Assembly (NCBI RefSeq): GCF_001552355.1
Contig: NZ_BCRA01000024.1
Coordinates: 1-64,000 of the forward strand
Origin: Microbacterium resistens NBRC 103078
GTDB lineage: Bacteria > Actinomycetota > Actinomycetes > Actinomycetales > Microbacteriaceae
Length of the DNA stretch: 64,000 nucleotides
Direction of reading: 5' to 3'
Below, in pieces: positions 1 to 64,000 of the stretch. Under the pieces are notes generated by a model. It did no database searches, was not told the origin of the DNA, and saw nothing but the letters and a program-made list of their open reading frames with translations. Both the position numbers and the translations under genes were made by a program. Positions within the stretch are counted from its first letter, which is position 1; the number at the start of each line of letters is the position of its first letter.

Positions 1-10
1 CCTTTTAGAC

Positions 11-44
11 GAAAGAGGCCACCCAACGCAGGGTGGCCTCTTTC
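11..44 (+). terminator. Perfect 14-bp hairpin, likely terminator of the upstream gene
   Basis: Bases 11-24 and 31-44 are exact reverse complements around a 6-base loop. No long T run follows, so it may work as an actinobacterial-style terminator without a U tract. It separates whatever lies left of the window from the gene starting at 78. Confidence 0.6.
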
Positions 45-77
45 GCGTTAAAAGGACCACCGTGAGAGGATCGCGCC

Positions 78-1475
78 ATGCCGGAAGAAGAAGACCGCCG
101 TTCGGCGTCCCAAGACGCATCGCAGCGGCCCAACCGCCGCTTCGTCGACGGTGAGTCCCGACGCGGGTTCCGCGCTCCTCGGGATAACGGTGACCGACCC
201 GCCGAGCGACCTCGCCCGGCGGGGAACGAACGCGGTACGCGCTCCGATTCCTCCTCCCGGGCGAATGCACCTCGTCGTGAGGGTGATCGTCGTGAGGGCG
301 GGTACCAGCGTCGTGACGGTGCTCCTCGTCGTGAGGGTGATCGTCGTGAGGGCGGGTACCAGCGTCGTGACGGTGCGCCTCGTCGTGAGGGCGATCGTCG
401 TGAGGGCGGGTACCAGCGTCGCGAGGGTGCGCCTCGTCGTGAGGGTGATCGTCGTGAGGGCGGGTACCAGCGTCGTGACGGTGCTCCTCGTCGTGAGGGC
501 GATCGTCGTGAGGGCGGGTACCAGCGTCGTGACGGTGCTCCTCGTCGGGACGGCGATCGCCGGGACGGCGGCTTCTCGCGTCGTGACGGCGGACAGCGCG
601 ACGGCGGGCACGCCCGCCGGGACGGCGGCCGCACGCCGTATCGTTCCGAGCGGCCTCGGCGGGACCTGCGCGCTGCCGATCGGCCGCGGGACCCGGAGCT
701 TCCCGACGAGGTCACCGCGAAGGATCTGCACCCGTCTGCGCGCAACGAGCTCAAGACCCTGAGCAAGGAGAATGCGGACGTCGTCGCGCGGCATCTGGCG
801 ATGTCGGCGATGCTGATCGACGAGGATCCCGCCCGCGCACACGAGCACGCCCTGGCGGCGTCGCGTCGCGCGGGCCGCGTCGCCGTCGTCCGGGAGTCCG
901 TCGCGATCACCGCCTACGCCGTGGGCGATTTCGCGCTGGCGCTGCGGGAGCTGCGCACCTACCGCCGGATCTCCGGTCGCGACGATCAGATCGCGCTGAT
1001 CGTGGACAGCGAGCGCGGGATGGGGCGTCCGGACCGTGCTCTGGAGGAGGGGCGGTCTGTGGATCGCGCTGCGCTGCCGACACCGGCGCGTGTCGCTCTG
1101 GCGATCGCGATGTCGGGCGCGCGCCTGGACCGCGGTGAGACGGAACTCGCTCTCGGCGAGCTCGAGATCCCCGAGCTCGACCCCGACCGGGCCTTCGAGT
1201 GGAGCCCTGCGCTCTTCAGCGCCCGGGCTGCGGTCCTCGAAGACCTCGGGCGCCACGAGGAGGCGGCCTTCTGGCAGCAGCGCGCCGACGTCGCCGCCGA
1301 GGCGCTCGGCCACGGCACCGACGACGAGCTGCTCATCGAGGACGCCCTCGTCGAGGATGCCGACGACGTCGATGGCGCGGAGGACGCGTCTCCTTCCGAG
1401 CCGGCAGAGCCTTCCGAGCGGGCAGAGCCGGCAGAGCCGGCTGAGTCCGCCGAGCCCGGCGAGTCCTCGCTGTGA
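78..1475 (+). CDS. Arg/Gly-rich repeat protein with helical (TPR-like) C-terminal half
   Basis: 465 residues. Residues 1-60 are charged and disordered. Residues 64-153 hold five nearly identical 18-residue units (core APRREGDRREGGYQRRDG), followed by degraded copies to about residue 190. Residues 210-400 are alpha-helical with alternating Ala/Leu and Arg, resembling tetratricopeptide repeats; this part looks like the conserved core seen next to HAD hydrolases in Microbacteriaceae, where it is often left as hypothetical. The C-terminus is an acidic Glu/Pro/Ala-rich tail. The ATG at 78 has a purine-rich GAGAGGA upstream. The stop overlaps the GTG of the next gene, so the two are probably co-translated. 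Basic RG-type repeats beside an acidic tail suggest nucleic-acid binding, but that is inference. Confidence 0.8.
   Translation: MPEEEDRRSASQDASQRPNRRFVDGESRRGFRAPRDNGDRPAERPRPAGNERGTRSDSSSRANAPRREGDRREGGYQRRDGAPRREGDRREGGYQRRDGAPRREGDRREGGYQRREGAPRREGDRREGGYQRRDGAPRREGDRREGGYQRRDGAPRRDGDRRDGGFSRRDGGQRDGGHARRDGGRTPYRSERPRRDLRAADRPRDPELPDEVTAKDLHPSARNELKTLSKENADVVARHLAMSAMLIDEDPARAHEHALAASRRAGRVAVVRESVAITAYAVGDFALALRELRTYRRISGRDDQIALIVDSERGMGRPDRALEEGRSVDRAALPTPARVALAIAMSGARLDRGETELALGELEIPELDPDRAFEWSPALFSARAAVLEDLGRHEEAAFWQQRADVAAEALGHGTDDELLIEDALVEDADDVDGAEDASPSEPAEPSERAEPAEPAESAEPGESSL
267..536 (+). repeat. Five in-frame 54-bp tandem repeats
   Basis: Five direct 54-bp units, each encoding 18 residues, lie inside the preceding gene. 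They differ at only a few positions (GAC/GAG, GGT/GGC). Near identity at the DNA level points to recent expansion by slippage or unequal recombination, so copy number is likely to vary between strains. Confidence 0.95.
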
Positions 1476-2503
1476 GCCTGTTCGGCCGGTCCCGGCGATC
1501 GCCGCTGACGGACGTGGATGTGGTCCTCGCCGACCTGGACGGGGTCGTCTACGCAGGACCCGGGGCGATCCCGCACGCGGTGGAGAGCCTCCGCGAGGTG
1601 GAGCGCACGCGCCGGATGGGGTACATCACGAACAACGCCTCGCGGACGGACGCCTCGGTCGCCGCGCACCTCACGTCCCTCGGGCTGCGCGTGTCCGCCG
1701 ACGAGGTCGTGACGAGTCCCCAGGCGGCGATGCGTCTGCTCTCGACGATGGTCCCGGCGGGGGAGACGATCCTCGTGGTCGGCGGGGAAGGCCTCGTCGT
1801 CGAGGCGGAGAAGGCCGGCTACCGGGTCACGCGCAGCGCCGAGGACGCACCGCGCGCGGTGGTCCAGGGCTTCGCGCCCGAGGTGGGCTGGACGGATCTC
1901 GCCGAGGCCGCGTTCGCGCTCTCGCTCCCCGAGGAGGAGGGCGGCATCCCCTGGATCGCGACGAACACGGACTGGACCATCCCGCAGGCGCGGGGCATCG
2001 CCCCGGGCAACGGCACGCTCGTGTCCGCCGTGCACACCGCCGTCGGCCGCCTCGCGACCGTCGCAGGCAAGCCCGAGACGCCGATCTTCGAGGAGGCCGT
2101 CGCGCGGTTCGGCGCGACGAGCCCCCTGTTCCTGGGCGACCGGATGGACACCGACATCCTCGGCGCCAACCGGGCGGGGATCCCGTCGGCTCTGGTCCTC
2201 ACCGGGATCGACCGGCCCAAGCATGTCCTCGCCGCGTCCGAGGGATCCCGCCCGACCTACCTGCTGAGTGATCTGCGAGAGCTTCACGAGCCGTACCCGG
2301 AGACCGTCGTCAAGGGCGACGTGACCTCCGTCCGCGACGCGGCGGTCCGCATCGACGGTCCCGACATCACCATCCTCCGGGAGGGGGACCGCCCCATCGA
2401 CCTGCTGCGCGCCGGGGCGGCTGCGATCTGGGCGACGGGTCGTCAGATCTTCGGTTTCCGGGTGCCCGAGCGCCTGTACGCGGACCCGTTCCACCGGCCG
2501 TAG
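1472..2503 (+). CDS. HAD-IIA family hydrolase (NagD-like sugar/nucleotide phosphatase)
   Basis: 343 residues. Motif I DLDGVVY (Asp21 nucleophile) is followed by motif II in YITNNAS near residue 51 and by motif III/IV in LFLGDRMDTDILGANRAG near residue 217, the standard order for subclass IIA with its C2 cap in the middle. The family removes phosphate from small phosphorylated metabolites such as 4-nitrophenyl phosphate or glycerol phosphates; the true substrate cannot be read from sequence. The GTG start at 1472 overlaps the previous stop. The last 60 residues extend slightly past the usual family end. Confidence 0.9.
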   Translation: MSLFGRSRRSPLTDVDVVLADLDGVVYAGPGAIPHAVESLREVERTRRMGYITNNASRTDASVAAHLTSLGLRVSADEVVTSPQAAMRLLSTMVPAGETILVVGGEGLVVEAEKAGYRVTRSAEDAPRAVVQGFAPEVGWTDLAEAAFALSLPEEEGGIPWIATNTDWTIPQARGIAPGNGTLVSAVHTAVGRLATVAGKPETPIFEEAVARFGATSPLFLGDRMDTDILGANRAGIPSALVLTGIDRPKHVLAASEGSRPTYLLSDLRELHEPYPETVVKGDVTSVRDAAVRIDGPDITILREGDRPIDLLRAGAAAIWATGRQIFGFRVPERLYADPFHRP

Positions 2504-2565
2504 CGATTCCCGTTCCTCCGGCGTCGCTCTGCGGTCGTCCGGGGCGCCGCGTCTAGGCTGGATCC

Positions 2566-2754
2566 GTGAGCGACGAGAGCAGCGCGGAGCCCGCCGACGG
2601 GCTGTGGAGCAGACTGCGGCTGATCGAGGGACAGCCGCTGCAGAGTCGCGCCGAGGCGTATTCGGCCCTGCACGACGAGCTCTCCCGGCGCCTGGAGAGC
2701 GCTCCTCGCGACGACCAGGGCTCCCGTGCGCGGGACGCGTCCGAGCCCGGATGA
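2566..2754 (+). CDS. Small conserved acidic/helical protein upstream of tlyA
   Basis: 62 residues, no recognised domain. A TAGGCT box at 2554-2559 sits 7 bases before the GTG, which fits a leaderless transcript starting at the codon. The stop overlaps the ATG of tlyA (ATGA at 2751-2754), arguing that this is a real first cistron rather than chance. One amphipathic helix is visible around residues 18-48. Confidence 0.65.
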   Translation: MSDESSAEPADGLWSRLRLIEGQPLQSRAEAYSALHDELSRRLESAPRDDQGSRARDASEPG

Positions 2755-3551
2755 CCATGCGGGTGGACGCCGCCCTCGCCGCGCGGGGGCTCGCTCGGTC
2801 GCGCAGCCACGCGGCGACGCTCATCGCCGACGGCCTGGTGCGGGTCGACGGGAAGCCGGTCGTGAAGGCATCGACCCGGATCGAGGACGACGCCGACCTT
2901 GCCGTCGCGGAGGCCGACCACTACGTCGGACGCGCCGCGCACAAGCTGATCGCGGCGCTCGACGGGTTCGGCATCCCGGTCGACGGGCGCCTGGCGCTCG
3001 ACATGGGCGCATCCACCGGGGGCTTCACGCAGGTCCTCCGCGAGCGCGGGGCCCGACGCGTCCTCGCCGTGGACGTCGGTCACGGACAGCTCGCCCCGGC
3101 GGTCGCCGCGGATCCCGGCGTCGCCGCCGTCGAGGGATACAACGTGCGGCACATGACCGCGGAGAGCCTGGCCGCAGCGACGGGCGAGCCGGACGCGCCC
3201 GATCTCATCGTCGGCGACCTCTCGTTCATCTCCCTGGAACTGGTGCTCCCGGCCGTCGCCACGGTCGCGCCCGAGGGCGCCGACGTCATCCTCCTCGTCA
3301 AACCGCAGTTCGAGGTCGGCCGGACCGCCGTGCGCGGCGGACTGGTCACCGACCCCGCGACCCGTGCGGACGCCGTGGCACGGGTCCTGTGGTCCGCGTG
3401 GGACCAGGGGTTCGGCGTGCTCGGGATCCTGCCCTCGCCGATCCTGGGCACGCACGGCAACGCGGAGTACCTGGCGCACCTCGCGCCCGGCCGCGGGACC
3501 AATCCGACAGAATGGTTGAGCACGATCGATCGGATCGCAGGAGGACGATGA
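2751..3551 (+). CDS. tlyA: TlyA family 23S/16S rRNA 2'-O-methyltransferase (hemolysin A family)
   Basis: 266 residues. An S4 RNA-binding domain spans about residues 2-62. An FtsJ/RrmJ-type methyltransferase domain follows, with the SAM-binding motif LDMGASTGGFTQ near residue 84 and the VGDLSFIS motif near 155. The family adds 2'-O-methyl groups to C1409 of 16S and C1920 of 23S rRNA and sets capreomycin/viomycin sensitivity in mycobacteria. An open frame extends upstream to 2604, but the ATG at 2751 overlapping the preceding stop gives the normal family length, so that start was chosen. Confidence 0.92.
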   Translation: MTMRVDAALAARGLARSRSHAATLIADGLVRVDGKPVVKASTRIEDDADLAVAEADHYVGRAAHKLIAALDGFGIPVDGRLALDMGASTGGFTQVLRERGARRVLAVDVGHGQLAPAVAADPGVAAVEGYNVRHMTAESLAAATGEPDAPDLIVGDLSFISLELVLPAVATVAPEGADVILLVKPQFEVGRTAVRGGLVTDPATRADAVARVLWSAWDQGFGVLGILPSPILGTHGNAEYLAHLAPGRGTNPTEWLSTIDRIAGGR

Positions 3552-3655
3552 ACGAGCGCAGCCACGCGACGGCGCGGAACGCCGGACACGGCGTCCCCGA
3601 CCGCCGGACCGCCGCCCCCTCGGCCGCCGACACCCGCGCGAGGGGGACTCGATGA
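3548..3655 (+). CDS. Possible 35-residue ORF bridging tlyA and nadK
   Basis: It starts with ATGA overlapping the tlyA stop and ends with ATGA overlapping the nadK start, so translation could pass straight through. The product is Arg/Ala-rich with no recognised motif. It may simply serve translational coupling. Confidence 0.35.
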   Translation: MNERSHATARNAGHGVPDRRTAAPSAADTRARGTR

Positions 3656-4560
3656 CGGAGCGCACGATCCTCGTCGTCGCCCACGCCCACCGCGACGACA
3701 CGGTCGAGGCGGCGCGTCGCGTCATCGCCGCGCTGCGCGCGGCCGGCGCTCGTCCCGTGCTGTCCGCGGACGATCGGGTCGACCTCGCCGCGGTGGACCC
3801 GGCCTTCGCCGAGGTCCCCGTCCTGGGCGCCGACGCCACCGAGCAGGAGCTCGAGCTGGCGATCGTGCTCGGCGGCGACGGGACGATCCTGCGTGCGGCC
3901 GAGCTCGTCCGTCCCGGATCCGCCCCTGTCCTCGGCATCAACATGGGGCACGTCGGCTTCCTCGCCGAGATCGAGCGCGACGACATGGACGCCGCTGTGG
4001 CCCGCATCATCGACCGGGACTACGACGTCGAGGAGCGCATGGCCCTGTCCGTCCGGGTGAAGGACGCGGCGGGCGCCGTCGTCTACGAGACCTGGGCGCT
4101 GAACGAGGCCACGGTCGAGAAGGCCAGCCGGGAGCGGATGATCGAGGTCGTCCTGGAGATCGACGGACGACCGCTGTCCACCTTCGGGTGCGACGGGATG
4201 GTCGTGTCGACGCCCACGGGCTCGACCGCGTACAACTTCTCCGCCGGAGGGCCGGTGATCTGGCCCGGGGTGGAGGCCATCGCCGTCGTGCCGCTGTCGG
4301 CGCACGCCCTGTTCGCGCGCCCGCTCGTCGTCGCGCCCGACGCACCCATCGCGATCGAGCTGCTGGAGCGCACGGACGGCACCGGGATCCTCTGGTGCGA
4401 CGGACGCCGCTCGCACGAGCTCCCTCCCGGGGCGCGGGTGATCGTCCGCCGCTCGTCCCGTCCGGTGCGCCTGGCGCGGCTTCACCCGAGCGCGTTCACG
4501 GACCGGCTGGTGCGGAAGTTCCAGCTCCCCGTCGAGGGATGGCGGGGGGCGGCGTCGTGA
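3652..4560 (+). CDS. nadK: NAD kinase
   Basis: 302 residues. The diacylglycerol/NAD kinase motif GGDGT is at residues 74-78, an NE motif (ALNEATVEK) is near 150, and a Gly-rich segment GSTAYNFSAGGP is near 188. It phosphorylates NAD to NADP using ATP or polyphosphate. The tlyA-nadK-recN order is the usual one in actinobacteria. It overlaps recN by GTGA. Confidence 0.95.
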   Translation: MTERTILVVAHAHRDDTVEAARRVIAALRAAGARPVLSADDRVDLAAVDPAFAEVPVLGADATEQELELAIVLGGDGTILRAAELVRPGSAPVLGINMGHVGFLAEIERDDMDAAVARIIDRDYDVEERMALSVRVKDAAGAVVYETWALNEATVEKASRERMIEVVLEIDGRPLSTFGCDGMVVSTPTGSTAYNFSAGGPVIWPGVEAIAVVPLSAHALFARPLVVAPDAPIAIELLERTDGTGILWCDGRRSHELPPGARVIVRRSSRPVRLARLHPSAFTDRLVRKFQLPVEGWRGAAS

Positions 4561-6239
4561 TCGAGGAGATGCGTCTGCGCGATCTCGGGGTGATCGCCGA
4601 GGCCGTGCTGCCGATCGGTCCGGGCTTCACCGCGATCACCGGTGAGACCGGCGCGGGCAAGACCATGGTGGTGACCGGACTCGGACTCCTGCTCGGCGCT
4701 CGCGCCGACTCCGGCGCCGTCCGAGCGGGGGCGTCCCAGGCGTCCGTGGCCGGGGTCTGGGTCGTGCCGAACACCGGCCGCGTGGCCGAGACGGTCGCCG
4801 ACGCCGGCGGAGAGCTGGAGCCGCTCGACGATCGGCGCGGTGAGCTGTATCTCTCCCGAACGCTCACCGCGGAGGGGCGGAGCCGAGCCAGCGTCGGCGG
4901 TCGCGCCGCGCCGGCGGGCGTGCTCGCCGACCTCGCCGAGGAGCTGGTCGTCGTCCACGGCCAGTCCGAGCAGCTGCGGCTGCGCTCCGCGGCCGCCCAA
5001 CGCGACGCGCTCGACCGGTTCGGCGGCTCCGCGATCGCGGAGGCCCGCTCGGCGTATGCGGAGGCATGGGAGCGGTGGCGCGCGCTCGACGCGCAGTTGG
5101 AGGAGATCACCGCCAATCGCGAACGACGACAGGCCGAGGCGGAGGACCTGCGCGCCGCGCTGGCGCTCATCGAGGCGACGGACCCGCAGCCGGGGGAGGA
5201 CGAGGCGCTCACGGAGCGCGCGGAGCGTCTCGCCAATGCGGAGGAGCTTCGCCTGGCGGCTTCTCTCGCCCGCGCCGCGTTGTCCGACGAGGAGGGCGAG
5301 AACGACATCTCCTCGCTCGCGGCGGAGGCCCGCCGTGCGCTGGAGCGCGCCGCGGACCCCCAGCTCGCCGCGCTCGCCGAGGGGATCGCGGAGCTCGGGT
5401 ACCGGGCGACGGACATCGCCGGCCAGCTCTCCGCCTACCTCGCCGATCTCGACGAGTCGGGTCCGCACGAGCTCGCCGCGGTGGAGGAGCGACGGGCGGC
5501 GCTGGGCGCCCTGATCCGCGCGCACGGATCACTGGATGCGGCGCTCGAGCTCTGGAACACCGGATCGGCGCGCCTGGCCGAGCTGGACGACGACGGCGAG
5601 CGCGTCGAGCGCCTGACGACGGAGCGCGACGAGGCGCGCGCGGCCCTGGACGAGGCCGCGACCGTGCTCACCCGGCGGCGCACCGACGCCGCCGAGCGGC
5701 TGGGCGCTGCGGTGACCGAGGAGCTGCACGCCCTGGCCATGCCCGACGCCCGTCTGGAGGTGTCCGTCTCGCCCGGGGCCGAGAGCGCCCACGGGCGGGA
5801 CGACGTCGCCATCCTGCTCGCGCCGCACTCGGGGGCCGAGCCCCGCTCCGTCTCGCGCGGCGCGTCCGGCGGCGAGCTGTCGCGGGTGATGCTCGCCATC
5901 GAGGTCGTCATCTCGGCGACCGATCCCGTCCCGACCTTCGTGTTCGACGAGGTCGACGCCGGCATCGGAGGCGCCGCGGCGATCGAGGTCGGGCGCCGCC
6001 TGGCGCGTCTGGCCCGCACGTCCCAGGTGATCGCGGTCACCCACCTCGCCCAGGTCGCGGCGTTCGCCGGCAACCACCTCACGGTCGTGAAATCGAACGA
6101 CGGACAGGTCACCGCCTCGAGCGTGCGACGGCTGGAGGGCGCGGAGCGGGAGGCGGAGATGGCGCGCCTGCTGTCGGGACTGGCCGACTCCGACGCCGCG
6201 CTGGAGCACGCGCGGGAGCTTCTCGCCCTCGCCGACTGA
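4557..6239 (+). CDS. recN: DNA repair protein RecN (SMC-like ATPase)
   Basis: 560 residues. Walker A GETGAGKT is at residues 29-36, a long coiled-coil middle spans about 150-380, the ABC signature SGGELSR is near 434, and Walker B FVFDEVDAGIGG is near 460. The Q-loop segment VVHGQSEQLRLR is near 125. RecN acts early in double-strand break repair. The GTG at 4557 overlaps the nadK stop; an ATG at 4569 is an alternative. Confidence 0.95.
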   Translation: MIEEMRLRDLGVIAEAVLPIGPGFTAITGETGAGKTMVVTGLGLLLGARADSGAVRAGASQASVAGVWVVPNTGRVAETVADAGGELEPLDDRRGELYLSRTLTAEGRSRASVGGRAAPAGVLADLAEELVVVHGQSEQLRLRSAAAQRDALDRFGGSAIAEARSAYAEAWERWRALDAQLEEITANRERRQAEAEDLRAALALIEATDPQPGEDEALTERAERLANAEELRLAASLARAALSDEEGENDISSLAAEARRALERAADPQLAALAEGIAELGYRATDIAGQLSAYLADLDESGPHELAAVEERRAALGALIRAHGSLDAALELWNTGSARLAELDDDGERVERLTTERDEARAALDEAATVLTRRRTDAAERLGAAVTEELHALAMPDARLEVSVSPGAESAHGRDDVAILLAPHSGAEPRSVSRGASGGELSRVMLAIEVVISATDPVPTFVFDEVDAGIGGAAAIEVGRRLARLARTSQVIAVTHLAQVAAFAGNHLTVVKSNDGQVTASSVRRLEGAEREAEMARLLSGLADSDAALEHARELLALAD

Positions 6240-6321
6240 GCGTCCCCGTTCCGGATCCCCGGCGTTCCTCGCGGAGCGCCGGGGGGATAGCGTGGGCACA
6301 CCGAGACGAGGAGGATCCGCG

Positions 6322-8963
<2,642 letters not shown>

Positions 8964-8967
8964 GGCC

Positions 8968-9585
8968 ATGACCGAGCCCCGGACGGACCCGTCGGGCACG
9001 GCGGAGGTCTCGGACCTGCGCGACGAGCCGTTCCGCCCCGAGGTGGTCTCCAGCGAGGAGGTCTACCGCGGGGCGGTCTGGAGCATCCGCGAGGACCGTG
9101 TCCGCTACGGCGACGGCGAGATCGTGCGGCAGTACACGGACCACACCGGCGCCGTGGCGGTCGTCGCGCTGGACGACGAGGGCCGCGTCCTGCTGATCCA
9201 GCAGTACCGGCACCCGATCCGGCACCGCGACTGGGAGCTTCCGGCGGGGCTGCTCGACGTGGAGGGCGAAGACCCGCTGGCCGCCGCGCGTCGCGAGCTC
9301 GCCGAGGAGGCGGACCTGGTCGCCTCCGGCTGGGAGCCGCTCGTGAGCACGTTCGTCACGCCCGGCGGCAGCGATGAGGTGATCCACCTGTTCCTGGCGA
9401 CGGAGCTCTCCGCGGCGCCGCATCCGCACCCCCGCGAGGACGAGGAAGCCGACATCCGACTCGCCTGGGTGCCGCTGGCGGAGGCGGCCGACGCCGTGCT
9501 CGAGGGCCGGTTCCGCAACGCGATCCTCGCCGTCGGCGTGCTGGCGGCCGAGCGTCGGGTCCGGAGCGGGGACGAACGGCGCTGA
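8968..9585 (+). CDS. NUDIX hydrolase, ADP-ribose pyrophosphatase type
   Basis: 205 residues. The Nudix box runs from [10 protein letters not shown] through [10 protein letters not shown] near residues 93-116, with the REXXEE core intact. The segment [19 protein letters not shown] matches the ADP-ribose pyrophosphatase subgroup. It starts 4 bases after pyrG, so it is likely in the same operon, followed by xerD. This arrangement is conserved in many actinobacteria. Confidence 0.9.
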
Positions 9586-9586
9586 C

Positions 9587-10489
9587 GTGCAGGTGGACCG
9601 TGCTCTGGACGCGTACCTGCGGCACGTGACGGTCGAGCGCGGGCTCGCCGCGCACACCCTCGCCGCGTACCGCCGCGACCTCGGCGGCTACGTGTCGTGG
9701 CTGACCGCGCAGGGGATCTCCGACACGGACGACGTCGACCCGGCCGCGGTGGGACGGTTCGTCGCCGACCGTGCGGCGGCGGATCCGCCGCCCGCGGCCA
9801 GCAGCCTCGCCCGTCTCCAGTCCTCGGTGCGCGGCTGGCACCGCTTCCTGGCGCGGGAGGGGATCGCGACGGACGACCCGGCGGCGCGGCTGCGGCCGCC
9901 GAAACTGGGGCGCCGCCTCCCCAAGGCCCTGACGATCGACCAGGTCGAGCGCCTCCTGGCCGCGCCGTCGGCGGACGAGCCCCTCGGGATCCGCGACCGG
10001 GCCCTGCTCGAGCTGCTCTATGCGACCGGCGCCCGCGTCTCGGAGGCGACCGCGCTCGACGTGGACGACCTCTCGCACGGCGAGGTGCTGCGCCTGCGGG
10101 GCAAGGGATCCAAGGAGCGGATCGTTCCGGTGGGCTCCTACGCCCGGCGGGCCGTGGACGCCTACCTCACCCGCGTCCGTCCCGCCCTGGCGGCGCACGG
10201 GCGGGCCTCGGCGCGACTGTTCCTCGGCGCGCGCGGGGCTCCGCTGTCCCGCCAGAGCGCGTGGCTGATCATCCGCGCGGCCGCCGAGCGCGCGCAGCTG
10301 GGCGTCGAGGTCTCGCCGCACACCCTGCGGCACTCGTTCGCCACCCATCTGCTGCAGGGCGGCGCGGACGTGCGCGTCGTGCAGGAGCTCCTCGGGCACG
10401 CCTCCGTCGCCACGACGCAGATCTACACGCACGTCTCGGCCGACGCCCTGCGCGACGTGTACGTCACCGCGCACCCGCGCGCCCGCTGA
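9587..10489 (+). CDS. xerD: Site-specific tyrosine recombinase XerD
   Basis: 300 residues. A SAM-like core-binding N-domain is followed by the catalytic domain. Catalytic Arg is in ATGARVSEA near residue 149, HTLRH near 244, LGHAS near 267 and the nucleophile Tyr in TQIYTHVS near 279. It resolves chromosome dimers at dif together with XerC. GTG start one base after the NUDIX gene. Confidence 0.93.
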
Positions 10490-10570
10490 GTCCGGCATCG
10501 CCGCGCGCCGGGGCCGGGCACGCCCGCCCTGCCGCTACAATCGAGCGAGCACGAGGAAGCAGGAGAACTG

Positions 10571-11431
10571 GTGGCGAAGACGAAGGACGACACACCGATC
10601 GGACCGACCGGGCGTCCCTATCAGGGGTTCGCCATCCCCAAACCGCTCGCCTCGCACGGGCCCGCCCGCATCATCGCTCTGTGCAACCAGAAGGGCGGCG
10701 TGGGGAAGACCACGACGTCGATCAACCTCGCCGCGTCGCTCGCGGAGTACGGGCGCAAGGTGCTCGCGGTCGACTTCGACCCGCAGGGCGCGCTGTCGGC
10801 GGGTCTGGGGATCGCGACGCACGACATCCCCACGATCTACGACCTCCTGCTGGACACGAAGCGCGACGTCCACGAGGTCATCATCCCGTCCGCCGTCGAC
10901 GGCCTCGACGTCCTCCCCGCGAACATCGACCTGTCCGCCGCCGAGGTGCACCTCGTCAACGAGGTCGCGCGCGAGACGATCCTCTCCCGGGTGCTCCGTC
11001 AGGTCTCGGGGGAGTACGACGTCATCCTCATCGACTGCCAGCCGTCGCTGGGCCTGCTCACGGTGAACGCCCTCACGGCGGCGCACGGCGTGCTGATCCC
11101 CCTGGAGTGCGAGTTCTTCGCCCTGCGCGGCGTGGCCCTGCTCATCGAGACCATCGACAAGGTGCGCGACCGGCTGAACCCCTCGATCACGCTCGACGGC
11201 CTGCTCGCCACGATGTACGACGCGCGCACGCTCCACTCGCGCGAGGTGCTGGAGCGGGTCGTGGAGGCGTTCGGCGATGACGTGCTGGAGACCGTCATCG
11301 GACGCACCGTGAAGTTCCCCGACGCGTCGGTGTCGGGGGTCCCGATCACCGAGTTCGCGCCGGAGCACCCCGCCGCACAGGCGTACCTGCGACTGGCCCG
11401 GGAGCTGGTCGCCCGTGGCGCCGTCGCCTGA
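10571..11431 (+). CDS. ParA/Soj family chromosome-partitioning ATPase
   Basis: 286 residues. The deviant Walker A NQKGGVGKTTTS starts near residue 39, and LIDCQPSLGLLT is the Walker B region near 155. A TACAAT box at 10536-10541 may be its -10, and AGGAG precedes the GTG. No ParB is adjacent; instead it overlaps scpA, the position of the second, segregation-associated ParA in actinobacteria. Confidence 0.9.
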   Translation: MAKTKDDTPIGPTGRPYQGFAIPKPLASHGPARIIALCNQKGGVGKTTTSINLAASLAEYGRKVLAVDFDPQGALSAGLGIATHDIPTIYDLLLDTKRDVHEVIIPSAVDGLDVLPANIDLSAAEVHLVNEVARETILSRVLRQVSGEYDVILIDCQPSLGLLTVNALTAAHGVLIPLECEFFALRGVALLIETIDKVRDRLNPSITLDGLLATMYDARTLHSREVLERVVEAFGDDVLETVIGRTVKFPDASVSGVPITEFAPEHPAAQAYLRLARELVARGAVA

Positions 11432-12287
11432 TTCCGAGCGGTCCACCGCCCCGGAGACGGCGACCGGGCCCGTGCCCGATGCGGGCGCCCCGGTCGTCGA
11501 GGCCGGCGAGGGCTTCCGGGTGTCCCTGTCGAACTTCGACGGCCCGTTCGACCTGCTGCTGACGCTGATCTCCAAGCACGAGCTCGACATCACCGAGGTG
11601 TCGCTGAGCCGCGTCACGGACGAGTTCATCTCGTACCTCCGCGAGCTCGGGCCCGAGCAGGATCTCGACGAGGCCTCGGAGTTCCTCGTCGTGGCCGCGA
11701 CGCTGTTGGACATGAAGGTCGTCGGACTCCTCCCGCAGGGCGAGCTCGTGGACGCGGAGGCCGTCGCGCTGCTGGAGGCGCGCGACCTCCTGTTCGCCCG
11801 GCTGCTGCAGTACCGCGCCTTCAAGGAGGTCTCGGTCTGGTTCGCCCGCAGCCTCCAGTACGAGGACCGTCGGCACGCCCGGGCGGTGCGGCTCGACGAG
11901 AAGCACCGCGCGCGCACCCCCGAGCTCGTGTGGACGCTGAGCGCCGACGACTTCGCCGCGCTGGCCCTGCTCGCGTTCGCACCGAAGGAGATCCCCACGG
12001 TCGGGCTGGACCACCTGCACGCGCCGCTGGTGAGCATCCGGGAGCAGGCCGCCATCGTGGTCACCCTGCTGCGCGGCGCCGAGTCGGTGTCGTTCCGGGA
12101 GCTGGTGGCCGGCGTCTCCGAGCCGGGGATCGTGGTGGCGCGGTTCCTGTCCGTGCTGGAGCTGTACCGCCACGCGGCGCTGTCCTTCGAGCAGCTCGAG
12201 CCCCTGGGCGAGCTGACGCTGCGGTGGTCGGCGGAGAGCTGGTCCGACGAGATGCTGGCGACGCTGGGAGCCGACTATGACCGCTGA
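11415..12287 (+). CDS. scpA: Segregation and condensation protein A (kleisin)
   Basis: 290 residues. The N-terminal kleisin motif FDGPFDLLLTLISKHELDI is near residue 39, and the EASEFLVVAATLLDMK helix follows. The C-terminal winged helix begins near 205. ScpA bridges the SMC heads and binds ScpB. The GTG start lies inside the end of the ParA gene (17-base overlap), and the ScpB gene overlaps its 3' end, indicating an operon. Confidence 0.93.
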   Translation: MAPSPDSERSTAPETATGPVPDAGAPVVEAGEGFRVSLSNFDGPFDLLLTLISKHELDITEVSLSRVTDEFISYLRELGPEQDLDEASEFLVVAATLLDMKVVGLLPQGELVDAEAVALLEARDLLFARLLQYRAFKEVSVWFARSLQYEDRRHARAVRLDEKHRARTPELVWTLSADDFAALALLAFAPKEIPTVGLDHLHAPLVSIREQAAIVVTLLRGAESVSFRELVAGVSEPGIVVARFLSVLELYRHAALSFEQLEPLGELTLRWSAESWSDEMLATLGADYDR

Positions 12288-12975
12288 GCCCGACCCGACC
12301 CCGCCCCGCGTATCCGAGGCGATGCCGTATGCCGACCCGAACCCGAAGGACGACATGACCGAACCCCCGACCGAGGAGCAGGAGCCGCGGCCCGCCGGCG
12401 CGCCCGTGCCGGCGGTGCCGGAGGGGCCGCTGACCGAGCGGCTGGAAGCGATCCTGCTCATCATCGAGGAGCCGCACAGCCTGGTGTCACTCGCCGCGGC
12501 CGTCGGCGCGCCCGTGCCGGCCGTCCGCCAGGCGATCGAGACGCTCGTGGAGGAGTACGAAGGACGGGGCAAGGGACCGCGCCGCGGGTTCGAGCTGCGC
12601 GAGGTCGGCGGCGGCTGGCGTCTGTACGTGCGGGAGGAGTACGACGACCTCGTCGCGGACTTCGTCGGCGGACAGGCCCCCTCCCGGCTCTCGCAGGCGG
12701 CGTTGGAGACCCTGGCCGTGATCGCGTACAAGCAGCCGGTCACGCGCAGCCAGGTCGCCTCGATCCGCGCGGTCAACGTCGACTCGGTCGTGCGGACCCT
12801 GCTGGCCCGCGGACTCATCACGGAGCTGTTCCAGGACTCCGAGACCGGCGCCATCAACTACGGCACGACGGATGCGCTCCTGCAGAACCTCGGCATCAAC
12901 TCGCTCGACGAGCTGCCGCCGATCTCCCCGCTGCTGGACGACGGCGCCGACGGCTTCGACGAGAGGACGATCTGA
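12277..12975 (+). CDS. scpB: Segregation and condensation protein B
   Basis: 232 residues. The first 40 are disordered and variable; the two winged-helix domains start at LTERLEAILLIIEEP near residue 48. The segment RLSQAALETLAVIAYKQP near 138 is diagnostic of ScpB. Translation could also start at the ATG at 12355, which would remove the disordered leader. Confidence 0.93.
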   Translation: MTAEPDPTPPRVSEAMPYADPNPKDDMTEPPTEEQEPRPAGAPVPAVPEGPLTERLEAILLIIEEPHSLVSLAAAVGAPVPAVRQAIETLVEEYEGRGKGPRRGFELREVGGGWRLYVREEYDDLVADFVGGQAPSRLSQAALETLAVIAYKQPVTRSQVASIRAVNVDSVVRTLLARGLITELFQDSETGAINYGTTDALLQNLGINSLDELPPISPLLDDGADGFDERTI

Positions 12976-13814
12976 TGACCGCGCCCACCGAACGGGACAA
13001 CGACGCCGCGCCGGTGAGCGAGGGCGTGCGGCTGCAGAAGGTGCTCGCGAACGCGGGCGTCGCGTCGCGCCGGGTGATCGAGCAGTACATCGTCGAGGGA
13101 CGGATCCGCGTCAACGGCGTGACCGTGACCGAGCTGGGATCCCGGATCGATCCCGAGCACGACAAGGTCGACGTCGACGGCACGGCGGTGCAGCTCGACG
13201 CCACCAAGCGGTACGTGATGCTCAACAAGCCCACCGGCGTCGTCAGCTCCATGAAGGACGAGCGCGGGCGCCCTGACCTCCGCCGCTACACGAAGGACTG
13301 GCCCGAGCGGCTGTACAACGTCGGCAGGCTCGACGCCGAGACCAGCGGCCTGCTCGTCCTCACCAACGACGGCGAACTGGCGCACGTGCTGGCTCACCCC
13401 TCGTTCGGCGTGACGAAGGTGTACATCGCCAAGGTGGAGGGACGGGTGACGCCGCAGACGATCGCGCGTCTCACGCGGGGGATCGAGCTGGAGGACGGCC
13501 CGATCGCCGCCGACCGGGCCCGGCTGCTGGACACCTCGTCCGCCTCCCGCTCCCGGGGCGCGGAGAAGGGCGGATCCAGTCTGGTCGAGCTCACGCTGCA
13601 CTCGGGGCGCAACCGGATCGTGCGGCGGATGATGGCCGCCGTGGGGCATCCGGTGACCGAGCTCGTCCGTCGCCAGTTCGGCCCGCTGCACCTGGGCACG
13701 CTCCCGGTGGGGCAGGCCCGGGAACTCAGTAGAATCGAACTCGGCGCGCTGCTGACTCTCGCGCGCCAGGACGCCTCCGCGGAGGACCGATCGGACTCAG
13801 ACCAGCAGGGGTGA
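12975..13814 (+). CDS. rluB: 23S rRNA pseudouridine synthase, RluB/RsuA family
   Basis: 279 residues. An N-terminal S4 domain (VRLQKVLANAGVASRR) is followed by the RsuA-type catalytic core with GRLDAETSGLLVLTNDG, where Asp is the catalytic residue near 121. The C-terminal HSGRNRIVRRM motif is present. The ATG shares a base with the scpB stop. Placement after scpAB is typical in Gram-positive bacteria. Confidence 0.92.
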   Translation: MTAPTERDNDAAPVSEGVRLQKVLANAGVASRRVIEQYIVEGRIRVNGVTVTELGSRIDPEHDKVDVDGTAVQLDATKRYVMLNKPTGVVSSMKDERGRPDLRRYTKDWPERLYNVGRLDAETSGLLVLTNDGELAHVLAHPSFGVTKVYIAKVEGRVTPQTIARLTRGIELEDGPIAADRARLLDTSSASRSRGAEKGGSSLVELTLHSGRNRIVRRMMAAVGHPVTELVRRQFGPLHLGTLPVGQARELSRIELGALLTLARQDASAEDRSDSDQQG

Positions 13815-13818
13815 CGCA

Positions 13819-14922
13819 GTGAACGAGACCGTTGCCGTGCGGCTGTCGGGCACGGTCCGCATCGTCGGCGCCGGCCTCCTCGGGGCCAGCATCGGCCACG
13901 CGCTGACCGCCAAGGGCGTCGACGTGGCGCTCGCCGACACTTCCCCGGCCCAGCTCCGCCTGGCCGTGGACTACGGCGCAGGGCGGCTCGCCGCCGACGA
14001 CGATCGGCCTGTCCTCGTCGTCGTCGCCGTCCCGCCGGACGTGACGGCCGACGTCGTCCAGGCCGAGCTCGCCCGGTACCCCGAGGCCGTGGTCACCGAC
14101 GTCGCGAGCGTGAAGCTCGAGCCCTATCGGACGCTGCGCGACCGAGGCGTCGACCTCACCCGCTACATCGGCTCGCATCCGCTCGCCGGCCGTGAGCGCG
14201 GGGGCGCCATCTCCGCCCGCGCCGACATCTTCATCGGCCGCCCGTGGGTCGTGTGCCGCGACGCCGAGACCCGTCCCGCCGACCTCGCGCTCGTCGAGTC
14301 CCTCGCGCTGGAGCTCGGGGCCATGCCCCTGGAGATGACGCCCGAGGAACACGACCGGGCCGTCGCGCTGACCTCGCACGTGCCGCAGGTCGTCGCCAGC
14401 CTCCTCGCGGGGCGTCTCGCCGACGCCGACGACGGCGCGCTGCGCCTCGCCGGGCAGGGGGTGCGCGACACCACCCGCATCGCCGCCTCCGCGCCCGAGC
14501 TGTGGGTGCAGATCCTCGGCGCCAACGCCGCCCCGGTCGTGGAGGTGCTGGATGCGCTCGCCGCGGATCTCGCCCAGGTCGCCGACGCGCTGCGGGATCC
14601 GGACAGGACGGGCGCCCGTCGCGTCATGGCGGAGGCGATCCGCCACGGCAACGAGGGCGTCGAGCGCCTGCCAGGCAAGCACGGCCAGAACCGGCGCTTC
14701 GAACAGTTCGTCGTCATGGTCGACGACACCGCGGGGCAACTCGGGCGCCTGTTCGGCGAGCTCGGCGAGCTCGGCGTCAACGTGGAGGACCTGCGCCTGG
14801 AGCATTCGCCCGGCGCGCAGTTCGGTCTCGCCGAGATCAGCGTCGCTCCGGCGACCCTGCGCGGCGCGATCGAGGGGCTGGAGGCCAGGGGATGGCGGAT
14901 TGCGAGCACGACCAATGACTGA
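13819..14922 (+). CDS. tyrA: Prephenate dehydrogenase
   Basis: 367 residues. The NAD(P)-binding motif [10 protein letters not shown] is near residue 17. [13 protein letters not shown] near 116 carries the prephenate-binding His and Arg. A C-terminal ACT domain starts near 295 ([16 protein letters not shown]) and likely mediates tyrosine feedback. It converts prephenate to 4-hydroxyphenylpyruvate. The gene overlaps cmk by 8 bases. Confidence 0.92.
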
Positions 14923-15622
14923 CGCCTCGACGGCTCCGTTCATCATCGCCGTGGACGGCCCGGCCGGATCCGGCAAGTCCAGCGTGTCCAAGGCGGTCGC
15001 CCGGCGCCGCGGCTACGGCTACCTCGACACCGGCGCCGCGTATCGCGCGCTCGCCTGGCACGTGCTCGAACGCGGCGCGGACACGGCCGACGAGGCCGCC
15101 GTGCTCGCGGCGGCCGCGGACTTCGCGCTGCGTCAGGGGCTCGACGCAGACGATCGGCGGGTGTTCGTCGGGGACGCCGACGTCACCGACGCGATCCGCG
15201 AGCCCCGGGTCTCCGGTGCCGTCAGCGGCGTCGCGCGCGTGCTTCCCGTGCGGGCGCAGGTGAACGACATGTTCCGCCGGATCGTGGCCGAGTCCGACTA
15301 TCCGGCGGTGGTGGTCGAGGGGCGCGACATCACGACGGTGGTCGCCCCCGACGCACCGGTGCGCATCCTGCTGACCGCCGCCCCCGAGGTGCGGGCGGCC
15401 CGCCGGGCGGGCGAGCTCGCGGGCGAGGACGCCGCCGCGGTCGCCGCGGCCCTGCACTCGCGCGATGCCAAGGACAGCGCTGTGGTGGACTTCCTCACCG
15501 CGGCACCCGGGGTCGAGGTGGTGGACTCCACCGCCCTGGACTTCGATCAGACCGTCGACGCCGTTCTCGCGGTGATCGACCGACGCGCGTCCGACGTGCA
15601 GCGAGGAGCCGACCATGGCTGA
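14915..15622 (+). CDS. cmk: (d)CMP kinase
   Basis: 235 residues. The P-loop is [11 protein letters not shown] at residues 13-23, LDTGAAYRA near 40 binds the acceptor nucleotide, and [11 protein letters not shown] near 128 is the family motif. It phosphorylates CMP and dCMP with ATP. The ATG at 14915 gives the normal family length; the frame stays open upstream within tyrA, but that part is noncoding in this frame. Confidence 0.94.
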
Positions 15623-17153
15623 CGACGACTACGACCCCTCGACCGGCTCCGGGATCGGCGACGACCGTCTCGCGGAGAAGCTGGAGGCGCTGGACGACGA
15701 GCTCGTCGAGGCGCGTGCGGCCGCCCTGCGCGCCAGCCTCGACGACTACGAGCTGGACGAGGAGGACACCGGCCTGCTCGCCGGCGTCGAGGTCGGCGAG
15801 GACGGCATCGAGTACCTCCCGGCGCTGCCGGTGGTCGCGATCGTCGGTCGTCCGAACGTCGGCAAGTCGGCGCTCGTGAACCGCATCCTCGGCCGTCGCG
15901 AGGCCGTGGTGGAGGACACCCCCGGCGTCACGCGCGACCGGGTGACGTACAAGGCCGAGTGGATGGAGCGCCGCTTCTCGCTCGTGGACACGGGCGGCTG
16001 GGAGCCGGACGCCAAGGGCATCGACCGCTCCGTCGCCGCGCAGGCGGAGGTGGCGATCGACCTCTCCGACGTCGTGCTGTTCGTCGTCGACGCCATGGTC
16101 GGCGCGACCTCGACCGACGAGCACGTCGTGCGCCTGCTGCGCAAGAGCGGCAAGCCGGTGTTCCTCGTCGCCAACAAGATCGACGATGCGCGGCAGGAGC
16201 CCGAGGCCGCGGCGCTGTGGAACCTGGGCCTGGGCGAGCCGCACACCGTGTCCGCGATCCACGGCCGCGGCGTGGCCGACCTCCTCGACACCGTGGTGAA
16301 GGCGCTCCCGGAGGTCTCCGCCGTCGCCAAGCACGAGATCGGCGGGCCTCGCCGCGTCGCGATCCTCGGCCGGCCGAACGTCGGCAAGTCCTCGCTGCTG
16401 AACAAGGCCGCGGGGGAGGAGCGCGTCGTCGTGAACGACCTCGCCGGCACGACGCGGGATCCGGTGGACGAGATCGTCGAGCTCGGCGGGAAGCTCTGGC
16501 GCTTCGTCGACACGGCGGGCATCCGCCGGCGCGTCCACCTCCAGCAGGGGGCCGACTTCTACGCGTCGCTGCGGACCTCCGCGGCGTTGGAGAAGAGCGA
16601 GGTCGCGGTGGTGGTGCTGGACGTGACCCAGCCCATCAGCGTGCAGGATCTCAACATCATCGACCTGGTGCTGGAATCCGGTCGCGCGCTCGTCCTGGCG
16701 TTCAACAAGTGGGATCGCCTCAGCGACGACGACCTGGAGAACCAGGACCGCCGCCGGTACCTGGAGCGTGAGATCGAGAAGGACCTCGCGCACGTCGCCT
16801 GGGCGCCGCGCGTGAACATCTCCGCGCGGACCGGACGCCACCTGGACAAGCTCGTCCCGGCGCTGGAGCTGGCGCTGGAGAACTGGGACCGCCGGATCCC
16901 GACCGGGAAGTTCAACGCCTTCCTCACCGAGCTCGTGGCCGCCCACCCGCACCCGCTGCGGGGCGGCAAGCAGCCGCGCATCCTGTTCGGCACCCAGGCG
17001 TCGACGCGCCCGCCCACTTTCGTGCTGTTCACGACCGGGTTCCTCGATCCGGGCTACCGGCGCTTCATCCAGCGCCGGCTGCGCGAGCTGTACGACTTCG
17101 AGGGCACTCCGATCGTCATCAACATGCGGGTCAGGGAGCGCCGCCAGAGGTAG
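15615..17153 (+). CDS. der: Ribosome-associated GTPase Der (EngA)
   Basis: 512 residues, with an acidic N-terminal extension of about 70 residues typical of actinobacteria. Two G domains follow, each with a GRPNVGKS P-loop (near 78 and 255), DTGGW/DTAGI switch motifs and NKID/NKWD specificity motifs. The C-terminal KH-like domain is present. Der acts in 50S subunit assembly. It overlaps cmk by 8 bases. Confidence 0.96.
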
Positions 17154-17284
17154 TCCGCGGACCGGTCCGGGGAGGGCGCCGCGCCTCGCCCGGCGCGGGG
17201 ACGTGCGGCAGAATGGTCTCGTCCGCCGCACAGCCGCGGCGGACGCAGAGCACAGCCCACAAGGCTTCGCCGAAAGAGGACCCG

Positions 17285-18352
17285 ATGAACCGTCTGCCCC
17301 TGCCCGAATTCGCCCACGAGCGCGTGGAGGTGGTGAGCGGCCGGCGAAGCGGGCTGTTCATCGCCGTCGCCCTGCACTCGTCCGTGCTCGGATCCGCCCT
17401 CGGCGGCGCACGGCTGTGGACCTATCCGCACTGGAGCGACGCCCTCGGCGACGCGCTGCGGTTGTCCGCCGCGATGACGCTGAAGAACGCCGCAGCCGGT
17501 CTGGACGCGGGCGGCGGGAAGTCCGTGATCGCCCTGATGCCCGGTGAGGAGCTGGACGCCGGGCGACGCCGGGATGCGTTCCTCGACCTCGGCGACGCCG
17601 TGGAGAGCCTCGGCGGCCTGTACCGGACGGCGGAGGACGTCGGCAGCACCACCGACGACATGCTCGTGGTCAGCGAGCGGACGGCGCACGTCGTCGGGCT
17701 CCCGGACGCCGTCGGCGGGTCGGGGGAGCCCGCCGGGCCGACGAGCCTGGGCGTCTACTCGTCGCTGCGCGCGGTGCTGGAGCGGATCGCGGGCTCGCCG
17801 GACGTGGCCGGCCGGCGCATCACCGTGTCGGGACTGGGGCAGGTCGGTGGACGCCTCGCCCGCCGGCTGGCGGCGGAGGGCGCGGTCCTCACCGTCACCG
17901 ACGTCGTCCCCGCGCGTCGCGAGCTCGCCGAGGATCTGGGCGCGGCCTGGGCGGAGCCGGGCACCGAGCACCTCGTCGACGCGGACGTCTTCGTGCCCGC
18001 GGGAATCGGCGGCGTCCTCACCGACGAGGTGATCGACGCGCTCGCGGCCCGCGCCGCCTGCGGCCCGGCGAACAATCCCCTCGCGGACCACTCCGGCGCC
18101 GAGCGGCTCGCCGGACGCGGCATCCTGTACGCGCCCGACTTCGTCGTGAACGCCGGCGGCGTGATCTACCTCGACCTGGAGGCCAAGCGGATCGGGAGCA
18201 GCGACGAGATCATGGCGCGCGTCGCGGGCATCGGCGACACCGTGCGACGAATCCTGGATGACGCGGAGCGTCGCGGGATCACGCCGCTCGCGGCCGCCGA
18301 GGAGCTCGCCGCCGCCCGGCTCGCCGGCGGGGTCGCGCAGGCCCGGTCCTGA
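17285..18352 (+). CDS. Glu/Leu/Phe/Val dehydrogenase family protein
   Basis: 355 residues. The N-terminal dimerisation domain includes MTLKNAAAGLDAGGGKS near 60, with the substrate and catalytic lysines. The Rossmann motif GLGQVGGRLARRL is near 182, and GPANNPLAD near 260 matches leucine/valine dehydrogenases. It probably deaminates a branched-chain or aromatic amino acid with NAD; exact specificity is not decidable. The ATG at 17285 follows AAAGAGGA, so it was preferred over an upstream in-frame GTG. Confidence 0.88.
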   Translation: MNRLPLPEFAHERVEVVSGRRSGLFIAVALHSSVLGSALGGARLWTYPHWSDALGDALRLSAAMTLKNAAAGLDAGGGKSVIALMPGEELDAGRRRDAFLDLGDAVESLGGLYRTAEDVGSTTDDMLVVSERTAHVVGLPDAVGGSGEPAGPTSLGVYSSLRAVLERIAGSPDVAGRRITVSGLGQVGGRLARRLAAEGAVLTVTDVVPARRELAEDLGAAWAEPGTEHLVDADVFVPAGIGGVLTDEVIDALAARAACGPANNPLADHSGAERLAGRGILYAPDFVVNAGGVIYLDLEAKRIGSSDEIMARVAGIGDTVRRILDDAERRGITPLAAAEELAAARLAGGVAQARS

Positions 18353-18361
18353 CGCGGGGCG

Positions 18362-18655
18362 GGTATCGGTCGTTGAGCGAGGAGCGGAGCACCGAGACGA
18401 AACGCGGTGACGTGATGCGCTTGTTCGGTTCGGGCGGGTCTCCGTGGGTCGGGACGCGGGTCGGGTCTTGGTCGTTGAGCGAGGAGCGGAGCACCGAGAC
18501 GAAACGTGGTGACCTGATGCGCCCGTTCGGTCCGGGCAGGTCTCCGTGGGGCGGGCCGCGAGTCGGGTCTTGGTCGTTGAGCGAGGAGCGAAGCACCGAG
18601 ACGAAACGCGGTGACCTGATGCGCCCAGTCAGTCCGCTCAGGTCGTGGAGCGGAA
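18362..18655 (+). repeat. Three tandem ~102-bp units carrying a REP-like core
   Basis: The core GTTGAGCGAGGAGCGGAGCA...GAGACGAAACG occurs near 18371, 18472 and 18574. Each core is followed by a shared stretch that includes GGTGACCTGATGCGC and GGGTCTCCGTGGG-like sequence, so the full unit of about 102 bp is repeated. No gene lies in 18,353-18,732. Confidence 0.85.
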
Positions 18656-18732
18656 CGCGGATCGGGCCGGAGTTGTTGCGGATCGGGTCGGCGACGGCGC
18701 GCAGGGTCGGTGAGCTGTGAAAGGCTGAACGG

Positions 18733-19797
18733 GTGACGATCGTCCCGCCCGAACCCGGTGAACCGCGCCGCCCCCTGGGCCCGCAGGACAGCGGTGACGC
18801 CTGGGTGATCGCGCCCAACGGGGAGCGGTACTGGGGGCGGTACGGGGCCGCGGGACTCCTCGCGTACGACGCCGCGCGCGGGGTGCTGCTGCAGCATCGG
18901 GTCGGATGGAGCCACTTCGGCGGGACCTGGGCGCTGCCCGGCGGCGCCCTGCACGAGGGCGAGTCGGCGATCGCGGGGGCCCGTCGAGAGGCGCAGGAAG
19001 AGGCCGGCGTGCCCGACGGCGCGGTCCGAGCCCGCTTCGCGAGCGTGTTCGACCTCGGTTACTGGTCCTACACGACCGTCGTCGCGGATGTGAGCGTGCC
19101 CTTCTCGCCGGTGATCAGCGACCCGGAGAGCGTCGCCCTGGAATGGGTGCCCGTGGACGAGGTCGGCGAGCGGCCGCTGCATCCGGGTTTCGCCGCGGCC
19201 TGGCCCGCGCTCCGAGAGCTGCTCACCGTGCGTCCCGTCCTCGTGGTGGACGCCGCGAACGTCGTGGGCTCGGTGCCCGACGGCTGGTGGAAGGACCGCG
19301 CCGGTGCCGCGGGACGGCTGCGGGACCGCCTCGACGCCTGGCGCGCCAGCGGTGTGCCGGGCGCAGATCTGGGCGTCGCCGGAAACGAGTGGCACGGGGA
19401 TGCCGGGGGACAGGGCGGCGCCCCTGAGGTCTCCGGCACCGCGCGTGACGACCGGACCCGCATCGTGTGGTTCCCCGAGATCGATCTGGTGGTGGAGGGT
19501 GCGGCGCGGGACGTCACGGAGCGCAGCGAACCGGCGGGTGGCGGGGAACCGTTCGCCCACACGGAATCGCTCGCCGACGCGGGGACGGAGGGCGGCCGGA
19601 CCGGCGCGGTCGGCGTCTCCGTGGTCCGCGCGGCCGGCCATGGCGACGATGCGATCGTCGAGCGGGTCGCGGAGCGGGTGGCGTCCGGGGCGCTGGTCAC
19701 CGCGGTGACGAGCGACCGAGAACTTCGGGAGAGGGTGGAGACGGAGGGCGCATCCGTCCTCTCCGCCGGACGACTCCGCGCGCTCCTCGACGCCTAG
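18733..19797 (+). CDS. NUDIX hydrolase fused to a NYN/PIN-like nuclease domain
   Basis: 354 residues. The N-terminal Nudix domain has its box from GGALHEGESAIAGARREAQE through EEAGV near residues 70-94. The C-terminal half begins VLVVDAANVVGSVP near 168 and continues with HGDDAIVERV near 303 and TAVTSDRELRERV near 322; this order of acidic residues matches YacP-like NYN ribonuclease domains. A nucleotide-cleaning domain joined to a predicted RNA nuclease suggests RNA end processing or decay, which is inference. About 60 residues between the halves look disordered. Confidence 0.82.
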   Translation: MTIVPPEPGEPRRPLGPQDSGDAWVIAPNGERYWGRYGAAGLLAYDAARGVLLQHRVGWSHFGGTWALPGGALHEGESAIAGARREAQEEAGVPDGAVRARFASVFDLGYWSYTTVVADVSVPFSPVISDPESVALEWVPVDEVGERPLHPGFAAAWPALRELLTVRPVLVVDAANVVGSVPDGWWKDRAGAAGRLRDRLDAWRASGVPGADLGVAGNEWHGDAGGQGGAPEVSGTARDDRTRIVWFPEIDLVVEGAARDVTERSEPAGGGEPFAHTESLADAGTEGGRTGAVGVSVVRAAGHGDDAIVERVAERVASGALVTAVTSDRELRERVETEGASVLSAGRLRALLDA

Positions 19798-19868
19798 CCC
19801 GAGGGTAGGTGCGACACTCAGGCGGGGCCGTGGGCAGCCACGGTGACCGATCGCGAGACGGGTGAGCA

Positions 19869-19990
19869 CGTTTCGTCTCGCTGCGCTCGCTCAACGGCCG
19901 GGGGAGGGCAGGGCGTTTCGTCTCGCTGCGCTCGCTCAACGGCCGGCGGAGGGCGGGGCGTTTCGTCTCGCTGCGCTCGCTCAACGACCG
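19869..19990 (+). repeat. Three tandem 45-bp units, inverted relative to the 18.4-kb repeats
   Basis: CGTTTCGTCTCGCTGCGCTC, running on into GCTCAAC, starts at 19869, 19914 and 19959. It resembles the reverse complement of the core at 18.4 kb with an internal deletion. The two arrays flank the NUDIX-NYN gene in opposite orientation. Nothing else is visible in 19,798-20,010. Confidence 0.9.
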
Positions 19991-20010
19991 AGGGCGCACG
20001 GCGGGCGGGG

Positions 20011-20391
20011 TCAGTGCTCGTCGCGGCCGCGGAGGCGGTCGATCTCGCGACGCTCGCGCTTCGTCGGGCGTCCGGCGCCGCGGTCCCGGAGCCCCGCCGC
20101 TGCCACGGGTTCGCGGGGCGGCGTACGGTCCTCTGCGGCCGCTGCGGCGAGCGGGGCGCCGACGCGCTTCGAGATCGGCTGGCGGACGACGAGGATCCGA
20201 TCGAAGCCCGAGATCCGCACGCGCAGCTCGTCCCCGACCCGCAGCGTCTGCGCGGCCTTGACGCGCTCCCCGTTGACGCGGACGTGACCGGCGCGGCACG
20301 CGGTGGTGGCGGCGGAGCGCGTCTTGTACACGCGGACGGCCCAGAGCCAGCTGTCCACGCGGACGGTTCTCGTCGGATCGACCTCGCTCAT
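20011..20391 (-). CDS. S4-domain RNA-binding protein (HslR/Hsp15-like)
   Basis: 126 residues. The S4 domain covers about residues 8-60 (VRVDSWLWAVRVYKTRSAAT, then HVRVNGERVK). A basic C-terminal tail ends in a run of Arg/Glu/Lys. Relatives of Hsp15 bind stalled 50S-tRNA complexes. The ATG overlaps the stop of the YhhN gene, so the two are in one transcript. Confidence 0.85.
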   Translation of the reverse strand: MSEVDPTRTVRVDSWLWAVRVYKTRSAATTACRAGHVRVNGERVKAAQTLRVGDELRVRISGFDRILVVRQPISKRVGAPLAAAAAEDRTPPREPVAAAGLRDRGAGRPTKRERREIDRLRGRDEH

Positions 20392-21104
20392 CGGACGACC
20401 TCCTCGGAGGCGGCGGCCGGGTTCGAGGAGGGGGATACGCGCAGAGCCCTCAGGGCGCCCCACACGAGCAGTCCCTGGCCGAGGGTGTAGGTCAGCATCA
20501 CGGCGGGGCTCGTCCAGGCCGGCATGGCGTCGGGCAGGAAGAGGCGGAAGGCGAGGATCGAGTCGCTGAGCAGGAAGAACGCTCCGCCCAGGGCGATGAT
20601 CGGGGTGCAGCGCGCGGCCGTCGCCGCGGTCCCCGCGAGGACGAGGCCGTACGCGCCGACACCGACGAGGAGCGGTCCGGTGTGCGGGCCGAGCGTCACC
20701 AGCATCAGCATCCACCAGAGGCCGTACACGACCGTCCAGAGGGGCAGTCGACGCACCCGCAGCACCCGGAGGAACAGGACGATGTACGCCACGTGTGCGA
20801 TGCCGAAGAAGCCGAGCATGAGCGGCAGTTCCGGCGCGAACGGGAAGAAGAGTCCCGCTTCGTCGCCCAGCCAGGAGAAGAACAGCGCGCCGAGCAGGAG
20901 CATCACCGGCGTGCGGGAGCGAAGGGCGATGATCCGACGGGCGTCGAGGAGCACGGGGACCGCGAGGAGCGGCATGAGGAGCGCCTTCGTCGGCACCGCC
21001 AGGGGGCTCTCGGCCGCGAGCGCCGCCACGTGAACGATCGAGACCACCACGAACGGCAGGAACGCGCCCAGGGTGCGCATGCGGGTCGACGGCGGGGTCT
21101 GCAT
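20388..21104 (-). CDS. YhhN/TMEM86 family membrane protein (lysoplasmalogenase-like)
   Basis: 238 residues with about eight hydrophobic helices. Conserved acidic residues occur inside helices, including FSWLGDEAGL near 80 and LSDSILAF near 195, which match the YhhN family. Human TMEM86 members hydrolyse lysoplasmalogen; the bacterial role is less certain. It is transcribed away from trpS. Confidence 0.8.
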   Translation of the reverse strand: MQTPPSTRMRTLGAFLPFVVVSIVHVAALAAESPLAVPTKALLMPLLAVPVLLDARRIIALRSRTPVMLLLGALFFSWLGDEAGLFFPFAPELPLMLGFFGIAHVAYIVLFLRVLRVRRLPLWTVVYGLWWMLMLVTLGPHTGPLLVGVGAYGLVLAGTAATAARCTPIIALGGAFFLLSDSILAFRLFLPDAMPAWTSPAVMLTYTLGQGLLVWGALRALRVSPSSNPAAASEEVVR

Positions 21105-21131
21105 CCGTCCATCGTATTCAGCGCGGACGAG

Positions 21132-21277
21132 TAGAGTCGTGGGCATGTTCTCGTCGTCTTCCACCGGGTGGTGGCTGCTCTCGCAGCCGTAGACGACGTG
21201 TCTCGTCGGGGGCTGCATGGTGCAGCCCCGCCGAGGGAGCGATCCGTGCAGTCCCTTCGTTCAGAAGGGAATCGGAG
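21132..21277 (+). promoter_or_regulatory. trpS leader: tryptophan-responsive attenuator-like region
   Basis: A TAGAGT -10 box at 21132-21137 lies 7 bases before a leader-peptide ATG. Stem 1:2 pairs 21173-21178 with 21183-21188, and a 9-bp stem 3:4 pairs 21209-21217 with 21221-21229. Segment 2 (21183-21188) can instead pair with 21211-21216, giving mutually exclusive folds. A last hairpin, 21252-21257 with 21265-21270, hides the AAGGGA Shine-Dalgarno of trpS. No U run follows stem 3:4, so control may be translational. The folds were paired by eye. Confidence 0.7.
21145..21192 (+). CDS. trpS leader peptide with tandem Trp codons
   Basis: A 15-codon ORF encoding MFSSSSTGWWLLSQP. The two TGG codons at 21169-21174 lie just before the first half of stem 1:2. 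A ribosome starved of Trp-tRNA would stall there and cover segment 1. There is no Shine-Dalgarno; with the -10 box so close the transcript may be leaderless. Confidence 0.75.
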   Translation: MFSSSSTGWWLLSQP

Positions 21278-22345
21278 ATGGACTCATTCGAGGCGACCCG
21301 GGCGCGCATGCCCGAGCTGGAGCGACGGATCGATCAGGATCCCGGGGCGTTCCGCGTGCTCACGGGGGAGCGGCCGACCGGGCCGCTGCACCTCGGGCAC
21401 TACTTCGGCACGCTGCGTGAGCGCGTGCGGCTGCAGGAGCGGGGGATCGAGACGTTCGTCGTGCTCGCGGACTACCAGGTGATCACGGATCGCGAGGTCG
21501 CCGGAGACGTCGGCCGGTTCGTGCGCGAGGCGGTCCTCGACTATCTGGCGACCGGGTTGGATCCCGAGCGCACGACGATCTTCACGCACTCGGCCGTTCC
21601 CGAGCTGAACCAGCTCCTGCTGCCGTTCCTGAGCCTCGTGTCGGAGGCCGAGCTGCACCGGAACCCGACGGTCAAGGCGGAGCTCGCGGCCTCGGGGCGG
21701 GCGCTCAGCGGACTCCTGCTCACGTACCCCGTGCACCAGGCCGCGGACATCCTGTTCTGCAAGGGGAATCTCGTGCCGGTGGGCAAGGACAACCTGCCGC
21801 ACGTGGAGATCACCCGGACGATCGCGCGGCGCTTCGCCGAGCGGTACGGAGCGTTGTTCCCGGAGCCGGAGGGCCTGGTGACCGACGCGCCCGAGCTGCC
21901 GGGACTCGACGGCGGCAAGATGTCGAAGAGCCGCGGCAACGCGATCGCGCTCTCGATGACGGCCGACGAGACGGCCGCGCTGATCCGTCGTGCGCGGACC
22001 GACAGCGTGCGGGCGATCACGTACGACCCCGGCTCGCGCCCAGAGGTGTCCGGACTGCTCTCCGTCGCGGCCGTGTGCTGCGGTCGGACGCCGGAGGATC
22101 TCGCGGCGGACATCGGCCCGGCGGGCGGCGCGGCGTTGAAGGCGACGGTAACCGAGGCGGTGAACGAGTTCCTCGCTCCGTTCCGCGCGCGTCGGGCGGA
22201 GCTGGCGGCGGATCCGCGGATCGTCGACGACGTCCTCGCCGCGGGGAACGACCGTGCGCGAGCGATCGCGGTCGAGACTCTGCGGGAGGTCCGTGAGGCG
22301 ATGGGGATGGGATACGCGAATCCGCCGCGGGGGTTCGCGGCCTGA
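21278..22345 (+). CDS. trpS: Tryptophan--tRNA ligase
   Basis: 355 residues. The class I HIGH motif appears as PLHLGHYFGTL near residue 34 and the KMSKS loop as GGKMSKSRGN near 212. It charges tRNA-Trp. The regulated leader directly upstream agrees with the function. The Shine-Dalgarno AAGGGA at 21265-21270 is 7 bases from the ATG. Confidence 0.96.
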   Translation: MDSFEATRARMPELERRIDQDPGAFRVLTGERPTGPLHLGHYFGTLRERVRLQERGIETFVVLADYQVITDREVAGDVGRFVREAVLDYLATGLDPERTTIFTHSAVPELNQLLLPFLSLVSEAELHRNPTVKAELAASGRALSGLLLTYPVHQAADILFCKGNLVPVGKDNLPHVEITRTIARRFAERYGALFPEPEGLVTDAPELPGLDGGKMSKSRGNAIALSMTADETAALIRRARTDSVRAITYDPGSRPEVSGLLSVAAVCCGRTPEDLAADIGPAGGAALKATVTEAVNEFLAPFRARRAELAADPRIVDDVLAAGNDRARAIAVETLREVREAMGMGYANPPRGFAA

Positions 22346-22386
22346 GGGCCGGTGCGGGTGGCAGGTCGGCCCGGAGGCGCGCGGGG

Positions 22387-23043
22387 CTAGGCCCAGAGGC
22401 GTTCGCGGATCCAGGCGTCGGCGTCGCGGCGGTAGCGGAGCCGCTGGTGCGCTCGGTCCGGGGACCCCTGCCAGAACTCGACCCACTCCGGACGGATCCG
22501 CCAGACGGTCCACTCGGGCGAGACCGTGGCGGGATCCTGCTCCAGCCGTGCGGCGGACGCGGCGATGAGCGCCGCCGGGTCCTCGTCGTCGCGGATCACG
22601 TCGCCCTGGCGTCCGAGGAGGGCGATGGCCTTGGCGCCCGCGGCACGGACGCGGAAGTCGGCGGCGGACTCCTCCGGTGACGCCGTCACGGCGACGCCCC
22701 GGATCCGGACAGCGCGGGCGAGCGGGGTCCAGTAGAAGGAGAGCGCGCAGGCCGGGTTGGCGGTCAACTGTGCACCCTTGGCGGACTCGCCGCCCGAGGC
22801 GATCTCGAAGGAGCCGTCGGCCGTCACGTCCTTGAGAGTGAGGACCCGGGCGTCCGGCGACCCGGCGGCATCGACCGTCGAGAGCGTCGCGGCGTGCGGC
22901 TCGGGAACTCCGGCCGTGATCGCGGCGTCGAGCCAGTCGAGGAACAGGGGGTGCGGATCCGCCGGAGCCGAGGCCGGGTCGAACGGCGGGGGAGAGCCGA
23001 CGATCGCGGGCAGGGCGCGGAGACGATCGCGGATGCTCGGCAT
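22387..23043 (-). CDS. Pyridoxamine 5'-phosphate oxidase family protein
   Basis: 218 residues. FMN-binding split-barrel features include DARVLTLKDV near 65, FYWTPLARAVRIRGVA near 107 and a C-terminal dimerisation segment ending RLRYRRDADAWIRERL, which resembles the PdxH C-terminus. It could be the PLP-salvage oxidase PdxH or a related oxidase with another substrate; length fits both. It converges with trpS, with a weak GGGCCG/CGGCCC hairpin (22346-22372) between them. Confidence 0.8.
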   Translation of the reverse strand: MPSIRDRLRALPAIVGSPPPFDPASAPADPHPLFLDWLDAAITAGVPEPHAATLSTVDAAGSPDARVLTLKDVTADGSFEIASGGESAKGAQLTANPACALSFYWTPLARAVRIRGVAVTASPEESAADFRVRAAGAKAIALLGRQGDVIRDDEDPAALIAASAARLEQDPATVSPEWTVWRIRPEWVEFWQGSPDRAHQRLRYRRDADAWIRERLWA

Positions 23044-23185
23044 GGCTCCAGTATCCCGTGCGGGTGGGACAGGCGTCCTCGGATGGGGGCTGGGACCTCG
23101 GACGGGATGCGGCAGGCAGGTCCGTGCGGTCTGGCGGATCCGGGATCTGCGATGTGGGCAGCGGGCCGGGTCGCATACTGGTGAC

Positions 23186-23761
23186 GTGGAACCGGTGCGG
23201 CGAATCGAGGTGCCTGAGATCGTGGGCGCGACCGTGAGGCTTCGCCGGTTCGCGCTGACCGACATCGACGCGGTCCTGGACGCATCGACGGATCCGATGG
23301 TCCCTCTCGTCACGACGGTTCCGGCTGTGGCGGACCGGGCGCTCGCCGCGGCGTTCATCGCGCGTCAGCACGATCGTGCGGCCACGGGCGCCGGCTACTC
23401 CTTCGCGATCGAGGCCGAGTCGGGCTGCGTCGGCCAGATCGGCCTCTGGCTCCGCGACATCGACCGAGGCCGCGCGACGATCGGCTACTGGATCCGGCCC
23501 GGTGCTCGTCGGCGCGGTCACGCGTCCGCCGCGCTGGCCACCCTGGTCGACTGGGCGTTCACGAAGCAGAAGATCCCGCGGCTTCAGCTGTACGTGGAGC
23601 CGAACAACGTCGGCTCCTGTCGGACCGCCGAGCGGGCGGGCTTCGAGCGGGAGGGACTGCTTCGCTCCTGGGAGCTCGTCGGCGAGGAGCGGCGCGACAT
23701 GTACTCCTACGGGCTCACGCGTGCACGGTGGTCGAGCGCGCCGCGGGGTCCGGTGTCGTAG
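23186..23761 (+). CDS. GNAT N-acetyltransferase, RimJ/RimL type
   Basis: 191 residues. The acetyl-CoA-binding motif appears as IRPGARRRGHASAAL near residue 108, and YVEPNNVGSCRTAERAGF near 145 is the RimJ/RimL signature. A CATACT box ends 6 bases before the GTG, consistent with a leaderless transcript. The target protein or metabolite is unknown. Confidence 0.85.
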   Translation: MEPVRRIEVPEIVGATVRLRRFALTDIDAVLDASTDPMVPLVTTVPAVADRALAAAFIARQHDRAATGAGYSFAIEAESGCVGQIGLWLRDIDRGRATIGYWIRPGARRRGHASAALATLVDWAFTKQKIPRLQLYVEPNNVGSCRTAERAGFEREGLLRSWELVGEERRDMYSYGLTRARWSSAPRGPVS

Positions 23762-23774
23762 CCGGACGACTCGG

Positions 23775-24356
23775 CTAGCCCGCGGTGGTCAGCGTCACGA
23801 GGGGGCGGCCGGGCTTGAGCTCTCCGGTGGCGGAGAATCCCGCGGCGAGGAACGTCGAGAGGGCGCCGTGGAAGAGGTCGTTGGAGCGGACGTTGCCGCC
23901 GGACGTGTCGATGGGGTAGCCCTCGATGACCCGGGCGCCGGCCTCGCGGGCGTAGATGACCGCAGCGTCCAGGAGCACGCGGTTGATCCCCATCCCGCGG
24001 AACTCCCGTCGCACGCTGAAGCAGCTCACCGCCCAGACGCTCTCGTCCTCCAGCGGCTCCGCCGTCGCCGCCTTGATCGCGCGAGTCCGTCCGAGGCGCT
24101 GCTGCGCCGGGCGCGGCCCGATCCGGATCCACCCCGCCGCCTCGTCGTCGACGTACGCCACGATGCCCGGCGGAGGACCCTCCAACTCGGCGCGCAGCAT
24201 GTCGCGACGGGTCTCCACGGTCGTGGACTCCCACTCCTTGTTGCTGATCATGGGCCAGATGCACTGACAGCTGCGTCCGTCGCCGCCGCCGGAGAGCGCG
24301 CTCTGCACGTCCTCCCATTGCGCGGGCGTCGCCAGGGCCGTGGTGATGGTGGGCAT
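23775..24356 (-). CDS. GNAT family N-acetyltransferase
   Basis: 193 residues. The acetyl-CoA motif is FSVRREFRGMGINRVLL near residue 113. An N-terminal CQCIWPM segment near 30 is typical of a distinct GNAT subgroup with a conserved Cys-x-Cys. It converges with the preceding GNAT gene. No substrate can be named. Confidence 0.85.
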   Translation of the reverse strand: MPTITTALATPAQWEDVQSALSGGGDGRSCQCIWPMISNKEWESTTVETRRDMLRAELEGPPPGIVAYVDDEAAGWIRIGPRPAQQRLGRTRAIKAATAEPLEDESVWAVSCFSVRREFRGMGINRVLLDAAVIYAREAGARVIEGYPIDTSGGNVRSNDLFHGALSTFLAAGFSATGELKPGRPLVTLTTAG

Positions 24357-24524
24357 GCCCGCACGTTACGCCGCACCTCAGACATCGGCAACGGTTCCCG
24401 GGGTTGGTGGTGCGTTCGGCTGGGGGATCGGGGACTGCGGCGCGCCCGGTGCCCCGTTGGTTCGCGGTGCCCTCGCCGGTCGGCTACGATGGGGGAGTTG
24501 CCCGCGCTTCGGCGCGGTCGTCCA

Positions 24525-24706
<182 letters not shown>

Positions 24707-24780
24707 CGGGATGTGGCGCAGCTTGGTAGCGCACCTGACTGGGGGTCAGGGGGTCGCAGGTTCAAATCCTGTCATCCCGA
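24707..24780 (+). tRNA. tRNA-Pro(GGG)
   Basis: A 74-base cloverleaf. The acceptor is CGGGATG with CATCCCG, the D arm is closed by GCGC pairs, the anticodon stem CCTGA/TCAGG holds loop CTGGGGG (anticodon GGG), and the T arm GCAGG-TTCAAAT-CCTGT is intact. CCA is not encoded. It is the likely attachment gene of the adjacent element. Confidence 0.95.
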
Positions 24781-24785
24781 CGGAA

Positions 24786-24819
24786 AAGCCCTGATGAGAA
24801 GCCATTTTCATCAGGGCTT
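24786..24819 (+). terminator. Hairpin after tRNA-Pro
   Basis: A 12-bp perfect stem: AAGCCCTGATGA (24786-24797) with TCATCAGGGCTT (24808-24819). It begins 6 bases after the tRNA. Being A-rich on one side and T-rich on the other, it could stop transcription from both directions. Confidence 0.8.
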
Positions 24820-24989
24820 CGTCATGTCTGGTGACGGGTTTTCGTTGGTCCCCCTCTGGTCCCCTCGCCGAGGTGCTGATGCTCGCTCCGAGGGGCCGGA
24901 GGGCGGATCTGGCTCTCTGGAGTTCGTCGCCTGTGGATAAGGGGACCAAAAGGGGACCAGAGCGCCTGATCCGGGCTCCGGGCTCCCGG

Positions 24990-26216
24990 TCACAGGGACC
25001 TCGACGCGTCGCGCCGGGTCGGCCTGCTGGCCTTGGCGGATCGGGCGAGGAAGGCGTTGGCCTGCTCCGCGGCGGAGGCCAGGTGGCGGTCGTCGGGGTG
25101 GAGGTATCCGCGGGTTGTCTCGACGGAAGCGTGGCCGAGGATGTCCTGGAGGACGTGCAGCGGGATGCCAGCGTCGGCCATCCAGGTGGCTCCGGTGTGC
25201 CGGAGCCCGTGTCGGGTGAGATCGGGCAGCCCGAGATCCTTGACGATCTGGTCCCAGTTCGTGGCGTCCCTGACGGTGGCGGTGGTGAGCGCGCCGCCTT
25301 TCGGGCCGACGAGCAGACGCTCTTCCGGCTGCTTGCCTTCGGTGAGCCGTTCGAGGATCGGCCGCAGCGGGTCGAGGATCGGGACGCGTCGCTCCTTGCG
25401 GCCCTTGGTCTGTTTGGTGACGAGGCCGCCCTTGCCGGGGTAGGTCTGCCGGGCGATGACGACGATGTTCTTGTCGAAGCGGACGTCGCCGGCCTGCAGG
25501 CCTGACACTTCGGAGGAACGCGCGGCGAGGAGCGCGGCGAGCATCACGAAGTCCGAGTAGGACTGGTGGATCTTTCCGCAGGCGTCCGCGAGCTTTGTCA
25601 GGGTGCCCATGTCGGGGATGGCGTGCGCGCGGGGCGAGGCTTGCTCGGCGGGCTGGGTTCGGAAGGCGTTGCGGTTCAGGCTGCGCTTGGCGCGGTTCTT
25701 CGCGGGGTTGATCGGGATGAGCCCGTCGCGGACTGCCTCGTCGAGGACGCGCACGAGCGGGGCGATGGAGTTCTTGATCGTTGACGCCCCGTGGCGTTTC
25801 TCCCAGGCGTCGATCGTGCGGTCGATGATCCCGGCGGTGATCTGCGTGACCGGCAGGTGCCCGAGGGCGGGCAGCACGCGGAGCTTGAGCCCGTACCCGT
25901 AGGTCTCCCCGGTGGAGGTCGGGTCCAGCCCCCGCGCCCACCGGTCGCCGATCGCGGTGACGAACTCGGTGAGCGTCATGGACACGTCCATGCCCTTGGC
26001 AGAGGACTGCCGCAGCGAGTCGAAGAACTCGTGTGCTGCAGCCTCGTCGGCGACGATCTCCGAACGGGTGATGCGGCGCTTGCTGATGGGATCGGTCCAG
26101 CGGGCGCGGGCTCGGATGCCGTAGGAGCGGCGTTCGAGGTCGGTGGAGATCTTCACTCCGACCGGCGGGACGGGCTTGGGCTGCGCCTGCGGGAGCGGCT
26201 CAGCCTTCCGCGGCAT
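24990..26216 (-). CDS. Tyrosine-type integrase of the conjugative element
   Basis: 408 residues. An AP2-like arm-binding N-terminus and a SAM-like core-binding domain (SMTLTEFVTAIGDRWARG near 80) precede the catalytic domain. Catalytic Arg is in LAARSSEVSGL near 227, then LTRHGLRHTGA near 332, LGHASVETT near 358 and Tyr in TRGYLHP near 368. It inserts the element at the tRNA-Pro. The ATG overlaps the 3' end of the excisionase gene by 17 bases. Confidence 0.92.
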   Translation of the reverse strand: MPRKAEPLPQAQPKPVPPVGVKISTDLERRSYGIRARARWTDPISKRRITRSEIVADEAAAHEFFDSLRQSSAKGMDVSMTLTEFVTAIGDRWARGLDPTSTGETYGYGLKLRVLPALGHLPVTQITAGIIDRTIDAWEKRHGASTIKNSIAPLVRVLDEAVRDGLIPINPAKNRAKRSLNRNAFRTQPAEQASPRAHAIPDMGTLTKLADACGKIHQSYSDFVMLAALLAARSSEVSGLQAGDVRFDKNIVVIARQTYPGKGGLVTKQTKGRKERRVPILDPLRPILERLTEGKQPEERLLVGPKGGALTTATVRDATNWDQIVKDLGLPDLTRHGLRHTGATWMADAGIPLHVLQDILGHASVETTRGYLHPDDRHLASAAEQANAFLARSAKASRPTRRDASRSL

Positions 26217-26415
26217 CGTCGTGTTCCAGACCGGCCAGCCACGCGTCGACTGCCTCGAGCCGGTATCGTGCGATACCGCCCAATCGCAGGAACGGCGGCC
26301 CCTGGCCGGCTGACCGCCATCGGGACAGCGTCGACTCCGACACTTTGAGGTAGGCGGCGATCTCGCGGCTGTCCATCAGCGGTGACACCGTGACCGTCAA
26401 TTCCGGTTCGTTCAT
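26200..26415 (-). CDS. Excisionase-type helix-turn-helix protein
   Basis: 71 residues. A MerR/AlpA-like winged helix is visible: MDSREIAAYLKVSESTLSRW followed by IARYRLEAVDAWL. Small proteins of this kind directly upstream of a tyrosine integrase act as recombination directionality factors. It overlaps both neighbours (integrase and DUF4913 gene). Confidence 0.88.
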   Translation of the reverse strand: MNEPELTVTVSPLMDSREIAAYLKVSESTLSRWRSAGQGPPFLRLGGIARYRLEAVDAWLAGLEHDDAAEG

Positions 26416-27002
26416 GGCAGCTCCCCGGTGGCGGGGTCGAGGCTGGCGTAGAAGTCGTCCTCGGCTTTGCGGCGGGCGATGACGTCGTCGAGGACGAACT
26501 GGATGAAGTTCTCGTCCCGGTCGGGAATGACAGTGTCCTCGACGGGGTCGGCTGGTTCTTCTCCAGGCCAGGCGGTCTGCCGGGTGGGACGGTCTCGGTC
26601 GAGCCGGGTGCCGCTGGTGGCGACCCAGTCACGGAGTCGCTGTCGGGCGTCGGCGAAGTCGCGGTGCCAGCCCAGCGGCGCGGAGGCGTTCTGCTCGGGG
26701 TCGTAGGCGGCCAGCCAGTGCAGGTGCAGGGCCGAGAGCTCCCAGACGAGTTCGGGGTGACGGTGCCAGAACGGCGGGATCACCGAGGCCGGCAGCCCGT
26801 AGGTTCGCCGTAGCCAGTCAACCCAGCGGTTCAGCTCCAGCCACTCGGCCTCGGCTTCGTCCGCGGTCAGAAGATTCCAGTTGATCGGATGCGGGGGCTC
26901 TGGGATCAACGGGCCGTCGAACTCGTCGGGCTCCTCGTTCAGACCGGGCTCGTCTGGCAGGTCCGGCTCATCGGGGCCGGGGGTGATGTCGTTCTGGTTC
27001 AT
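26412..27002 (-). CDS. DUF4913 domain protein
   Basis: 196 residues from the ATG at 27002 (a GTG at 27011 is also possible). The N-terminal 40 residues are acidic and Pro-rich. The middle (WVDWLRRTYGLPASVIPPFW, LSALHLHWLAAYDPEQNAS, GWHRDF) matches the DUF4913 pattern found in actinobacterial plasmids and integrative elements. Function unknown. It sits between ssb and xis. Confidence 0.75.
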   Translation of the reverse strand: MNQNDITPGPDEPDLPDEPGLNEEPDEFDGPLIPEPPHPINWNLLTADEAEAEWLELNRWVDWLRRTYGLPASVIPPFWHRHPELVWELSALHLHWLAAYDPEQNASAPLGWHRDFADARQRLRDWVATSGTRLDRDRPTRQTAWPGEEPADPVEDTVIPDRDENFIQFVLDDVIARRKAEDDFYASLDPATGELP

Positions 27003-27017
27003 CACGGCCACTGCCCG

Positions 27018-27473
27018 TCAGAGACCGAGCGCCGGGACGGCACTCGCAGCTTCACGGCGGGTATTCGTGCTGACGCTCTGCGCTGCGGCCTCTTGCGTCA
27101 CGGCCGGCTGGCGGCGGGTGCGGTCGACGTCGTAGCGGGTGCGGGCGAGGTCGTGGCCGATTCTCTTCGCCACGAACTCCTCGGCCTTGACTACCTCGCC
27201 CTCCGGCGTGGTCCGGTCGTACTCACGGACGTAGCCCTCGGCGACGAACTTGTCACCCTTGGCGAGGCGAGCGTGAGCGCGTTCAGCGGTCTTGCTGAAC
27301 GCGACGAGGTCGTGGAAGGTCGTCTCGGTCTGCGTGAACGACCCGTCGTCCTCGCGCCGGTAGTGCTCCTGGCCGATCTTGACGTACAGGCGGACGTCGC
27401 CGCGTTCGGTGTAGGTGAGTTGTGGGTCGGAGGCGATGAACCCGGAGAGGGATTCCTGCGTGTGGAGAGCCAT
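27018..27473 (-). CDS. ssb: Single-stranded DNA-binding protein (element-encoded)
   Basis: 151 residues. The OB fold begins SLSGFIASDPQLTYTERGD, with FHDLVAFSKTAERAHARLAKGD near residue 52. The C-terminal tail is not the acidic DDDIPF type of housekeeping SSB, which may mean it does not recruit the same partners. It probably coats the transferred strand during conjugation. Confidence 0.85.
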   Translation of the reverse strand: MALHTQESLSGFIASDPQLTYTERGDVRLYVKIGQEHYRREDDGSFTQTETTFHDLVAFSKTAERAHARLAKGDKFVAEGYVREYDRTTPEGEVVKAEEFVAKRIGHDLARTRYDVDRTRRQPAVTQEAAAQSVSTNTRREAASAVPALGL

Positions 27474-27530
27474 CGGACTGTCCTCTTTCTGACATCGATG
27501 GGCGGCCCCACGGCCGGGGCCGCCCTTGTG

Positions 27531-29327
27531 TCAGGCAGGTGCGCCCGGCTCCTCCAGCGACCGGCGTTGCAGCAGCGCCTCGATGCCAGCCCTGTCGGCC
27601 CGCAGTTCCTTCGCATCCGGGCGGTCGGTCCAGGTCCACATTCGCGTGACGATGGGCGGTGCGGAGCGGAGCATGACGAGCGCGGTCCCGAACGGGAGGG
27701 TGCGGATCGTGTCGGGCGGCATGATCGGGACGCGGCGGATGGAGCGTTGGGCGGAGCGGGAGCCGTGGTCTCCGACCGTGGTGGAGTCGGTCACCTCGTC
27801 ACGTTCGCCGATGAGCGTGGTCAGGTCGTGCAGGTCTTTGGAGTTCGATGCCCCGCCGAGGATGATCTTGACGATAGAGGCGTCCCAGATCGCGCCGGCG
27901 GCGTTCTCCGACCACTTCTCCCGCGCCTGCGCGAGCGACTGCAACACCGGCATCGTCGTGATCCCCGTACCGCCGCCTTCGGCCATGAGCGTGGGTAGCG
28001 ACGGCAAGGGGGCGAGGTTGCCGACCTCATCGAGGGCCAGCAGCAGTGGCGGGTCGAGGCGGGCCCCGGGGCTGCGGGCGGCGATGCGGCGGGCGGCTTC
28101 CACGACGTCTTCCACGAACGCCGCCACCAGCGCCGCGCTGTTGTTGGCGCCGGCGCCGGTCGCCAGAAGGTAGAGCGACCCGCGGGCTTGGAGGAACGCT
28201 TCGGGGTCGAAGTCCTCGCCTTCGCGTGGCGACACGGCATCGAGCACGCGCGGGTCCGCGAGGGCGGCCAGGGCGAGGGAGACGCCTTGCCAGATGGAGT
28301 CGCGGGTTCTCGGGTCGGAGTCGGTCATCGCCTGCAACGACTCCGCCCACCCCGCCGCAGCGTGCGGATGAGAGGTCAGGATCGCCACCGCGTCAGCGGC
28401 AGCGGAGGGATCGAGGGTCCACCGGAACAACTCACTCGGCGGGCGACGGTCGAGAGCGGCGGCGTGGAGCAGTGCTTGGAGGGCGGTACGGGTCTTCCCC
28501 TCCCAGAACCCGCCACCTTCGACGCCGCCAGCGGACAGACCGGTGCCGGCGGCGAGGCCGGTGGCACGGATCATCGCGGTCAGCGGGTCCTCGCACCCAC
28601 GGATGGGCGACCACCTGAGGCCCGCGGGGACGCCATCGGCCAGATGCTGCGGGTCGAACACCGCGACCGGCCCGACCCTCTCACGTGCGCGGAGCGTCGC
28701 GGTGAGGTTGTCCGGCCGCGTGCTCGTCGTCACGACCGCACCGGGCGCGTCGAGGATGGCGTTGATGACGATGTGGGCGCCTTTGCCGGAGCGGGGCGGG
28801 CCGATCAGCAGGATGGAGTCCTCGACGGATGCCCACACGGTCCTGCCGCGGGAGGTGCCGATCCGGTAGCCGACATCCTCCGGTGCTGGCTTGTCGAGGG
28901 AGGGTCGCAGGTGTCCGGCCCGGCGCAGCAGTGCGGGCTCGGAGGCGGCCTTGGTGACGTCGGTTTGGGTGGCGATGCCGGGGATGCGGTAGGGGTCGTT
29001 CTTGGCCTGTCGGCCGTGCTCGCGGAAGAACCGCCACGCCCAGCACCCTGCGCCAGCGGCGGCGAGGATGAGGACGCCAGCGGTGACCCAGTACGCCACC
29101 ACGCTCAGGCCGGGTGCGCCGAGTGCTTCCGCCGGGTCGCAGGGGTTGAGCAGCACGCCCAACCCGGCCTCGACTCCGCCGGCGGGCTGACCGGTCCCGG
29201 TGATCCACGCGGCGACCGAGCCGGCGCCGCGGAGGATGGCGGCGAGGATCGCGGCGCCGATGAGGAGGCCGATGCCGAGGTTGCTCAGCTCGTCCCCGAG
29301 TGAACCCGCAGGCCGCGGGGTGCTCAT
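27531..29327 (-). CDS. Type IV coupling protein, TraG/VirD4-like
   Basis: 598 residues. Two N-terminal membrane segments (about 17-42 and 75-98) precede a cytosolic ATPase. Walker A is LIGPPRSGKGAHIVI near 177; Walker B is LLALDEVGNLAPLPSLP near 430; the TraM-recognition/TraG C-terminal segment ALVMLRSAPPIVTRMWTW is near 560. It would link the DNA substrate to the secretion channel. The ATG overlaps the stop of the upstream gene. Confidence 0.9.
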   Translation of the reverse strand: MSTPRPAGSLGDELSNLGIGLLIGAAILAAILRGAGSVAAWITGTGQPAGGVEAGLGVLLNPCDPAEALGAPGLSVVAYWVTAGVLILAAAGAGCWAWRFFREHGRQAKNDPYRIPGIATQTDVTKAASEPALLRRAGHLRPSLDKPAPEDVGYRIGTSRGRTVWASVEDSILLIGPPRSGKGAHIVINAILDAPGAVVTTSTRPDNLTATLRARERVGPVAVFDPQHLADGVPAGLRWSPIRGCEDPLTAMIRATGLAAGTGLSAGGVEGGGFWEGKTRTALQALLHAAALDRRPPSELFRWTLDPSAAADAVAILTSHPHAAAGWAESLQAMTDSDPRTRDSIWQGVSLALAALADPRVLDAVSPREGEDFDPEAFLQARGSLYLLATGAGANNSAALVAAFVEDVVEAARRIAARSPGARLDPPLLLALDEVGNLAPLPSLPTLMAEGGGTGITTMPVLQSLAQAREKWSENAAGAIWDASIVKIILGGASNSKDLHDLTTLIGERDEVTDSTTVGDHGSRSAQRSIRRVPIMPPDTIRTLPFGTALVMLRSAPPIVTRMWTWTDRPDAKELRADRAGIEALLQRRSLEEPGAPA

Positions 29328-29875
29328 TCGGGGTGCCCGATCGTGAGCGTCCCGGAGACGCGGCCGAGCAGGATCACCTCTCGGGTCGGGCTCACGGCGA
29401 GCTGGTCGGCGGTGAGCAGGCCGCGCATGGTCCCGTCAGGTGCGGCATCGCTGTGGGCGATGACGACGGCGATCGCCACGTCCTCGCCCGGAACGAACCC
29501 CTCGCCGTGGAGCGCCACGAGTTCGGGCGGAGCACTCGCGACCGGTGGCTCAGGTGCGGGGGCGGGTTTTGGTTCGGTGCGGTGGCGTCTGGTCGGGGTG
29601 ATGATGTCGGTGAACGTGCTTCCGTCCGCTTCGCGGACCTCGACCCGCACCGGCGACCGGCGTTGTTCGGTGAGCTGGTCGAGGACACGGGCGAAGTCTT
29701 CTCGCTGCCACGGAGGCGCGAACGGCTCCGGCTCGAACGGCACCCCGTCGACGGTGACCGTCATGCGGCCGTCGTCGGTGATCGTGATGACCACCTGCGG
29801 GAGAACAATCGGCACCGCCTGGCTCTCGTCACGAGAAGCAGACACTGTGGTGCGCTTATGGCGTGGCCGGGGCAT
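29324..29875 (-). CDS. Element protein of unknown function
   Basis: 183 residues from the ATG at 29875, chosen because GGGAGGA lies about 7 bases upstream; an in-frame start further up lacks this. It has a small beta-rich N-terminal part (VVITITDDGRMTVTVDGVPF), a Pro/Ala linker and a second beta-rich part. No family recognised. Position between VirB4-like and coupling genes suggests a transfer role. Confidence 0.7.
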   Translation of the reverse strand: MPRPRHKRTTVSASRDESQAVPIVLPQVVITITDDGRMTVTVDGVPFEPEPFAPPWQREDFARVLDQLTEQRRSPVRVEVREADGSTFTDIITPTRRHRTEPKPAPAPEPPVASAPPELVALHGEGFVPGEDVAIAVVIAHSDAAPDGTMRGLLTADQLAVSPTREVILLGRVSGTLTIGHPE

Positions 29876-29900
29876 CAGGCGTCCTCCCGTGCGTTCGGGA

Positions 29901-31424
29901 TCACTGAGTTCTCGCGTCACGATTCGTGAACGTGCGGGTTTCCGTGGTCATGCGGCTGGTGGTGTCGAAGGCGGCGAGCTCGGCGGGGTGGAGTTGGTGC
30001 TGCACGACGAAGGAGCGGTCCTTGATGCGCCACAGCCCCTGCCCGGTGCCCAGGCCCGGAAGCAGCTTCTGCTCGGTACCGGTGAGGCCGAGCGCTGTTG
30101 CGGTGGTGCCGAGTTGGTCGGCTTCCTGCCGGTAGACGATCCTGGTCTCCGCGTTCGCCAGCAGCGAGGAGGCGAGGGCACGCATCGCGGAACCGGAGTC
30201 GCCGACGTTGTCGAGGTCGGAGAGCTTGTGGAAGATCAGCATGTTCGCGATCCCGAAGTGCCGGGCGAGCCGCCACTGGGCATCCATCCGCCGCAGCAGC
30301 GACGGGTAGGCCATGAGCCGCCACGCTTCGTCGTAGATCACCCATCGCTGCCCGCCGTTCGGGTCGGACAGGGCCGACTCCATCCACGCCGACGAGCACG
30401 TCATCAGCACCGAGATCAAGGTGCTGTTCTCCGCGACCCGGGACAGGTCGAGGGACACCATCGGCAGGGACGGATCGAACCGGACCGTGGACGGGCCGTC
30501 GAACAGTCCTTGGAGGTCGCCCGCGACGAGCCGGCGCAGGGCGTGGCCGACGAGGCGGCCGTCTTCCGCGAGTCGCCCGTCTTCGTCGTCGCCGGGGTTG
30601 GGCGTGAGGATGCGGTCGACGACCATCGGCAGGATCGGAACCTCCGCACTTCGGACCGCGTCCCTCAGGGCGAGGTCGATCGCGGTGTGCTCCAGCGGGG
30701 ACAACGCCCGGTCCAGCACGGTCTCGGCGAGGGCGCCGATAAGGTCGCGGCGGCGGGAGGCGACCTGCATCGCCCACTCGCTGTCGGACACCGCGGATGG
30801 CCTGTGACCTTCATCGAGGGGGTTGAGACGGTTGGGCAGGCCGTGGCCGAGGATGATCGCTCTCCCGCCGACTGCTTCGGCGACGGCGGTGTGCTCGCCC
30901 TTCGGGTCACCGGGAACGTAGACGCGCCGCCCGAACGGGAGCGATCGCGTGTAGAGCGACTTTGCCAGGCTCGACTTGCCGGAGCCGACGATTCCGGCCA
31001 GGACGACGTTGGGGGCGGTGATGATCCCGCGCCGGTAGAGCACCCACGGGTCGTAGACGAACGACCCGCCGGAGTACAGGTCCTGACCGACGAAGATCCC
31101 CTCCGATCCGAGGCCGCCTTCGGCGAGGAACGGGTACTGCCCGGCCAACGTCGCACTCGTGTCCTGGTGCTTGGGTAACCGGAACCTGCCCGGTGTGCGC
31201 AACGCCGCAGGCCCCGGCTCGCCAGCGGCGGGCAGGTAGGTCGTCGCGCGTCGTTCGGCCTGCTCCGCCTCCCACCGGGCCTTCGCCTCGGCCTTCCGTG
31301 TCGCGCGGGCGGTGGTCTCGACGCGGGTCGCGGCCCGCCGGCGGGCCTTGCGGGCCCGGCGTCGTTCGCCTTCGGGGCCGACGAGCACGGCCGTGTGCAG
31401 ACGGCCCTCGTCCTGCCCGGTCAC
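29901..31424 (-). CDS. VirB4/TraC-like conjugation ATPase
   Basis: 507 residues. Arg/Ala-rich coiled N-terminus to about residue 60; Walker A GIVGSGKSSLAKSL near 146; Walker B WVIYDEAWRLM near 360; then a C-terminal lobe with FVVQHQLHPAEL. It resembles the ATPase half of VirB4 proteins. The GTG at 31424 overlaps the preceding stop (GTGA). Together with the SCO6880-like protein it may replace a full-length VirB4. Confidence 0.88.
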   Translation of the reverse strand: MTGQDEGRLHTAVLVGPEGERRRARKARRRAATRVETTARATRKAEAKARWEAEQAERRATTYLPAAGEPGPAALRTPGRFRLPKHQDTSATLAGQYPFLAEGGLGSEGIFVGQDLYSGGSFVYDPWVLYRRGIITAPNVVLAGIVGSGKSSLAKSLYTRSLPFGRRVYVPGDPKGEHTAVAEAVGGRAIILGHGLPNRLNPLDEGHRPSAVSDSEWAMQVASRRRDLIGALAETVLDRALSPLEHTAIDLALRDAVRSAEVPILPMVVDRILTPNPGDDEDGRLAEDGRLVGHALRRLVAGDLQGLFDGPSTVRFDPSLPMVSLDLSRVAENSTLISVLMTCSSAWMESALSDPNGGQRWVIYDEAWRLMAYPSLLRRMDAQWRLARHFGIANMLIFHKLSDLDNVGDSGSAMRALASSLLANAETRIVYRQEADQLGTTATALGLTGTEQKLLPGLGTGQGLWRIKDRSFVVQHQLHPAELAAFDTTSRMTTETRTFTNRDARTQ

Positions 31425-32245
31425 AGCGCGAGCCCCCGGCCCTGCGCCGTCGCGGCACCGGGGCGGCGGGTGAACCAGTCGCCGCTTCGCTCCCGGCTCG
31501 CTGCCTGGGTGCCCGCGGGTGCAGGCTGGTGTGCGACGCGCACCGACGTCGCGGTCGACGCGGGCACGGGGGTCGGGGTGTCGATGCCGAGGAGTGCCGG
31601 GTCGGGCAGGGCGCCGTGCTCGCGCAGCAGCGAGACGTGCCCGAGGAACGGGTTGTAGGTGAGGGTGTAGACGTCTCGGGTCGCCACCTTGTCGAGCGCC
31701 CCGGCCGGGGGCTCGTCGTAGACGTACCCGTTCTCGAGCGCGGCCTGCACGGTCTCCTCGCCGTCGAACCCAGCCAGGTGCTCGATCGCCGCATCCGTGC
31801 CCTCCCGGCCGATCAGGTCCAGCGCCTCGTCGGCCTCGGAACCTTGGAGGAACACGACACTGATCCACCGCGCCCCGGGCGCCACCGAGATGGCGGGCGC
31901 GGGATGCCAGGCGATGCGGCCGGAGTGCTGGGAGGCGGCATCCAGCCGCGCTTCCACACTGTCGAGGAGCGTACCGGCCTGGTGCAGCTCGTCCGCGGCC
32001 GCGAGGGCCGACGTCGCACCCGCTGCCTGGCTCCCGGCATCGTCGTTCGCGCGGGCGCGGGAGGCGATGTGGGCGGCGGCGACCTGGTCGAGCACCTGCC
32101 GCAGCGACCGAACACCGGACAGCAGGTCACCGATCACCGCACACGTGTCGGCCGGGTCGGCGAACTGGCGGGTCGCATGGGCCAGGCCCCGCAACGCGGC
32201 AGACGCCTCGGTCGCGTCCGCGACAGGGTCATCGAAGGTAGGCAT
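31421..32245 (-). CDS. Element protein of unknown function, helical N-terminus
   Basis: 274 residues. The ATG at 32245 follows GAGGAG, which sets the start. Residues 5-110 are Ala-rich helices, likely coiled; the middle (ARWISVVFLQGSEADEALDLI) looks like an alpha/beta fold. No family recognised. Proteins in this position are common in actinobacterial transfer operons. Confidence 0.75.
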   Translation of the reverse strand: MPTFDDPVADATEASAALRGLAHATRQFADPADTCAVIGDLLSGVRSLRQVLDQVAAAHIASRARANDDAGSQAAGATSALAAADELHQAGTLLDSVEARLDAASQHSGRIAWHPAPAISVAPGARWISVVFLQGSEADEALDLIGREGTDAAIEHLAGFDGEETVQAALENGYVYDEPPAGALDKVATRDVYTLTYNPFLGHVSLLREHGALPDPALLGIDTPTPVPASTATSVRVAHQPAPAGTQAASRERSGDWFTRRPGAATAQGRGLAL

Positions 32246-32297
32246 GAGCGATACTCCTCGGGAGAAGGTGTGACGGTTGGTGGGCAGGTGCGCCAGC

Positions 32298-33764
32298 TCA
32301 GACCGGCCGGCACAGCGGCAGCGCGGCGGCGGTGAAGGCCTGGGCTTGCTGACCGACGAGGCGGCGGGTCTCGCAGGAGGCTTGGATCGCGGCCTGCTCG
32401 ACCGCGGCGACCGCAGCTTCGAGCTCATCGACGGTCGGCGCAGAGACGGACACGAGGCCGGAGACGCGCAGGACGCCGTGCCCGGCGGTCAGGTCCGCCT
32501 CCTGTTGCAGCACGTCATCCAGCTCCGCGCTGGTGGCGGCGTCCTCGATCTGCCCGATCTTGCGCCGCTGCGCCTGGTCGCTGATGAGCTCGGTCTTCTT
32601 CTTCCGCAGGTCCCGCGCGGCCTGATCGGCGCGCACCGGCGTGTAGTGCAGGGCGAGGGTGCGGAGGATCCCGTTGGAGAGCACGAGCGGGGCGAGGAAC
32701 CCTGGGTAGACCTGCGAGCGGGGCCATTCGGTGATCCACAGCACTGCGTGGTGCGCGGAGTCCGACCGCAGCCTCTCCCAGGTCTCGGTGACCGCGACCG
32801 GCCCGGCGGTCGCCAGGTCCCGCCCGAGGTCGCCGTGCCGTTCCAGCGCGGGCGCGGCGGCCGGGTCATACGCGCCGCGCAGGATGACGGCGACCTCGCC
32901 GGGCGTGAGCCACCCGGTCGAGGCGAGCTCTGCCGCGCGCAGCGCCGTGGTGAGCGTGGTCATCTCCTGCCGCAGTACCGCGGCGGCGCCGCGCATCCCG
33001 CCGCCGGACGTTCTGATCTGCCGGCTTGCGGCCTTCATGTCGAGCGCCAGGCTGATGGTGGTCGCGTGGCGTTCCCCGGCGGGGCCGGCGCGCTCGATCA
33101 GTTCGGCGTAGGTGGTCGCGGCCCAGGAGCCGTCGTCGGTGCCGTGCGTGCGCCACCATTCCGCCAGCCCTGTTCCCGAGTCCGGCAAGGTGCGCTCGGA
33201 GACCTGGATGCGGGCGATGCGCCCGGATCGGCAGGCTGCGGCGAGCACGCGGCCCCACCCGGAGACCCTGCGCTGCTGCTCGCCGGGATCGAGGAGCACG
33301 AAGGCCGGATGTGAGACGCCGAGGATGGCGGTGAGGGTCTGGGCGTGCGGGTCGTGGATCATCGCCGCGCCGGTCTCGGGGTCCTCCCATTCCCGCAGCG
33401 GCGCCGCATCCCCTGGGAGGGCGAGCGTGCCGGCGGGGCGGGGCTTGATGACGCGGCGCCGGTAGGTGAGCTGCCCCAGATACGTCCTGGCTGCCCAGCG
33501 GGCGAGGATCGGCACCCACTCGATCACCTTCCGCCCGCCCGCCGGGACCACCGCCAACAGCGCGCAGGAGCCCCAGATAGGGGCGGTCCAAACGAAGGCC
33601 ATCCCTCCGCCCAGATAGAGGGAGAACACGACCGTCAGCACAGCGACGCCGAGCACGACTAGCTGCGGCAGGGACAGACCGAGCATGATCCCGCGCTTGG
33701 TCAGACGGGAGAACTGCACCGCCGCCAACGGATACTCACTGTGCGTATGCGAGTTCGCAGACAT
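32298..33764 (-). CDS. SCO6880-like conjugation protein
   Basis: 488 residues. Two N-terminal membrane helices (about 30-80) are followed by a large soluble domain without a Walker A motif. The layout resembles the SCO6880 family, which precedes the VirB4-type ATPase in actinobacterial elements and may correspond to the N-terminal half of VirB4. AAGGAG lies 10 bases before the ATG. Confidence 0.8.
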   Translation of the reverse strand: MSANSHTHSEYPLAAVQFSRLTKRGIMLGLSLPQLVVLGVAVLTVVFSLYLGGGMAFVWTAPIWGSCALLAVVPAGGRKVIEWVPILARWAARTYLGQLTYRRRVIKPRPAGTLALPGDAAPLREWEDPETGAAMIHDPHAQTLTAILGVSHPAFVLLDPGEQQRRVSGWGRVLAAACRSGRIARIQVSERTLPDSGTGLAEWWRTHGTDDGSWAATTYAELIERAGPAGERHATTISLALDMKAASRQIRTSGGGMRGAAAVLRQEMTTLTTALRAAELASTGWLTPGEVAVILRGAYDPAAAPALERHGDLGRDLATAGPVAVTETWERLRSDSAHHAVLWITEWPRSQVYPGFLAPLVLSNGILRTLALHYTPVRADQAARDLRKKKTELISDQAQRRKIGQIEDAATSAELDDVLQQEADLTAGHGVLRVSGLVSVSAPTVDELEAAVAAVEQAAIQASCETRRLVGQQAQAFTAAALPLCRPV

Positions 33765-33771
33765 GCGCAGG

Positions 33772-35268
33772 TCACTCCTTCCCGGTCGGTTTGGACGATG
33801 GCGGAAGAGGCGGGTCCGACCGGCGTCGCGGCGCAGGCGAAGACTCCACCGAGCCCCCGGGCAAGCCAGACGGCGGGGCCGCTGGTGCGACCGGGGGTGG
33901 CGCCGACGGTGCGGGACGCTGTGACGGGGTGCCCTGCGAGAGCGGGACAGGCGGCGTGGATGCCTGCTCCGCGGCGGCACCTGCATGGGTGTCTGCGGCC
34001 CCGCCAACCGCGGCTCCAGCCTTCGGCCCGGCGGTCGCCGCACCCTTCACCACAGCGCCGCCGACGACCACCGCCGCCCCCACAGGCCCGGCGGCAGCAC
34101 CTGCACCCGCTGCACCTGCGGTCCCGGCTCCGGCTCCCGCACTCGCCCCGGTTCCGGCCCCCGCTCCGGTCGAGGATGCGGCAGCCCCGGTCCCTGCGGC
34201 CCCGGCTCCTGCGCTGGCGGGTGCCGCAGACGAGGTGGGGGGCGGTGCTGAGCCGCCTCCGCTCGGGGGCGTGCTACCGGGATCGGAGCCGCCGTCGAGC
34301 ACCGTCTTGGCAGAGTCAGCCTTCGGCGCGGACGGCACCGGCACGGGCCGGTTCAGCGCCGACTTCGCCTCCTGCTCCGAACTCATCGCGTGGTACATGT
34401 CGAACCCGACAAACGACAGGAACTTGTACGTGATGTACGGGGCGAACGCGGCGATGAACATCAACACCACCCCCGCGATCGGATCGCTGATCGAGGCGAG
34501 GTCGGCCTCGATCGGGGCAGACACCTGCCCGATCGCGACGAGGAAGATCACGACGAGGACGAGCTTGGAGAAGATCAGGGCGATGACGAACGTCGCCCAT
34601 TTGGCGAACCAGCCCTTGGTCGCATCCCACGTCGCCCCCGCGAGGGCGACCGGCCCGAACACGATCGCGACCAGCAGCAGGGCCTTGCGGATCAGGAGGG
34701 AGAACCACACGATCGCCGCCGCCGAGATGGCAAGCCCGGCGAGGAAGATCGTGATGATCGCGCCGACTCCGGGAGCGGTGATGTTGATGGTGGCCAGCCC
34801 GGCGGCGAGGAGCCCGATCTGGGTCCCCATGTCTTCCATCGTGTTGCCCGTGGCCTGCACGATTCCAACAGCGAGCTGATCGGTGACCTCCAGCAGCAGG
34901 GCCGTGAGCGTGATGACCAGAAACGACCCGAGCACGCTCTTGGCGAGACCGAGGGCGGCACGGGACAGGGCGGTGGGGTCGCGGTGGATGAGCCCGGTGA
35001 TCAACTGCAGGCAGAAGAACACCAGCATGATGAACACGGCGGCACCGAACAGGACGTTGTAGACGCCCACGTACTCGGCGCTGGTGACGTCCACGAGAGT
35101 CGTGGTGTCGAACACGGCCCAGACGGCCTCGAACAGCCACGCGGCAGCTCCCGCCATCGCCTGGCCGAGCCAGTCGAACGGCGCCGCGATCAGGGAGGCG
35201 GTGCCCTCGCCGACGGCATCGCACACGTTGGAGATGACCGGGACATCGCAGACGCTCACCGCAGCCAC
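33772..35268 (-). CDS. VirB6/TrbL-like polytopic membrane protein (SCO6881-like)
   Basis: 498 residues. About seven membrane helices lie between residues 30 and 295. The remaining 200 residues are low-complexity Ala/Gly/Pro/Ser, ending in a basic tail. Such proteins form the inner-membrane channel of the transfer machine. GTG start. The long disordered tail could reach across the thick cell wall, which is inference. Confidence 0.85.
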   Translation of the reverse strand: MAAVSVCDVPVISNVCDAVGEGTASLIAAPFDWLGQAMAGAAAWLFEAVWAVFDTTTLVDVTSAEYVGVYNVLFGAAVFIMLVFFCLQLITGLIHRDPTALSRAALGLAKSVLGSFLVITLTALLLEVTDQLAVGIVQATGNTMEDMGTQIGLLAAGLATINITAPGVGAIITIFLAGLAISAAAIVWFSLLIRKALLLVAIVFGPVALAGATWDATKGWFAKWATFVIALIFSKLVLVVIFLVAIGQVSAPIEADLASISDPIAGVVLMFIAAFAPYITYKFLSFVGFDMYHAMSSEQEAKSALNRPVPVPSAPKADSAKTVLDGGSDPGSTPPSGGGSAPPPTSSAAPASAGAGAAGTGAAASSTGAGAGTGASAGAGAGTAGAAGAGAAAGPVGAAVVVGGAVVKGAATAGPKAGAAVGGAADTHAGAAAEQASTPPVPLSQGTPSQRPAPSAPPPVAPAAPPSGLPGGSVESSPAPRRRSDPPLPPSSKPTGKE

Positions 35269-35299
35269 CCCCGAGGTCGGGAGTCATGTCGGGTGGTCA

Positions 35300-35569
35300 T
35301 CACACGGCCTGCCCGACGCCCCAGAAGAAGTTGATCAGCGTCACCGCGGCACCGCAGATGATCGCCGCCCCGCACGAGACGAGGACGCCGACCTTCCCGC
35401 GTGAGGCGAGGTGCGGGTTGGAAGAGTTGGCGCCGAAGCCCCACACGATCGCGGAGATGATCAAGGCGAGGACGGACAAGATCAAGCCGACGGTCATGAC
35501 GGCGCCGACGATGATGCGCAGCTGCTCGATGCCCGGAAGGCCCGAGCTGTTGGGGTCGATGTCGATCAC
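35300..35569 (-). CDS. Small two-helix membrane protein (DUF6112-like), pilin-type
   Basis: 89 residues with membrane helices at about 17-45 and 62-85. The loop between them holds RGKVGVLVSCGAAI. Small proteins with this shape next to VirB6-like genes resemble VirB2/TrbC pilins. AGGAG precedes the GTG. A paralogue is at 40906-41172, and the two were presumably adjacent before the 35.97-40.9 kb insertion. Confidence 0.8.
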   Translation of the reverse strand: MIDIDPNSSGLPGIEQLRIIVGAVMTVGLILSVLALIISAIVWGFGANSSNPHLASRGKVGVLVSCGAAIICGAAVTLINFFWGVGQAV

Positions 35570-35677
35570 GGAGTGCTCCTGACTGGTGACGAGAAGGGGT
35601 TCTCGACGGTCAGGTGCACCCCGCGACCCCCGCAGGCTTCGGCCTCAAGCCCGCGCGCTGCTCGTAGGCTGAACGGT

Positions 35678-35971
35678 GTGACCGGTGAGCTGGTGTTTCA
35701 GAAGGCGCTGATGCAGGCGGACCGTGGTGACGCCTCCGGCGCAGAGGCGACCCTGAGGAGCCTGCTCAGCACGACTCCGGCCGGCGCGCTGCGGGTACGG
35801 GCGATGATCGTTCTGGGAGACCTTCTGCATACGCACGACGTGCACGAAGCGCGCCGCGTCCTTACCGACGCACTCGCGACCATCGAGCAGCTAGGAGACG
35901 CTGACGATCTCCTGGATGCCGAGGCCGCACGTGCCAGAGAACTTCTCGCCTCCCAAGGGCGACGCCGCTAG
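35678..35971 (+). CDS. Small TPR-like protein
   Basis: 97 residues on the opposite strand to the transfer operon. Helical repeats with DADGAEATLRSLL-type spacing suggest two to three TPR units (residues 8-80). The stop codon TAG is formed by the CTAG target site of the adjacent IS, so insertion did not change the reading frame end. Function unknown. Confidence 0.6.
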   Translation: MTGELVFQKALMQADRGDASGAEATLRSLLSTTPAGALRVRAMIVLGDLLHTHDVHEARRVLTDALATIEQLGDADDLLDAEAARARELLASQGRRR

Positions 35972-36899
35972 GTCGTGTCTCCCAATAGTCGGACCCAGGT
36001 GAGGATGGCGCAGAGGGTGACGCCGGCGCGGTACGTGATGGCGAGTTTGTCGAAGCGGGTCGCGATGCCGCGCCACTGCTTCGCGATTGCGAAGAATCGC
36101 TCGATCACGTTGCGACCGCGGTAGGCGGTGGCGTCGAACCCGGGCGGGCGACCGCCGCGACTCCCACGCCGTTTTCGTGCGATGATCTGGTCGCGCTTGT
36201 CGGGAATGACGGCCTTGACCTTGCGGCGGCGCAGCTCGCTGCGGATGACTCCGGTCGCGTAGGCACGGTCGGCGATCACGGCGTCGGGTCGGGTTCGTGG
36301 GCGACCCGGGCCAAGCCGGGGAACCTGGATCTCGCCGAGCACGTGGATGAGCATCGCTCCGTCGTTGCGCTGCCCGCCGGTCACGATCATCGCGAGCGGG
36401 CGGCCGTGCCCATCGACGGCCTGGTGGATCTTCGTGGTCAGACCGCCGCGGGAGCGGCCGATACCGTGACCGGGCGGTTCAATCTCGTGCCAGGGCAGAT
36501 TCTTTGTGATTCGATCCTGCCCCCTGTGTCCTGCTCGGGGCGGGTGGTGTTCGTCGCATGCTGATGCGCACGCGCGATCGTCGCATCGATCGACACCGCC
36601 CAGTCGATCTTCCCGGCCGCGTCGGCCTCGGCGAGGATCTGCGCCAGCACCCGATCCCACGTCCCGTCACCGGCGTAACGGCGATGCCGCTTCCACACCG
36701 TCTGCCACGGTCCGAACTGCTCGCGGGGCAAGTCACGCCACGGGATCCCGGTGCGGAACCGGTACGCGATGCCCTCCACAACCCGCCGGTCGTCACCGAA
36801 CGGGTGACCACGCCGCCCGGCATTGGACGGCAACAGCGGAGCGATCCGCTTCCACTGCGCATCCGTGAACACCCGATATCGAGAACCCGTCGCCCTCAC
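35968..36899 (-). CDS. IS5-family transposase in two frames
   Basis: The first frame starts at 36899 and includes the DUF4096-type N-terminus and first catalytic Asp (AVSIDATIARAHQHA). The second frame carries GIGRSRGGLTTKIH, VIADRAY (second Asp) and RNVIERFF (Glu). The frames join by a -1 shift near 36,500-36,510, where CACAAAGAA offers a slippery site. Both halves look intact, so an active element expressed by programmed frameshift is plausible. Confidence 0.88.
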
Positions 36900-36946
36900 C
36901 CCACCAGACTGCCGCGAACCTCACGATGCATATGGGAGACACGCCC
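35971..36946. mobile_element. IS5-family element (IS427-like), 976 bp
   Basis: Inverted ends GGTCGTGTCTCCCA and GGGCGTGTCTCCCA face inward. CTAG is present at both borders (35968-35971 and 36946-36949), as expected for the group that duplicates TA. It carries one two-frame transposase on the minus strand. Confidence 0.9.
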
Positions 36947-36949
36947 TAG

Positions 36950-37328
36950 CCGCCCGCCTGTGGATCGACACACCGTCGTCGAAGCGACCGCGATGGTCCG
37001 AGCAGGGCGTGTGTGCGCAGGCGCCGGAGGAGACGCAAGTCCTCGCGCAGCAGTCCGGAGACCTGGATTGGGCCATCTCGATCGGCTCCACGATCGTGCG
37101 CGTGCATCAGCACGGTGCGACGCTGCCGCGCATCGCCGGGGTGTCTGTCGAACTGCAAGAAGTTCGTGACGAGCCGCCTGATCACGCGATCGGCCGCTCC
37201 CGTGGCGGGCTGACGACGAAGAATCACCTGGTCTGCGATCAGACAAGACCGCCCGCAACTGCCACGCCGGCCTCTGTCTCGCCGCGACACTACACTGGTT
37301 CATCAGCAGCGTTAGCAACACGGCCTAG
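36950..37328 (+). pseudogene. Remnant of an IS5-type transposase
   Basis: It starts inside the coding region (VDRHTVVEATA) and keeps DWAISIGSTIVRVHQHGATL and DHAIGRSRGGLTTKNHLVCDQ. It then jumps to the last residues (ATLHWF) and the inverted end TTAGCAACACGGCC. Large deletions and a missing 5' half make it nonfunctional. It is related to the complete copy that follows. Confidence 0.85.
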
Positions 37329-38251
37329 GCCGTGTTGCTAAATGTGGGTGTGGAGCCTTCGGGTGATTCTTGAGTCGTGTCGCGAGATGTCATCACGGAC
37401 GAGGTCTGGGAGCTGATCCGGGACGTGTTCCCGCCGGCGAGGACACGGGGCCGTCCTCCGGTGGATCGGCGCACAGTGGTCGAGGCGACCGCGTGGCGGT
37501 TCCGCACGGGATCGGCGTGGCGAGACCTCCCCGATCGGTTCGGGAGCTGGAACACGATCTACAAGAACTTCCGCCGGTGGGCGAGCGACGGCGTCTGGGA
37601 GGACCTGCTCACCCACGTGCAGAAGCGGGCGTCGCTCGCTGGCGAGATCGACTGGGTCGTGTCGGTGGATTCCTCGATCGCGCGTGTCCATCAGCATGGC
37701 GCGACCTTGCCCCGGGGCACAGGGGGATCCGTCGAACTACAAGAAGTCCGGGCCAGAGCCTTCTGACCACGCGATCGGCCGGTCACGGGGTGGTTTGACG
37801 ACGAAGATCCATCTCGTCTGCGACGGGAAGGCCTGGGCGCTGGCGTTCGTCCTCACTGGCGGGCAGGTCGCAGACACGAGCATGTTCACCTGCGTGCTGG
37901 ACGAGATCCACATCCCCGGCCGAGGGCCCGCGCGCACGAGACCGGACCGGGTGCTCGCGGACAAGGGCTACCCGTCGAAGAAGAACCGGGCCTGGCTGCG
38001 CGAGCGCGGCGTCAAGGCCACGATCCCCGAACGCGACGACCAGATCGCGCACCGTCGCAAGCGGCCGGGCCGTCCGATCGACTTCGGCGATGACCAACGG
38101 GAGCGCTACAAGGGCCGCAACGTCGTCGAGCGGTGCTTCAGCTTCGTGAAGCAGTGGCGCGGACTCGCTTCCCGCTACGACAAGACCGCCCGGTCATACG
38201 CGGCAGGGATCTGCCTCTCCGCCGCTCTGCAATGGATTTAGCAACACGGCC
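37328..38251. mobile_element. IS5-family element, 924 bp
   Basis: Perfect 16-bp inverted ends GGCCGTGTTGCTAAAT / ATTTAGCAACACGGCC. CTAG at 37325-37328 and 38251-38254 marks the TA target duplication. It abuts the right end of the preceding remnant. Confidence 0.93.
37377..38241 (+). CDS. IS5-family transposase in two frames
   Basis: First frame (129 codons from GTG 37377) holds the N-terminus and first Asp in WVVSVDSSIARVHQHG. The second frame holds DHAIGRSRGGLTTKIHLVCD, VLADKGY (second Asp) and RNVVERCFSFVKQWR (Glu). The frame changes near 37,700-37,760. The change is +1 (or -2), unlike the -1 in the element at 36 kb, so it could be a programmed shift or a real mutation. Confidence 0.85.
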
Positions 38252-38312
38252 TAGGACAGATTGGGCACCCTTCGCGTCGTCATGCCGCCGTGACACCTGG
38301 GAAACTGGAGAC

Positions 38313-39207
38313 ATGCCCGAGCACCCGGAACCCCGACTGGCGGACTTCCTTCGCGCAGCACGGGGTCGTCTGACACCCGAGCGTGCTGGGATCTCCGATG
38401 CTGCCGGGCGTCGCCGGGTGGAGGGGCTGCGGCGGGAGGAGCTCGCGATGCTGGCCGGCGTGAGCGTCGACTATTACACCCGCCTGGAACAGGGGCGCAG
38501 CAAGAGCGCATCACCAGAGGGTCCTTGACGCGATCGCCGGAGCGCTTCAGCTCGACGACGCCGAGCGCATGCATATGCACGCCATCGCCAGGCAGCGGCC
38601 AGCCCGTCCGCGCTCGGACAAACCGCAGCGGCTGCATCCGGAGACACGGGCGCTCCTGGACGTGTTCGAGGCCTCGTTGCGACCGGCCTTCGTCCTCGGC
38701 CGACGCCTGGACGTTCTGGCGCACAACCGCCTCGCCGGCCTGCTCATCGCGGACTTCGAGGGCATGCCCGTGTCCGAGCGCAACCAGGCCAGGTTCGTCT
38801 TCCTTGACCCGCATGCACGAGACCTGTACGCCGACGGGGGACAGGTCGCGGCCGATACCGCCGCGATGCTGCGCATGGACGCCGGGGACCACCCCGATGA
38901 TCCGGCGCTCGGCCGCCTGGTCGGCGAGCTGGCGATCCACAGCCCCGACTTCTGACGCCTCTGGGCGCGCAACCGCGTCCACCGACGCAGCGCCGGCACC
39001 AAGAGTTACCGCCATCCGCTCGTCGGCGAGCTCACCATCACCTATCAGGCGCTCACGCCCGGCGACGACCCCGAACAGACGGTGTTCGTCTACCGCGCTG
39101 AGACGGTAAGCCCGTCGGAGCACGCGCTGCGGCTTCTCGCGTCGGCGCCGACCGCGAGCGCGCCGGCCGGCGCCGACCGGCGGATCAGCCCTTCGAGTGC
39201 ACCGTGA
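38313..39207 (+). pseudogene. Broken MmyB-like helix-turn-helix regulator
   Basis: The N-terminal XRE HTH (GLRREELAMLAGVSVDYYTRLEQGR) is in one frame ending at 38528. The MmyB-like ligand domain (LLDVFEASLRPAFVLGRRLD, LAHN) continues in another frame. A TGA at 38953-38955 interrupts it where the family has a codon before RLWARN, and the rest (HPLVGELTITYQAL, DDPEQTVFVY) runs to 39207. Two independent lesions show decay. Its 3' end overlaps the convergent glyoxalase gene. Confidence 0.88.
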
Positions 39208-39559
39208 CGATGTAGCCGTCGGGGTCTCGGAAGGAGAACTGCGTGCCGAACGGTCCTTCGAGTGGCTCCTGCACGATCACCACGCCCTGGGTGCTCAGGC
39301 GCTCGTGGAGGCCAGCCGCGTCCTCGTTGCGAAACCAGACGCCGATGCCGGCGCCCGGTTGAGGGATGGCGTCGAGGTCGACACCAGGCAATGGGACGCG
39401 CACTGCGAAGGTCGCGTCCCCTGCCGAGAACACCGCGGCGTCCGGGTTCGGCGCAGGCAGCCGCACCATGCCCACGGTGTGCTCGTAGAACGCTGCGGAG
39501 GCCTCGAGATCGCGCACCTGAAACGAGACGAAGTCCGGGCCGCTGGTCGTGCTGTTCAT
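39185..39559 (-). CDS. Glyoxalase/VOC family protein
   Basis: 124 residues. A single VOC domain has FVSFQVRDLEASAAFYEHTVG at the N-terminus and FRDPDGYIVTVHS at the C-terminus. It may be a glyoxalase, dioxygenase or antibiotic-binding protein. The ATG at 39559 was chosen because GGAG lies 7 bases upstream; an upstream TTG is less likely. It is divergent from a MarR gene with two palindromes between. Confidence 0.85.
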   Translation of the reverse strand: MNSTTSGPDFVSFQVRDLEASAAFYEHTVGMVRLPAPNPDAAVFSAGDATFAVRVPLPGVDLDAIPQPGAGIGVWFRNEDAAGLHERLSTQGVVIVQEPLEGPFGTQFSFRDPDGYIVTVHSKG

Positions 39560-39580
39560 GAGTTTCTCCAATCATCGGGG

Positions 39581-39596
39581 TGTCAACATGCTGACA
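39581..39596. promoter_or_regulatory. Palindromic operator 1 (TGTCAACATGCTGACA)
   Basis: A 16-bp imperfect palindrome with TGTCA/TGACA arms in the 66-bp gap between the divergent VOC and MarR genes. It shares its arms with a second site 30 bp away, as expected for a MarR dimer binding twice on one helix face. Confidence 0.75.
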
Positions 39597-39610
39597 CTGA
39601 CTGGATTGTG

Positions 39611-39626
39611 TGTCAAACTGTTGACA
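39611..39626. promoter_or_regulatory. Palindromic operator 2 (TGTCAAACTGTTGACA)
   Basis: A 16-bp palindrome whose last base is the A of the marR ATG. Occupancy here would block expression of marR itself, so autoregulation is likely. Confidence 0.78.
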
Positions 39627-40075
39627 TGAAGTCGGGAGGATACGTGTCTCCGGATCAGCTGGGCGTGCTGATCAAGGAGACCCAGGCTGTCTTGAACCAG
39701 CGGATGGATGAGGTGCTGCGTCCACTCGGGCTCAGCGTCTCTCAGTACGCCTGCCTGCGGAACCTGCACGAAGAGCCCGGCATCACCGGATCAGAGCTGG
39801 CTCGGCGCACCTTCGTGTCGCGCCAGTCGATGAACGTGCTCGTTCAAGGGTTGGAGAGGCACGGCCTCGTTGAGCGGGCCCCCGAGCCCGGCCCGCGTCG
39901 TGAACGCGGAGCCATGCTCACTCACGCGGCAACCGAAATCCTGGCACGCGCCGACAACGCGGTGTCGGACGTCGTCGGCGCCATGACCGAGCACCTCGGG
40001 CAGGAGCAGCGCAACGAGCTCCACGCACTGCTCAGCGCATGTCGGGATGCACTTGCCAGAGAGTCATCGCGGTGA
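39626..40075 (+). CDS. MarR family transcriptional regulator
   Basis: 149 residues. The winged helix includes LGLSVSQYACLRNLHEEPG near 37, GSELARRTFVSRQSMNVLVQ (recognition helix) and a wing ending LVERAPEPGPRRERG. It probably represses the divergent VOC gene and itself through the two palindromes. Ligand unknown. Confidence 0.88.
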   Translation: MKSGGYVSPDQLGVLIKETQAVLNQRMDEVLRPLGLSVSQYACLRNLHEEPGITGSELARRTFVSRQSMNVLVQGLERHGLVERAPEPGPRRERGAMLTHAATEILARADNAVSDVVGAMTEHLGQEQRNELHALLSACRDALARESSR

Positions 40076-40097
40076 CCTTCTCGGCGTCGATGGCGGG

Positions 40098-40898
40098 CTA
40101 CTTGCCGGCTCTGTCTGCCGGCCTGTCCTGTGTTGTTTGGAGTCGCCCATTCCCGGGCCCACAAGCATCCGGCGGATGCAGTCGCGTCAGATCGGGGCGA
40201 GCGTTCTCCAACTGTTCCCCCAGCGTGAGTATGAGCTCGTCGTCACCGATGGCGGCGCCGAGGTGGATTCCCACAGGCAGACCACGCTGATCGAGGCCCC
40301 ACGGGACGGAGAGAGCGGCACCCCCGGTGACGTTGAAGATGCCAGCGAACGGAGAGACCGAGAAGAGCTCTGCGAAGTGCACCGCTGCGGGGCGGTCCGT
40401 GCTCATCGTCCCGATGAGCGGCGGAGGCTGAGCTGTCGTGGGGGACAGGACGACGTCGACGCCCGAGAAGTGATCGGCGAAGGCGTAGCTGAGAGCGTGC
40501 AGTTCCGTCAGGACACGCAGGAGTTCGACGGCTGTCATGCTCCGCCCCGCCCGCACGACCTCTGCAGTCACCGGTTCGAGCACGTCCGGATCGAGGTCTT
40601 CTCCATCGCTCAGGAGCCTGGCCAGATGTGCCCCGGCGATCGCGCCGAAGACGGAGCCGACCCTCCTGACCTCTTCGGTGGGCCGCACACGCACGACACG
40701 ATGCCCTATTGCAGACAGCACCTCAGCGGCATCCGACGTGGCCTGCACGTAATCGTCATCGACCGCCGTGCCTCCCGGAGCTTCCAGGAGCAGCCCGATC
40801 GTGAGAGGCACGCTGAACGCGCGCGGTCCGGGTGACGGATTCCACTCTCCGGGGGAGAAACCGGGTCTGTCCGATGAACGGTGTTTCTGGGCCGGCGG
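40098..40898 (-). pseudogene. Amidase, C-terminal fragment
   Basis: About 265 codons resembling the C-terminal half of amidase-signature enzymes: VVLSPTTAQPPPLIG, FAGIFNVTGGAALSVPWG and GLPVGIHLGAAIGDDELIL. In-frame coding sequence (EWNPSPGPRAF) continues upstream of the first possible start at 40811 and then meets a stop near 40,898. The N-terminal half with the catalytic Lys-Ser-Ser triad is missing, so it is inactive. The cut lies beside the DUF6112-like gene. Confidence 0.85.
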
Positions 40899-40905
40899 TC
40901 ATTAC

Positions 40906-41172
40906 CTAGAGCTGGGTGCCGACGTCCAGCAGGAAGTTGAGCCACGCGACCCCGGCGCCGGCGAGGGCCGCGGCACCGACCGAGACGAGCAGGCCGGCGC
41001 GGGCCTTGGTCGCTGCCTGGTAGTTGCCGTTGGAGGAGGCGATCGCCCAGGTGATGGCGCAGACGATGAGCATGAGCACGGCGGTGACGAGAACGAACAT
41101 GAGCAGCGCGCCGACGATCTCGCGGAGGCTGGCTGTGCCGCCGACGCTGCCGAAGTCGGGGAACACGTCCAT
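40906..41172 (-). CDS. Second small two-helix membrane protein (DUF6112-like)
   Basis: 88 residues. Helices at about 18-45 and 62-82. The second helix and end (AGVAWLNFLLDVGTQL) parallel those of the 89-residue protein at 35300-35569. Two paralogous pilin-like subunits may form a mixed channel. The ATG shares a base with the M23 peptidase stop. Its own stop lies in a CTAG at 40906-40909. Confidence 0.8.
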   Translation of the reverse strand: MDVFPDFGSVGGTASLREIVGALLMFVLVTAVLMLIVCAITWAIASSNGNYQAATKARAGLLVSVGAAALAGAGVAWLNFLLDVGTQL

Positions 41173-42350
41173 CACGCACCCCCTCCTGCCGTGCAGAGAG
41201 CGGGTGTGGTGTCGCCGCCGGTGATGCCTTCGGCGCCGTGGTCGGTGAGCCAGGCGTCGGAGTCCACCGCGCCGGCGTTTGCGCCGCCGGGGTGGATTTG
41301 CAGGTGGAGGTGAGGGCCGGTGGAGTGGCCGGAGGAGCCGACGTCTCCGATGTGCTGGCCCGCGGTCACGGTGTCGCCTTCTGCGACGTGGATGCCGTGA
41401 GACCACATGTGGATGTACATGGATGCGACCCGCTGCCCGCCGACGGTGTGCTCGATGACGATGACTCCGCCGCCTGCGTCGGTGTAATTCGCTCGCACCA
41501 CGACGCCATCTGCGACGGCGTAGATCGGAGTGCCGTCCGCGGCGGCGAAGTCGGAGCCTGCGTGGAAGCGGCGTTCGCCGGTGATCGGGTCGTTTCGCCA
41601 CCCGAACGGGCTCGTCCGAACCCAGGTGCCTTCCGGGAGCGGAAACACGATGCGCGTCGTCTCGGGCACGACGGGCGTCTCGTCCCCGCCACCGTCGCCG
41701 GAAGGAGCGGGCCGAGTGAGGGCAGCGAGGATCGCCTCGGCGACCGGCTGGTAGTTCTGATACCGGTCGGGGTAGGCGCTGACCTCGACGGCTTGGGCGG
41801 CCTCGCCGGGATCCATCTGCTGCCAGCCGGAGATGTCGAGCAGGCCCCGCGGCGACGGGTAGTTCGGGCCGGACTCCCCGCCGTAGAACGCTCGCGCCTG
41901 GTAGGTGGGGTCCATGAGCTCTGCGACGGTGCCCCATCCGCTGACCGGGCGCATCTGGAACAGCCCGAGCGAGTCGTGATCCGAACCGTCGCCGTCGTTG
42001 GGGTACTCCGCCGACTCGGGATAGGCGCTGGTGTTGGCGAGCATTCGCAGGGTCGACTCGGTCAGCGCAGCCATGAGCGCGACCCGCACCCCATCGCGGC
42101 CGACGCCGGCTGTCTGCCCTCCGACGGTGATGATCGTCGCGGCGTGGGTGAGCTGTTGCCGGTTCAGCGTGACCGTCTCCCCGTTACGGGTTGTCGCGGT
42201 CAGTGAGTCCGGGATCGGGCCGACCGCGAGTGAGCCGGGCGCGCAGACGGCGGCGGTCGCAGAGGTGCCGCCGAGCGTGGCGACGCCCAGCAGGATCGTG
42301 GACGGCCCCAGAAGCAGCAAGGTGAGGGCGAGGAGCGCGAGCTTCTTCAT
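41172..42350 (-). CDS. Secreted M23 family metallopeptidase of the transfer operon
   Basis: 392 residues (an adjacent GTG at 42353 is possible). An N-terminal signal/membrane segment (LALLALTLLLLGPSTILLGV) is followed by a lytic-type domain (ALMAALTESTLRMLANTSAYP, DSLGLFQMRPVSGWG, near 95-165) and a LytM domain. In LytM, zinc ligands are in RRFHAGSDF near 266 and GPHLHLQIH near 345. It would open peptidoglycan for the transfer channel. Confidence 0.9.
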   Translation of the reverse strand: MKKLALLALTLLLLGPSTILLGVATLGGTSATAAVCAPGSLAVGPIPDSLTATTRNGETVTLNRQQLTHAATIITVGGQTAGVGRDGVRVALMAALTESTLRMLANTSAYPESAEYPNDGDGSDHDSLGLFQMRPVSGWGTVAELMDPTYQARAFYGGESGPNYPSPRGLLDISGWQQMDPGEAAQAVEVSAYPDRYQNYQPVAEAILAALTRPAPSGDGGGDETPVVPETTRIVFPLPEGTWVRTSPFGWRNDPITGERRFHAGSDFAAADGTPIYAVADGVVVRANYTDAGGGVIVIEHTVGGQRVASMYIHMWSHGIHVAEGDTVTAGQHIGDVGSSGHSTGPHLHLQIHPGGANAGAVDSDAWLTDHGAEGITGGDTTPALCTAGGGA

Positions 42351-42362
42351 CACGGACTCGGC

Positions 42363-43061
42363 TCAGCGGAGAGGGTTGTCGAGCTGTGAGAGCCGCAGCA
42401 CCTCACACAACCCGGACCCGGTGCCGCGACCGGGCGTGGGCGGGGTGCAGACGAGGAACACGGTGAAGGAGACCGGGCGGGACGCTTCGACCGGATCGGT
42501 GCCCCAGATGCCGTCCCGGTGCCGTGTCCCCGAGATGGTGTACGCGACCGCCCCGTCGGGTATCTGGCTGGGGGCGGCCTGCTCGACGGCGGTCTCCCAC
42601 GCCTCGGGGACGAACACGTCGTCGATGGTCAGCCACTGGCGAGTCGCGTAGGTGCGCAGCTGCGCCCACGTATCGTTCGTCGGCAGGTAGGCGCGGACAT
42701 CACCGACGAAGGCGTCGGCCTCGCTGCCGTGCGCGGCATCCGCGAGCACCTGCGCATAGTCCGACGGCGTAAGCCCGGTCGTGGTGTCCCAAGTGAACAG
42801 TGCCTCTGCAACTGCTCGGGCGAACGCTTCCGGCCCAAGGTGCTGGTCCACAGGCTCCAGCTCTGCGCCCGAGGTCGGGGCCGGTGTCACGGGCGCGGTG
42901 GTGGAAGGCCGCTCGCTCCGCGCCGGGTCCGACGGGGCGGCGGGGCCACGGACGAGCCCGTAGATGCCGACTCCGACGAGCAAGAGCAGAGCGAGGCCGC
43001 CAGCGGTGGCGGCGATCAGCAGGCGACGACGGCGACGGTCATCAGACGTGGCGGGGTCCAT
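42363..43061 (-). CDS. Membrane-anchored protein, possibly VirB8/TcpC-like
   Basis: 232 residues from the ATG at 43061. Basic N-terminus, one membrane helix (LLIAATAGGLALLLLVGVGI), a Pro/Thr/Ser linker and an extracellular alpha+beta domain (residues 75-232). Topology, size and position beside the peptidase fit a VirB8-type scaffold, but no diagnostic motif is visible. Confidence 0.7.
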   Translation of the reverse strand: MDPATSDDRRRRRLLIAATAGGLALLLLVGVGIYGLVRGPAAPSDPARSERPSTTAPVTPAPTSGAELEPVDQHLGPEAFARAVAEALFTWDTTTGLTPSDYAQVLADAAHGSEADAFVGDVRAYLPTNDTWAQLRTYATRQWLTIDDVFVPEAWETAVEQAAPSQIPDGAVAYTISGTRHRDGIWGTDPVEASRPVSFTVFLVCTPPTPGRGTGSGLCEVLRLSQLDNPLR

Positions 43062-43134
43062 GATCACGGGGTCCTTCCCGGACGGCAACAACGGATGCGT
43101 GGTTGCCAGGAAGGTGCGCGACCCGTCACCGGGT

Positions 43135-44214
43135 TCAGGCGATGTGCGCGGCCCGGTCCTGCCGTGCCGCGCGTGCGGCGTTGGCGAACGCGATGGTCCC
43201 GGCGATGGTCTCCTCGAACCGTGCCCACTGTTCAGCGGTGAGAGCTGGGCCGACGTCGGCGGGATCGTAGTGGGTCCACCATCCGGCCATGTCGTCCCAG
43301 ATGGCCAGGAACGCGGTCAGCGGGAACGGCACCGGCTCCCCGGTGTTCACCGCCGTCAGCGCGGGCCGTGCCGGCTTCTTCTTCCCGGCGGCCTTAGCCG
43401 CCTTCACGCGGGCGAGCGCGGCCTGCGCGAGCTGCTCCAGCTCCGCCGCCCTCGCCTCCTGCTCCGCCGCCCGCACCGTGTCTGCTTCGACCCGTGCCTG
43501 TTCACGCACCTCGACAGGCTGGGCGGGGTCCGCGGCGAGCTGGTCGAGCTCCGCCAGCGACAGTTCGGCATTCACGCGCAGGTGCGAGGGATAGACGCTC
43601 CCGCCTGCCTTGATCCGCTCGACCTCCGCCGCCGCGCGCGCCCGTACCGGTTCCGGCTGCGACTCGTCCGCGGCCAGGTCCTGCAACCGGCCGATGCGCT
43701 CCAATGTCGTATAGGAGGCACGGCCAGTCACCATCCGCGCAGCCTGAGCGCGAGCCTTGCCCTGCTCGAACTGCGGTGGTGCCAAATTGGCACCACCGTC
43801 TTCTGCGTCGTCCGCGGTCGTCTGGAACCGTGTGGCCTCCTGGCGGCGGGCGGCGTCTTCGGCGAGCAGGGTCTTGAGTTCGCGGTAGAGGGCGGCGGCT
43901 TCGAGCTGGGTGAGCGGCTTGTGCAGGACGTTCTCGTCTTGTTCGGCGAGGAGTTCCCCGAGCCGGTCGGAGATCCCGGACCTGACCCAGACGTTGACGG
44001 TCTTGATACCGAGCAGTTTCAACGCCGCCAGGCGCCGCGCCCCGCAGATCAGGTGGCCGTCGAGGGTGATCGTGATGGGCTGGAGCAGCCCGTTGCGGCG
44101 GATCGACTCCACCAAGGGCGCGAGGTCGCCGTGGTCGTGCCGGTGCCGGCGGCCGACGATGATGGAGTCGACCGCGCGCTCCAGTTCGATGTGTCCCGCC
44201 GGCACCGTGCTCAT
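43135..44214 (-). CDS. ParB-like nuclease domain protein
   Basis: 359 residues. The ParB N-terminal fold is seen in LAPLVESIRRNGLLQPITIT near 31 and LICGARRLAALKLLG near 56, with the GARR box intact. The rest is long Ala/Glu-rich helices (residues 110-260) and a C-terminal domain with AIWDDMAGWWTHYDP. In elements such proteins serve partition, regulation or DNA nicking. The ATG overlaps the upstream stop. Confidence 0.82.
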   Translation of the reverse strand: MSTVPAGHIELERAVDSIIVGRRHRHDHGDLAPLVESIRRNGLLQPITITLDGHLICGARRLAALKLLGIKTVNVWVRSGISDRLGELLAEQDENVLHKPLTQLEAAALYRELKTLLAEDAARRQEATRFQTTADDAEDGGANLAPPQFEQGKARAQAARMVTGRASYTTLERIGRLQDLAADESQPEPVRARAAAEVERIKAGGSVYPSHLRVNAELSLAELDQLAADPAQPVEVREQARVEADTVRAAEQEARAAELEQLAQAALARVKAAKAAGKKKPARPALTAVNTGEPVPFPLTAFLAIWDDMAGWWTHYDPADVGPALTAEQWARFEETIAGTIAFANAARAARQDRAAHIA

Positions 44215-45074
44215 GACTCCTCGCCCCCTGTCAGGAGTGGGGCGGCGAGCCCGGCCGCGATCACGAGGTCGTCGTCGGTGAGGAGGGCGCGCAGGGGCTG
44301 GCCGATCAGGAGCCGCACGAGCATCCCGCGCCCGGCGTTGGTGTGTGCGAGGGTCGGGTCGGGGGTGCCGAGCACGATCCGCAGCAGCGCCGTCCACGAC
44401 GCACCCGGAAGGTCCAGGAGTGCTCGGGCCTGCCGGTCGCGGCGCAGCACCTCGAACGCCGACGCCCGCGACACCGACTCCGCGAGCCGCGTGGTGATGT
44501 ATTCGACCGCGGCCCGGGCTGTCGAGGGTTCCCAGCCGACCCAGGTCAGGAATGCGATCGTCTCCTCGATCGCGGCGGTGACGTTCATCGCCCGTTCCCG
44601 CACCGGACGCTCGTCATCCTGATCATCGTCGGGGTCGGTGAACGGGTCGAAGCAGAACGCCGGGTGGTAGTCGGGAAGCGGATTCTCCCGGTCACTGAAC
44701 CGCTCCGCATCGTGGAACACCGAGTACTTCGGGCGACGGGCCTGGTGCACGGAGCACAGCAGCCCGTTGCCGCGCTCCTCGGCGGTGCAGGTCACCTGCA
44801 CCGCCCGCGTCACTACCGCCCACGGGTCCTCAGCCCGGCGCGTCGCCGCGCCCCGCATCGCCTCGAACGCGGCCGATGCAGCCTCCCACGGGTCGAGGCC
44901 GTGCTTGCGGGCGAGGGCGGCGTACTTGTTCGCGGCGTGCTCCATCAGCGCCGCCGCCTCCGGGTCACGCTGCCACGCCCCGCGCCCGGCCTCGTGGAGC
45001 CGGTTCAGCAGGGCGCGCAGCGCCTCGGAGTCCTCGAAACGTTCCCGCCGGTCGCGGGCTGTTGCAGTCTGCAT
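44211..45074 (-). CDS. Element protein of unknown function
   Basis: 287 residues from the ATG at 45074. Helical N-terminus (RALLNRLHEAGRGAWQRDPE) and segment AHHAANKYAALARKHGLDP-like helices to about 80; the middle contains CTAEERGNGLLCSVHQAR, two Cys with possible metal binding; the C-terminal part resembles a helix-turn-helix bundle. No family recognised. It overlaps the ParB-like gene by ATGA. Confidence 0.7.
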   Translation of the reverse strand: MQTATARDRRERFEDSEALRALLNRLHEAGRGAWQRDPEAAALMEHAANKYAALARKHGLDPWEAASAAFEAMRGAATRRAEDPWAVVTRAVQVTCTAEERGNGLLCSVHQARRPKYSVFHDAERFSDRENPLPDYHPAFCFDPFTDPDDDQDDERPVRERAMNVTAAIEETIAFLTWVGWEPSTARAAVEYITTRLAESVSRASAFEVLRRDRQARALLDLPGASWTALLRIVLGTPDPTLAHTNAGRGMLVRLLIGQPLRALLTDDDLVIAAGLAAPLLTGGEES

Positions 45075-45154
45075 CAGGGCACCTCCTGACAGGCAGGTGC
45101 GCACATGCTCCCCAGCAGGCATGCTCACGGATCGGCCGGCGGCGTGCATGGCGG

Positions 45155-45604
45155 CTACCCGAGCCCGATCCCGGAGCGCGACACCCACGAGAACCGCTCC
45201 CCGCCACCGCGGCCGAACGCGGTCACCGGAGGCAACTTCCGCGCACGCTCGCTCACGAACCGCGCACCCGACCGCGCCCCGGTCCTCGCCGCCCGGTACG
45301 CCTGGCCCGGCACCCTGCGGGCGCGACGCGCGAGCTCGGCCTGGAAGTCAATGCCCCGACCCGCCATCCGCGCCGAGCGCGACGCCATGAGGTCAGTCGG
45401 CCGCACCCACTCCGCCCCCGGCAGCTCCTTCTTCGCCGCGTCCTTCGCCGTCGAGTCCTTGGTCAGTGACGGGTCGCGGTGCCGGGCCAGCGCGGACGTC
45501 TCGCCCTCGTGCGGCGTCTCATCGACGTGGCCACCCTCGCGCTCGTCCCGCTCGCGCACGGCCGTCACGGTGGGCTCGATGTTCGTGTTCCGGTCGTCGT
45601 TCAT
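45155..45604 (-). CDS. Basic/disordered element protein
   Basis: 149 residues. The first 55 are acidic and disordered; the rest is Arg-rich (ASRSARMAGRGIDFQAELAR, then ARRVPGQAYRAARTGARSGA). No membrane segment. Charge suggests DNA or RNA contact. It overlaps the DUF2637 gene by ATGA. Confidence 0.65.
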   Translation of the reverse strand: MNDDRNTNIEPTVTAVRERDEREGGHVDETPHEGETSALARHRDPSLTKDSTAKDAAKKELPGAEWVRPTDLMASRSARMAGRGIDFQAELARRARRVPGQAYRAARTGARSGARFVSERARKLPPVTAFGRGGGERFSWVSRSGIGLG

Positions 45605-46281
45605 GGCTTCTCCTCATCGCTGTCAGCGGTCGCAGTCAGTTCGGGCCGCGCGAACCAGCGGCCCACAGTGGAGGGGTGCACACCCAGATGCCGGGCGATC
45701 GCCTTGTTCGACCAGCCCTCCGCATCCCGCAACCGCACCGCCACCTCCCGCATCGGCGTCCGCTCCGGCGCCGGAGTGAGGATGACCGCCTGTGACTCGG
45801 GCAGACCGCCCGCCGGGGTCGTCTCCTCGTCAGCGAGGGGCGGCGGGACGGGCTCGGAAGCCGGGCGGGTGAGGATGACGGTGAGGTGCGTGATCGCCAG
45901 CAGCACCAGCGGCGGCACCGCCGCCACCGACGCCGCCAGCACGCCCGGCACATCGGCGTCAGCGGCGACGACGGCATGGATCGCATTCGCCGTCACCGAC
46001 ACCAGCGCGCCCGCAGCGAGCAGCACCCACGGATACCAAGCCGACCGTTGCCGGGCGAGCGCGACGACAGCGACGGTTGCGACGACGATGATCCCGTCCA
46101 CGATCAGCGGCCACGCCCACGTCTGCCCCGCCTCGATCCCGGAACGCCGGGCAAGGTCCGCCAGAGCGGTGAAGGAGAGCCAGAACGCACCTGCGGCGAT
46201 GAACACCGTCCCGGCGACCGCCGTCGCCACCGCGACCCGGCCACCCCGCGACCGCACAGGTGCCTGCGCCTGCGGGTTCAT
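45601..46281 (-). CDS. DUF2637 membrane protein with C-terminal HTH
   Basis: 226 residues. Four membrane helices (about 16-135) with FWLSFTALADLARRSGI and WPLIVDGIIVVATV are typical of DUF2637/SpdB-like proteins of actinobacterial plasmids, linked to intramycelial spread. The C-terminus has a helix-turn-helix (GWSNKAIARHLGVHPSTVGR), joining a membrane protein to a putative DNA-binding domain. Confidence 0.82.
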   Translation of the reverse strand: MNPQAQAPVRSRGGRVAVATAVAGTVFIAAGAFWLSFTALADLARRSGIEAGQTWAWPLIVDGIIVVATVAVVALARQRSAWYPWVLLAAGALVSVTANAIHAVVAADADVPGVLAASVAAVPPLVLLAITHLTVILTRPASEPVPPPLADEETTPAGGLPESQAVILTPAPERTPMREVAVRLRDAEGWSNKAIARHLGVHPSTVGRWFARPELTATADSDEEKP

Positions 46282-47177
46282 GAGAGCACCTGCCCTGCAA
46301 GACGCGGCACGCGCCGCAGGTCATCGTCCCGTACCGCGCTGGATGGTGCGGGTTGGACGTGGGTGGCGCGGTAGGCGGAGCGGATCGTCGTGACGACCTC
46401 CCGCGGCGGCAACCCGACCCGCTCACCCGCCGGGGCGAGCGCATCGACCATCTCCGGCAGCGACAGACCCGCCTCGGCCAGGCGGCAGGAGGCCCAGAAC
46501 AGGCCACGGTTGCGTTCGCCCTCCGCGCGCATGCCCACCCAGTCGGCCAGCCGCTTCGCGTCCTCCGAACGAACAGGGCCCCGCGCCCGATGCACGACGG
46601 GCTCGGGACGCGGATCGAGGAAATCCCGCAGCGCCGCCGCATCCACCGGGCGCGGCTCCCGGTCACTACTCCCCGTGAGCGAGTACCCAGCCCGGCCGTG
46701 GTCGGTCGTGACGGCGGAGGGCGGGACGATGACGTACCCGCCGGTGCCGCGGAAGTCGACACGTGCCGCGGCCGCCTGCCATGACGGCTGCGGCCGGCCG
46801 GGGTCGGCCGGGTAGTAGAAGTGCGCGCCACCGGACGGCGTGCGCACCACCGCCACCCACCCCTCCACGAGCCCCGCCCGGCGGGCACGACCGAAGGCAT
46901 CGAACCCGTTCCCGTCCGGCTTGCGGTCCACGTCCACGACATCGACCCCGGATGGGGCGCCGGTGGGGACGCCGATGTTCGCGGCCGGCCACCGGCGCCA
47001 CCACGCCTCCACCTGCGCCAGATCAACGCTCGCCTCATGGAAGCCATGCCGGGTCAGCGGACGCTTCTCACTAGGCACGCACGGAAACACCGGCACACCC
47101 GCCGCCGCGAGCCGCGCGGAGGCTTGCGGAAGCGGGAGCCCGCTGAGGGAAGCGAGAACGCTGGCGACGCTCATCAC
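46278..47177 (-). CDS. Bifunctional DNA primase/polymerase (prim-pol)
   Basis: 299 residues. Prim-pol features: GVPVFPCVPSEKRPLTRHGF near 27, the catalytic acidic run DVVDVDR (Asp79, Asp82, Asp84) and a His in GGAHFYYPAD near 117. There is no helicase domain, so it is a stand-alone primase. It may prime replication of the excised or transferred element. Overlaps neighbours on both sides. Confidence 0.88.
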   Translation of the reverse strand: MMSVASVLASLSGLPLPQASARLAAAGVPVFPCVPSEKRPLTRHGFHEASVDLAQVEAWWRRWPAANIGVPTGAPSGVDVVDVDRKPDGNGFDAFGRARRAGLVEGWVAVVRTPSGGAHFYYPADPGRPQPSWQAAAARVDFRGTGGYVIVPPSAVTTDHGRAGYSLTGSSDREPRPVDAAALRDFLDPRPEPVVHRARGPVRSEDAKRLADWVGMRAEGERNRGLFWASCRLAEAGLSLPEMVDALAPAGERVGLPPREVVTTIRSAYRATHVQPAPSSAVRDDDLRRVPRLAGQVLS

Positions 47178-48259
47178 AGCCCCCTCACCACGGCCTCCGC
47201 CGCACGCGAGGAAGGCGCTGGCTCGACCAGTGCCGGAACTGCCCGCTCCGCCCCGGCCCCTCGCGACGGCGCCGCGGACTCACGGGTCAGACCGGGCGGA
47301 TCTCCGGTGCCGACCTGGACGGTGTCGAGGGCATCGAGGATCGCCCCGGCGGTCTTGCGGACGCGTTCACCGGTGGCCTGCACGACCTCGCCCGGCTCCT
47401 TGTCTTTCACCGTGCCCGCCCACCCGGAGACATACGGGATCGTGTAGGCGGTGGTATCCATGCTGTGCGCGGCACCGATCATCAACGCCACCGACTCGGC
47501 CTCGACCTCACCGATCCCGCGATGCCCCGTCGCATCCGGGTTGTCCGGACCGTGCAGCTTCACATGCGCCAGCTCGTGCGCCAGGGTCTTCACCTGCGCG
47601 GCCTCATCCATGTTCATCCGCACCGCCACCGTGCGGTTCGCGTAGTCCGTGACGCCGTTCGCGCCACGAATCTCCCGCTCATCCGCGACGCGCACCACCG
47701 TGAACCCTTCGGCCTCCACCAAGGAGGCAAGCCCAGCCCACAGCCCGTCGGGCGCCTCGCCTTCCAGGAGCGTCGGGGCAGGGCGCTCGGGCACGGGATC
47801 ACCGCTGGTCTGCGACACATCCCACACGTAGGCGGGCCTCGCGCCGACCATCCGGGAACGCACCACCTCGCCGGGCTTCGGCTTCTCGAACCGCCCCAGC
47901 CGCCGCCACGACTCAGAATCAGCCGGATTGCTCGACGCGAACCGGGCCGTCACCGGCGCGAAGATCACATACCCCGCCTGACCCCGCTCCACCTGACGCC
48001 CCAGCGTCTGCCACTGCTTGTAACCGGCGACATACGACGGCTCCGGGGAAGCGACCCGGCCCTGCTCGTAGGCATCGAGATGCTGAGCGAAGATCAGCAG
48101 CGTGTTGCGGAACGACCGCGCCCGGAACCGGGCAGCGAACTCCAGCGCACGCTTCCAGTCCTCACCCGACACAAGCAGGTCGACGGCCGCGGTCAACCGC
48201 TCATGGAGTTCTTCGAGCTTCGCATCCCGCGCAGCCCGCTCCTCCTCGTTCATTGCCAC
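47174..48259 (-). CDS. ArdC-like antirestriction protein with zinc peptidase motif
   Basis: 361 residues. The N-terminal ssDNA-binding ArdC-like domain (residues 1-140) has FRARSFRNTLLIFAQ and YKQWQTLGRQVERGQAGYVI. The C-terminal domain carries TLAHELAHVKLHG near 220, an HExxH zinc motif as in ImmA/IrrE peptidases. GGAGG lies 6 bases before the GTG at 48259; GTG 48262 and ATG 48253 are alternatives. First gene of the long minus-strand operon; as an antirestriction factor it would be needed early after transfer. Confidence 0.85.
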   Translation of the reverse strand: MAMNEEERAARDAKLEELHERLTAAVDLLVSGEDWKRALEFAARFRARSFRNTLLIFAQHLDAYEQGRVASPEPSYVAGYKQWQTLGRQVERGQAGYVIFAPVTARFASSNPADSESWRRLGRFEKPKPGEVVRSRMVGARPAYVWDVSQTSGDPVPERPAPTLLEGEAPDGLWAGLASLVEAEGFTVVRVADEREIRGANGVTDYANRTVAVRMNMDEAAQVKTLAHELAHVKLHGPDNPDATGHRGIGEVEAESVALMIGAAHSMDTTAYTIPYVSGWAGTVKDKEPGEVVQATGERVRKTAGAILDALDTVQVGTGDPPGLTRESAAPSRGAGAERAVPALVEPAPSSRAAEAVVRGL

Positions 48260-48509
48260 CACAGACCTCCTCCCGGCAACGGGTCACCAGCCGGACAAGA
48301 CGACCCGTCGTGAACATCAGGTGCGCCAGGGAACGCAGAAGGACCAGGCGGACGACGGCCAGGCAGCGCGACCGCCAGAATCCACACTGAAACCGACGTG
48401 TCTGTCCCGTCCTAACGCTGCTCGGCGGACACGCGGGAGACCCCGGGAGGGAGGAGGGTTCGCGTCACGCAGAACGCGGTCGTTCTGGCGAGTTTCTTGA
48501 GACGTGCGG

Positions 48510-49496
48510 TCAGCCGACTGCCGAGTTCAACGACGCGGCGCTGCTCTCGACGTGCATGGACAGGGCAGTCCGGTACTGCGACGGGGTAACGCCGAATCGT
48601 TGACGGAACCATCGCGAGGCTACCCGTGGATCACTCCAACCCACCGCTTGAGACGCGCAAGCGAGCGACATGTCGGTCTCTTCGATAAGCCGAGTGAACT
48701 CAGTGACGCGAACCTCCGTGAGAAATCGCATCGGCGGTGCGCCCGCGTACCGGGCGAACAAACGAGTCAGATGTGTGCGAGACAGTGCGACCTCCCGCGC
48801 CAGCGACGACACCGTCCACGGCTCGGCGAGCCTGGCGCGCAGCACGTGAACTGCTTTCCCGATATGCCCGACCAGCACTGGGTCGGTCAGGCGACCATCC
48901 ACAGGGTGCCACGCATCCACGAGACCTTCTGATCGGGCGTCCGGGGCGAGGAAGACAGGCACGACCTCGGCAACCCACCGCGCGACGAACTCGATCGTGC
49001 GGGCGGTCACCAACTCCAACGGCTGACGATTCGTGTCGAGCAAGCTGAGCTGCCGCCAGATCGGCTCCAGTGCGTGTAAGCGCTCTTTCCCAACATGCAG
49101 CACGAGCGGCGCGCCATCCCAATCATCAGGATGAAGACCAGGAACGAGGCGCTGCTTGATCGGCAGAAAGCATTCCATCTGCCTTCGCCACAGTTCATCG
49201 TCGGCGTACACCGTCCAGGCCCGCACCTCAGGCTTCGGGACCAACTGACACCACCTGCCAGCCCCGACCGCGACCGCAGAACCCGTCGGCAAGATCACGT
49301 TCCGTTCCCTCGTCCGGATCTCGCAGACGCCATCGACGACATTGACGATCTTCGCGAACGGGAATACCGCACGCGCTGTCGGCAACCGCCGCACCATCTC
49401 AACGGCGGCTATCCGCATCGGCAAGCCGCTGTGCAGGGCTGCGCTTTCCAGCGGAGCGGCCTGCGTCGAACACACTTGCGCTGAGTACGGCGCCAT
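48510..49496 (-). CDS. AraC family transcriptional regulator
   Basis: 328 residues from the ATG at 49496; the frame is open further up, but the protein has usual family length from here. An AraC-type ligand-binding N-domain (residues 30-200) is followed by two HTH motifs: TVSSLAREVALSRTHLTRLF near 242 and LACASQAVGWSDPRVASRWF near 292. No clear partner gene lies on its strand; the target is unknown. Confidence 0.8.
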   Translation of the reverse strand: MAPYSAQVCSTQAAPLESAALHSGLPMRIAAVEMVRRLPTARAVFPFAKIVNVVDGVCEIRTRERNVILPTGSAVAVGAGRWCQLVPKPEVRAWTVYADDELWRRQMECFLPIKQRLVPGLHPDDWDGAPLVLHVGKERLHALEPIWRQLSLLDTNRQPLELVTARTIEFVARWVAEVVPVFLAPDARSEGLVDAWHPVDGRLTDPVLVGHIGKAVHVLRARLAEPWTVSSLAREVALSRTHLTRLFARYAGAPPMRFLTEVRVTEFTRLIEETDMSLACASQAVGWSDPRVASRWFRQRFGVTPSQYRTALSMHVESSAASLNSAVG

Positions 49497-49866
49497 GGCG
49501 CTTCGGACAGGATCGTGAGATTCCGCCGTGATCTTCTCCTCTCTGAGTTGAGCCGTGTCCACCTCTTGTGCTTCTCGGGCGCGGCGCAATCGCGGGTTCT
49601 TCATGCAGGAGGCGCAGGGGAACCTCGCGGGAGTGTCGCCTGCGCTCCGAAGCCGTTCTACGGGGCGGCGAGCACGAGAGAGGCCCGACACGAGATGTGA
49701 CGCTACGTAACGTCGTAGTGAGCGACGCGTGAACGTCCACACGCCGACGCAAGATCACCCGACAGGAGCAGGTCAAACCTCCCGTGTTCTGGGTGCTGTA
49801 GGCGGTGATGCGGTTCATCGGATGATGGCGAGAGCCACAGTTCGTCACGTCGATGTCAACCAGAAT
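49497..49866. other. Intergenic region, AraC/TetR divergent
   Basis: About 370 bases with lower GC than its surroundings. No convincing gene; the AraC reading frame stays open into it on the minus strand, so a longer AraC N-terminus cannot be fully excluded. Promoters for both divergent genes must lie here or in the next 40 bases. Confidence 0.5.
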
Positions 49867-49881
49867 CCTAAACATGTTAGG
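49867..49881. promoter_or_regulatory. Palindromic TetR operator (CCTAAACATGTTAGG)
   Basis: A perfect 15-bp palindrome with CCTAA arms, ending 28 bases before the tetR start. A partial second copy (AATCCTAAT) follows at about 49885. Spacing places it over the likely promoter, fitting autoregulation. Confidence 0.8.
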
Positions 49882-49909
49882 GTAAATCCTAATAAGGGAA
49901 GGTGATGAA

Positions 49910-50518
49910 GTGAATCGTGCGCGGCTCACGACGGAGCGTCTCGTAGAGGATGCGTGTCGTCTCGCGGATGAACAGGGGGTGGAACGGGTCACGATGTCTG
50001 CTCTTGCTCGGCGTGCCGGGGTGCAGGCAGCGAGCCTGTACACGCACGTTCGCAGTTTGCGGGATCTGCGGACTCGCATGGCGCTTCGGGCGCTTTCTGA
50101 GCTTTCCGATCGCTTGTCCGCGGCGCTGTCAGGTCGGTCGGGGCGTGACGCGTTGACGGCGTTGGCGGCTACGTACCGGTCGTACGCGGCAGATCATCCT
50201 GGGCGGTATGAGGCTGCGCGCCTGCGGTTGGATTCGCCCACTGCGCACTCGAGTGATGGCCCGCGGCATGTGCAGCTGACTGGGGCGGTGTTGAGGGGAT
50301 ACGAGGTTCCGGAGGAAGAGCAGGTGCATGCCGTCCGGTTCATCGGTGCAACCATCCACGGCTACATCGAACTGCAGCGTTCGGGTGGGTTCGCACACTC
50401 ACAGCCCGACCCTGAGGTCAGCTGGCAACGCTGTATCGATGCGCTACATCAACTGCTCAGTCATTGGCCAACGCATCGAGATGAACGTGAAGGAGGATCT
50501 AGTGGAGATCACAGCTGA
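49910..50518 (+). CDS. TetR/AcrR family transcriptional regulator
   Basis: 202 residues. The HTH is VTMSALARRAGVQAASLYTH near 27-46. The C-terminal domain (YRSYAADHPGRYEAARLRL, then FIGATIHGYIELQRSGGF) is of the WHG type (TetR_C_33). GTG start with GAAGGTGATGAA upstream. The SGNH hydrolase gene overlaps its end by 17 bases, so it probably controls that enzyme. Confidence 0.88.
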   Translation: MNRARLTTERLVEDACRLADEQGVERVTMSALARRAGVQAASLYTHVRSLRDLRTRMALRALSELSDRLSAALSGRSGRDALTALAATYRSYAADHPGRYEAARLRLDSPTAHSSDGPRHVQLTGAVLRGYEVPEEEQVHAVRFIGATIHGYIELQRSGGFAHSQPDPEVSWQRCIDALHQLLSHWPTHRDEREGGSSGDHS

Positions 50519-51656
50519 ACTTGTTCGTGGTGCTGTCGAGATCGAGCGCACCGAAACTGGCGTTCGACCGCATCGCCTACCTGCGTGGGCTCGGCGTCAA
50601 GCAGATGCGCAGCTCGAGCTAGCCGAAGCGCAGCCCGCGGGAGTTCGAGTCGCTTTTCGATCTGCCGCAACACGCGTGACTCTTGTGGCTCGCGCTGAGC
50701 GGTTCGGTTACGTCGGCGTTCCGCTGCGTGCGCCGGGCGTGTTCGATGTACTCGTCGACGGGGAACTCGTCGCCTCGGCCTCGCTTTCGAGCGCGGTTCA
50801 GATCCTTCGTGACCTCACCACTGGCGAGATCACCCGCTCAGAGGCCGAGCCGGAAGAGCTGACCTTTGAGCTCGGCGTGTCCGGTGGCGTGGAACGTCTG
50901 GTCGAGATATGGCTGCCGTATTCGGAGTCAGTCGAACTGATCTCCATTGACGCAGACGAGCCGCTCGCTCCGGCGCACCGGCCAGCTCCAACATGGGTTC
51001 ATTACGGGTCCTCGATCAGCCAGGGATCTAACGCAGCCAGCGCGGCCACCATCTGGACGGCGGTTGCCGCGCGTCTCGGAGGCGTAGAACTCACGAACCT
51101 GGGCTTCGGTGGCAGTGCCCTACTGGACCCGTTCGTCGCACGAACGATACGGGATCTGCCCGCCGACTTGATCTCCGTGAAAGTGGGGATCAACATCGTC
51201 AACGCGGATCTCATGCGCCGTCGCGCTTTCGCCCCGGCACTCCATGGCTTCCTCGACGTGATCCGGGACGGTCACCCCGACACGCCTTTGCTGCTGGTCA
51301 CCCCGCTGTGGAGCCCGATCTTCGAACACACACCCGGGCCCGGAGCGTTCGACCCTGACGCGCTCTCCCGGGGAGAGACGAGATTCGTCGCTGCCGGCGA
51401 CCCAGCGGAGGTCCGAAGTGGAAAGCTTGATCTCGCCACGATCCGCGCTGACATCGACCGGGTAGTTCACGACCGTTCCGCGTCCGACCCGAACCTTTTC
51501 CAACTCGACGGAATGGCCCTCTACGGGGCGAGCGATGCACAGTCACATCCACTCCCAGACGACCTCCACCCTGATGCGGCCACCCACCGGCTTCTCGGGG
51601 AGAGGTTCGCCGAGGAGGTTTTCGGCGTTGAGGGGGCGATCCCCACCACAAAGTGA
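50502..51656 (+). CDS. SGNH/GDSL family hydrolase
   Basis: 384 residues. The N-terminal beta-rich domain (to about 160) resembles the SGNH N-terminal module of plant-type or carbohydrate esterases. The catalytic domain has block I VHYGSSISQGSNA (Ser near 170), block II LGFGGSALLDP, block III VGINIVN and the Asp-His pair in LPDDLHPDAATH near 362. It is probably an esterase or lipase on a sugar- or small-molecule ester. GTG at 50502 follows AAGGAGG by 5 bases. Confidence 0.88.
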   Translation: MEITAELVRGAVEIERTETGVRPHRLPAWARRQADAQLELAEAQPAGVRVAFRSAATRVTLVARAERFGYVGVPLRAPGVFDVLVDGELVASASLSSAVQILRDLTTGEITRSEAEPEELTFELGVSGGVERLVEIWLPYSESVELISIDADEPLAPAHRPAPTWVHYGSSISQGSNAASAATIWTAVAARLGGVELTNLGFGGSALLDPFVARTIRDLPADLISVKVGINIVNADLMRRRAFAPALHGFLDVIRDGHPDTPLLLVTPLWSPIFEHTPGPGAFDPDALSRGETRFVAAGDPAEVRSGKLDLATIRADIDRVVHDRSASDPNLFQLDGMALYGASDAQSHPLPDDLHPDAATHRLLGERFAEEVFGVEGAIPTTK

Positions 51657-51826
51657 CAGTGACTGCGTTGATCTGATCGTTGCGTTGAGCGAGCCAGATC
51701 CCCAGCCTTCGTAGAGGATTCGGCGAGCTGACTGGTGCGTCGCGGCCGTCTGATGCCTCTCGTTCGGCGCGCGCCCGTCGTGACCATGCCGTCGACCGGC
51801 TGATCCCGCCCCCGGCGCAGGCCGAG

Positions 51827-52111
51827 CTACACGTCCTCGTCGAGGATGTGCCGATCGAGTTGCTGGGGGGAGGCGGAGCGGGCGGCGAGGAGTCCGCCGA
51901 TGCCGGGGATGAGGGAGAGCACCCAGACGATGTGTCGGTCACCGCGGACGAGGATCGCGGTGATGACGGTGGCCATGTACGCCAGGCCGTGCAGCGGCCC
52001 GAGAATCTGCGAGATCGCGGGTGCATGCACGGTGAGCATGTTGGCGAGCATGAGGATGAGGGTGACCAGTTCGGCCGTCCCCGCGATCTGGAGCATGCGG
52101 CGGGGACTCAT
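51827..52111 (-). CDS. DUF3817-like small membrane protein
   Basis: 94 residues with three membrane helices. MLQIAGTAELVTLILMLANM at the N-terminus and GPLHGLAYMATVITAI in the middle fit DUF3817. It overlaps the DUF2269 gene (ATGA). Function unknown. 51,657-51,826 holds no gene I can support. Confidence 0.75.
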   Translation of the reverse strand: MSPRRMLQIAGTAELVTLILMLANMLTVHAPAISQILGPLHGLAYMATVITAILVRGDRHIVWVLSLIPGIGGLLAARSASPQQLDRHILDEDV

Positions 52112-52593
52112 AGCCCGACGCCCGTGGTCGATCCCGGCCGGTAGATCATGAGGACGACGACGATGGCCCACACCACGTTGAAGATCCCGGTGACCATGCT
52201 TAGGCTCCCCGGGATCCGGTCGAGCGAGGGCTGGGCCGGATCGGCTGCGTCGGGGTCGAGAGCGCGGACGAGGTGTGACTGTCTGGGCAGGATGAAGGCG
52301 ATGAGCAGGACCGCGGCGATCGCGGTGAGGATCATCGACGCGATCAGCCACGCGTCGCCGAGGACGCCGATGCTCGCCGCTGTGGCCAGCCCGAACACGG
52401 GCACCAGGACGGCGATCACGCTGTAGACGCGGGTGACGCGGTGCAGGATGCGTGCCACCGCGGCCTTTCGGGGATCGTCCGGGGATGCCAGCGCGAGCCG
52501 GGCGAACCGGGGGAACATGCTCGCGGCGATCGCGACGGGCCCGATGGTGAGGATTGCGGCGAGGACGTGGACAGACAGCAGGAAGGCGTTCAT
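52108..52593 (-). CDS. DUF2269-like membrane protein
   Basis: 161 residues with four membrane helices. LLSVHVLAAILTIGPVAIAA and an early His inside helix 1 resemble DUF2269/YhaI-type proteins. It overlaps genes on both sides by ATGA, forming a three-gene operon. Confidence 0.75.
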   Translation of the reverse strand: MNAFLLSVHVLAAILTIGPVAIAASMFPRFARLALASPDDPRKAAVARILHRVTRVYSVIAVLVPVFGLATAASIGVLGDAWLIASMILTAIAAVLLIAFILPRQSHLVRALDPDAADPAQPSLDRIPGSLSMVTGIFNVVWAIVVVLMIYRPGSTTGVGL

Positions 52594-52907
52594 CGGGTGA
52601 CCCGCTCTCCGGTGACGTGGGTTTGCGGCAACCGTCCGGCTCGGGATACCCCGGTGAGGCTGTCGCCGGTGATGGTGACGTCGTATTCGAGGTTGAGCCG
52701 GAGGGGCTTGGTGATCTGCTGTCTCCACGTGGCGTGCTGGCCATCCGGGGTGTCTTCGGTCACAAGGTCGGTCAGGGGGACTGCTTCGCCCGCGCCGTGC
52801 GCCGTCCCGGTGACCGAACCGTCATGTTCTTCGAAGTGGTAGTTGGCTTCGATGGTCCCGATGGGAGTTTTCATCCTCAGTCGCCAGTCACCGCAGATGG
52901 GGTTCAT
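52590..52907 (-). CDS. Small beta-rich protein of unknown function
   Basis: 105 residues. Alternating strand pattern (GTIEANYHFEEHDGSVTGTA, LRLNLEYDVTITGDSLTGVS) looks like a small beta barrel such as a lipocalin-like or SRPBCC-independent ligand binder. No family recognised. First gene of the 52.9-51.8 kb operon after the DJ-1 gene. Confidence 0.65.
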   Translation of the reverse strand: MNPICGDWRLRMKTPIGTIEANYHFEEHDGSVTGTAHGAGEAVPLTDLVTEDTPDGQHATWRQQITKPLRLNLEYDVTITGDSLTGVSRAGRLPQTHVTGERVTR

Positions 52908-52930
52908 TCGCTTTGGTGTTCCTTTCGTTC

Positions 52931-53629
52931 TCAGGTCCGGATGCTCACGGCGTGGGGGGCTTTGGGCACCGTGGTAGGGGCCTTGCCGGCGGCGCGCCAG
53001 ACGGTGCCGCGTCGCTCGTACTCGAAGAGTTCCTCGACAGCGTGGGCGATCCGGGGTCCGAAGTGCCGTTCTAAGAGGTAGAGGGCCAGGTCGAGCCCGG
53101 AGGTGACGCCGCCGGCGGTGACGAGGTCGCCGTCGTCGACGACGCGGGCGTTGACCGCTGTCGCGCCGGTCGCCTCCAGCAGTGGCATTCCGAGGGTGTG
53201 GGTGACGACGTTGCGGCCCTCGCAGAGTCCGCCCATCGCCAGCGCGAGCGAGCCGCCGCACACTGCCGTGACCAGGACGTCGGGGTCGCGCATCGCGTTG
53301 GCGATGAGCGGGATCGCCCCGGTCGCCGCGAACCGTGCCAAAAGGACCGGGATCGTCTCGGCGCCCTCGTCGGGGTCGCCGTCAACCGGCCCGGATGCAC
53401 CGGGCACGAGCACGATCCCCGGCCGGTGGGGATCGAGCGCCGCCGTCGCGCGGAGCCTGAGGCCCTGCGAGCCGGAGACGACATCGCGCGCCCCTTCGGC
53501 GCTGACCAGAGTGATGTCGAGTGCGTTGTCGAGGAAGTACTCGCTGCCTGCGACGAACACCTCGAACGGCGCGATCACATCGAGCGGATCAAACCCGTCG
53601 AACAGCACGATCTGCACGGACATCGACAC
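52931..53629 (-). CDS. DJ-1/PfpI family protein
   Basis: 232 residues. The nucleophile elbow is VTAVCGGSLAL with Cys124; Glu in FEVFVAGSE near 24 is the conserved partner. Related proteins include isonitrile hydratase and stress chaperone/glyoxalase enzymes. It is divergent from a GlxA-type regulator that has the same fold, so the pair likely forms a regulated unit. Confidence 0.85.
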   Translation of the reverse strand: MSMSVQIVLFDGFDPLDVIAPFEVFVAGSEYFLDNALDITLVSAEGARDVVSGSQGLRLRATAALDPHRPGIVLVPGASGPVDGDPDEGAETIPVLLARFAATGAIPLIANAMRDPDVLVTAVCGGSLALAMGGLCEGRNVVTHTLGMPLLEATGATAVNARVVDDGDLVTAGGVTSGLDLALYLLERHFGPRIAHAVEELFEYERRGTVWRAAGKAPTTVPKAPHAVSIRT

Positions 53630-53776
53630 GGGAACTCCCTTGCGTTGGCGGAAACGGCGGCGACGCTATCGAGTCTCCGGCCTGTTCCGATCGGGCACAA
53701 TCGGCCCGATGGTCAATGATCGCCGGAATCTGGCCACGCGTTCTGAACGTCAATCTCGCGCTTGAATATCTGTAGG

Positions 53777-54757
53777 ATGCACGGTATGTACACCGTCGTC
53801 GCGCTCGCTCTTCCTGATGTGATCGCGTTCGATCTGGCCACCGCAGTGGAGACGTTTGGTCGTGTGACGCTCCCGGACGGGCGCCTGGCGTATCGGGTGA
53901 TCGTCGCCGGGACGGCGCCCACGGTCGACGCGGGCCCCCTCCAGATCGCCACGAGCGTGGGTCTCGAAGCGCTGGAGCGAGCGGACACGATCATGGTTCC
54001 AGGGCGCAACGACGCGGCCGCGCCGCTCCCGGACGGCGTCGCGGACGCGCTCCGTGCGGCAGCGGCGGCGGGGACGCGCATCGCTTCGATCTGCGTGGGG
54101 GCGTTCGTGCTCGCAGACGCAGGGCTCCTCGATGGGCAGCGCGCGACGACCCACTGGCTCGCCACCGATCTGCTCGCACGACGGTTCCCGCGGGTGATCG
54201 TGGAGCCGGATGTGCTCTACACCGACAATGGGCAGGTGCTCACTTCGGCGGGTGCGGCCGCAGGGCTGGACCTGTGCCTGCACATGATCCGTCGGGACTT
54301 CGGTGCAGCGGTCGCCGCCCACGCGTCACGGTTGGCGGTCGCGCCGCTGCACCGCACAGGAGGGCAGGCGCAGTTCATCGTCCGGAATCCGCCCACCTAC
54401 CGCACCGCCACGCTGGAGGACGTGCTCGTGTGGATCGAGGAGAACGCCCACCGTCCGCTCACGCTCGCCGACATCGCAACAGCAGCCCACACGAGCATCC
54501 GTACTCTGACCCGACGTTTTCACCAGGAGACCGGGCAGGCTCCCATGGAATGGGTCACCGGTGTGCGCATCCGGCACGCGCAGGAGCTGCTGGAGACCAC
54601 CGACCACAGCATCGAGCGCATCGCCCGACAGATCGGCTTCAGCAGCCCCAGCGCCTTCCGCGACCAGTTCCGCCGCGCCACCCGAGTCTCTCCCAGCGAG
54701 TACCGCGCAACATTCTCCGGCCGTCCGCCATACGACAACGACGAGGCGACCCGGTGA
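53777..54757 (+). CDS. GlxA-type AraC regulator with DJ-1/PfpI domain
   Basis: 326 residues. The DJ-1/PfpI sensing domain (residues 1-190) keeps a Cys in ASICVGAFVLADAG near 95. The AraC domain has HTHs LADIATAAHTSIRTLTRRF near 235 and IERIARQIGFSSPSAFRDQF near 283. ATG 53777 and 53786 are both possible starts; an upstream TTG is less likely. It probably controls the divergent DJ-1 operon. Confidence 0.88.
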   Translation: MHGMYTVVALALPDVIAFDLATAVETFGRVTLPDGRLAYRVIVAGTAPTVDAGPLQIATSVGLEALERADTIMVPGRNDAAAPLPDGVADALRAAAAAGTRIASICVGAFVLADAGLLDGQRATTHWLATDLLARRFPRVIVEPDVLYTDNGQVLTSAGAAAGLDLCLHMIRRDFGAAVAAHASRLAVAPLHRTGGQAQFIVRNPPTYRTATLEDVLVWIEENAHRPLTLADIATAAHTSIRTLTRRFHQETGQAPMEWVTGVRIRHAQELLETTDHSIERIARQIGFSSPSAFRDQFRRATRVSPSEYRATFSGRPPYDNDEATR

Positions 54758-54791
54758 ACACCGCGGGTGAGCAGGTCCGCGCGCGGTGTCG

Positions 54792-55088
54792 TTAGCGCGA
54801 AGCCAACACCGCCGCTGACGTCAGCGCCTCCGGAGGTGATCCGTGGGGTGTGCTGATCTGGGCCCAGAGGTCGTCGAGGGACAGGCCGAGCACGATGGCG
54901 ACCGCGGCAACGGTGGGAAACGCTGGTGTGGCGACCCTGCCGGTCTCGATCTTGCGCAACGTCTCGGGGGAGATCCCCGCCTCGATCGCGACGTCAAGGA
55001 TCGAACGTGGACCGCGCGCGACACGGAGTAGTTCTCCGAGCCGCTGCCCGCGTTTGACGTCCTCGCGAGTGAGCGGCAATCTGACCAT
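54792..55088 (-). CDS. XRE family helix-turn-helix regulator
   Basis: 98 residues. HTH: ILDVAIEAGISPETLRKIETGR near 37, then TVAAVAIVLGLSLDDLW. Divergent from a methionine aminopeptidase gene, with a long palindrome covering the shared promoter. No ligand-binding domain. Confidence 0.85.
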   Translation of the reverse strand: MVRLPLTREDVKRGQRLGELLRVARGPRSILDVAIEAGISPETLRKIETGRVATPAFPTVAAVAIVLGLSLDDLWAQISTPHGSPPEALTSAAVLASR

Positions 55089-55092
55089 GCCA

Positions 55093-55134
55093 CCAATACT
55101 AATCACGGTATAGTCGTACCGGTATAAGTATTGG
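55093..55134. promoter_or_regulatory. 42-bp palindromic operator between XRE regulator and map
   Basis: Outer arms CCAATACT (55093-55100) and AGTATTGG (55127-55134) and inner arms CGGTA (55106-55110) and TACCG (55117-55121) are symmetric about one centre. It sits 5 bases upstream of the regulator start and 22 bases before the map ATG, so binding would control both genes. Confidence 0.82.
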
Positions 55135-55156
55135 AGATTTGGCGGGAAGGTGCCGG

Positions 55157-55933
55157 ATGATCGAGATCCTCACTCCGAGCGAGCTGGACCGGGCGCGAGT
55201 CACCGGCCGCATCGTCGGCGACGTTCTCCAGCGCCTCAAGGCCCGCTGCCGGGTCGGGACGAACCTGCTCCAGGTTGACCAGTGGGCGCGGGAGATGATC
55301 GATGCTGCCGGTGCGACCTCATGCTACGTCGACTATGCGCCCTCGTTCGGGCGCGGTCCCTTTGGGCACTACATCTGCACCGCCGTCAACGACGCCGTGC
55401 TGCACGGCATGCCACGCGACTACCGCCTCGCGGATGGGGACCTGCTCACCCTCGACCTCGCGGTCATCAAGGACGGGGTCGCGGCGGACGCCGCGATCAG
55501 CTTCATCGTCGGCGACACCCACAACCCGCAGGACGTCGCGATGATCGACGCCACCGAACGGGCGCTGATGGCCGCGATTCATGTTGCCGCGCCGGGGTTG
55601 CGGCTGGGGGACCTCTCGCACGCGATCGAGCAGGTGCTGTCGGGCGCCGGCTACCTGATCAATACCGAGTTCGGTGGTCACGGCATCGGCTCGACGATGC
55701 ACCAGGACCCGCACGTGTCCAACAAGGGACGACCCGGGCGAGGATACCGGCTGCGGCCCGGGCTGCTGCTGGCCCTGGAACCGTGGGTGATGGCCGACAC
55801 CGACCGGCTCATCACTGACCCGGACGACGGGTGGACGCTGCGCAGCGCCACCGGATGCCGCACCGCCCACACCGAGCACACCATCGCGATCACCGACCAT
55901 GGCGCCGAGATCCTCACCCTCCCACAGCAATAG
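55157..55933 (+). CDS. map: Type I methionine aminopeptidase (accessory copy)
   Basis: 258 residues. All five metal ligands are present: Asp100, Asp111, His175 (FGGHGIGSTMHQDP), Glu208 (LALEPWVM) and Glu240, with His83 in VLHGMP. It removes the initiator Met from nascent proteins. GGAAGG precedes the ATG. The presence of its own XRE repressor and position in accessory DNA suggest a second, regulated copy beside the housekeeping gene. Confidence 0.9.
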   Translation: MIEILTPSELDRARVTGRIVGDVLQRLKARCRVGTNLLQVDQWAREMIDAAGATSCYVDYAPSFGRGPFGHYICTAVNDAVLHGMPRDYRLADGDLLTLDLAVIKDGVAADAAISFIVGDTHNPQDVAMIDATERALMAAIHVAAPGLRLGDLSHAIEQVLSGAGYLINTEFGGHGIGSTMHQDPHVSNKGRPGRGYRLRPGLLLALEPWVMADTDRLITDPDDGWTLRSATGCRTAHTEHTIAITDHGAEILTLPQQ

Positions 55934-55967
55934 ATGCCCCGATAGCGTCACCGGCCCCCGCCGCTGA

Positions 55968-56544
55968 GGACCGTATCCGGATGAGTTCCGCCAGCGCGCG
56001 CTGCGGATGCTGAGCGAGGCTCGCCCTGATCACAAGACCGATCACGCTGCGATCAAGCACGTCGCCGCCAAGCTCGGCGTCAACCCCGAGACGCTTCGAC
56101 TGTGGAAGAAGCGCCTCGACGTCGACGAGGGCCGGCAGTCGGGGACCTCGAGTGAGGCGCAGGCGGAGATCAAGCGGTTGAAGAAGCAGATCGCCGAGTT
56201 GGAGAAGGCGAACGAGATCTTGCGGTCTGCGAGCGTGTTTTTCGCGACCGAGCTCGGCCGCCCCTCGTCGAGATGATCGCGTTCATCGACAAGATGCGTG
56301 ATCGTTTCGGGGTCGAGCTCGTGTGCCGTGTGATGCGGCAGGCCGAGGTGGGGTTCCTCACCGCCCGCGGATACCGGGCCGCGAAAGCGCGTCCGGCGTC
56401 AGCCCGGCAGCTGAGAGACGAGCTGCTGATTCCGGAGATCACCCGGCTGCATGCGGAGAACTATGGCGTCTACGGGGTCCGGAAGATGCACGCGCTGCTG
56501 CGCCAGCAGGGCGGGATGATCGGTCGCGACCAGACCGGCGGGCG
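55968..56544 (+). pseudogene. Truncated IS3-family element (orfA and 5' part of orfB)
   Basis: orfA starts at a 5'-truncated point (YPDEFRQRALRMLSEA) and runs to 56276 with the coiled-coil KRLKKQIAELEKANEIL. orfB (from 56273) has its HTH part (VELVCRVMRQAEVGFLTARGY, NYGVYGVRKMHALLR) but stops after IGRDQT, exactly where the next IS3 element begins. The catalytic rve domain is missing. Confidence 0.85.
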
Positions 56545-56608
56545 TGAGGAACGAATGGGTGACGACTGATCGTTAGTGCCGGGAGGCGCTGGCGGGGAGG
56601 ATGTCATC

Positions 56609-56914
56609 ATGCCCGGTCCCTATCCGAAAGAGTTCCGCGAGGACGTCGTCGCGGTCGCTCGTAGCCGCGAGAGCGGCGTCACTATCAAACAGATCGCCAC
56701 CGACTTCGGTATCAGCGAAGCAACGCTGCAGAATTGGCTCCGCCAAGCCGATATCGAAGACGGCAACCGTCCCGGTCAGACCGCCGCCGATGCCGCCGAG
56801 GCCCGGGAGTTGAAGAAGCGGATCCGCCTGCTCGAACAAGAAAACGAGGTCCTTCGCCGTGCAGCGGCGTATCTGTCGCAGGCGAATCTGCGTCTCGGTG
56901 GCTCCCTAAAATGA
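56609..56914 (+). CDS. IS3-family transposase OrfA
   Basis: 101 residues. HTH_Tnp_1 domain (YPKEFREDVVAVARSRESGV, IATDFGISEATLQNW) and a leucine zipper (LKKRIRLLEQENEVLRRAAA). Overlaps orfB by ATGA, allowing coupled or frameshifted OrfAB. Confidence 0.9.
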   Translation: MPGPYPKEFREDVVAVARSRESGVTIKQIATDFGISEATLQNWLRQADIEDGNRPGQTAADAAEARELKKRIRLLEQENEVLRRAAAYLSQANLRLGGSLK

Positions 56915-57786
56915 CGTACCCGCTCGTATCTGAGCTCGCCGACTCGGGGGTCCCCGTGACGGTGTCGTGCCAGGTCCTCAAGCTCGCAAGACAGCCCTAC
57001 TACCGGTGGCGCAACAATCCGATCCGTGACGCGGACCTGCTGCGCGCGTATCGGATCAACGCGCTGCATGACGCGCACCACGATGACCCGACGTTCGGGT
57101 ACCGATACCTCGCCGACGAAGCCCGTCGAGCGGGGTGGCGGATGAGCAGGCGGACGGCGTGGAAGCTGTGCTCGCAGGCCGGGATTCTCTCGTCCGCGCA
57201 GCGCCGGCGACGCGGGAAGGGCAAGAAGGCCGGGCCGCCCGTGTTCGACGATCACGTCCAGCGAGTATTCCGTGCGGACACGCCGAACCGGCTCTGGCTC
57301 AGAGATATCACGGAGCACTGGACGAGCGAAGGCAAGCTCTACTGCTGCGCGATCAAAGACGTGTTCTCCAACCGGATCGTCGGCTACTCGATCTCAGACC
57401 GGATGACCGCGAAGCTCGCCGTTGACGCCCTCCGCAACGCCGTCGCCCGCCGCGGTGAGGTCGCCGGCTGCATCCTGCACGCCGACAGAGGCAGCCAGTT
57501 CCGTTCCCGGGCCATGGCCCGCGAGTTGCGCCGCCACGACGTGGTCGGATCGATGGGAAGAGTCGGCGCCGCCGGGGACAACGCGGCCATGGAGTCGTTC
57601 TGGTCACTGCTGCAGACGAACGTGCTCAACCAGCAGCGGTGGGCGACTCGGCAGGAGCTGCGGCTCGCGATCGTCGTCTGGATCGAGCGGGAGTACCACC
57701 GCCAGCGCGCGCAAGACACCCTCGGCGGCTTGACGCCCATCGAATTCGAAGCCAAGCTAGCCGAGCCACTCACACTCGCGGCCTAA
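56911..57786 (+). CDS. IS3-family transposase OrfB
   Basis: 291 residues. HTH_21 N-terminus (YGYRYLADEARRAGWRMSRR-like) and integrase core with DDE residues in WLRDITEHW, LHADRGSQF and NAAMESFWS. Looks intact, so the element may still be mobile. Confidence 0.92.
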   Translation: MTYPLVSELADSGVPVTVSCQVLKLARQPYYRWRNNPIRDADLLRAYRINALHDAHHDDPTFGYRYLADEARRAGWRMSRRTAWKLCSQAGILSSAQRRRRGKGKKAGPPVFDDHVQRVFRADTPNRLWLRDITEHWTSEGKLYCCAIKDVFSNRIVGYSISDRMTAKLAVDALRNAVARRGEVAGCILHADRGSQFRSRAMARELRRHDVVGSMGRVGAAGDNAAMESFWSLLQTNVLNQQRWATRQELRLAIVVWIEREYHRQRAQDTLGGLTPIEFEAKLAEPLTLAA

Positions 57787-57844
57787 ACCGAACCTGTCAC
57801 CAGTTCGTTCCTCACGCCCCGACGTTCAAACAAGGCGCACCTTC

Positions 57845-59176
57845 TTATGCGTTGACATATATGGCACGCCCGAGTCGGATGAGGTTCGCTGGGTCGTAGC
57901 GGCGCTTGATGTTGACAAGGCGCTGGTAGGTCTCGGGTTCGTAGCAGGCACTTGTGCTCAGCTCGGCGGTATTGTCTCCAAACAGGAAGTTCAGTGCTCG
58001 ACTGGTCGCCCCGTGCGCGAGGTCTTCGATCAGGGCGGACTGTTTGTTCCCGAGGTCGCCGGGTACCTGCCGGGCGACCGGTGTGGTTACCCGGACGACG
58101 TAAGTCGCGTCGCGGTGGCCGACCGCGTTTTCATGCTCTGGCTGACGCGCGGCAGCACCGCCGAGGTGATGAAGCTGGAGGAACACGCAGTTCTCGGTCT
58201 CGGCATCGATGCGTTTCATGACGGTCGCGGCCGCCGTGGGGTCCAGTGCCGCGGTAGTGACGGCATCACCTTGATAGCCGTGCGGGGTTGCCGGCTCGGC
58301 GAATACCTTGCTGCACTCGGCGTAGGGCATCGGGTAGATGGTGTCCTCGACCGGTCCCCAGGTGCGTAATACGTCGATCGCGGAGATGCATGTCCTGGGG
58401 TCGGTGCAGGTGACGAAGAGGCGCAGGGTCCGCTTGCCTCGGATGCGTTCCGGTAGAGTCGGAAGGTCGGGGAAGGTCATGAGCGACAGTGAGGATGTGA
58501 GTTCGTCGGGCACGCCGGTGGTCCACTCCCGGTAACGGCTGACGATCTCAGGGAATCGCTCAGGGTCGAAGCTCAGTGCGCCGGCAAGAACCTGGCCGAC
58601 GGGAAAGAGCCGGAACCGCAACGCGGTGACGACGCCGAAGCTGCCGCCACCACCACGCATCGCCCAATACAGGTCTGCGTGGTTGTCGGCGCTCACGTGC
58701 CGGGGACGGTTGTCGGCGGTGACTACGTCGAACTCGGTGACGTGGTCGGCTGCGTATCCATACTGCCGGGTGAGCGGTCCGATGCCACCTCCAAGGCTGT
58801 AGCCGGCAACACCGACCGTCGGTGCGCTGCCGTTGAGTGGGGCCAGACCGTAGCGTGCGGCCTCGCGCACGACCGCGTCCCAGGTTGTTCCACCGCCCAC
58901 TCGAGCCAGCCGTGCGTCCGGATCGATATCCACACGCTGGAGTCGTCGGGTGCTGATCATGACGCCGCCGGTGAAGGACGTGGCGCCGTGTCCGGTGTTG
59001 CGTGCAGTGATGGGCAGTTCGTTCTCGGCGGCGTAGGCGACCGCACGCTGCACGTCGGCGGCGTCTTCGGCTTCGATGAGCAGGTCAGGTTCGGCACGGA
59101 CTGCGGTCTGATAGCAGGACGGCCACTGTGGGTCGCCGGGCCGATAGGTGTACCCGTGGATGTCGTCAAGTTTCAT
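57845..59176 (-). CDS. FAD-binding oxidoreductase, berberine-bridge-enzyme type
   Basis: 443 residues. PP-loop FAD domain: ITARNTGHGATSFTGGVMIS near 58 (His for 8-alpha-histidyl FAD) and GYSLGGGIGPLTRQYGYAAD near 127. GGGGSFGVVTALRF near 171 follows. The C-terminal BBE motif is YDPANLIRL. It would oxidise a phenol, sugar or alcohol using O2. The ATG overlaps the end of the MFS gene (ATGA), so the two form an operon with an exporter. Confidence 0.88.
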   Translation of the reverse strand: MKLDDIHGYTYRPGDPQWPSCYQTAVRAEPDLLIEAEDAADVQRAVAYAAENELPITARNTGHGATSFTGGVMISTRRLQRVDIDPDARLARVGGGTTWDAVVREAARYGLAPLNGSAPTVGVAGYSLGGGIGPLTRQYGYAADHVTEFDVVTADNRPRHVSADNHADLYWAMRGGGGSFGVVTALRFRLFPVGQVLAGALSFDPERFPEIVSRYREWTTGVPDELTSSLSLMTFPDLPTLPERIRGKRTLRLFVTCTDPRTCISAIDVLRTWGPVEDTIYPMPYAECSKVFAEPATPHGYQGDAVTTAALDPTAAATVMKRIDAETENCVFLQLHHLGGAAARQPEHENAVGHRDATYVVRVTTPVARQVPGDLGNKQSALIEDLAHGATSRALNFLFGDNTAELSTSACYEPETYQRLVNIKRRYDPANLIRLGRAIYVNA

Positions 59177-60378
59177 TGGATCTCTCCTATGCGTGCGCGG
59201 GTCGTGGTGATGAGGGCAGTAAGAAGGAGCGCCGCGACGGCCGCGGTGAAGCCGATACCGGCGGTGCGCAGGCCGGTGGCGTCGGCGGCGTAGCCTGCAG
59301 CGACGACCGGTACCGAGATGCCGAGGTAGACGACGAGGAAGAAGCTGGACATGGTTCCGCTGCGCGCGTCGCCGGGTGAACGCGCGCTGCTGATCGCCAC
59401 AGCTGCCCGGAACGCCAGCCCTTGGCCGATACCGATGACGATGGTGCTGAACACGATCAGCACGGCTGAGCCGATGAACAGCGCAGTGGCGAATCCGAAG
59501 ACCGCGACTAGGACGATCGCGCATCCGGCCATGAGCGCCGACGCCGCACGGAGGCGTCTGGTCGCGACCTGGCTCAGAGCGGACCCAGCAAACATCGCAA
59601 ACACAACGCCCCCGGACAGCAATGGGTTGGTCACACTCAGCAGCCGGGTGAGGAACGCGGGCTCGACGGCGGCCACCAGTCCGAGCATCGCGAAGCACGC
59701 GAACATCGCCACCGCCACTGCGGGGAATACAGGCCGTACCTCACGGGGCAACGTCGGCCAGTCGATGCGGAAACGAGAACGTGCCCGCGTGGGCGTCGAC
59801 CTCGGCGACTTCAGTTCCGGCGCCAGCCACAAGCCGGTGCCCGCGACGATGACCAGCGCGAGGTGCACCACGAACGGGGCCACGAGCGGAAAGAGCCCGA
59901 GTTCGGCGAGTAGCCCGCTCAGCAGCGGTCCGCACCCCAGGCCCAGCGTGTTCGACGCGGTGGCGACCAACGCCGCGCGCCCGTGATTGCCGGGCGGTTC
60001 GAGTTCCGCTAATGCCACGGTTGCTGTGCCGGTGATCATCCCAGCCGACAGGCCAGAGAGCAAACGGCCGATGAGCAGCCCGGTCAATCCTGTGCCGCTG
60101 AGGAAAGCCAAGGCCGAGAACGCAGCGGCTCCCAGGCCGGCCATGAGCACAGGGCGGGGACCGATTAGGTCCGATACGCGACCGAGGAACACCAGTGCGA
60201 CGAGGACGCCGCCGGCGTATATCGCGAACAGCACGGTGATCGTGAGGTCGTCAAAGCCGAGACGACGTTGCAGCGTTGGATACAGGGGTGTCGGCAACGT
60301 TGTGCCGATCATCGTCGCCGTCAGCGCGGCAGCCACCGCCCAGAAGGCGGATGGCCGCCCGGCTCGTCGTTCCCCCAC
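59173..60378 (-). CDS. MFS transporter
   Basis: 401 residues with 12 membrane helices. The motif GRVSDLIGPRPVL near 64 is the family loop 2-3 signature. Probably exports a drug or metabolite handled by the oxidoreductase next door. GTG start, no clear Shine-Dalgarno. Divergent from a LysR gene, 76 bases away. Confidence 0.88.
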   Translation of the reverse strand: MGERRAGRPSAFWAVAAALTATMIGTTLPTPLYPTLQRRLGFDDLTITVLFAIYAGGVLVALVFLGRVSDLIGPRPVLMAGLGAAAFSALAFLSGTGLTGLLIGRLLSGLSAGMITGTATVALAELEPPGNHGRAALVATASNTLGLGCGPLLSGLLAELGLFPLVAPFVVHLALVIVAGTGLWLAPELKSPRSTPTRARSRFRIDWPTLPREVRPVFPAVAVAMFACFAMLGLVAAVEPAFLTRLLSVTNPLLSGGVVFAMFAGSALSQVATRRLRAASALMAGCAIVLVAVFGFATALFIGSAVLIVFSTIVIGIGQGLAFRAAVAISSARSPGDARSGTMSSFFLVVYLGISVPVVAAGYAADATGLRTAGIGFTAAVAALLLTALITTTRARIGEIQ

Positions 60379-60454
60379 GAAGACCAGGCTGTTAGGCGAC
60401 CCAACAATCTGTCCAACAGAATGTTTCGATCGTCATGATCGGTACCATCGATCT

Positions 60455-61342
60455 ATGGAACTTCGGCAACTGGAGCACTTCGTCGCCGTGGCCGACGAAC
60501 GACATTTCACGCGCGCCGCAGCGAAGGTGCACCTGGCGCAGTCGAGTCTGTCCAGTTCGATCGCCGCGCTTGAACGCGAACTCGGTGCCGAACTGCTGGT
60601 TCGTTCCAGCCGCAAGGTCGAACTCACCGAGGCAGGCCGCGCACTCCTGCCTGCGGCTCACCGATCTCTCGAGGCTGCCCGTGACGGGCAGGACGCGGTA
60701 GCCGCTGTACGCGGTGTGCTCCGGGGCCGTCTCCGCGTCGGGACTATCCAGGCGCTCGGCGGCATCCCGTTGACGCGATGGCTCGCGGACTTCCACGAGC
60801 GCCATCCTGAAGTCCACTTGCGCGTCCATCACGACGCGGTACCGAGTCTCATCCACGATGTGGTTTCCGGAGACCTCGACATCGCAGTGGCCGATCGCCC
60901 GTTCGAGAGAGCCCACCTGCACGAGCGACCCCTGGTTGCGCAGTCGCTCGTGCTCGCCGTCAACCATCGCGACCCGCTCGCCCGCCGCCGACGAGTTCGC
61001 CTGAGTGACCTTGCCGACCGTCAGTTCGCTGAGTATCGCTCCGACTCTGCGCTCCGCGCACGGATCGACGTCGCGTGCGAGGAAGCGGGCCTCCATCGGC
61101 GGAGCATCTTCGAAGCCGACACCATCGCGGACCTGCTGAGCGCCGTCGAGCACGGCATCGGGATCGCCCTGGTTCCCCCCGAAACGATGGTTGGCTACCC
61201 GCACCTGCGGACGGTGAACACCGAGCCCGAGATCGGTCGCGAACTTGTGATGGTGTACGCCGCCAACCGGCCACCCAGCCCGGCAACGGACCGGTTTCTC
61301 AGCACCATCGAGTACTCATTGACGAGTGACGGAGGGCGATGA
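60455..61342 (+). CDS. LysR family transcriptional regulator
   Basis: 295 residues. HTH at the N-terminus (MELRQLEHFVAVADERHFTR, AQSSLSSSIAALERELG) and a substrate-binding domain from about 90. The gap to the MFS gene contains ATCGAT repeats that could serve as LysR sites. It likely controls the MFS/oxidoreductase operon. Confidence 0.9.
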   Translation: MELRQLEHFVAVADERHFTRAAAKVHLAQSSLSSSIAALERELGAELLVRSSRKVELTEAGRALLPAAHRSLEAARDGQDAVAAVRGVLRGRLRVGTIQALGGIPLTRWLADFHERHPEVHLRVHHDAVPSLIHDVVSGDLDIAVADRPFERAHLHERPLVAQSLVLAVNHRDPLARRRRVRLSDLADRQFAEYRSDSALRARIDVACEEAGLHRRSIFEADTIADLLSAVEHGIGIALVPPETMVGYPHLRTVNTEPEIGRELVMVYAANRPPSPATDRFLSTIEYSLTSDGGR

Positions 61343-61864
61343 TCTGAGTCCTGATCAGGATCCCACCGGGGATCGAAGCCCGTTGGCCACACTGGGAAGA
61401 CGAGAGCCAGGTGAGGCCCGCCGCACTCGTTCAGGATCGCCGGTGCTGGGAATGAGTCGCCCGGTGACCCATCGTGGGTGAATGTCTGAGCGTAGCGTCC
61501 CTGGCGTCGAAGAGCTTGTAGATCGGGACAGCGCCGTGGACGAGGACGAAGCTGTGGAACCGGGCATGCGATGAGATAGCGGAGTTGACTGGCGATCTAC
61601 CTTGCGTCGTTCCGAAGGTCGGTCAGAGCCGCGAGCACGTTGCTTATCTCTTTCGACATCAACGCGCGCCTCGGCGCCATGAAATTCCGACGAGCAGACT
61701 CATGACCCGACAGTCGCGCAGAGCCGGTGTCCGTCTGTTTGAACCCCCGGGACGTCCGTCCGCTTCGCCGACGACGCGGCGCACCAAGCGAACGTGCTTC
61801 ACATCATGCAGCGCCCCTCCGATACTATGATCGTCGAAAGATTCGTCAGTCGAAGGAGGGCGGC
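61343..61864. other. Intergenic region without a supported gene
   Basis: About 520 bases. Short open frames here lack a Shine-Dalgarno and have no recognisable protein pattern. Mixed GC and a lack of structure suggest decayed sequence. The last 30 bases hold the marR ribosome-binding site and imperfect CGAA/TTCG symmetry. Confidence 0.55.
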
Positions 61865-62341
61865 GTGGGCTCGTCGCGGGAAGACGCTGAGGAGGCGTTC
61901 GGTGCGGCTGTCCAGCGGTATCAGCGGGTGACGCAGGCCTTCGATGACGCGGTGGGTCGCGCGTTGGATCTTGGGGCGACCGAGCTGCGGTGTTTGGACT
62001 GGTTGACGGAGGGTGTGATGTCTTCGGGCGAGTTGGCGAAGGCTATTGGGCTGCGGCCAGCGGCGACGACCACGCTGGTCGATCGTCTGTGTCGTCGCGG
62101 TCTCGTGCGTCGTGGGCCGGCACCGGCGGACCGTCGGAAAGTCCTGATCGAGTTGACTCCGGAGGGGCAGGAGGTCCTCTGGAGGATGTACGGACCCCTC
62201 GTGCAGGATGGGCACCGGCTTCTGGGGGAGTTCGACGCCGAGCAGATCCTCGCCTTCGAGCGGCTCCTGTCCGCGATGGCGAGCAATGCAGAAGAACACA
62301 CTCGGCGAGTGGCAGCGGGCGTCGGGACGTCTGGCCCGTGA
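61865..62341 (+). CDS. MarR family transcriptional regulator
   Basis: 158 residues. Winged helix with GATELRCLDWLTEGVMSSGE near 35, AIGLRPAATTTLVDRLCRRG and wing LVRRGPAPADRRKV. GTG at 61865 follows AAGGAGGG. Upstream of a LysE exporter, which is its probable target. Confidence 0.88.
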   Translation: MGSSREDAEEAFGAAVQRYQRVTQAFDDAVGRALDLGATELRCLDWLTEGVMSSGELAKAIGLRPAATTTLVDRLCRRGLVRRGPAPADRRKVLIELTPEGQEVLWRMYGPLVQDGHRLLGEFDAEQILAFERLLSAMASNAEEHTRRVAAGVGTSGP

Positions 62342-62402
62342 GATGACAGCCCCGCCGCATTGAAGAAGTCGCGCGTGGCGAGGACAAGTAGAGGAGAAGT
62401 AG

Positions 62403-63044
62403 ATGCCGGATATGCAGGCGCTTGTAGCGTTCGCCGTGATGTCGTTCGTGCTGATCGTGGTGCCGGGGCCGAGCGTGCTGTTCGTCATCGGGCGGTCGCT
62501 GGCGCTGGGTCGGCGGGGTGGGTTGTTGAGCGTGCTCGGGAACGAGCTCGGCGGTCTACCGCTTGTTCTCCTGGTGTCCGTGGGGCTCGGTGCCGTCGTC
62601 GCGCAGTCCGCGATGGTGTTCCTGGTGGTCAAGCTGCTGGGGGCGGGGTATCTCGTGTATCTGGGGGTGCAGGCGATCCGGCATCGGCGCGTGGACACCG
62701 GCGCGATGACTGCTTCCGGGAACGGCCCGTCGTCGTCGTGGCGCGTGCTGCGCGAGGGCTTCATCGTCGGCGTGACGAATCCGAAGACGATCGTGTTCTT
62801 CGTGGCGGTGCTCCCGCAGTTCGTCACTCCGCAGAACGGGTCCGTCGCGGTGCAGATGGCGGTCCTGGGGCTCGTATTCACGGTGATCGCGTTCGCCTGC
62901 GATGCGTGCTGGGCCCTGGTGGCCTCCGCGGCGCGTCAGTGGTTCGCGACCTCGCCGCGGAGGTTGTCGACGATGCGCGCGACCGGCGGCGGGATGCTGG
63001 TCGGCATGGGCGCGACCCTCGCCCTCGCCCCCGCGAAGAGCTGA
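62403..63044 (+). CDS. LysE family translocator
   Basis: 213 residues, six membrane helices. The signature VPGPSVLFVIGRSLALGRRGG is at 21 onward, and GFIVGVTNPKTIVFFVAVLP near 120 is the second half repeat. Exports amino acids or related metabolites; substrate unknown. GAGGAGAAGTAG precedes the ATG. Confidence 0.9.
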   Translation: MPDMQALVAFAVMSFVLIVVPGPSVLFVIGRSLALGRRGGLLSVLGNELGGLPLVLLVSVGLGAVVAQSAMVFLVVKLLGAGYLVYLGVQAIRHRRVDTGAMTASGNGPSSSWRVLREGFIVGVTNPKTIVFFVAVLPQFVTPQNGSVAVQMAVLGLVFTVIAFACDACWALVASAARQWFATSPRRLSTMRATGGGMLVGMGATLALAPAKS

Positions 63045-63049
63045 CCGGC

Positions 63050-63712
63050 GTGCACGAAAAGCGTAGAGCGGTGGCGGATCACCAGGGGGAGCATCTGCTG
63101 GAGCGGGCGAGGCGGCTCGACCAGGAGGCACGGGCGATGTGCGAGCGCCTTGGCCTGTGGCGTCGGCTGGAGAGCCTCGGCGCTCCGGTCGTGGTCGGCG
63201 CCGCCGGCCTGGGCGTGATCGATCGGCGGGACATCGACATCACCACCTCGTGCGTGGCGCTGAACGAGGAGACCATCGGACGCATCACCTCTCTGGGGGC
63301 GGAACTCGCCTCGCACGAAGACGTGCGGCAGGTCGTGCTCCGGGACGACACCGGCCGATGGAACACCGACCCGCGATACCCGGACGGCTACTACCTGGGG
63401 CTGGAGATCATGTCGCCGCGCGAGAAGCTGTGGACCGCGGATCTGTGGTTCGTCGGCGAGCCCGAACGCCAACCCGACCTCGAGCACCTCCGCCGCTTCG
63501 CACCACTCGTAACCGACGAATCCCGGGGGGCCATCCTGGCCCTGAAGCGCTCGGTCCGAACGCGTGGCACAGGTGATGACCCCGTCCCCGGATACCTGGT
63601 CTATGAAGCCGTCATCCAGGACGCCGTCCGCTCGGAGACGGAGTTTCAGGAGTGGTTGAACCACCGGAGAACCGAATCCGCGACCCACGACGAAGGACCA
63701 CACGCATCATGA
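63050..63712 (+). CDS. Nucleotidyltransferase-like protein of unknown function
   Basis: 220 residues. A minimal nucleotidyltransferase pattern is visible: GAPVVVGAAGLGVIDRRDIDI near 45, where a small-residue pair is followed by DID. The rest is alpha/beta with YYLGLEIMSPREKLWTADLWF. GTG 63050 and GTG 63071 are both possible starts. Close to the LysE gene and overlapping the next ORF. Confidence 0.65.
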   Translation: MHEKRRAVADHQGEHLLERARRLDQEARAMCERLGLWRRLESLGAPVVVGAAGLGVIDRRDIDITTSCVALNEETIGRITSLGAELASHEDVRQVVLRDDTGRWNTDPRYPDGYYLGLEIMSPREKLWTADLWFVGEPERQPDLEHLRRFAPLVTDESRGAILALKRSVRTRGTGDDPVPGYLVYEAVIQDAVRSETEFQEWLNHRRTESATHDEGPHAS

Positions 63713-64000
63713 ACGACAGACTCTCCGCGCTCGGGCGAGTCAACGCGCTGCTCGTCGCGCCGCACGCGACGAGGCCGGAGCTCGCGCTCGGATACGGTGC
63801 TGCCCTGATGGGAGCTGCGGCTGCGACAGCAGGCGGAATCGTCTCCGGATACGGGGCCGCGCACGTGCTCGTCCTCGCCGTGCTCGGATTCGACATCGCC
63901 GGCGGTGTCGTCGTCAACGCCACACGGGCAGCGGCACGACGCTTCCATCGCGGCCCGCACTGGCGACGGCGCTCCGTGCTGTTCGTCGCAGCGCACGTGC
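63709..64000 (+). CDS. Membrane protein, incomplete at the window edge
   Basis: At least 97 codons, open to the end. Two hydrophobic segments (ALGYGAALMGAAAATAGGIV and AAHVLVLAVLGFDIAGGVVV) separated by a short loop. The ATG overlaps the previous stop (ATGA), so it is co-translated. Family not recognised. Confidence 0.65.
   Translation, partial: MNDRLSALGRVNALLVAPHATRPELALGYGAALMGAAAATAGGIVSGYGAAHVLVLAVLGFDIAGGVVVNATRAAARRFHRGPHWRRRSVLFVAAHV

Follow-up and report, generated by a model that had tools for sequence, protein, structure and literature searches.

A candidate Trp-sensing leader, mostly lacking a U-run, upstream of an auxiliary trpS gene in Microbacterium and its relatives

Introduction

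The E. coli trp attenuator follows a logic of helices 1:2, 2:3 and 3:4 combined with a U-run; it is not leaderless, and it has no counterpart of the element 5 described below. Spare, drug-tolerant tryptophanyl-tRNA synthetase (TrpRS) genes are a known way to resist TrpRS inhibitors, and S. coelicolor trpRS1 was reportedly found by Vecchione and Sello in 2010 to be under ribosome-mediated transcriptional attenuation.

A 2005 study predicted a candidate attenuator 5' of Streptomyces avermitilis trpS2 as well as trp-operon attenuators, the latter all with poly-U (PMC1262725), and indolmycin resistance of TrpRS1 is cited in a review (PMC9437257). For S. lividans TK24 trpL2-trpS, a leaderless trpL2 and two hairpins, with no uridine-enriched stretch, have been described (PMC8079986). 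Leaderless polycysteine uORFs of mycobacteria are termed translation attenuation (PMC13236596).

Here, we analyse the region upstream of a trpS gene in a 64,000-nucleotide stretch of the Microbacterium resistens NBRC 103078 genome (the window; contig NZ_BCRA01000024.1, positions 1 to 64,000). Like trp-type transcription attenuators, this region has a short ORF with tandem Trp codons and mutually exclusive helices; a U-run terminator is missing. It also has a hairpin over the ribosome binding site (RBS), 5:6, as do translational attenuators of the erm/cat or polycysteine uORF kind.

Results

An auxiliary trpS gene is preceded by a leader ORF with tandem Trp codons

In sequence, the window TrpRS (Table 1) matches two PDB entries best: 1yi8, a tryptophanyl-tRNA synthetase, and 2a4m, named Tryptophanyl-tRNA synthetase II, both Deinococcus proteins. 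The W/Y synthetase family has three matches in the same genome, and a search with the window TrpRS protein returned one further trpS, on contig C80, indicating that the window gene is a second, auxiliary copy. Judged by sequence, it is probably an auxiliary TrpRS of the TrpRS1 or TrpRS II kind, beside a housekeeping trpS. A Trp leader of the window type was not found upstream of the trpS on C80.

A preliminary description of this region had reported a 15-codon ORF with two adjacent TGG codons, three segments able to form exclusive hairpins, a hairpin masking the trpS Shine-Dalgarno (SD) sequence, and no U run after stem 3:4. We found each of these features (Table 1): helices 1:2 and 3:4 are mutually exclusive with 2:3, and neither a U-run nor a terminator-like site was found after 3:4 in the window. 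The stop codon of the leader ORF is separated from the trpS ATG (21278) by 85 nt. In 62 of 66 leaders, a TANNNT hexamer ends 6–7 nt 5' of the leader start, against a shuffled expectation of ~0.4 per spacing. Judging from this position of the -10 hexamer, transcription of trpS probably starts at the leader ATG, which would make the mRNA leaderless; the conserved hexamer also speaks against a transcription start 3' of 21192. The likely start of a divergent YhhN-family gene (20388–21104, minus strand) is 40 nt from the leader start, such that the promoter region is short and common to both genes.

Two further features of the leader go beyond the preliminary description. The first leader codons are paired with the stretch 3' of element 2 in a helix that we call P0. 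Element 5, directly 5' of the trpS SD, is complementary to element 3 (helix 3:5), including the loop of element 3, which 3:4 and 2:3 leave unused; together with its surroundings, element 5 also pairs with the SD and start-codon region (5:6). The cost of opening the window RBS is 8.8 kcal/mol (z 1.7 relative to shuffled upstream sequence), and that of opening the SD in the whole leader is 5.0–5.7 kcal/mol.

Table 1. Features of the trpS leader region and their positions in the window
Feature	Position	Strand	Remarks
-10 hexamer TAGAGT	21132..21137	+	ends 7 nt 5' of leader ATG; predicted leaderless transcription start
Leader ORF, MFSSSSTGWWLLSQP then stop	21145..21192	+	15 codons; ATG 21145, TAG 21190-21192
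P0 5' arm	21151..21159	+	pairs with 21191..21198
Regulatory Trp codon pair TGG TGG	21169..21174	+	in leader ORF; WW in 63/66 leaders, W-x-W in 3/66
Element 1 GGCTGC	21173..21178	+	pairs with element 2
Element 2 GCAGCC	21183..21188	+	pairs as 1:2 or 2:3
P0 3' arm AGACGACG	21191..21198	+	used in the P0 partner-swap test
Element 3 GGGGGCTGCATGG	21208..21220	+	pairing options: element 2, 4 or 5
Element 4 TGCAGCCCC	21221..21229	+	3:4 hairpin -18.7 kcal/mol, no U-run after it
Element 5 CCGTGCAGTCCC	21244..21255	+	complementary to element 3, 13 bp, -24.7 kcal/mol; 3' end is part of anti-SD arm
Anti-SD arm TCCCTTC of hairpin 5:6	21252..21258	+	pairs with SD arm
SD arm GAAGGGA (element 6)	21264..21270	+	pairs with anti-SD arm in 5:6
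trpS, auxiliary tryptophanyl-tRNA synthetase	21278..22345	+	355 aa; TIGR00233 232 bits, above cut-off; PF00579

The leader accompanies window-type trpS genes in relatives

Some trpS match was present in 196 of 198 same-genus genomes, and a window-type paralogue in 30 of the 198 (57–100% identity, counted among the matches listed). In all 30 carriers, a short ORF lies before the paralogue, starting 122–146 nt 5' of trpS and encoding WW or WWW, or in one case W-x-W. By contrast, a WW or W-x-W leader ORF was found upstream of none of 20 housekeeping trpS genes from chosen same-genus genomes, indicating that the leader is not due to chance. The two Trp codons are conserved (Table 1), in line with what the preliminary description had expected of a regulatory leader.

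Among 80 named loci, a WW, WWW or W-x-W leader precedes trpS in 36. The 44 loci without a leader include 26 from Bifidobacteriaceae and 15 from Coriobacteriia; outside these two groups, the leader is at 36 of 39 named loci. One Bifidobacterium genome and one Gordonibacter genome that we checked have a single trpS, of the window type, and five leader carriers that we checked have two trpS genes. When the leader rule was applied to 29 further class loci, it gave none in six (L213, L215, L224, L225, L234 and L237). Two loci, L129 and L213, were scored as having no leader even though model R1 (see below) matches the element in the genome; the locus sequence ends within the leader. Three leaders with a single Trp codon (L173, L181 and L217) were assigned by hand.

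We also searched with R1, a model of the core of the element. In the M. resistens genome, the window gave the one strong match (45 bits). At E ≤ 0.001, R1 had matches in 14 of the 299 genomes searched for the family and in 9 of the 296 for the class (window included in each). Twelve new matches in the family sit 5' of window-type trpS genes; the remaining one, L131, sits before a GNAT gene. A second match in the M. resistens genome (on contig C168, 25 bits) is inside a long ORF, and four other matches (L133–L136, 31–33 bits) have no trpS match nearby; we took all of these to be chance matches. No relatives were found in viral contigs.

Several loci show the leader in other settings. At L131:1481-2088 (genome G405), a Trp leader of the window kind precedes a GNAT acetyltransferase gene in place of trpS. 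Local alignments to the closest relatives of this protein start at residue 10 at the earliest, and its first residues resemble a TrpRS start; by sequence, the gene thus looks like a deletion fusion. In another genome (G211, locus L132), the leader MISAQWWWPQQAADPCVLAR lies before a trpS whose product is 34% identical to the window protein, so Trp leaders can occur before trpS genes of the other type as well. On a Rhodococcus plasmid (L241, NZ_CP133327.1), trpS has the leader VIRQAWWRLLSQPV, with 3:5 complementarity recognisable by eye.

In Microbacterium sp. No. 7, the leader and trpS are cargo of an IS21-type element with istA and istB (L114:370-4281; also L242, NZ_CP012699.1). Eight full copies and one partial copy are among the matches listed, on a chromosome-size contig and two plasmids, and six of the eight full copies, when compared, have a common 3.9-kb unit with 99.9–100% identity. 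These near-identical copies fit the patchy distribution of leader-trpS. The window itself contains tandem repeats at 18345–18650 (102 nt, three copies) and 19869–20003 (45 nt, three copies). It also contains a tRNA-Pro(ggg) gene (24707–24781) with a phage-integrase-family gene (24990–26216) directly after it on the opposite strand, possibly the edge of an integrated element.

The helices are conserved, and 3:4 covaries

From 66 leaders, we removed eight near-identical sequences and three divergent ones (L032, L033 and L093, in which the search pattern did not detect element 3), giving a set of 55 that was used for alignment and simulations; a set of 51 additionally lacks L023, L030, L063 and L109. 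For 1:2 and 3:4 together, 96.7% of cells are paired across the 51 leaders, a value that none of 500 shuffles reached. Five pairs have changed on both sides, four of them in 3:4; helix 1:2 is near-invariant, with a both-side change in one pair of one sequence. Helix 2:3 is 98% paired without covariation, and is hence compatible with the sequences rather than proven by them. The covariation that the preliminary description had called for is present in 3:4, and 1:2 and 2:3 are nearly invariant. Because relatives keep both the Trp codons and the stems, the leader survives the refuting condition set by that description.

Across the 55 leaders, 95.7% of cells are paired in 3:5; again, none of 500 shuffles scored as high, and slid versions of the helix were 20–61% paired. 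Four pairs in 3:5 have both-side changes, as many as were obtained in 15 of 500 shuffles. By eye, we noted mismatches in 3:5 in seven leaders (L014, L022, L030, L031, L035, L047 and L050) and compensatory changes in six (L173, L179, L016, L036, L046 and L048).

We next consider partner swaps, in which the pairing of each leader's own arms is compared with that of arms exchanged among leaders. For P0, own pairing averaged -9.9 kcal/mol as opposed to -6.5 kcal/mol with swapped partners, and 41 of 55 leaders paired more stably with their own partner than with the median swapped one; the window sequence is unlike that of its relatives in this region, and pairing is retained, so we regard P0 as a covarying helix. 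For 5:6, own partners beat the median in 43 of 55 leaders, compared with 17–33 for five decoys; on a sequence-only MAFFT alignment, 5:6 was 79% paired with no excess covariation. The value for 3:5 was 28 of 55, within the decoy range, because both of its arms hardly vary. Helices 1:2 and 2:3 each gave 1 of 55.

A simulated ribosome stall shifts element 3 between partners

We simulated co-transcriptional folding of the 55 leaders using a rough home-made script, with a barrier of 8 or 6 kcal/mol. With a barrier of 8, a stall at the first Trp codon resulted in 3:4 in 7 leaders and 3:5 in 33, and 5:6 had 5.3 pairs on average; when the ribosome was placed at the stop codon instead, 3:4 formed in 50 leaders and 3:5 in 3, and 5:6 averaged 9.8 pairs. 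The stall reduced the number of 5:6 pairs relative to the stop in 37 leaders and increased it in 8. With a barrier of 6, the corresponding counts for stall and stop were 14 and 50 for 3:4, and 20 and 3 for 3:5; 5:6 pairs were fewer in 29 leaders and more in 9. When the element 5 region was shuffled, the switch between 2:3 and 3:4 persisted (2:3 in 48 of 55 stalled leaders, 3:4 in 52 of 55 at the stop), 3:5 formed in one of 55, and the difference in 5:6 all but disappeared, the mean number of 5:6 pairs being 5.2 as opposed to 5.7 (fewer in 26 leaders, more in 18).

Simulation of the window sequence gave 2:3 for a stall at the first Trp codon and 3:4 for a stall at the second. Helix 3:4 was present while the ribosome sat at the stop codon, and 2:3 was present after release. 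Hairpin 5:6 was closed in 11 of the 12 runs listed, the exception being the run without a ribosome. Hence, the simulated relatives (n = 55) favour a model in which a stall would open the RBS through 3:5, but no such switch occurs in the window's own sequence.

Equilibrium folding gave a different picture. With the ribosome represented as a mask, placing it on the first Trp codon lowered the cost of opening the SD, relative to placing it on the stop codon, in only 29 of 58 leaders; for the last Trp codon, the count was 27 of 58. When 3:4 was forbidden, element 3 paired downstream with a probability of at least 0.5 in 21 of 55 leaders, and the cost of SD opening fell by more than 2 kcal/mol in 9 of 55. 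A general SD switch appeared in neither equilibrium calculation.

A T-run follows 3:4 in a minority of leaders

A run of at least four T after 3:4 is absent from 85 of 107 leaders and present in 22, and 54 of 55 leaders have at most four T within 8 nt. In Micrococcaceae, the family of Glutamicibacter, 19 of 245 genomes have a window-type trpS, and 13 of the 19 loci have a T-run that is clear by eye (e.g. L173, L179 and L183). Two named Streptomyces records, L243 and L244, have TTTT. These relatives with a T-run point to a transcription output. The trait changed six times across a tree built from 105 trpS proteins.

The median cost of opening the RBS was 11.7 kcal/mol for leaders without a T-run, with a median z of 2.0, as opposed to 7.2 kcal/mol for those with a T-run. 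The difference had a p of 2e-4 when leaders were left unpaired on the tree (10 vs 74), and in a larger comparison of 22 and 85 leaders the energies differed with a p of 1e-5 and the z values with a p of 0.005; L031 and L189, which have no start codon, were left out of both comparisons, and L191 also out of the 10-vs-74 one. Five independent pairs on the tree split about evenly, such that a trade-off between T-run and RBS hairpin is unsupported by a comparison with little power.

Discussion

We propose that the leader is a ribosome-mediated Trp attenuator that turns on an auxiliary TrpRS. We hold with high confidence that the leader follows a Trp-sensing logic; the whole chain of events, including opening of the RBS, we regard as somewhat more probable than its negation, and we see about even chances that RBS opening is a main output of the U-less form. 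The trigger would be a shortage of charged tRNA-Trp, arising from starvation or from an inhibitor of the main TrpRS. The Trp codons are in or next to element 1, where a halted ribosome would leave element 2 wholly or largely exposed, while a ribosome at the stop codon would, given the sequence and established footprint sizes, cover it. With Trp present, element 2 would be covered, 3:4 would form and element 5 would fold onto the SD, turning trpS off. With Trp absent, the ribosome would halt on the TGG codons, allowing 2:3 to form and blocking 3:4; element 5 would then invade element 3 to give 3:5, freeing the RBS and turning trpS on. A U-less leader lacking the usual stop signal may thus hide the trpS RBS instead. 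On a broader view, which we offer tentatively and with rather more doubt than belief, this is a three-partner relay in which element 3 pairs with 2 and then 5 upon a stall, or with 4 without one; a terminator-less Trp attenuator would control translation of a synthetase, and leader and trpS would spread in actinobacteria, even as IS21 cargo, as a self-regulated cassette.

The main competing explanation, to which we give appreciable weight though short of even chances, is classical transcription attenuation, with the U-less 3:4 hairpin causing termination and 5:6 acting as a constant brake on translation. Termination would be intrinsic, through a very stable hairpin acting on actinobacterial RNA polymerase, or would involve Rho or NusG. 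Covariation of 3:4, a simulated choice between 2:3 and 3:4 that is independent of element 5, the reportedly transcriptional control of S. coelicolor trpRS1, and the T-run in 22 of 107 leaders, including 13 of 19 Micrococcaceae loci, are all consistent with this model. It does not account for the absence of a T-run from the window and most other leaders, however, and it leaves the conserved 3:5 complementarity and the RBS hairpin of leaders without a T-run unexplained. The same evidence bears on the suggestion in the preliminary description that translation is controlled instead of termination. That suggestion is possible: it agrees with the widespread lack of a T-run, the RBS hairpin, conservation of 3:5 and the simulated relatives, but it sits less well with the minority of leaders that have a T-run, the unchanged SD at equilibrium, the sequestered RBS in nearly all window simulations, and the lack of support for a trade-off over independent pairs. 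On balance, we slightly favour a translational part in the output of the U-less leader.

Two other explanations seem far less probable. The structures could be by-products of GC-rich sequence, with the leader being a conserved small ORF at which no regulatory stall occurs; the region is GC-rich and equilibrium folding gave no switch. We nevertheless consider this very unlikely given the both-side changes in 3:4 and 3:5, the partner specificity of P0, the Trp codons fixed in place within element 1, and the lack of such a leader at the 20 housekeeping trpS genes. A T-box binding tRNA, or a ligand-binding riboswitch, can be virtually dismissed: no Rfam family, T-box included, reached its gathering score in the window, nothing relevant was found below threshold, where the sole match that could be cited for a riboswitch is to guanidine-III, at 20.6 bits against a gathering score of 36 and on the other DNA strand, and the leader ORF is conserved. 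The earlier proposal that a leader peptide rather than a T-box controls trpS is therefore well supported, with both Trp codons and stems conserved.

Among the trpS leaders, nature provides versions that have a terminator-like U-run and versions that lack it, all serving one kind of gene. They let one ask directly how the output of an attenuator shifts from transcription to translation, and if U-less hairpins terminate transcription in actinobacteria.

In the open-licence literature, we found no paper on a Microbacterium Trp leader, and no 3:5 anti-sequestor for trpS in titles or the beginnings of abstracts. The attenuators predicted for S. avermitilis trpS2 and reported for S. coelicolor trpRS1 resemble the window leader in having a Trp leader peptide, exclusive hairpins and a second trpS; the window leader differs in lacking a U-run after 3:4, in being from Microbacteriaceae, and in the P0, 3:5 and RBS-covering 5:6 helices described for it here. 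S. lividans trpL2-trpS shares with the window a leader peptide that is leaderless (probably so in the window), two hairpins and the lack of a uridine stretch, but trpL2 (MMTRTCTQLWRAA) has one Trp where the window leader has two. The mycobacterial polycysteine uORFs are similar in that a uORF rich in the sensed residue is said to have a translational output, the likeness being one of uORF and output; they differ in pairing Cys with cysteine genes where the window pairs Trp with a tRNA synthetase. The window leader shares the 1:2/2:3/3:4 logic of the E. coli trp attenuator and reverses its other traits, having no U-run, being probably leaderless, and possessing element 5. The sensor is thus of a known kind; its U-less version, combined with 3:5 and P0, is an undescribed variant within the reach of our literature searches.
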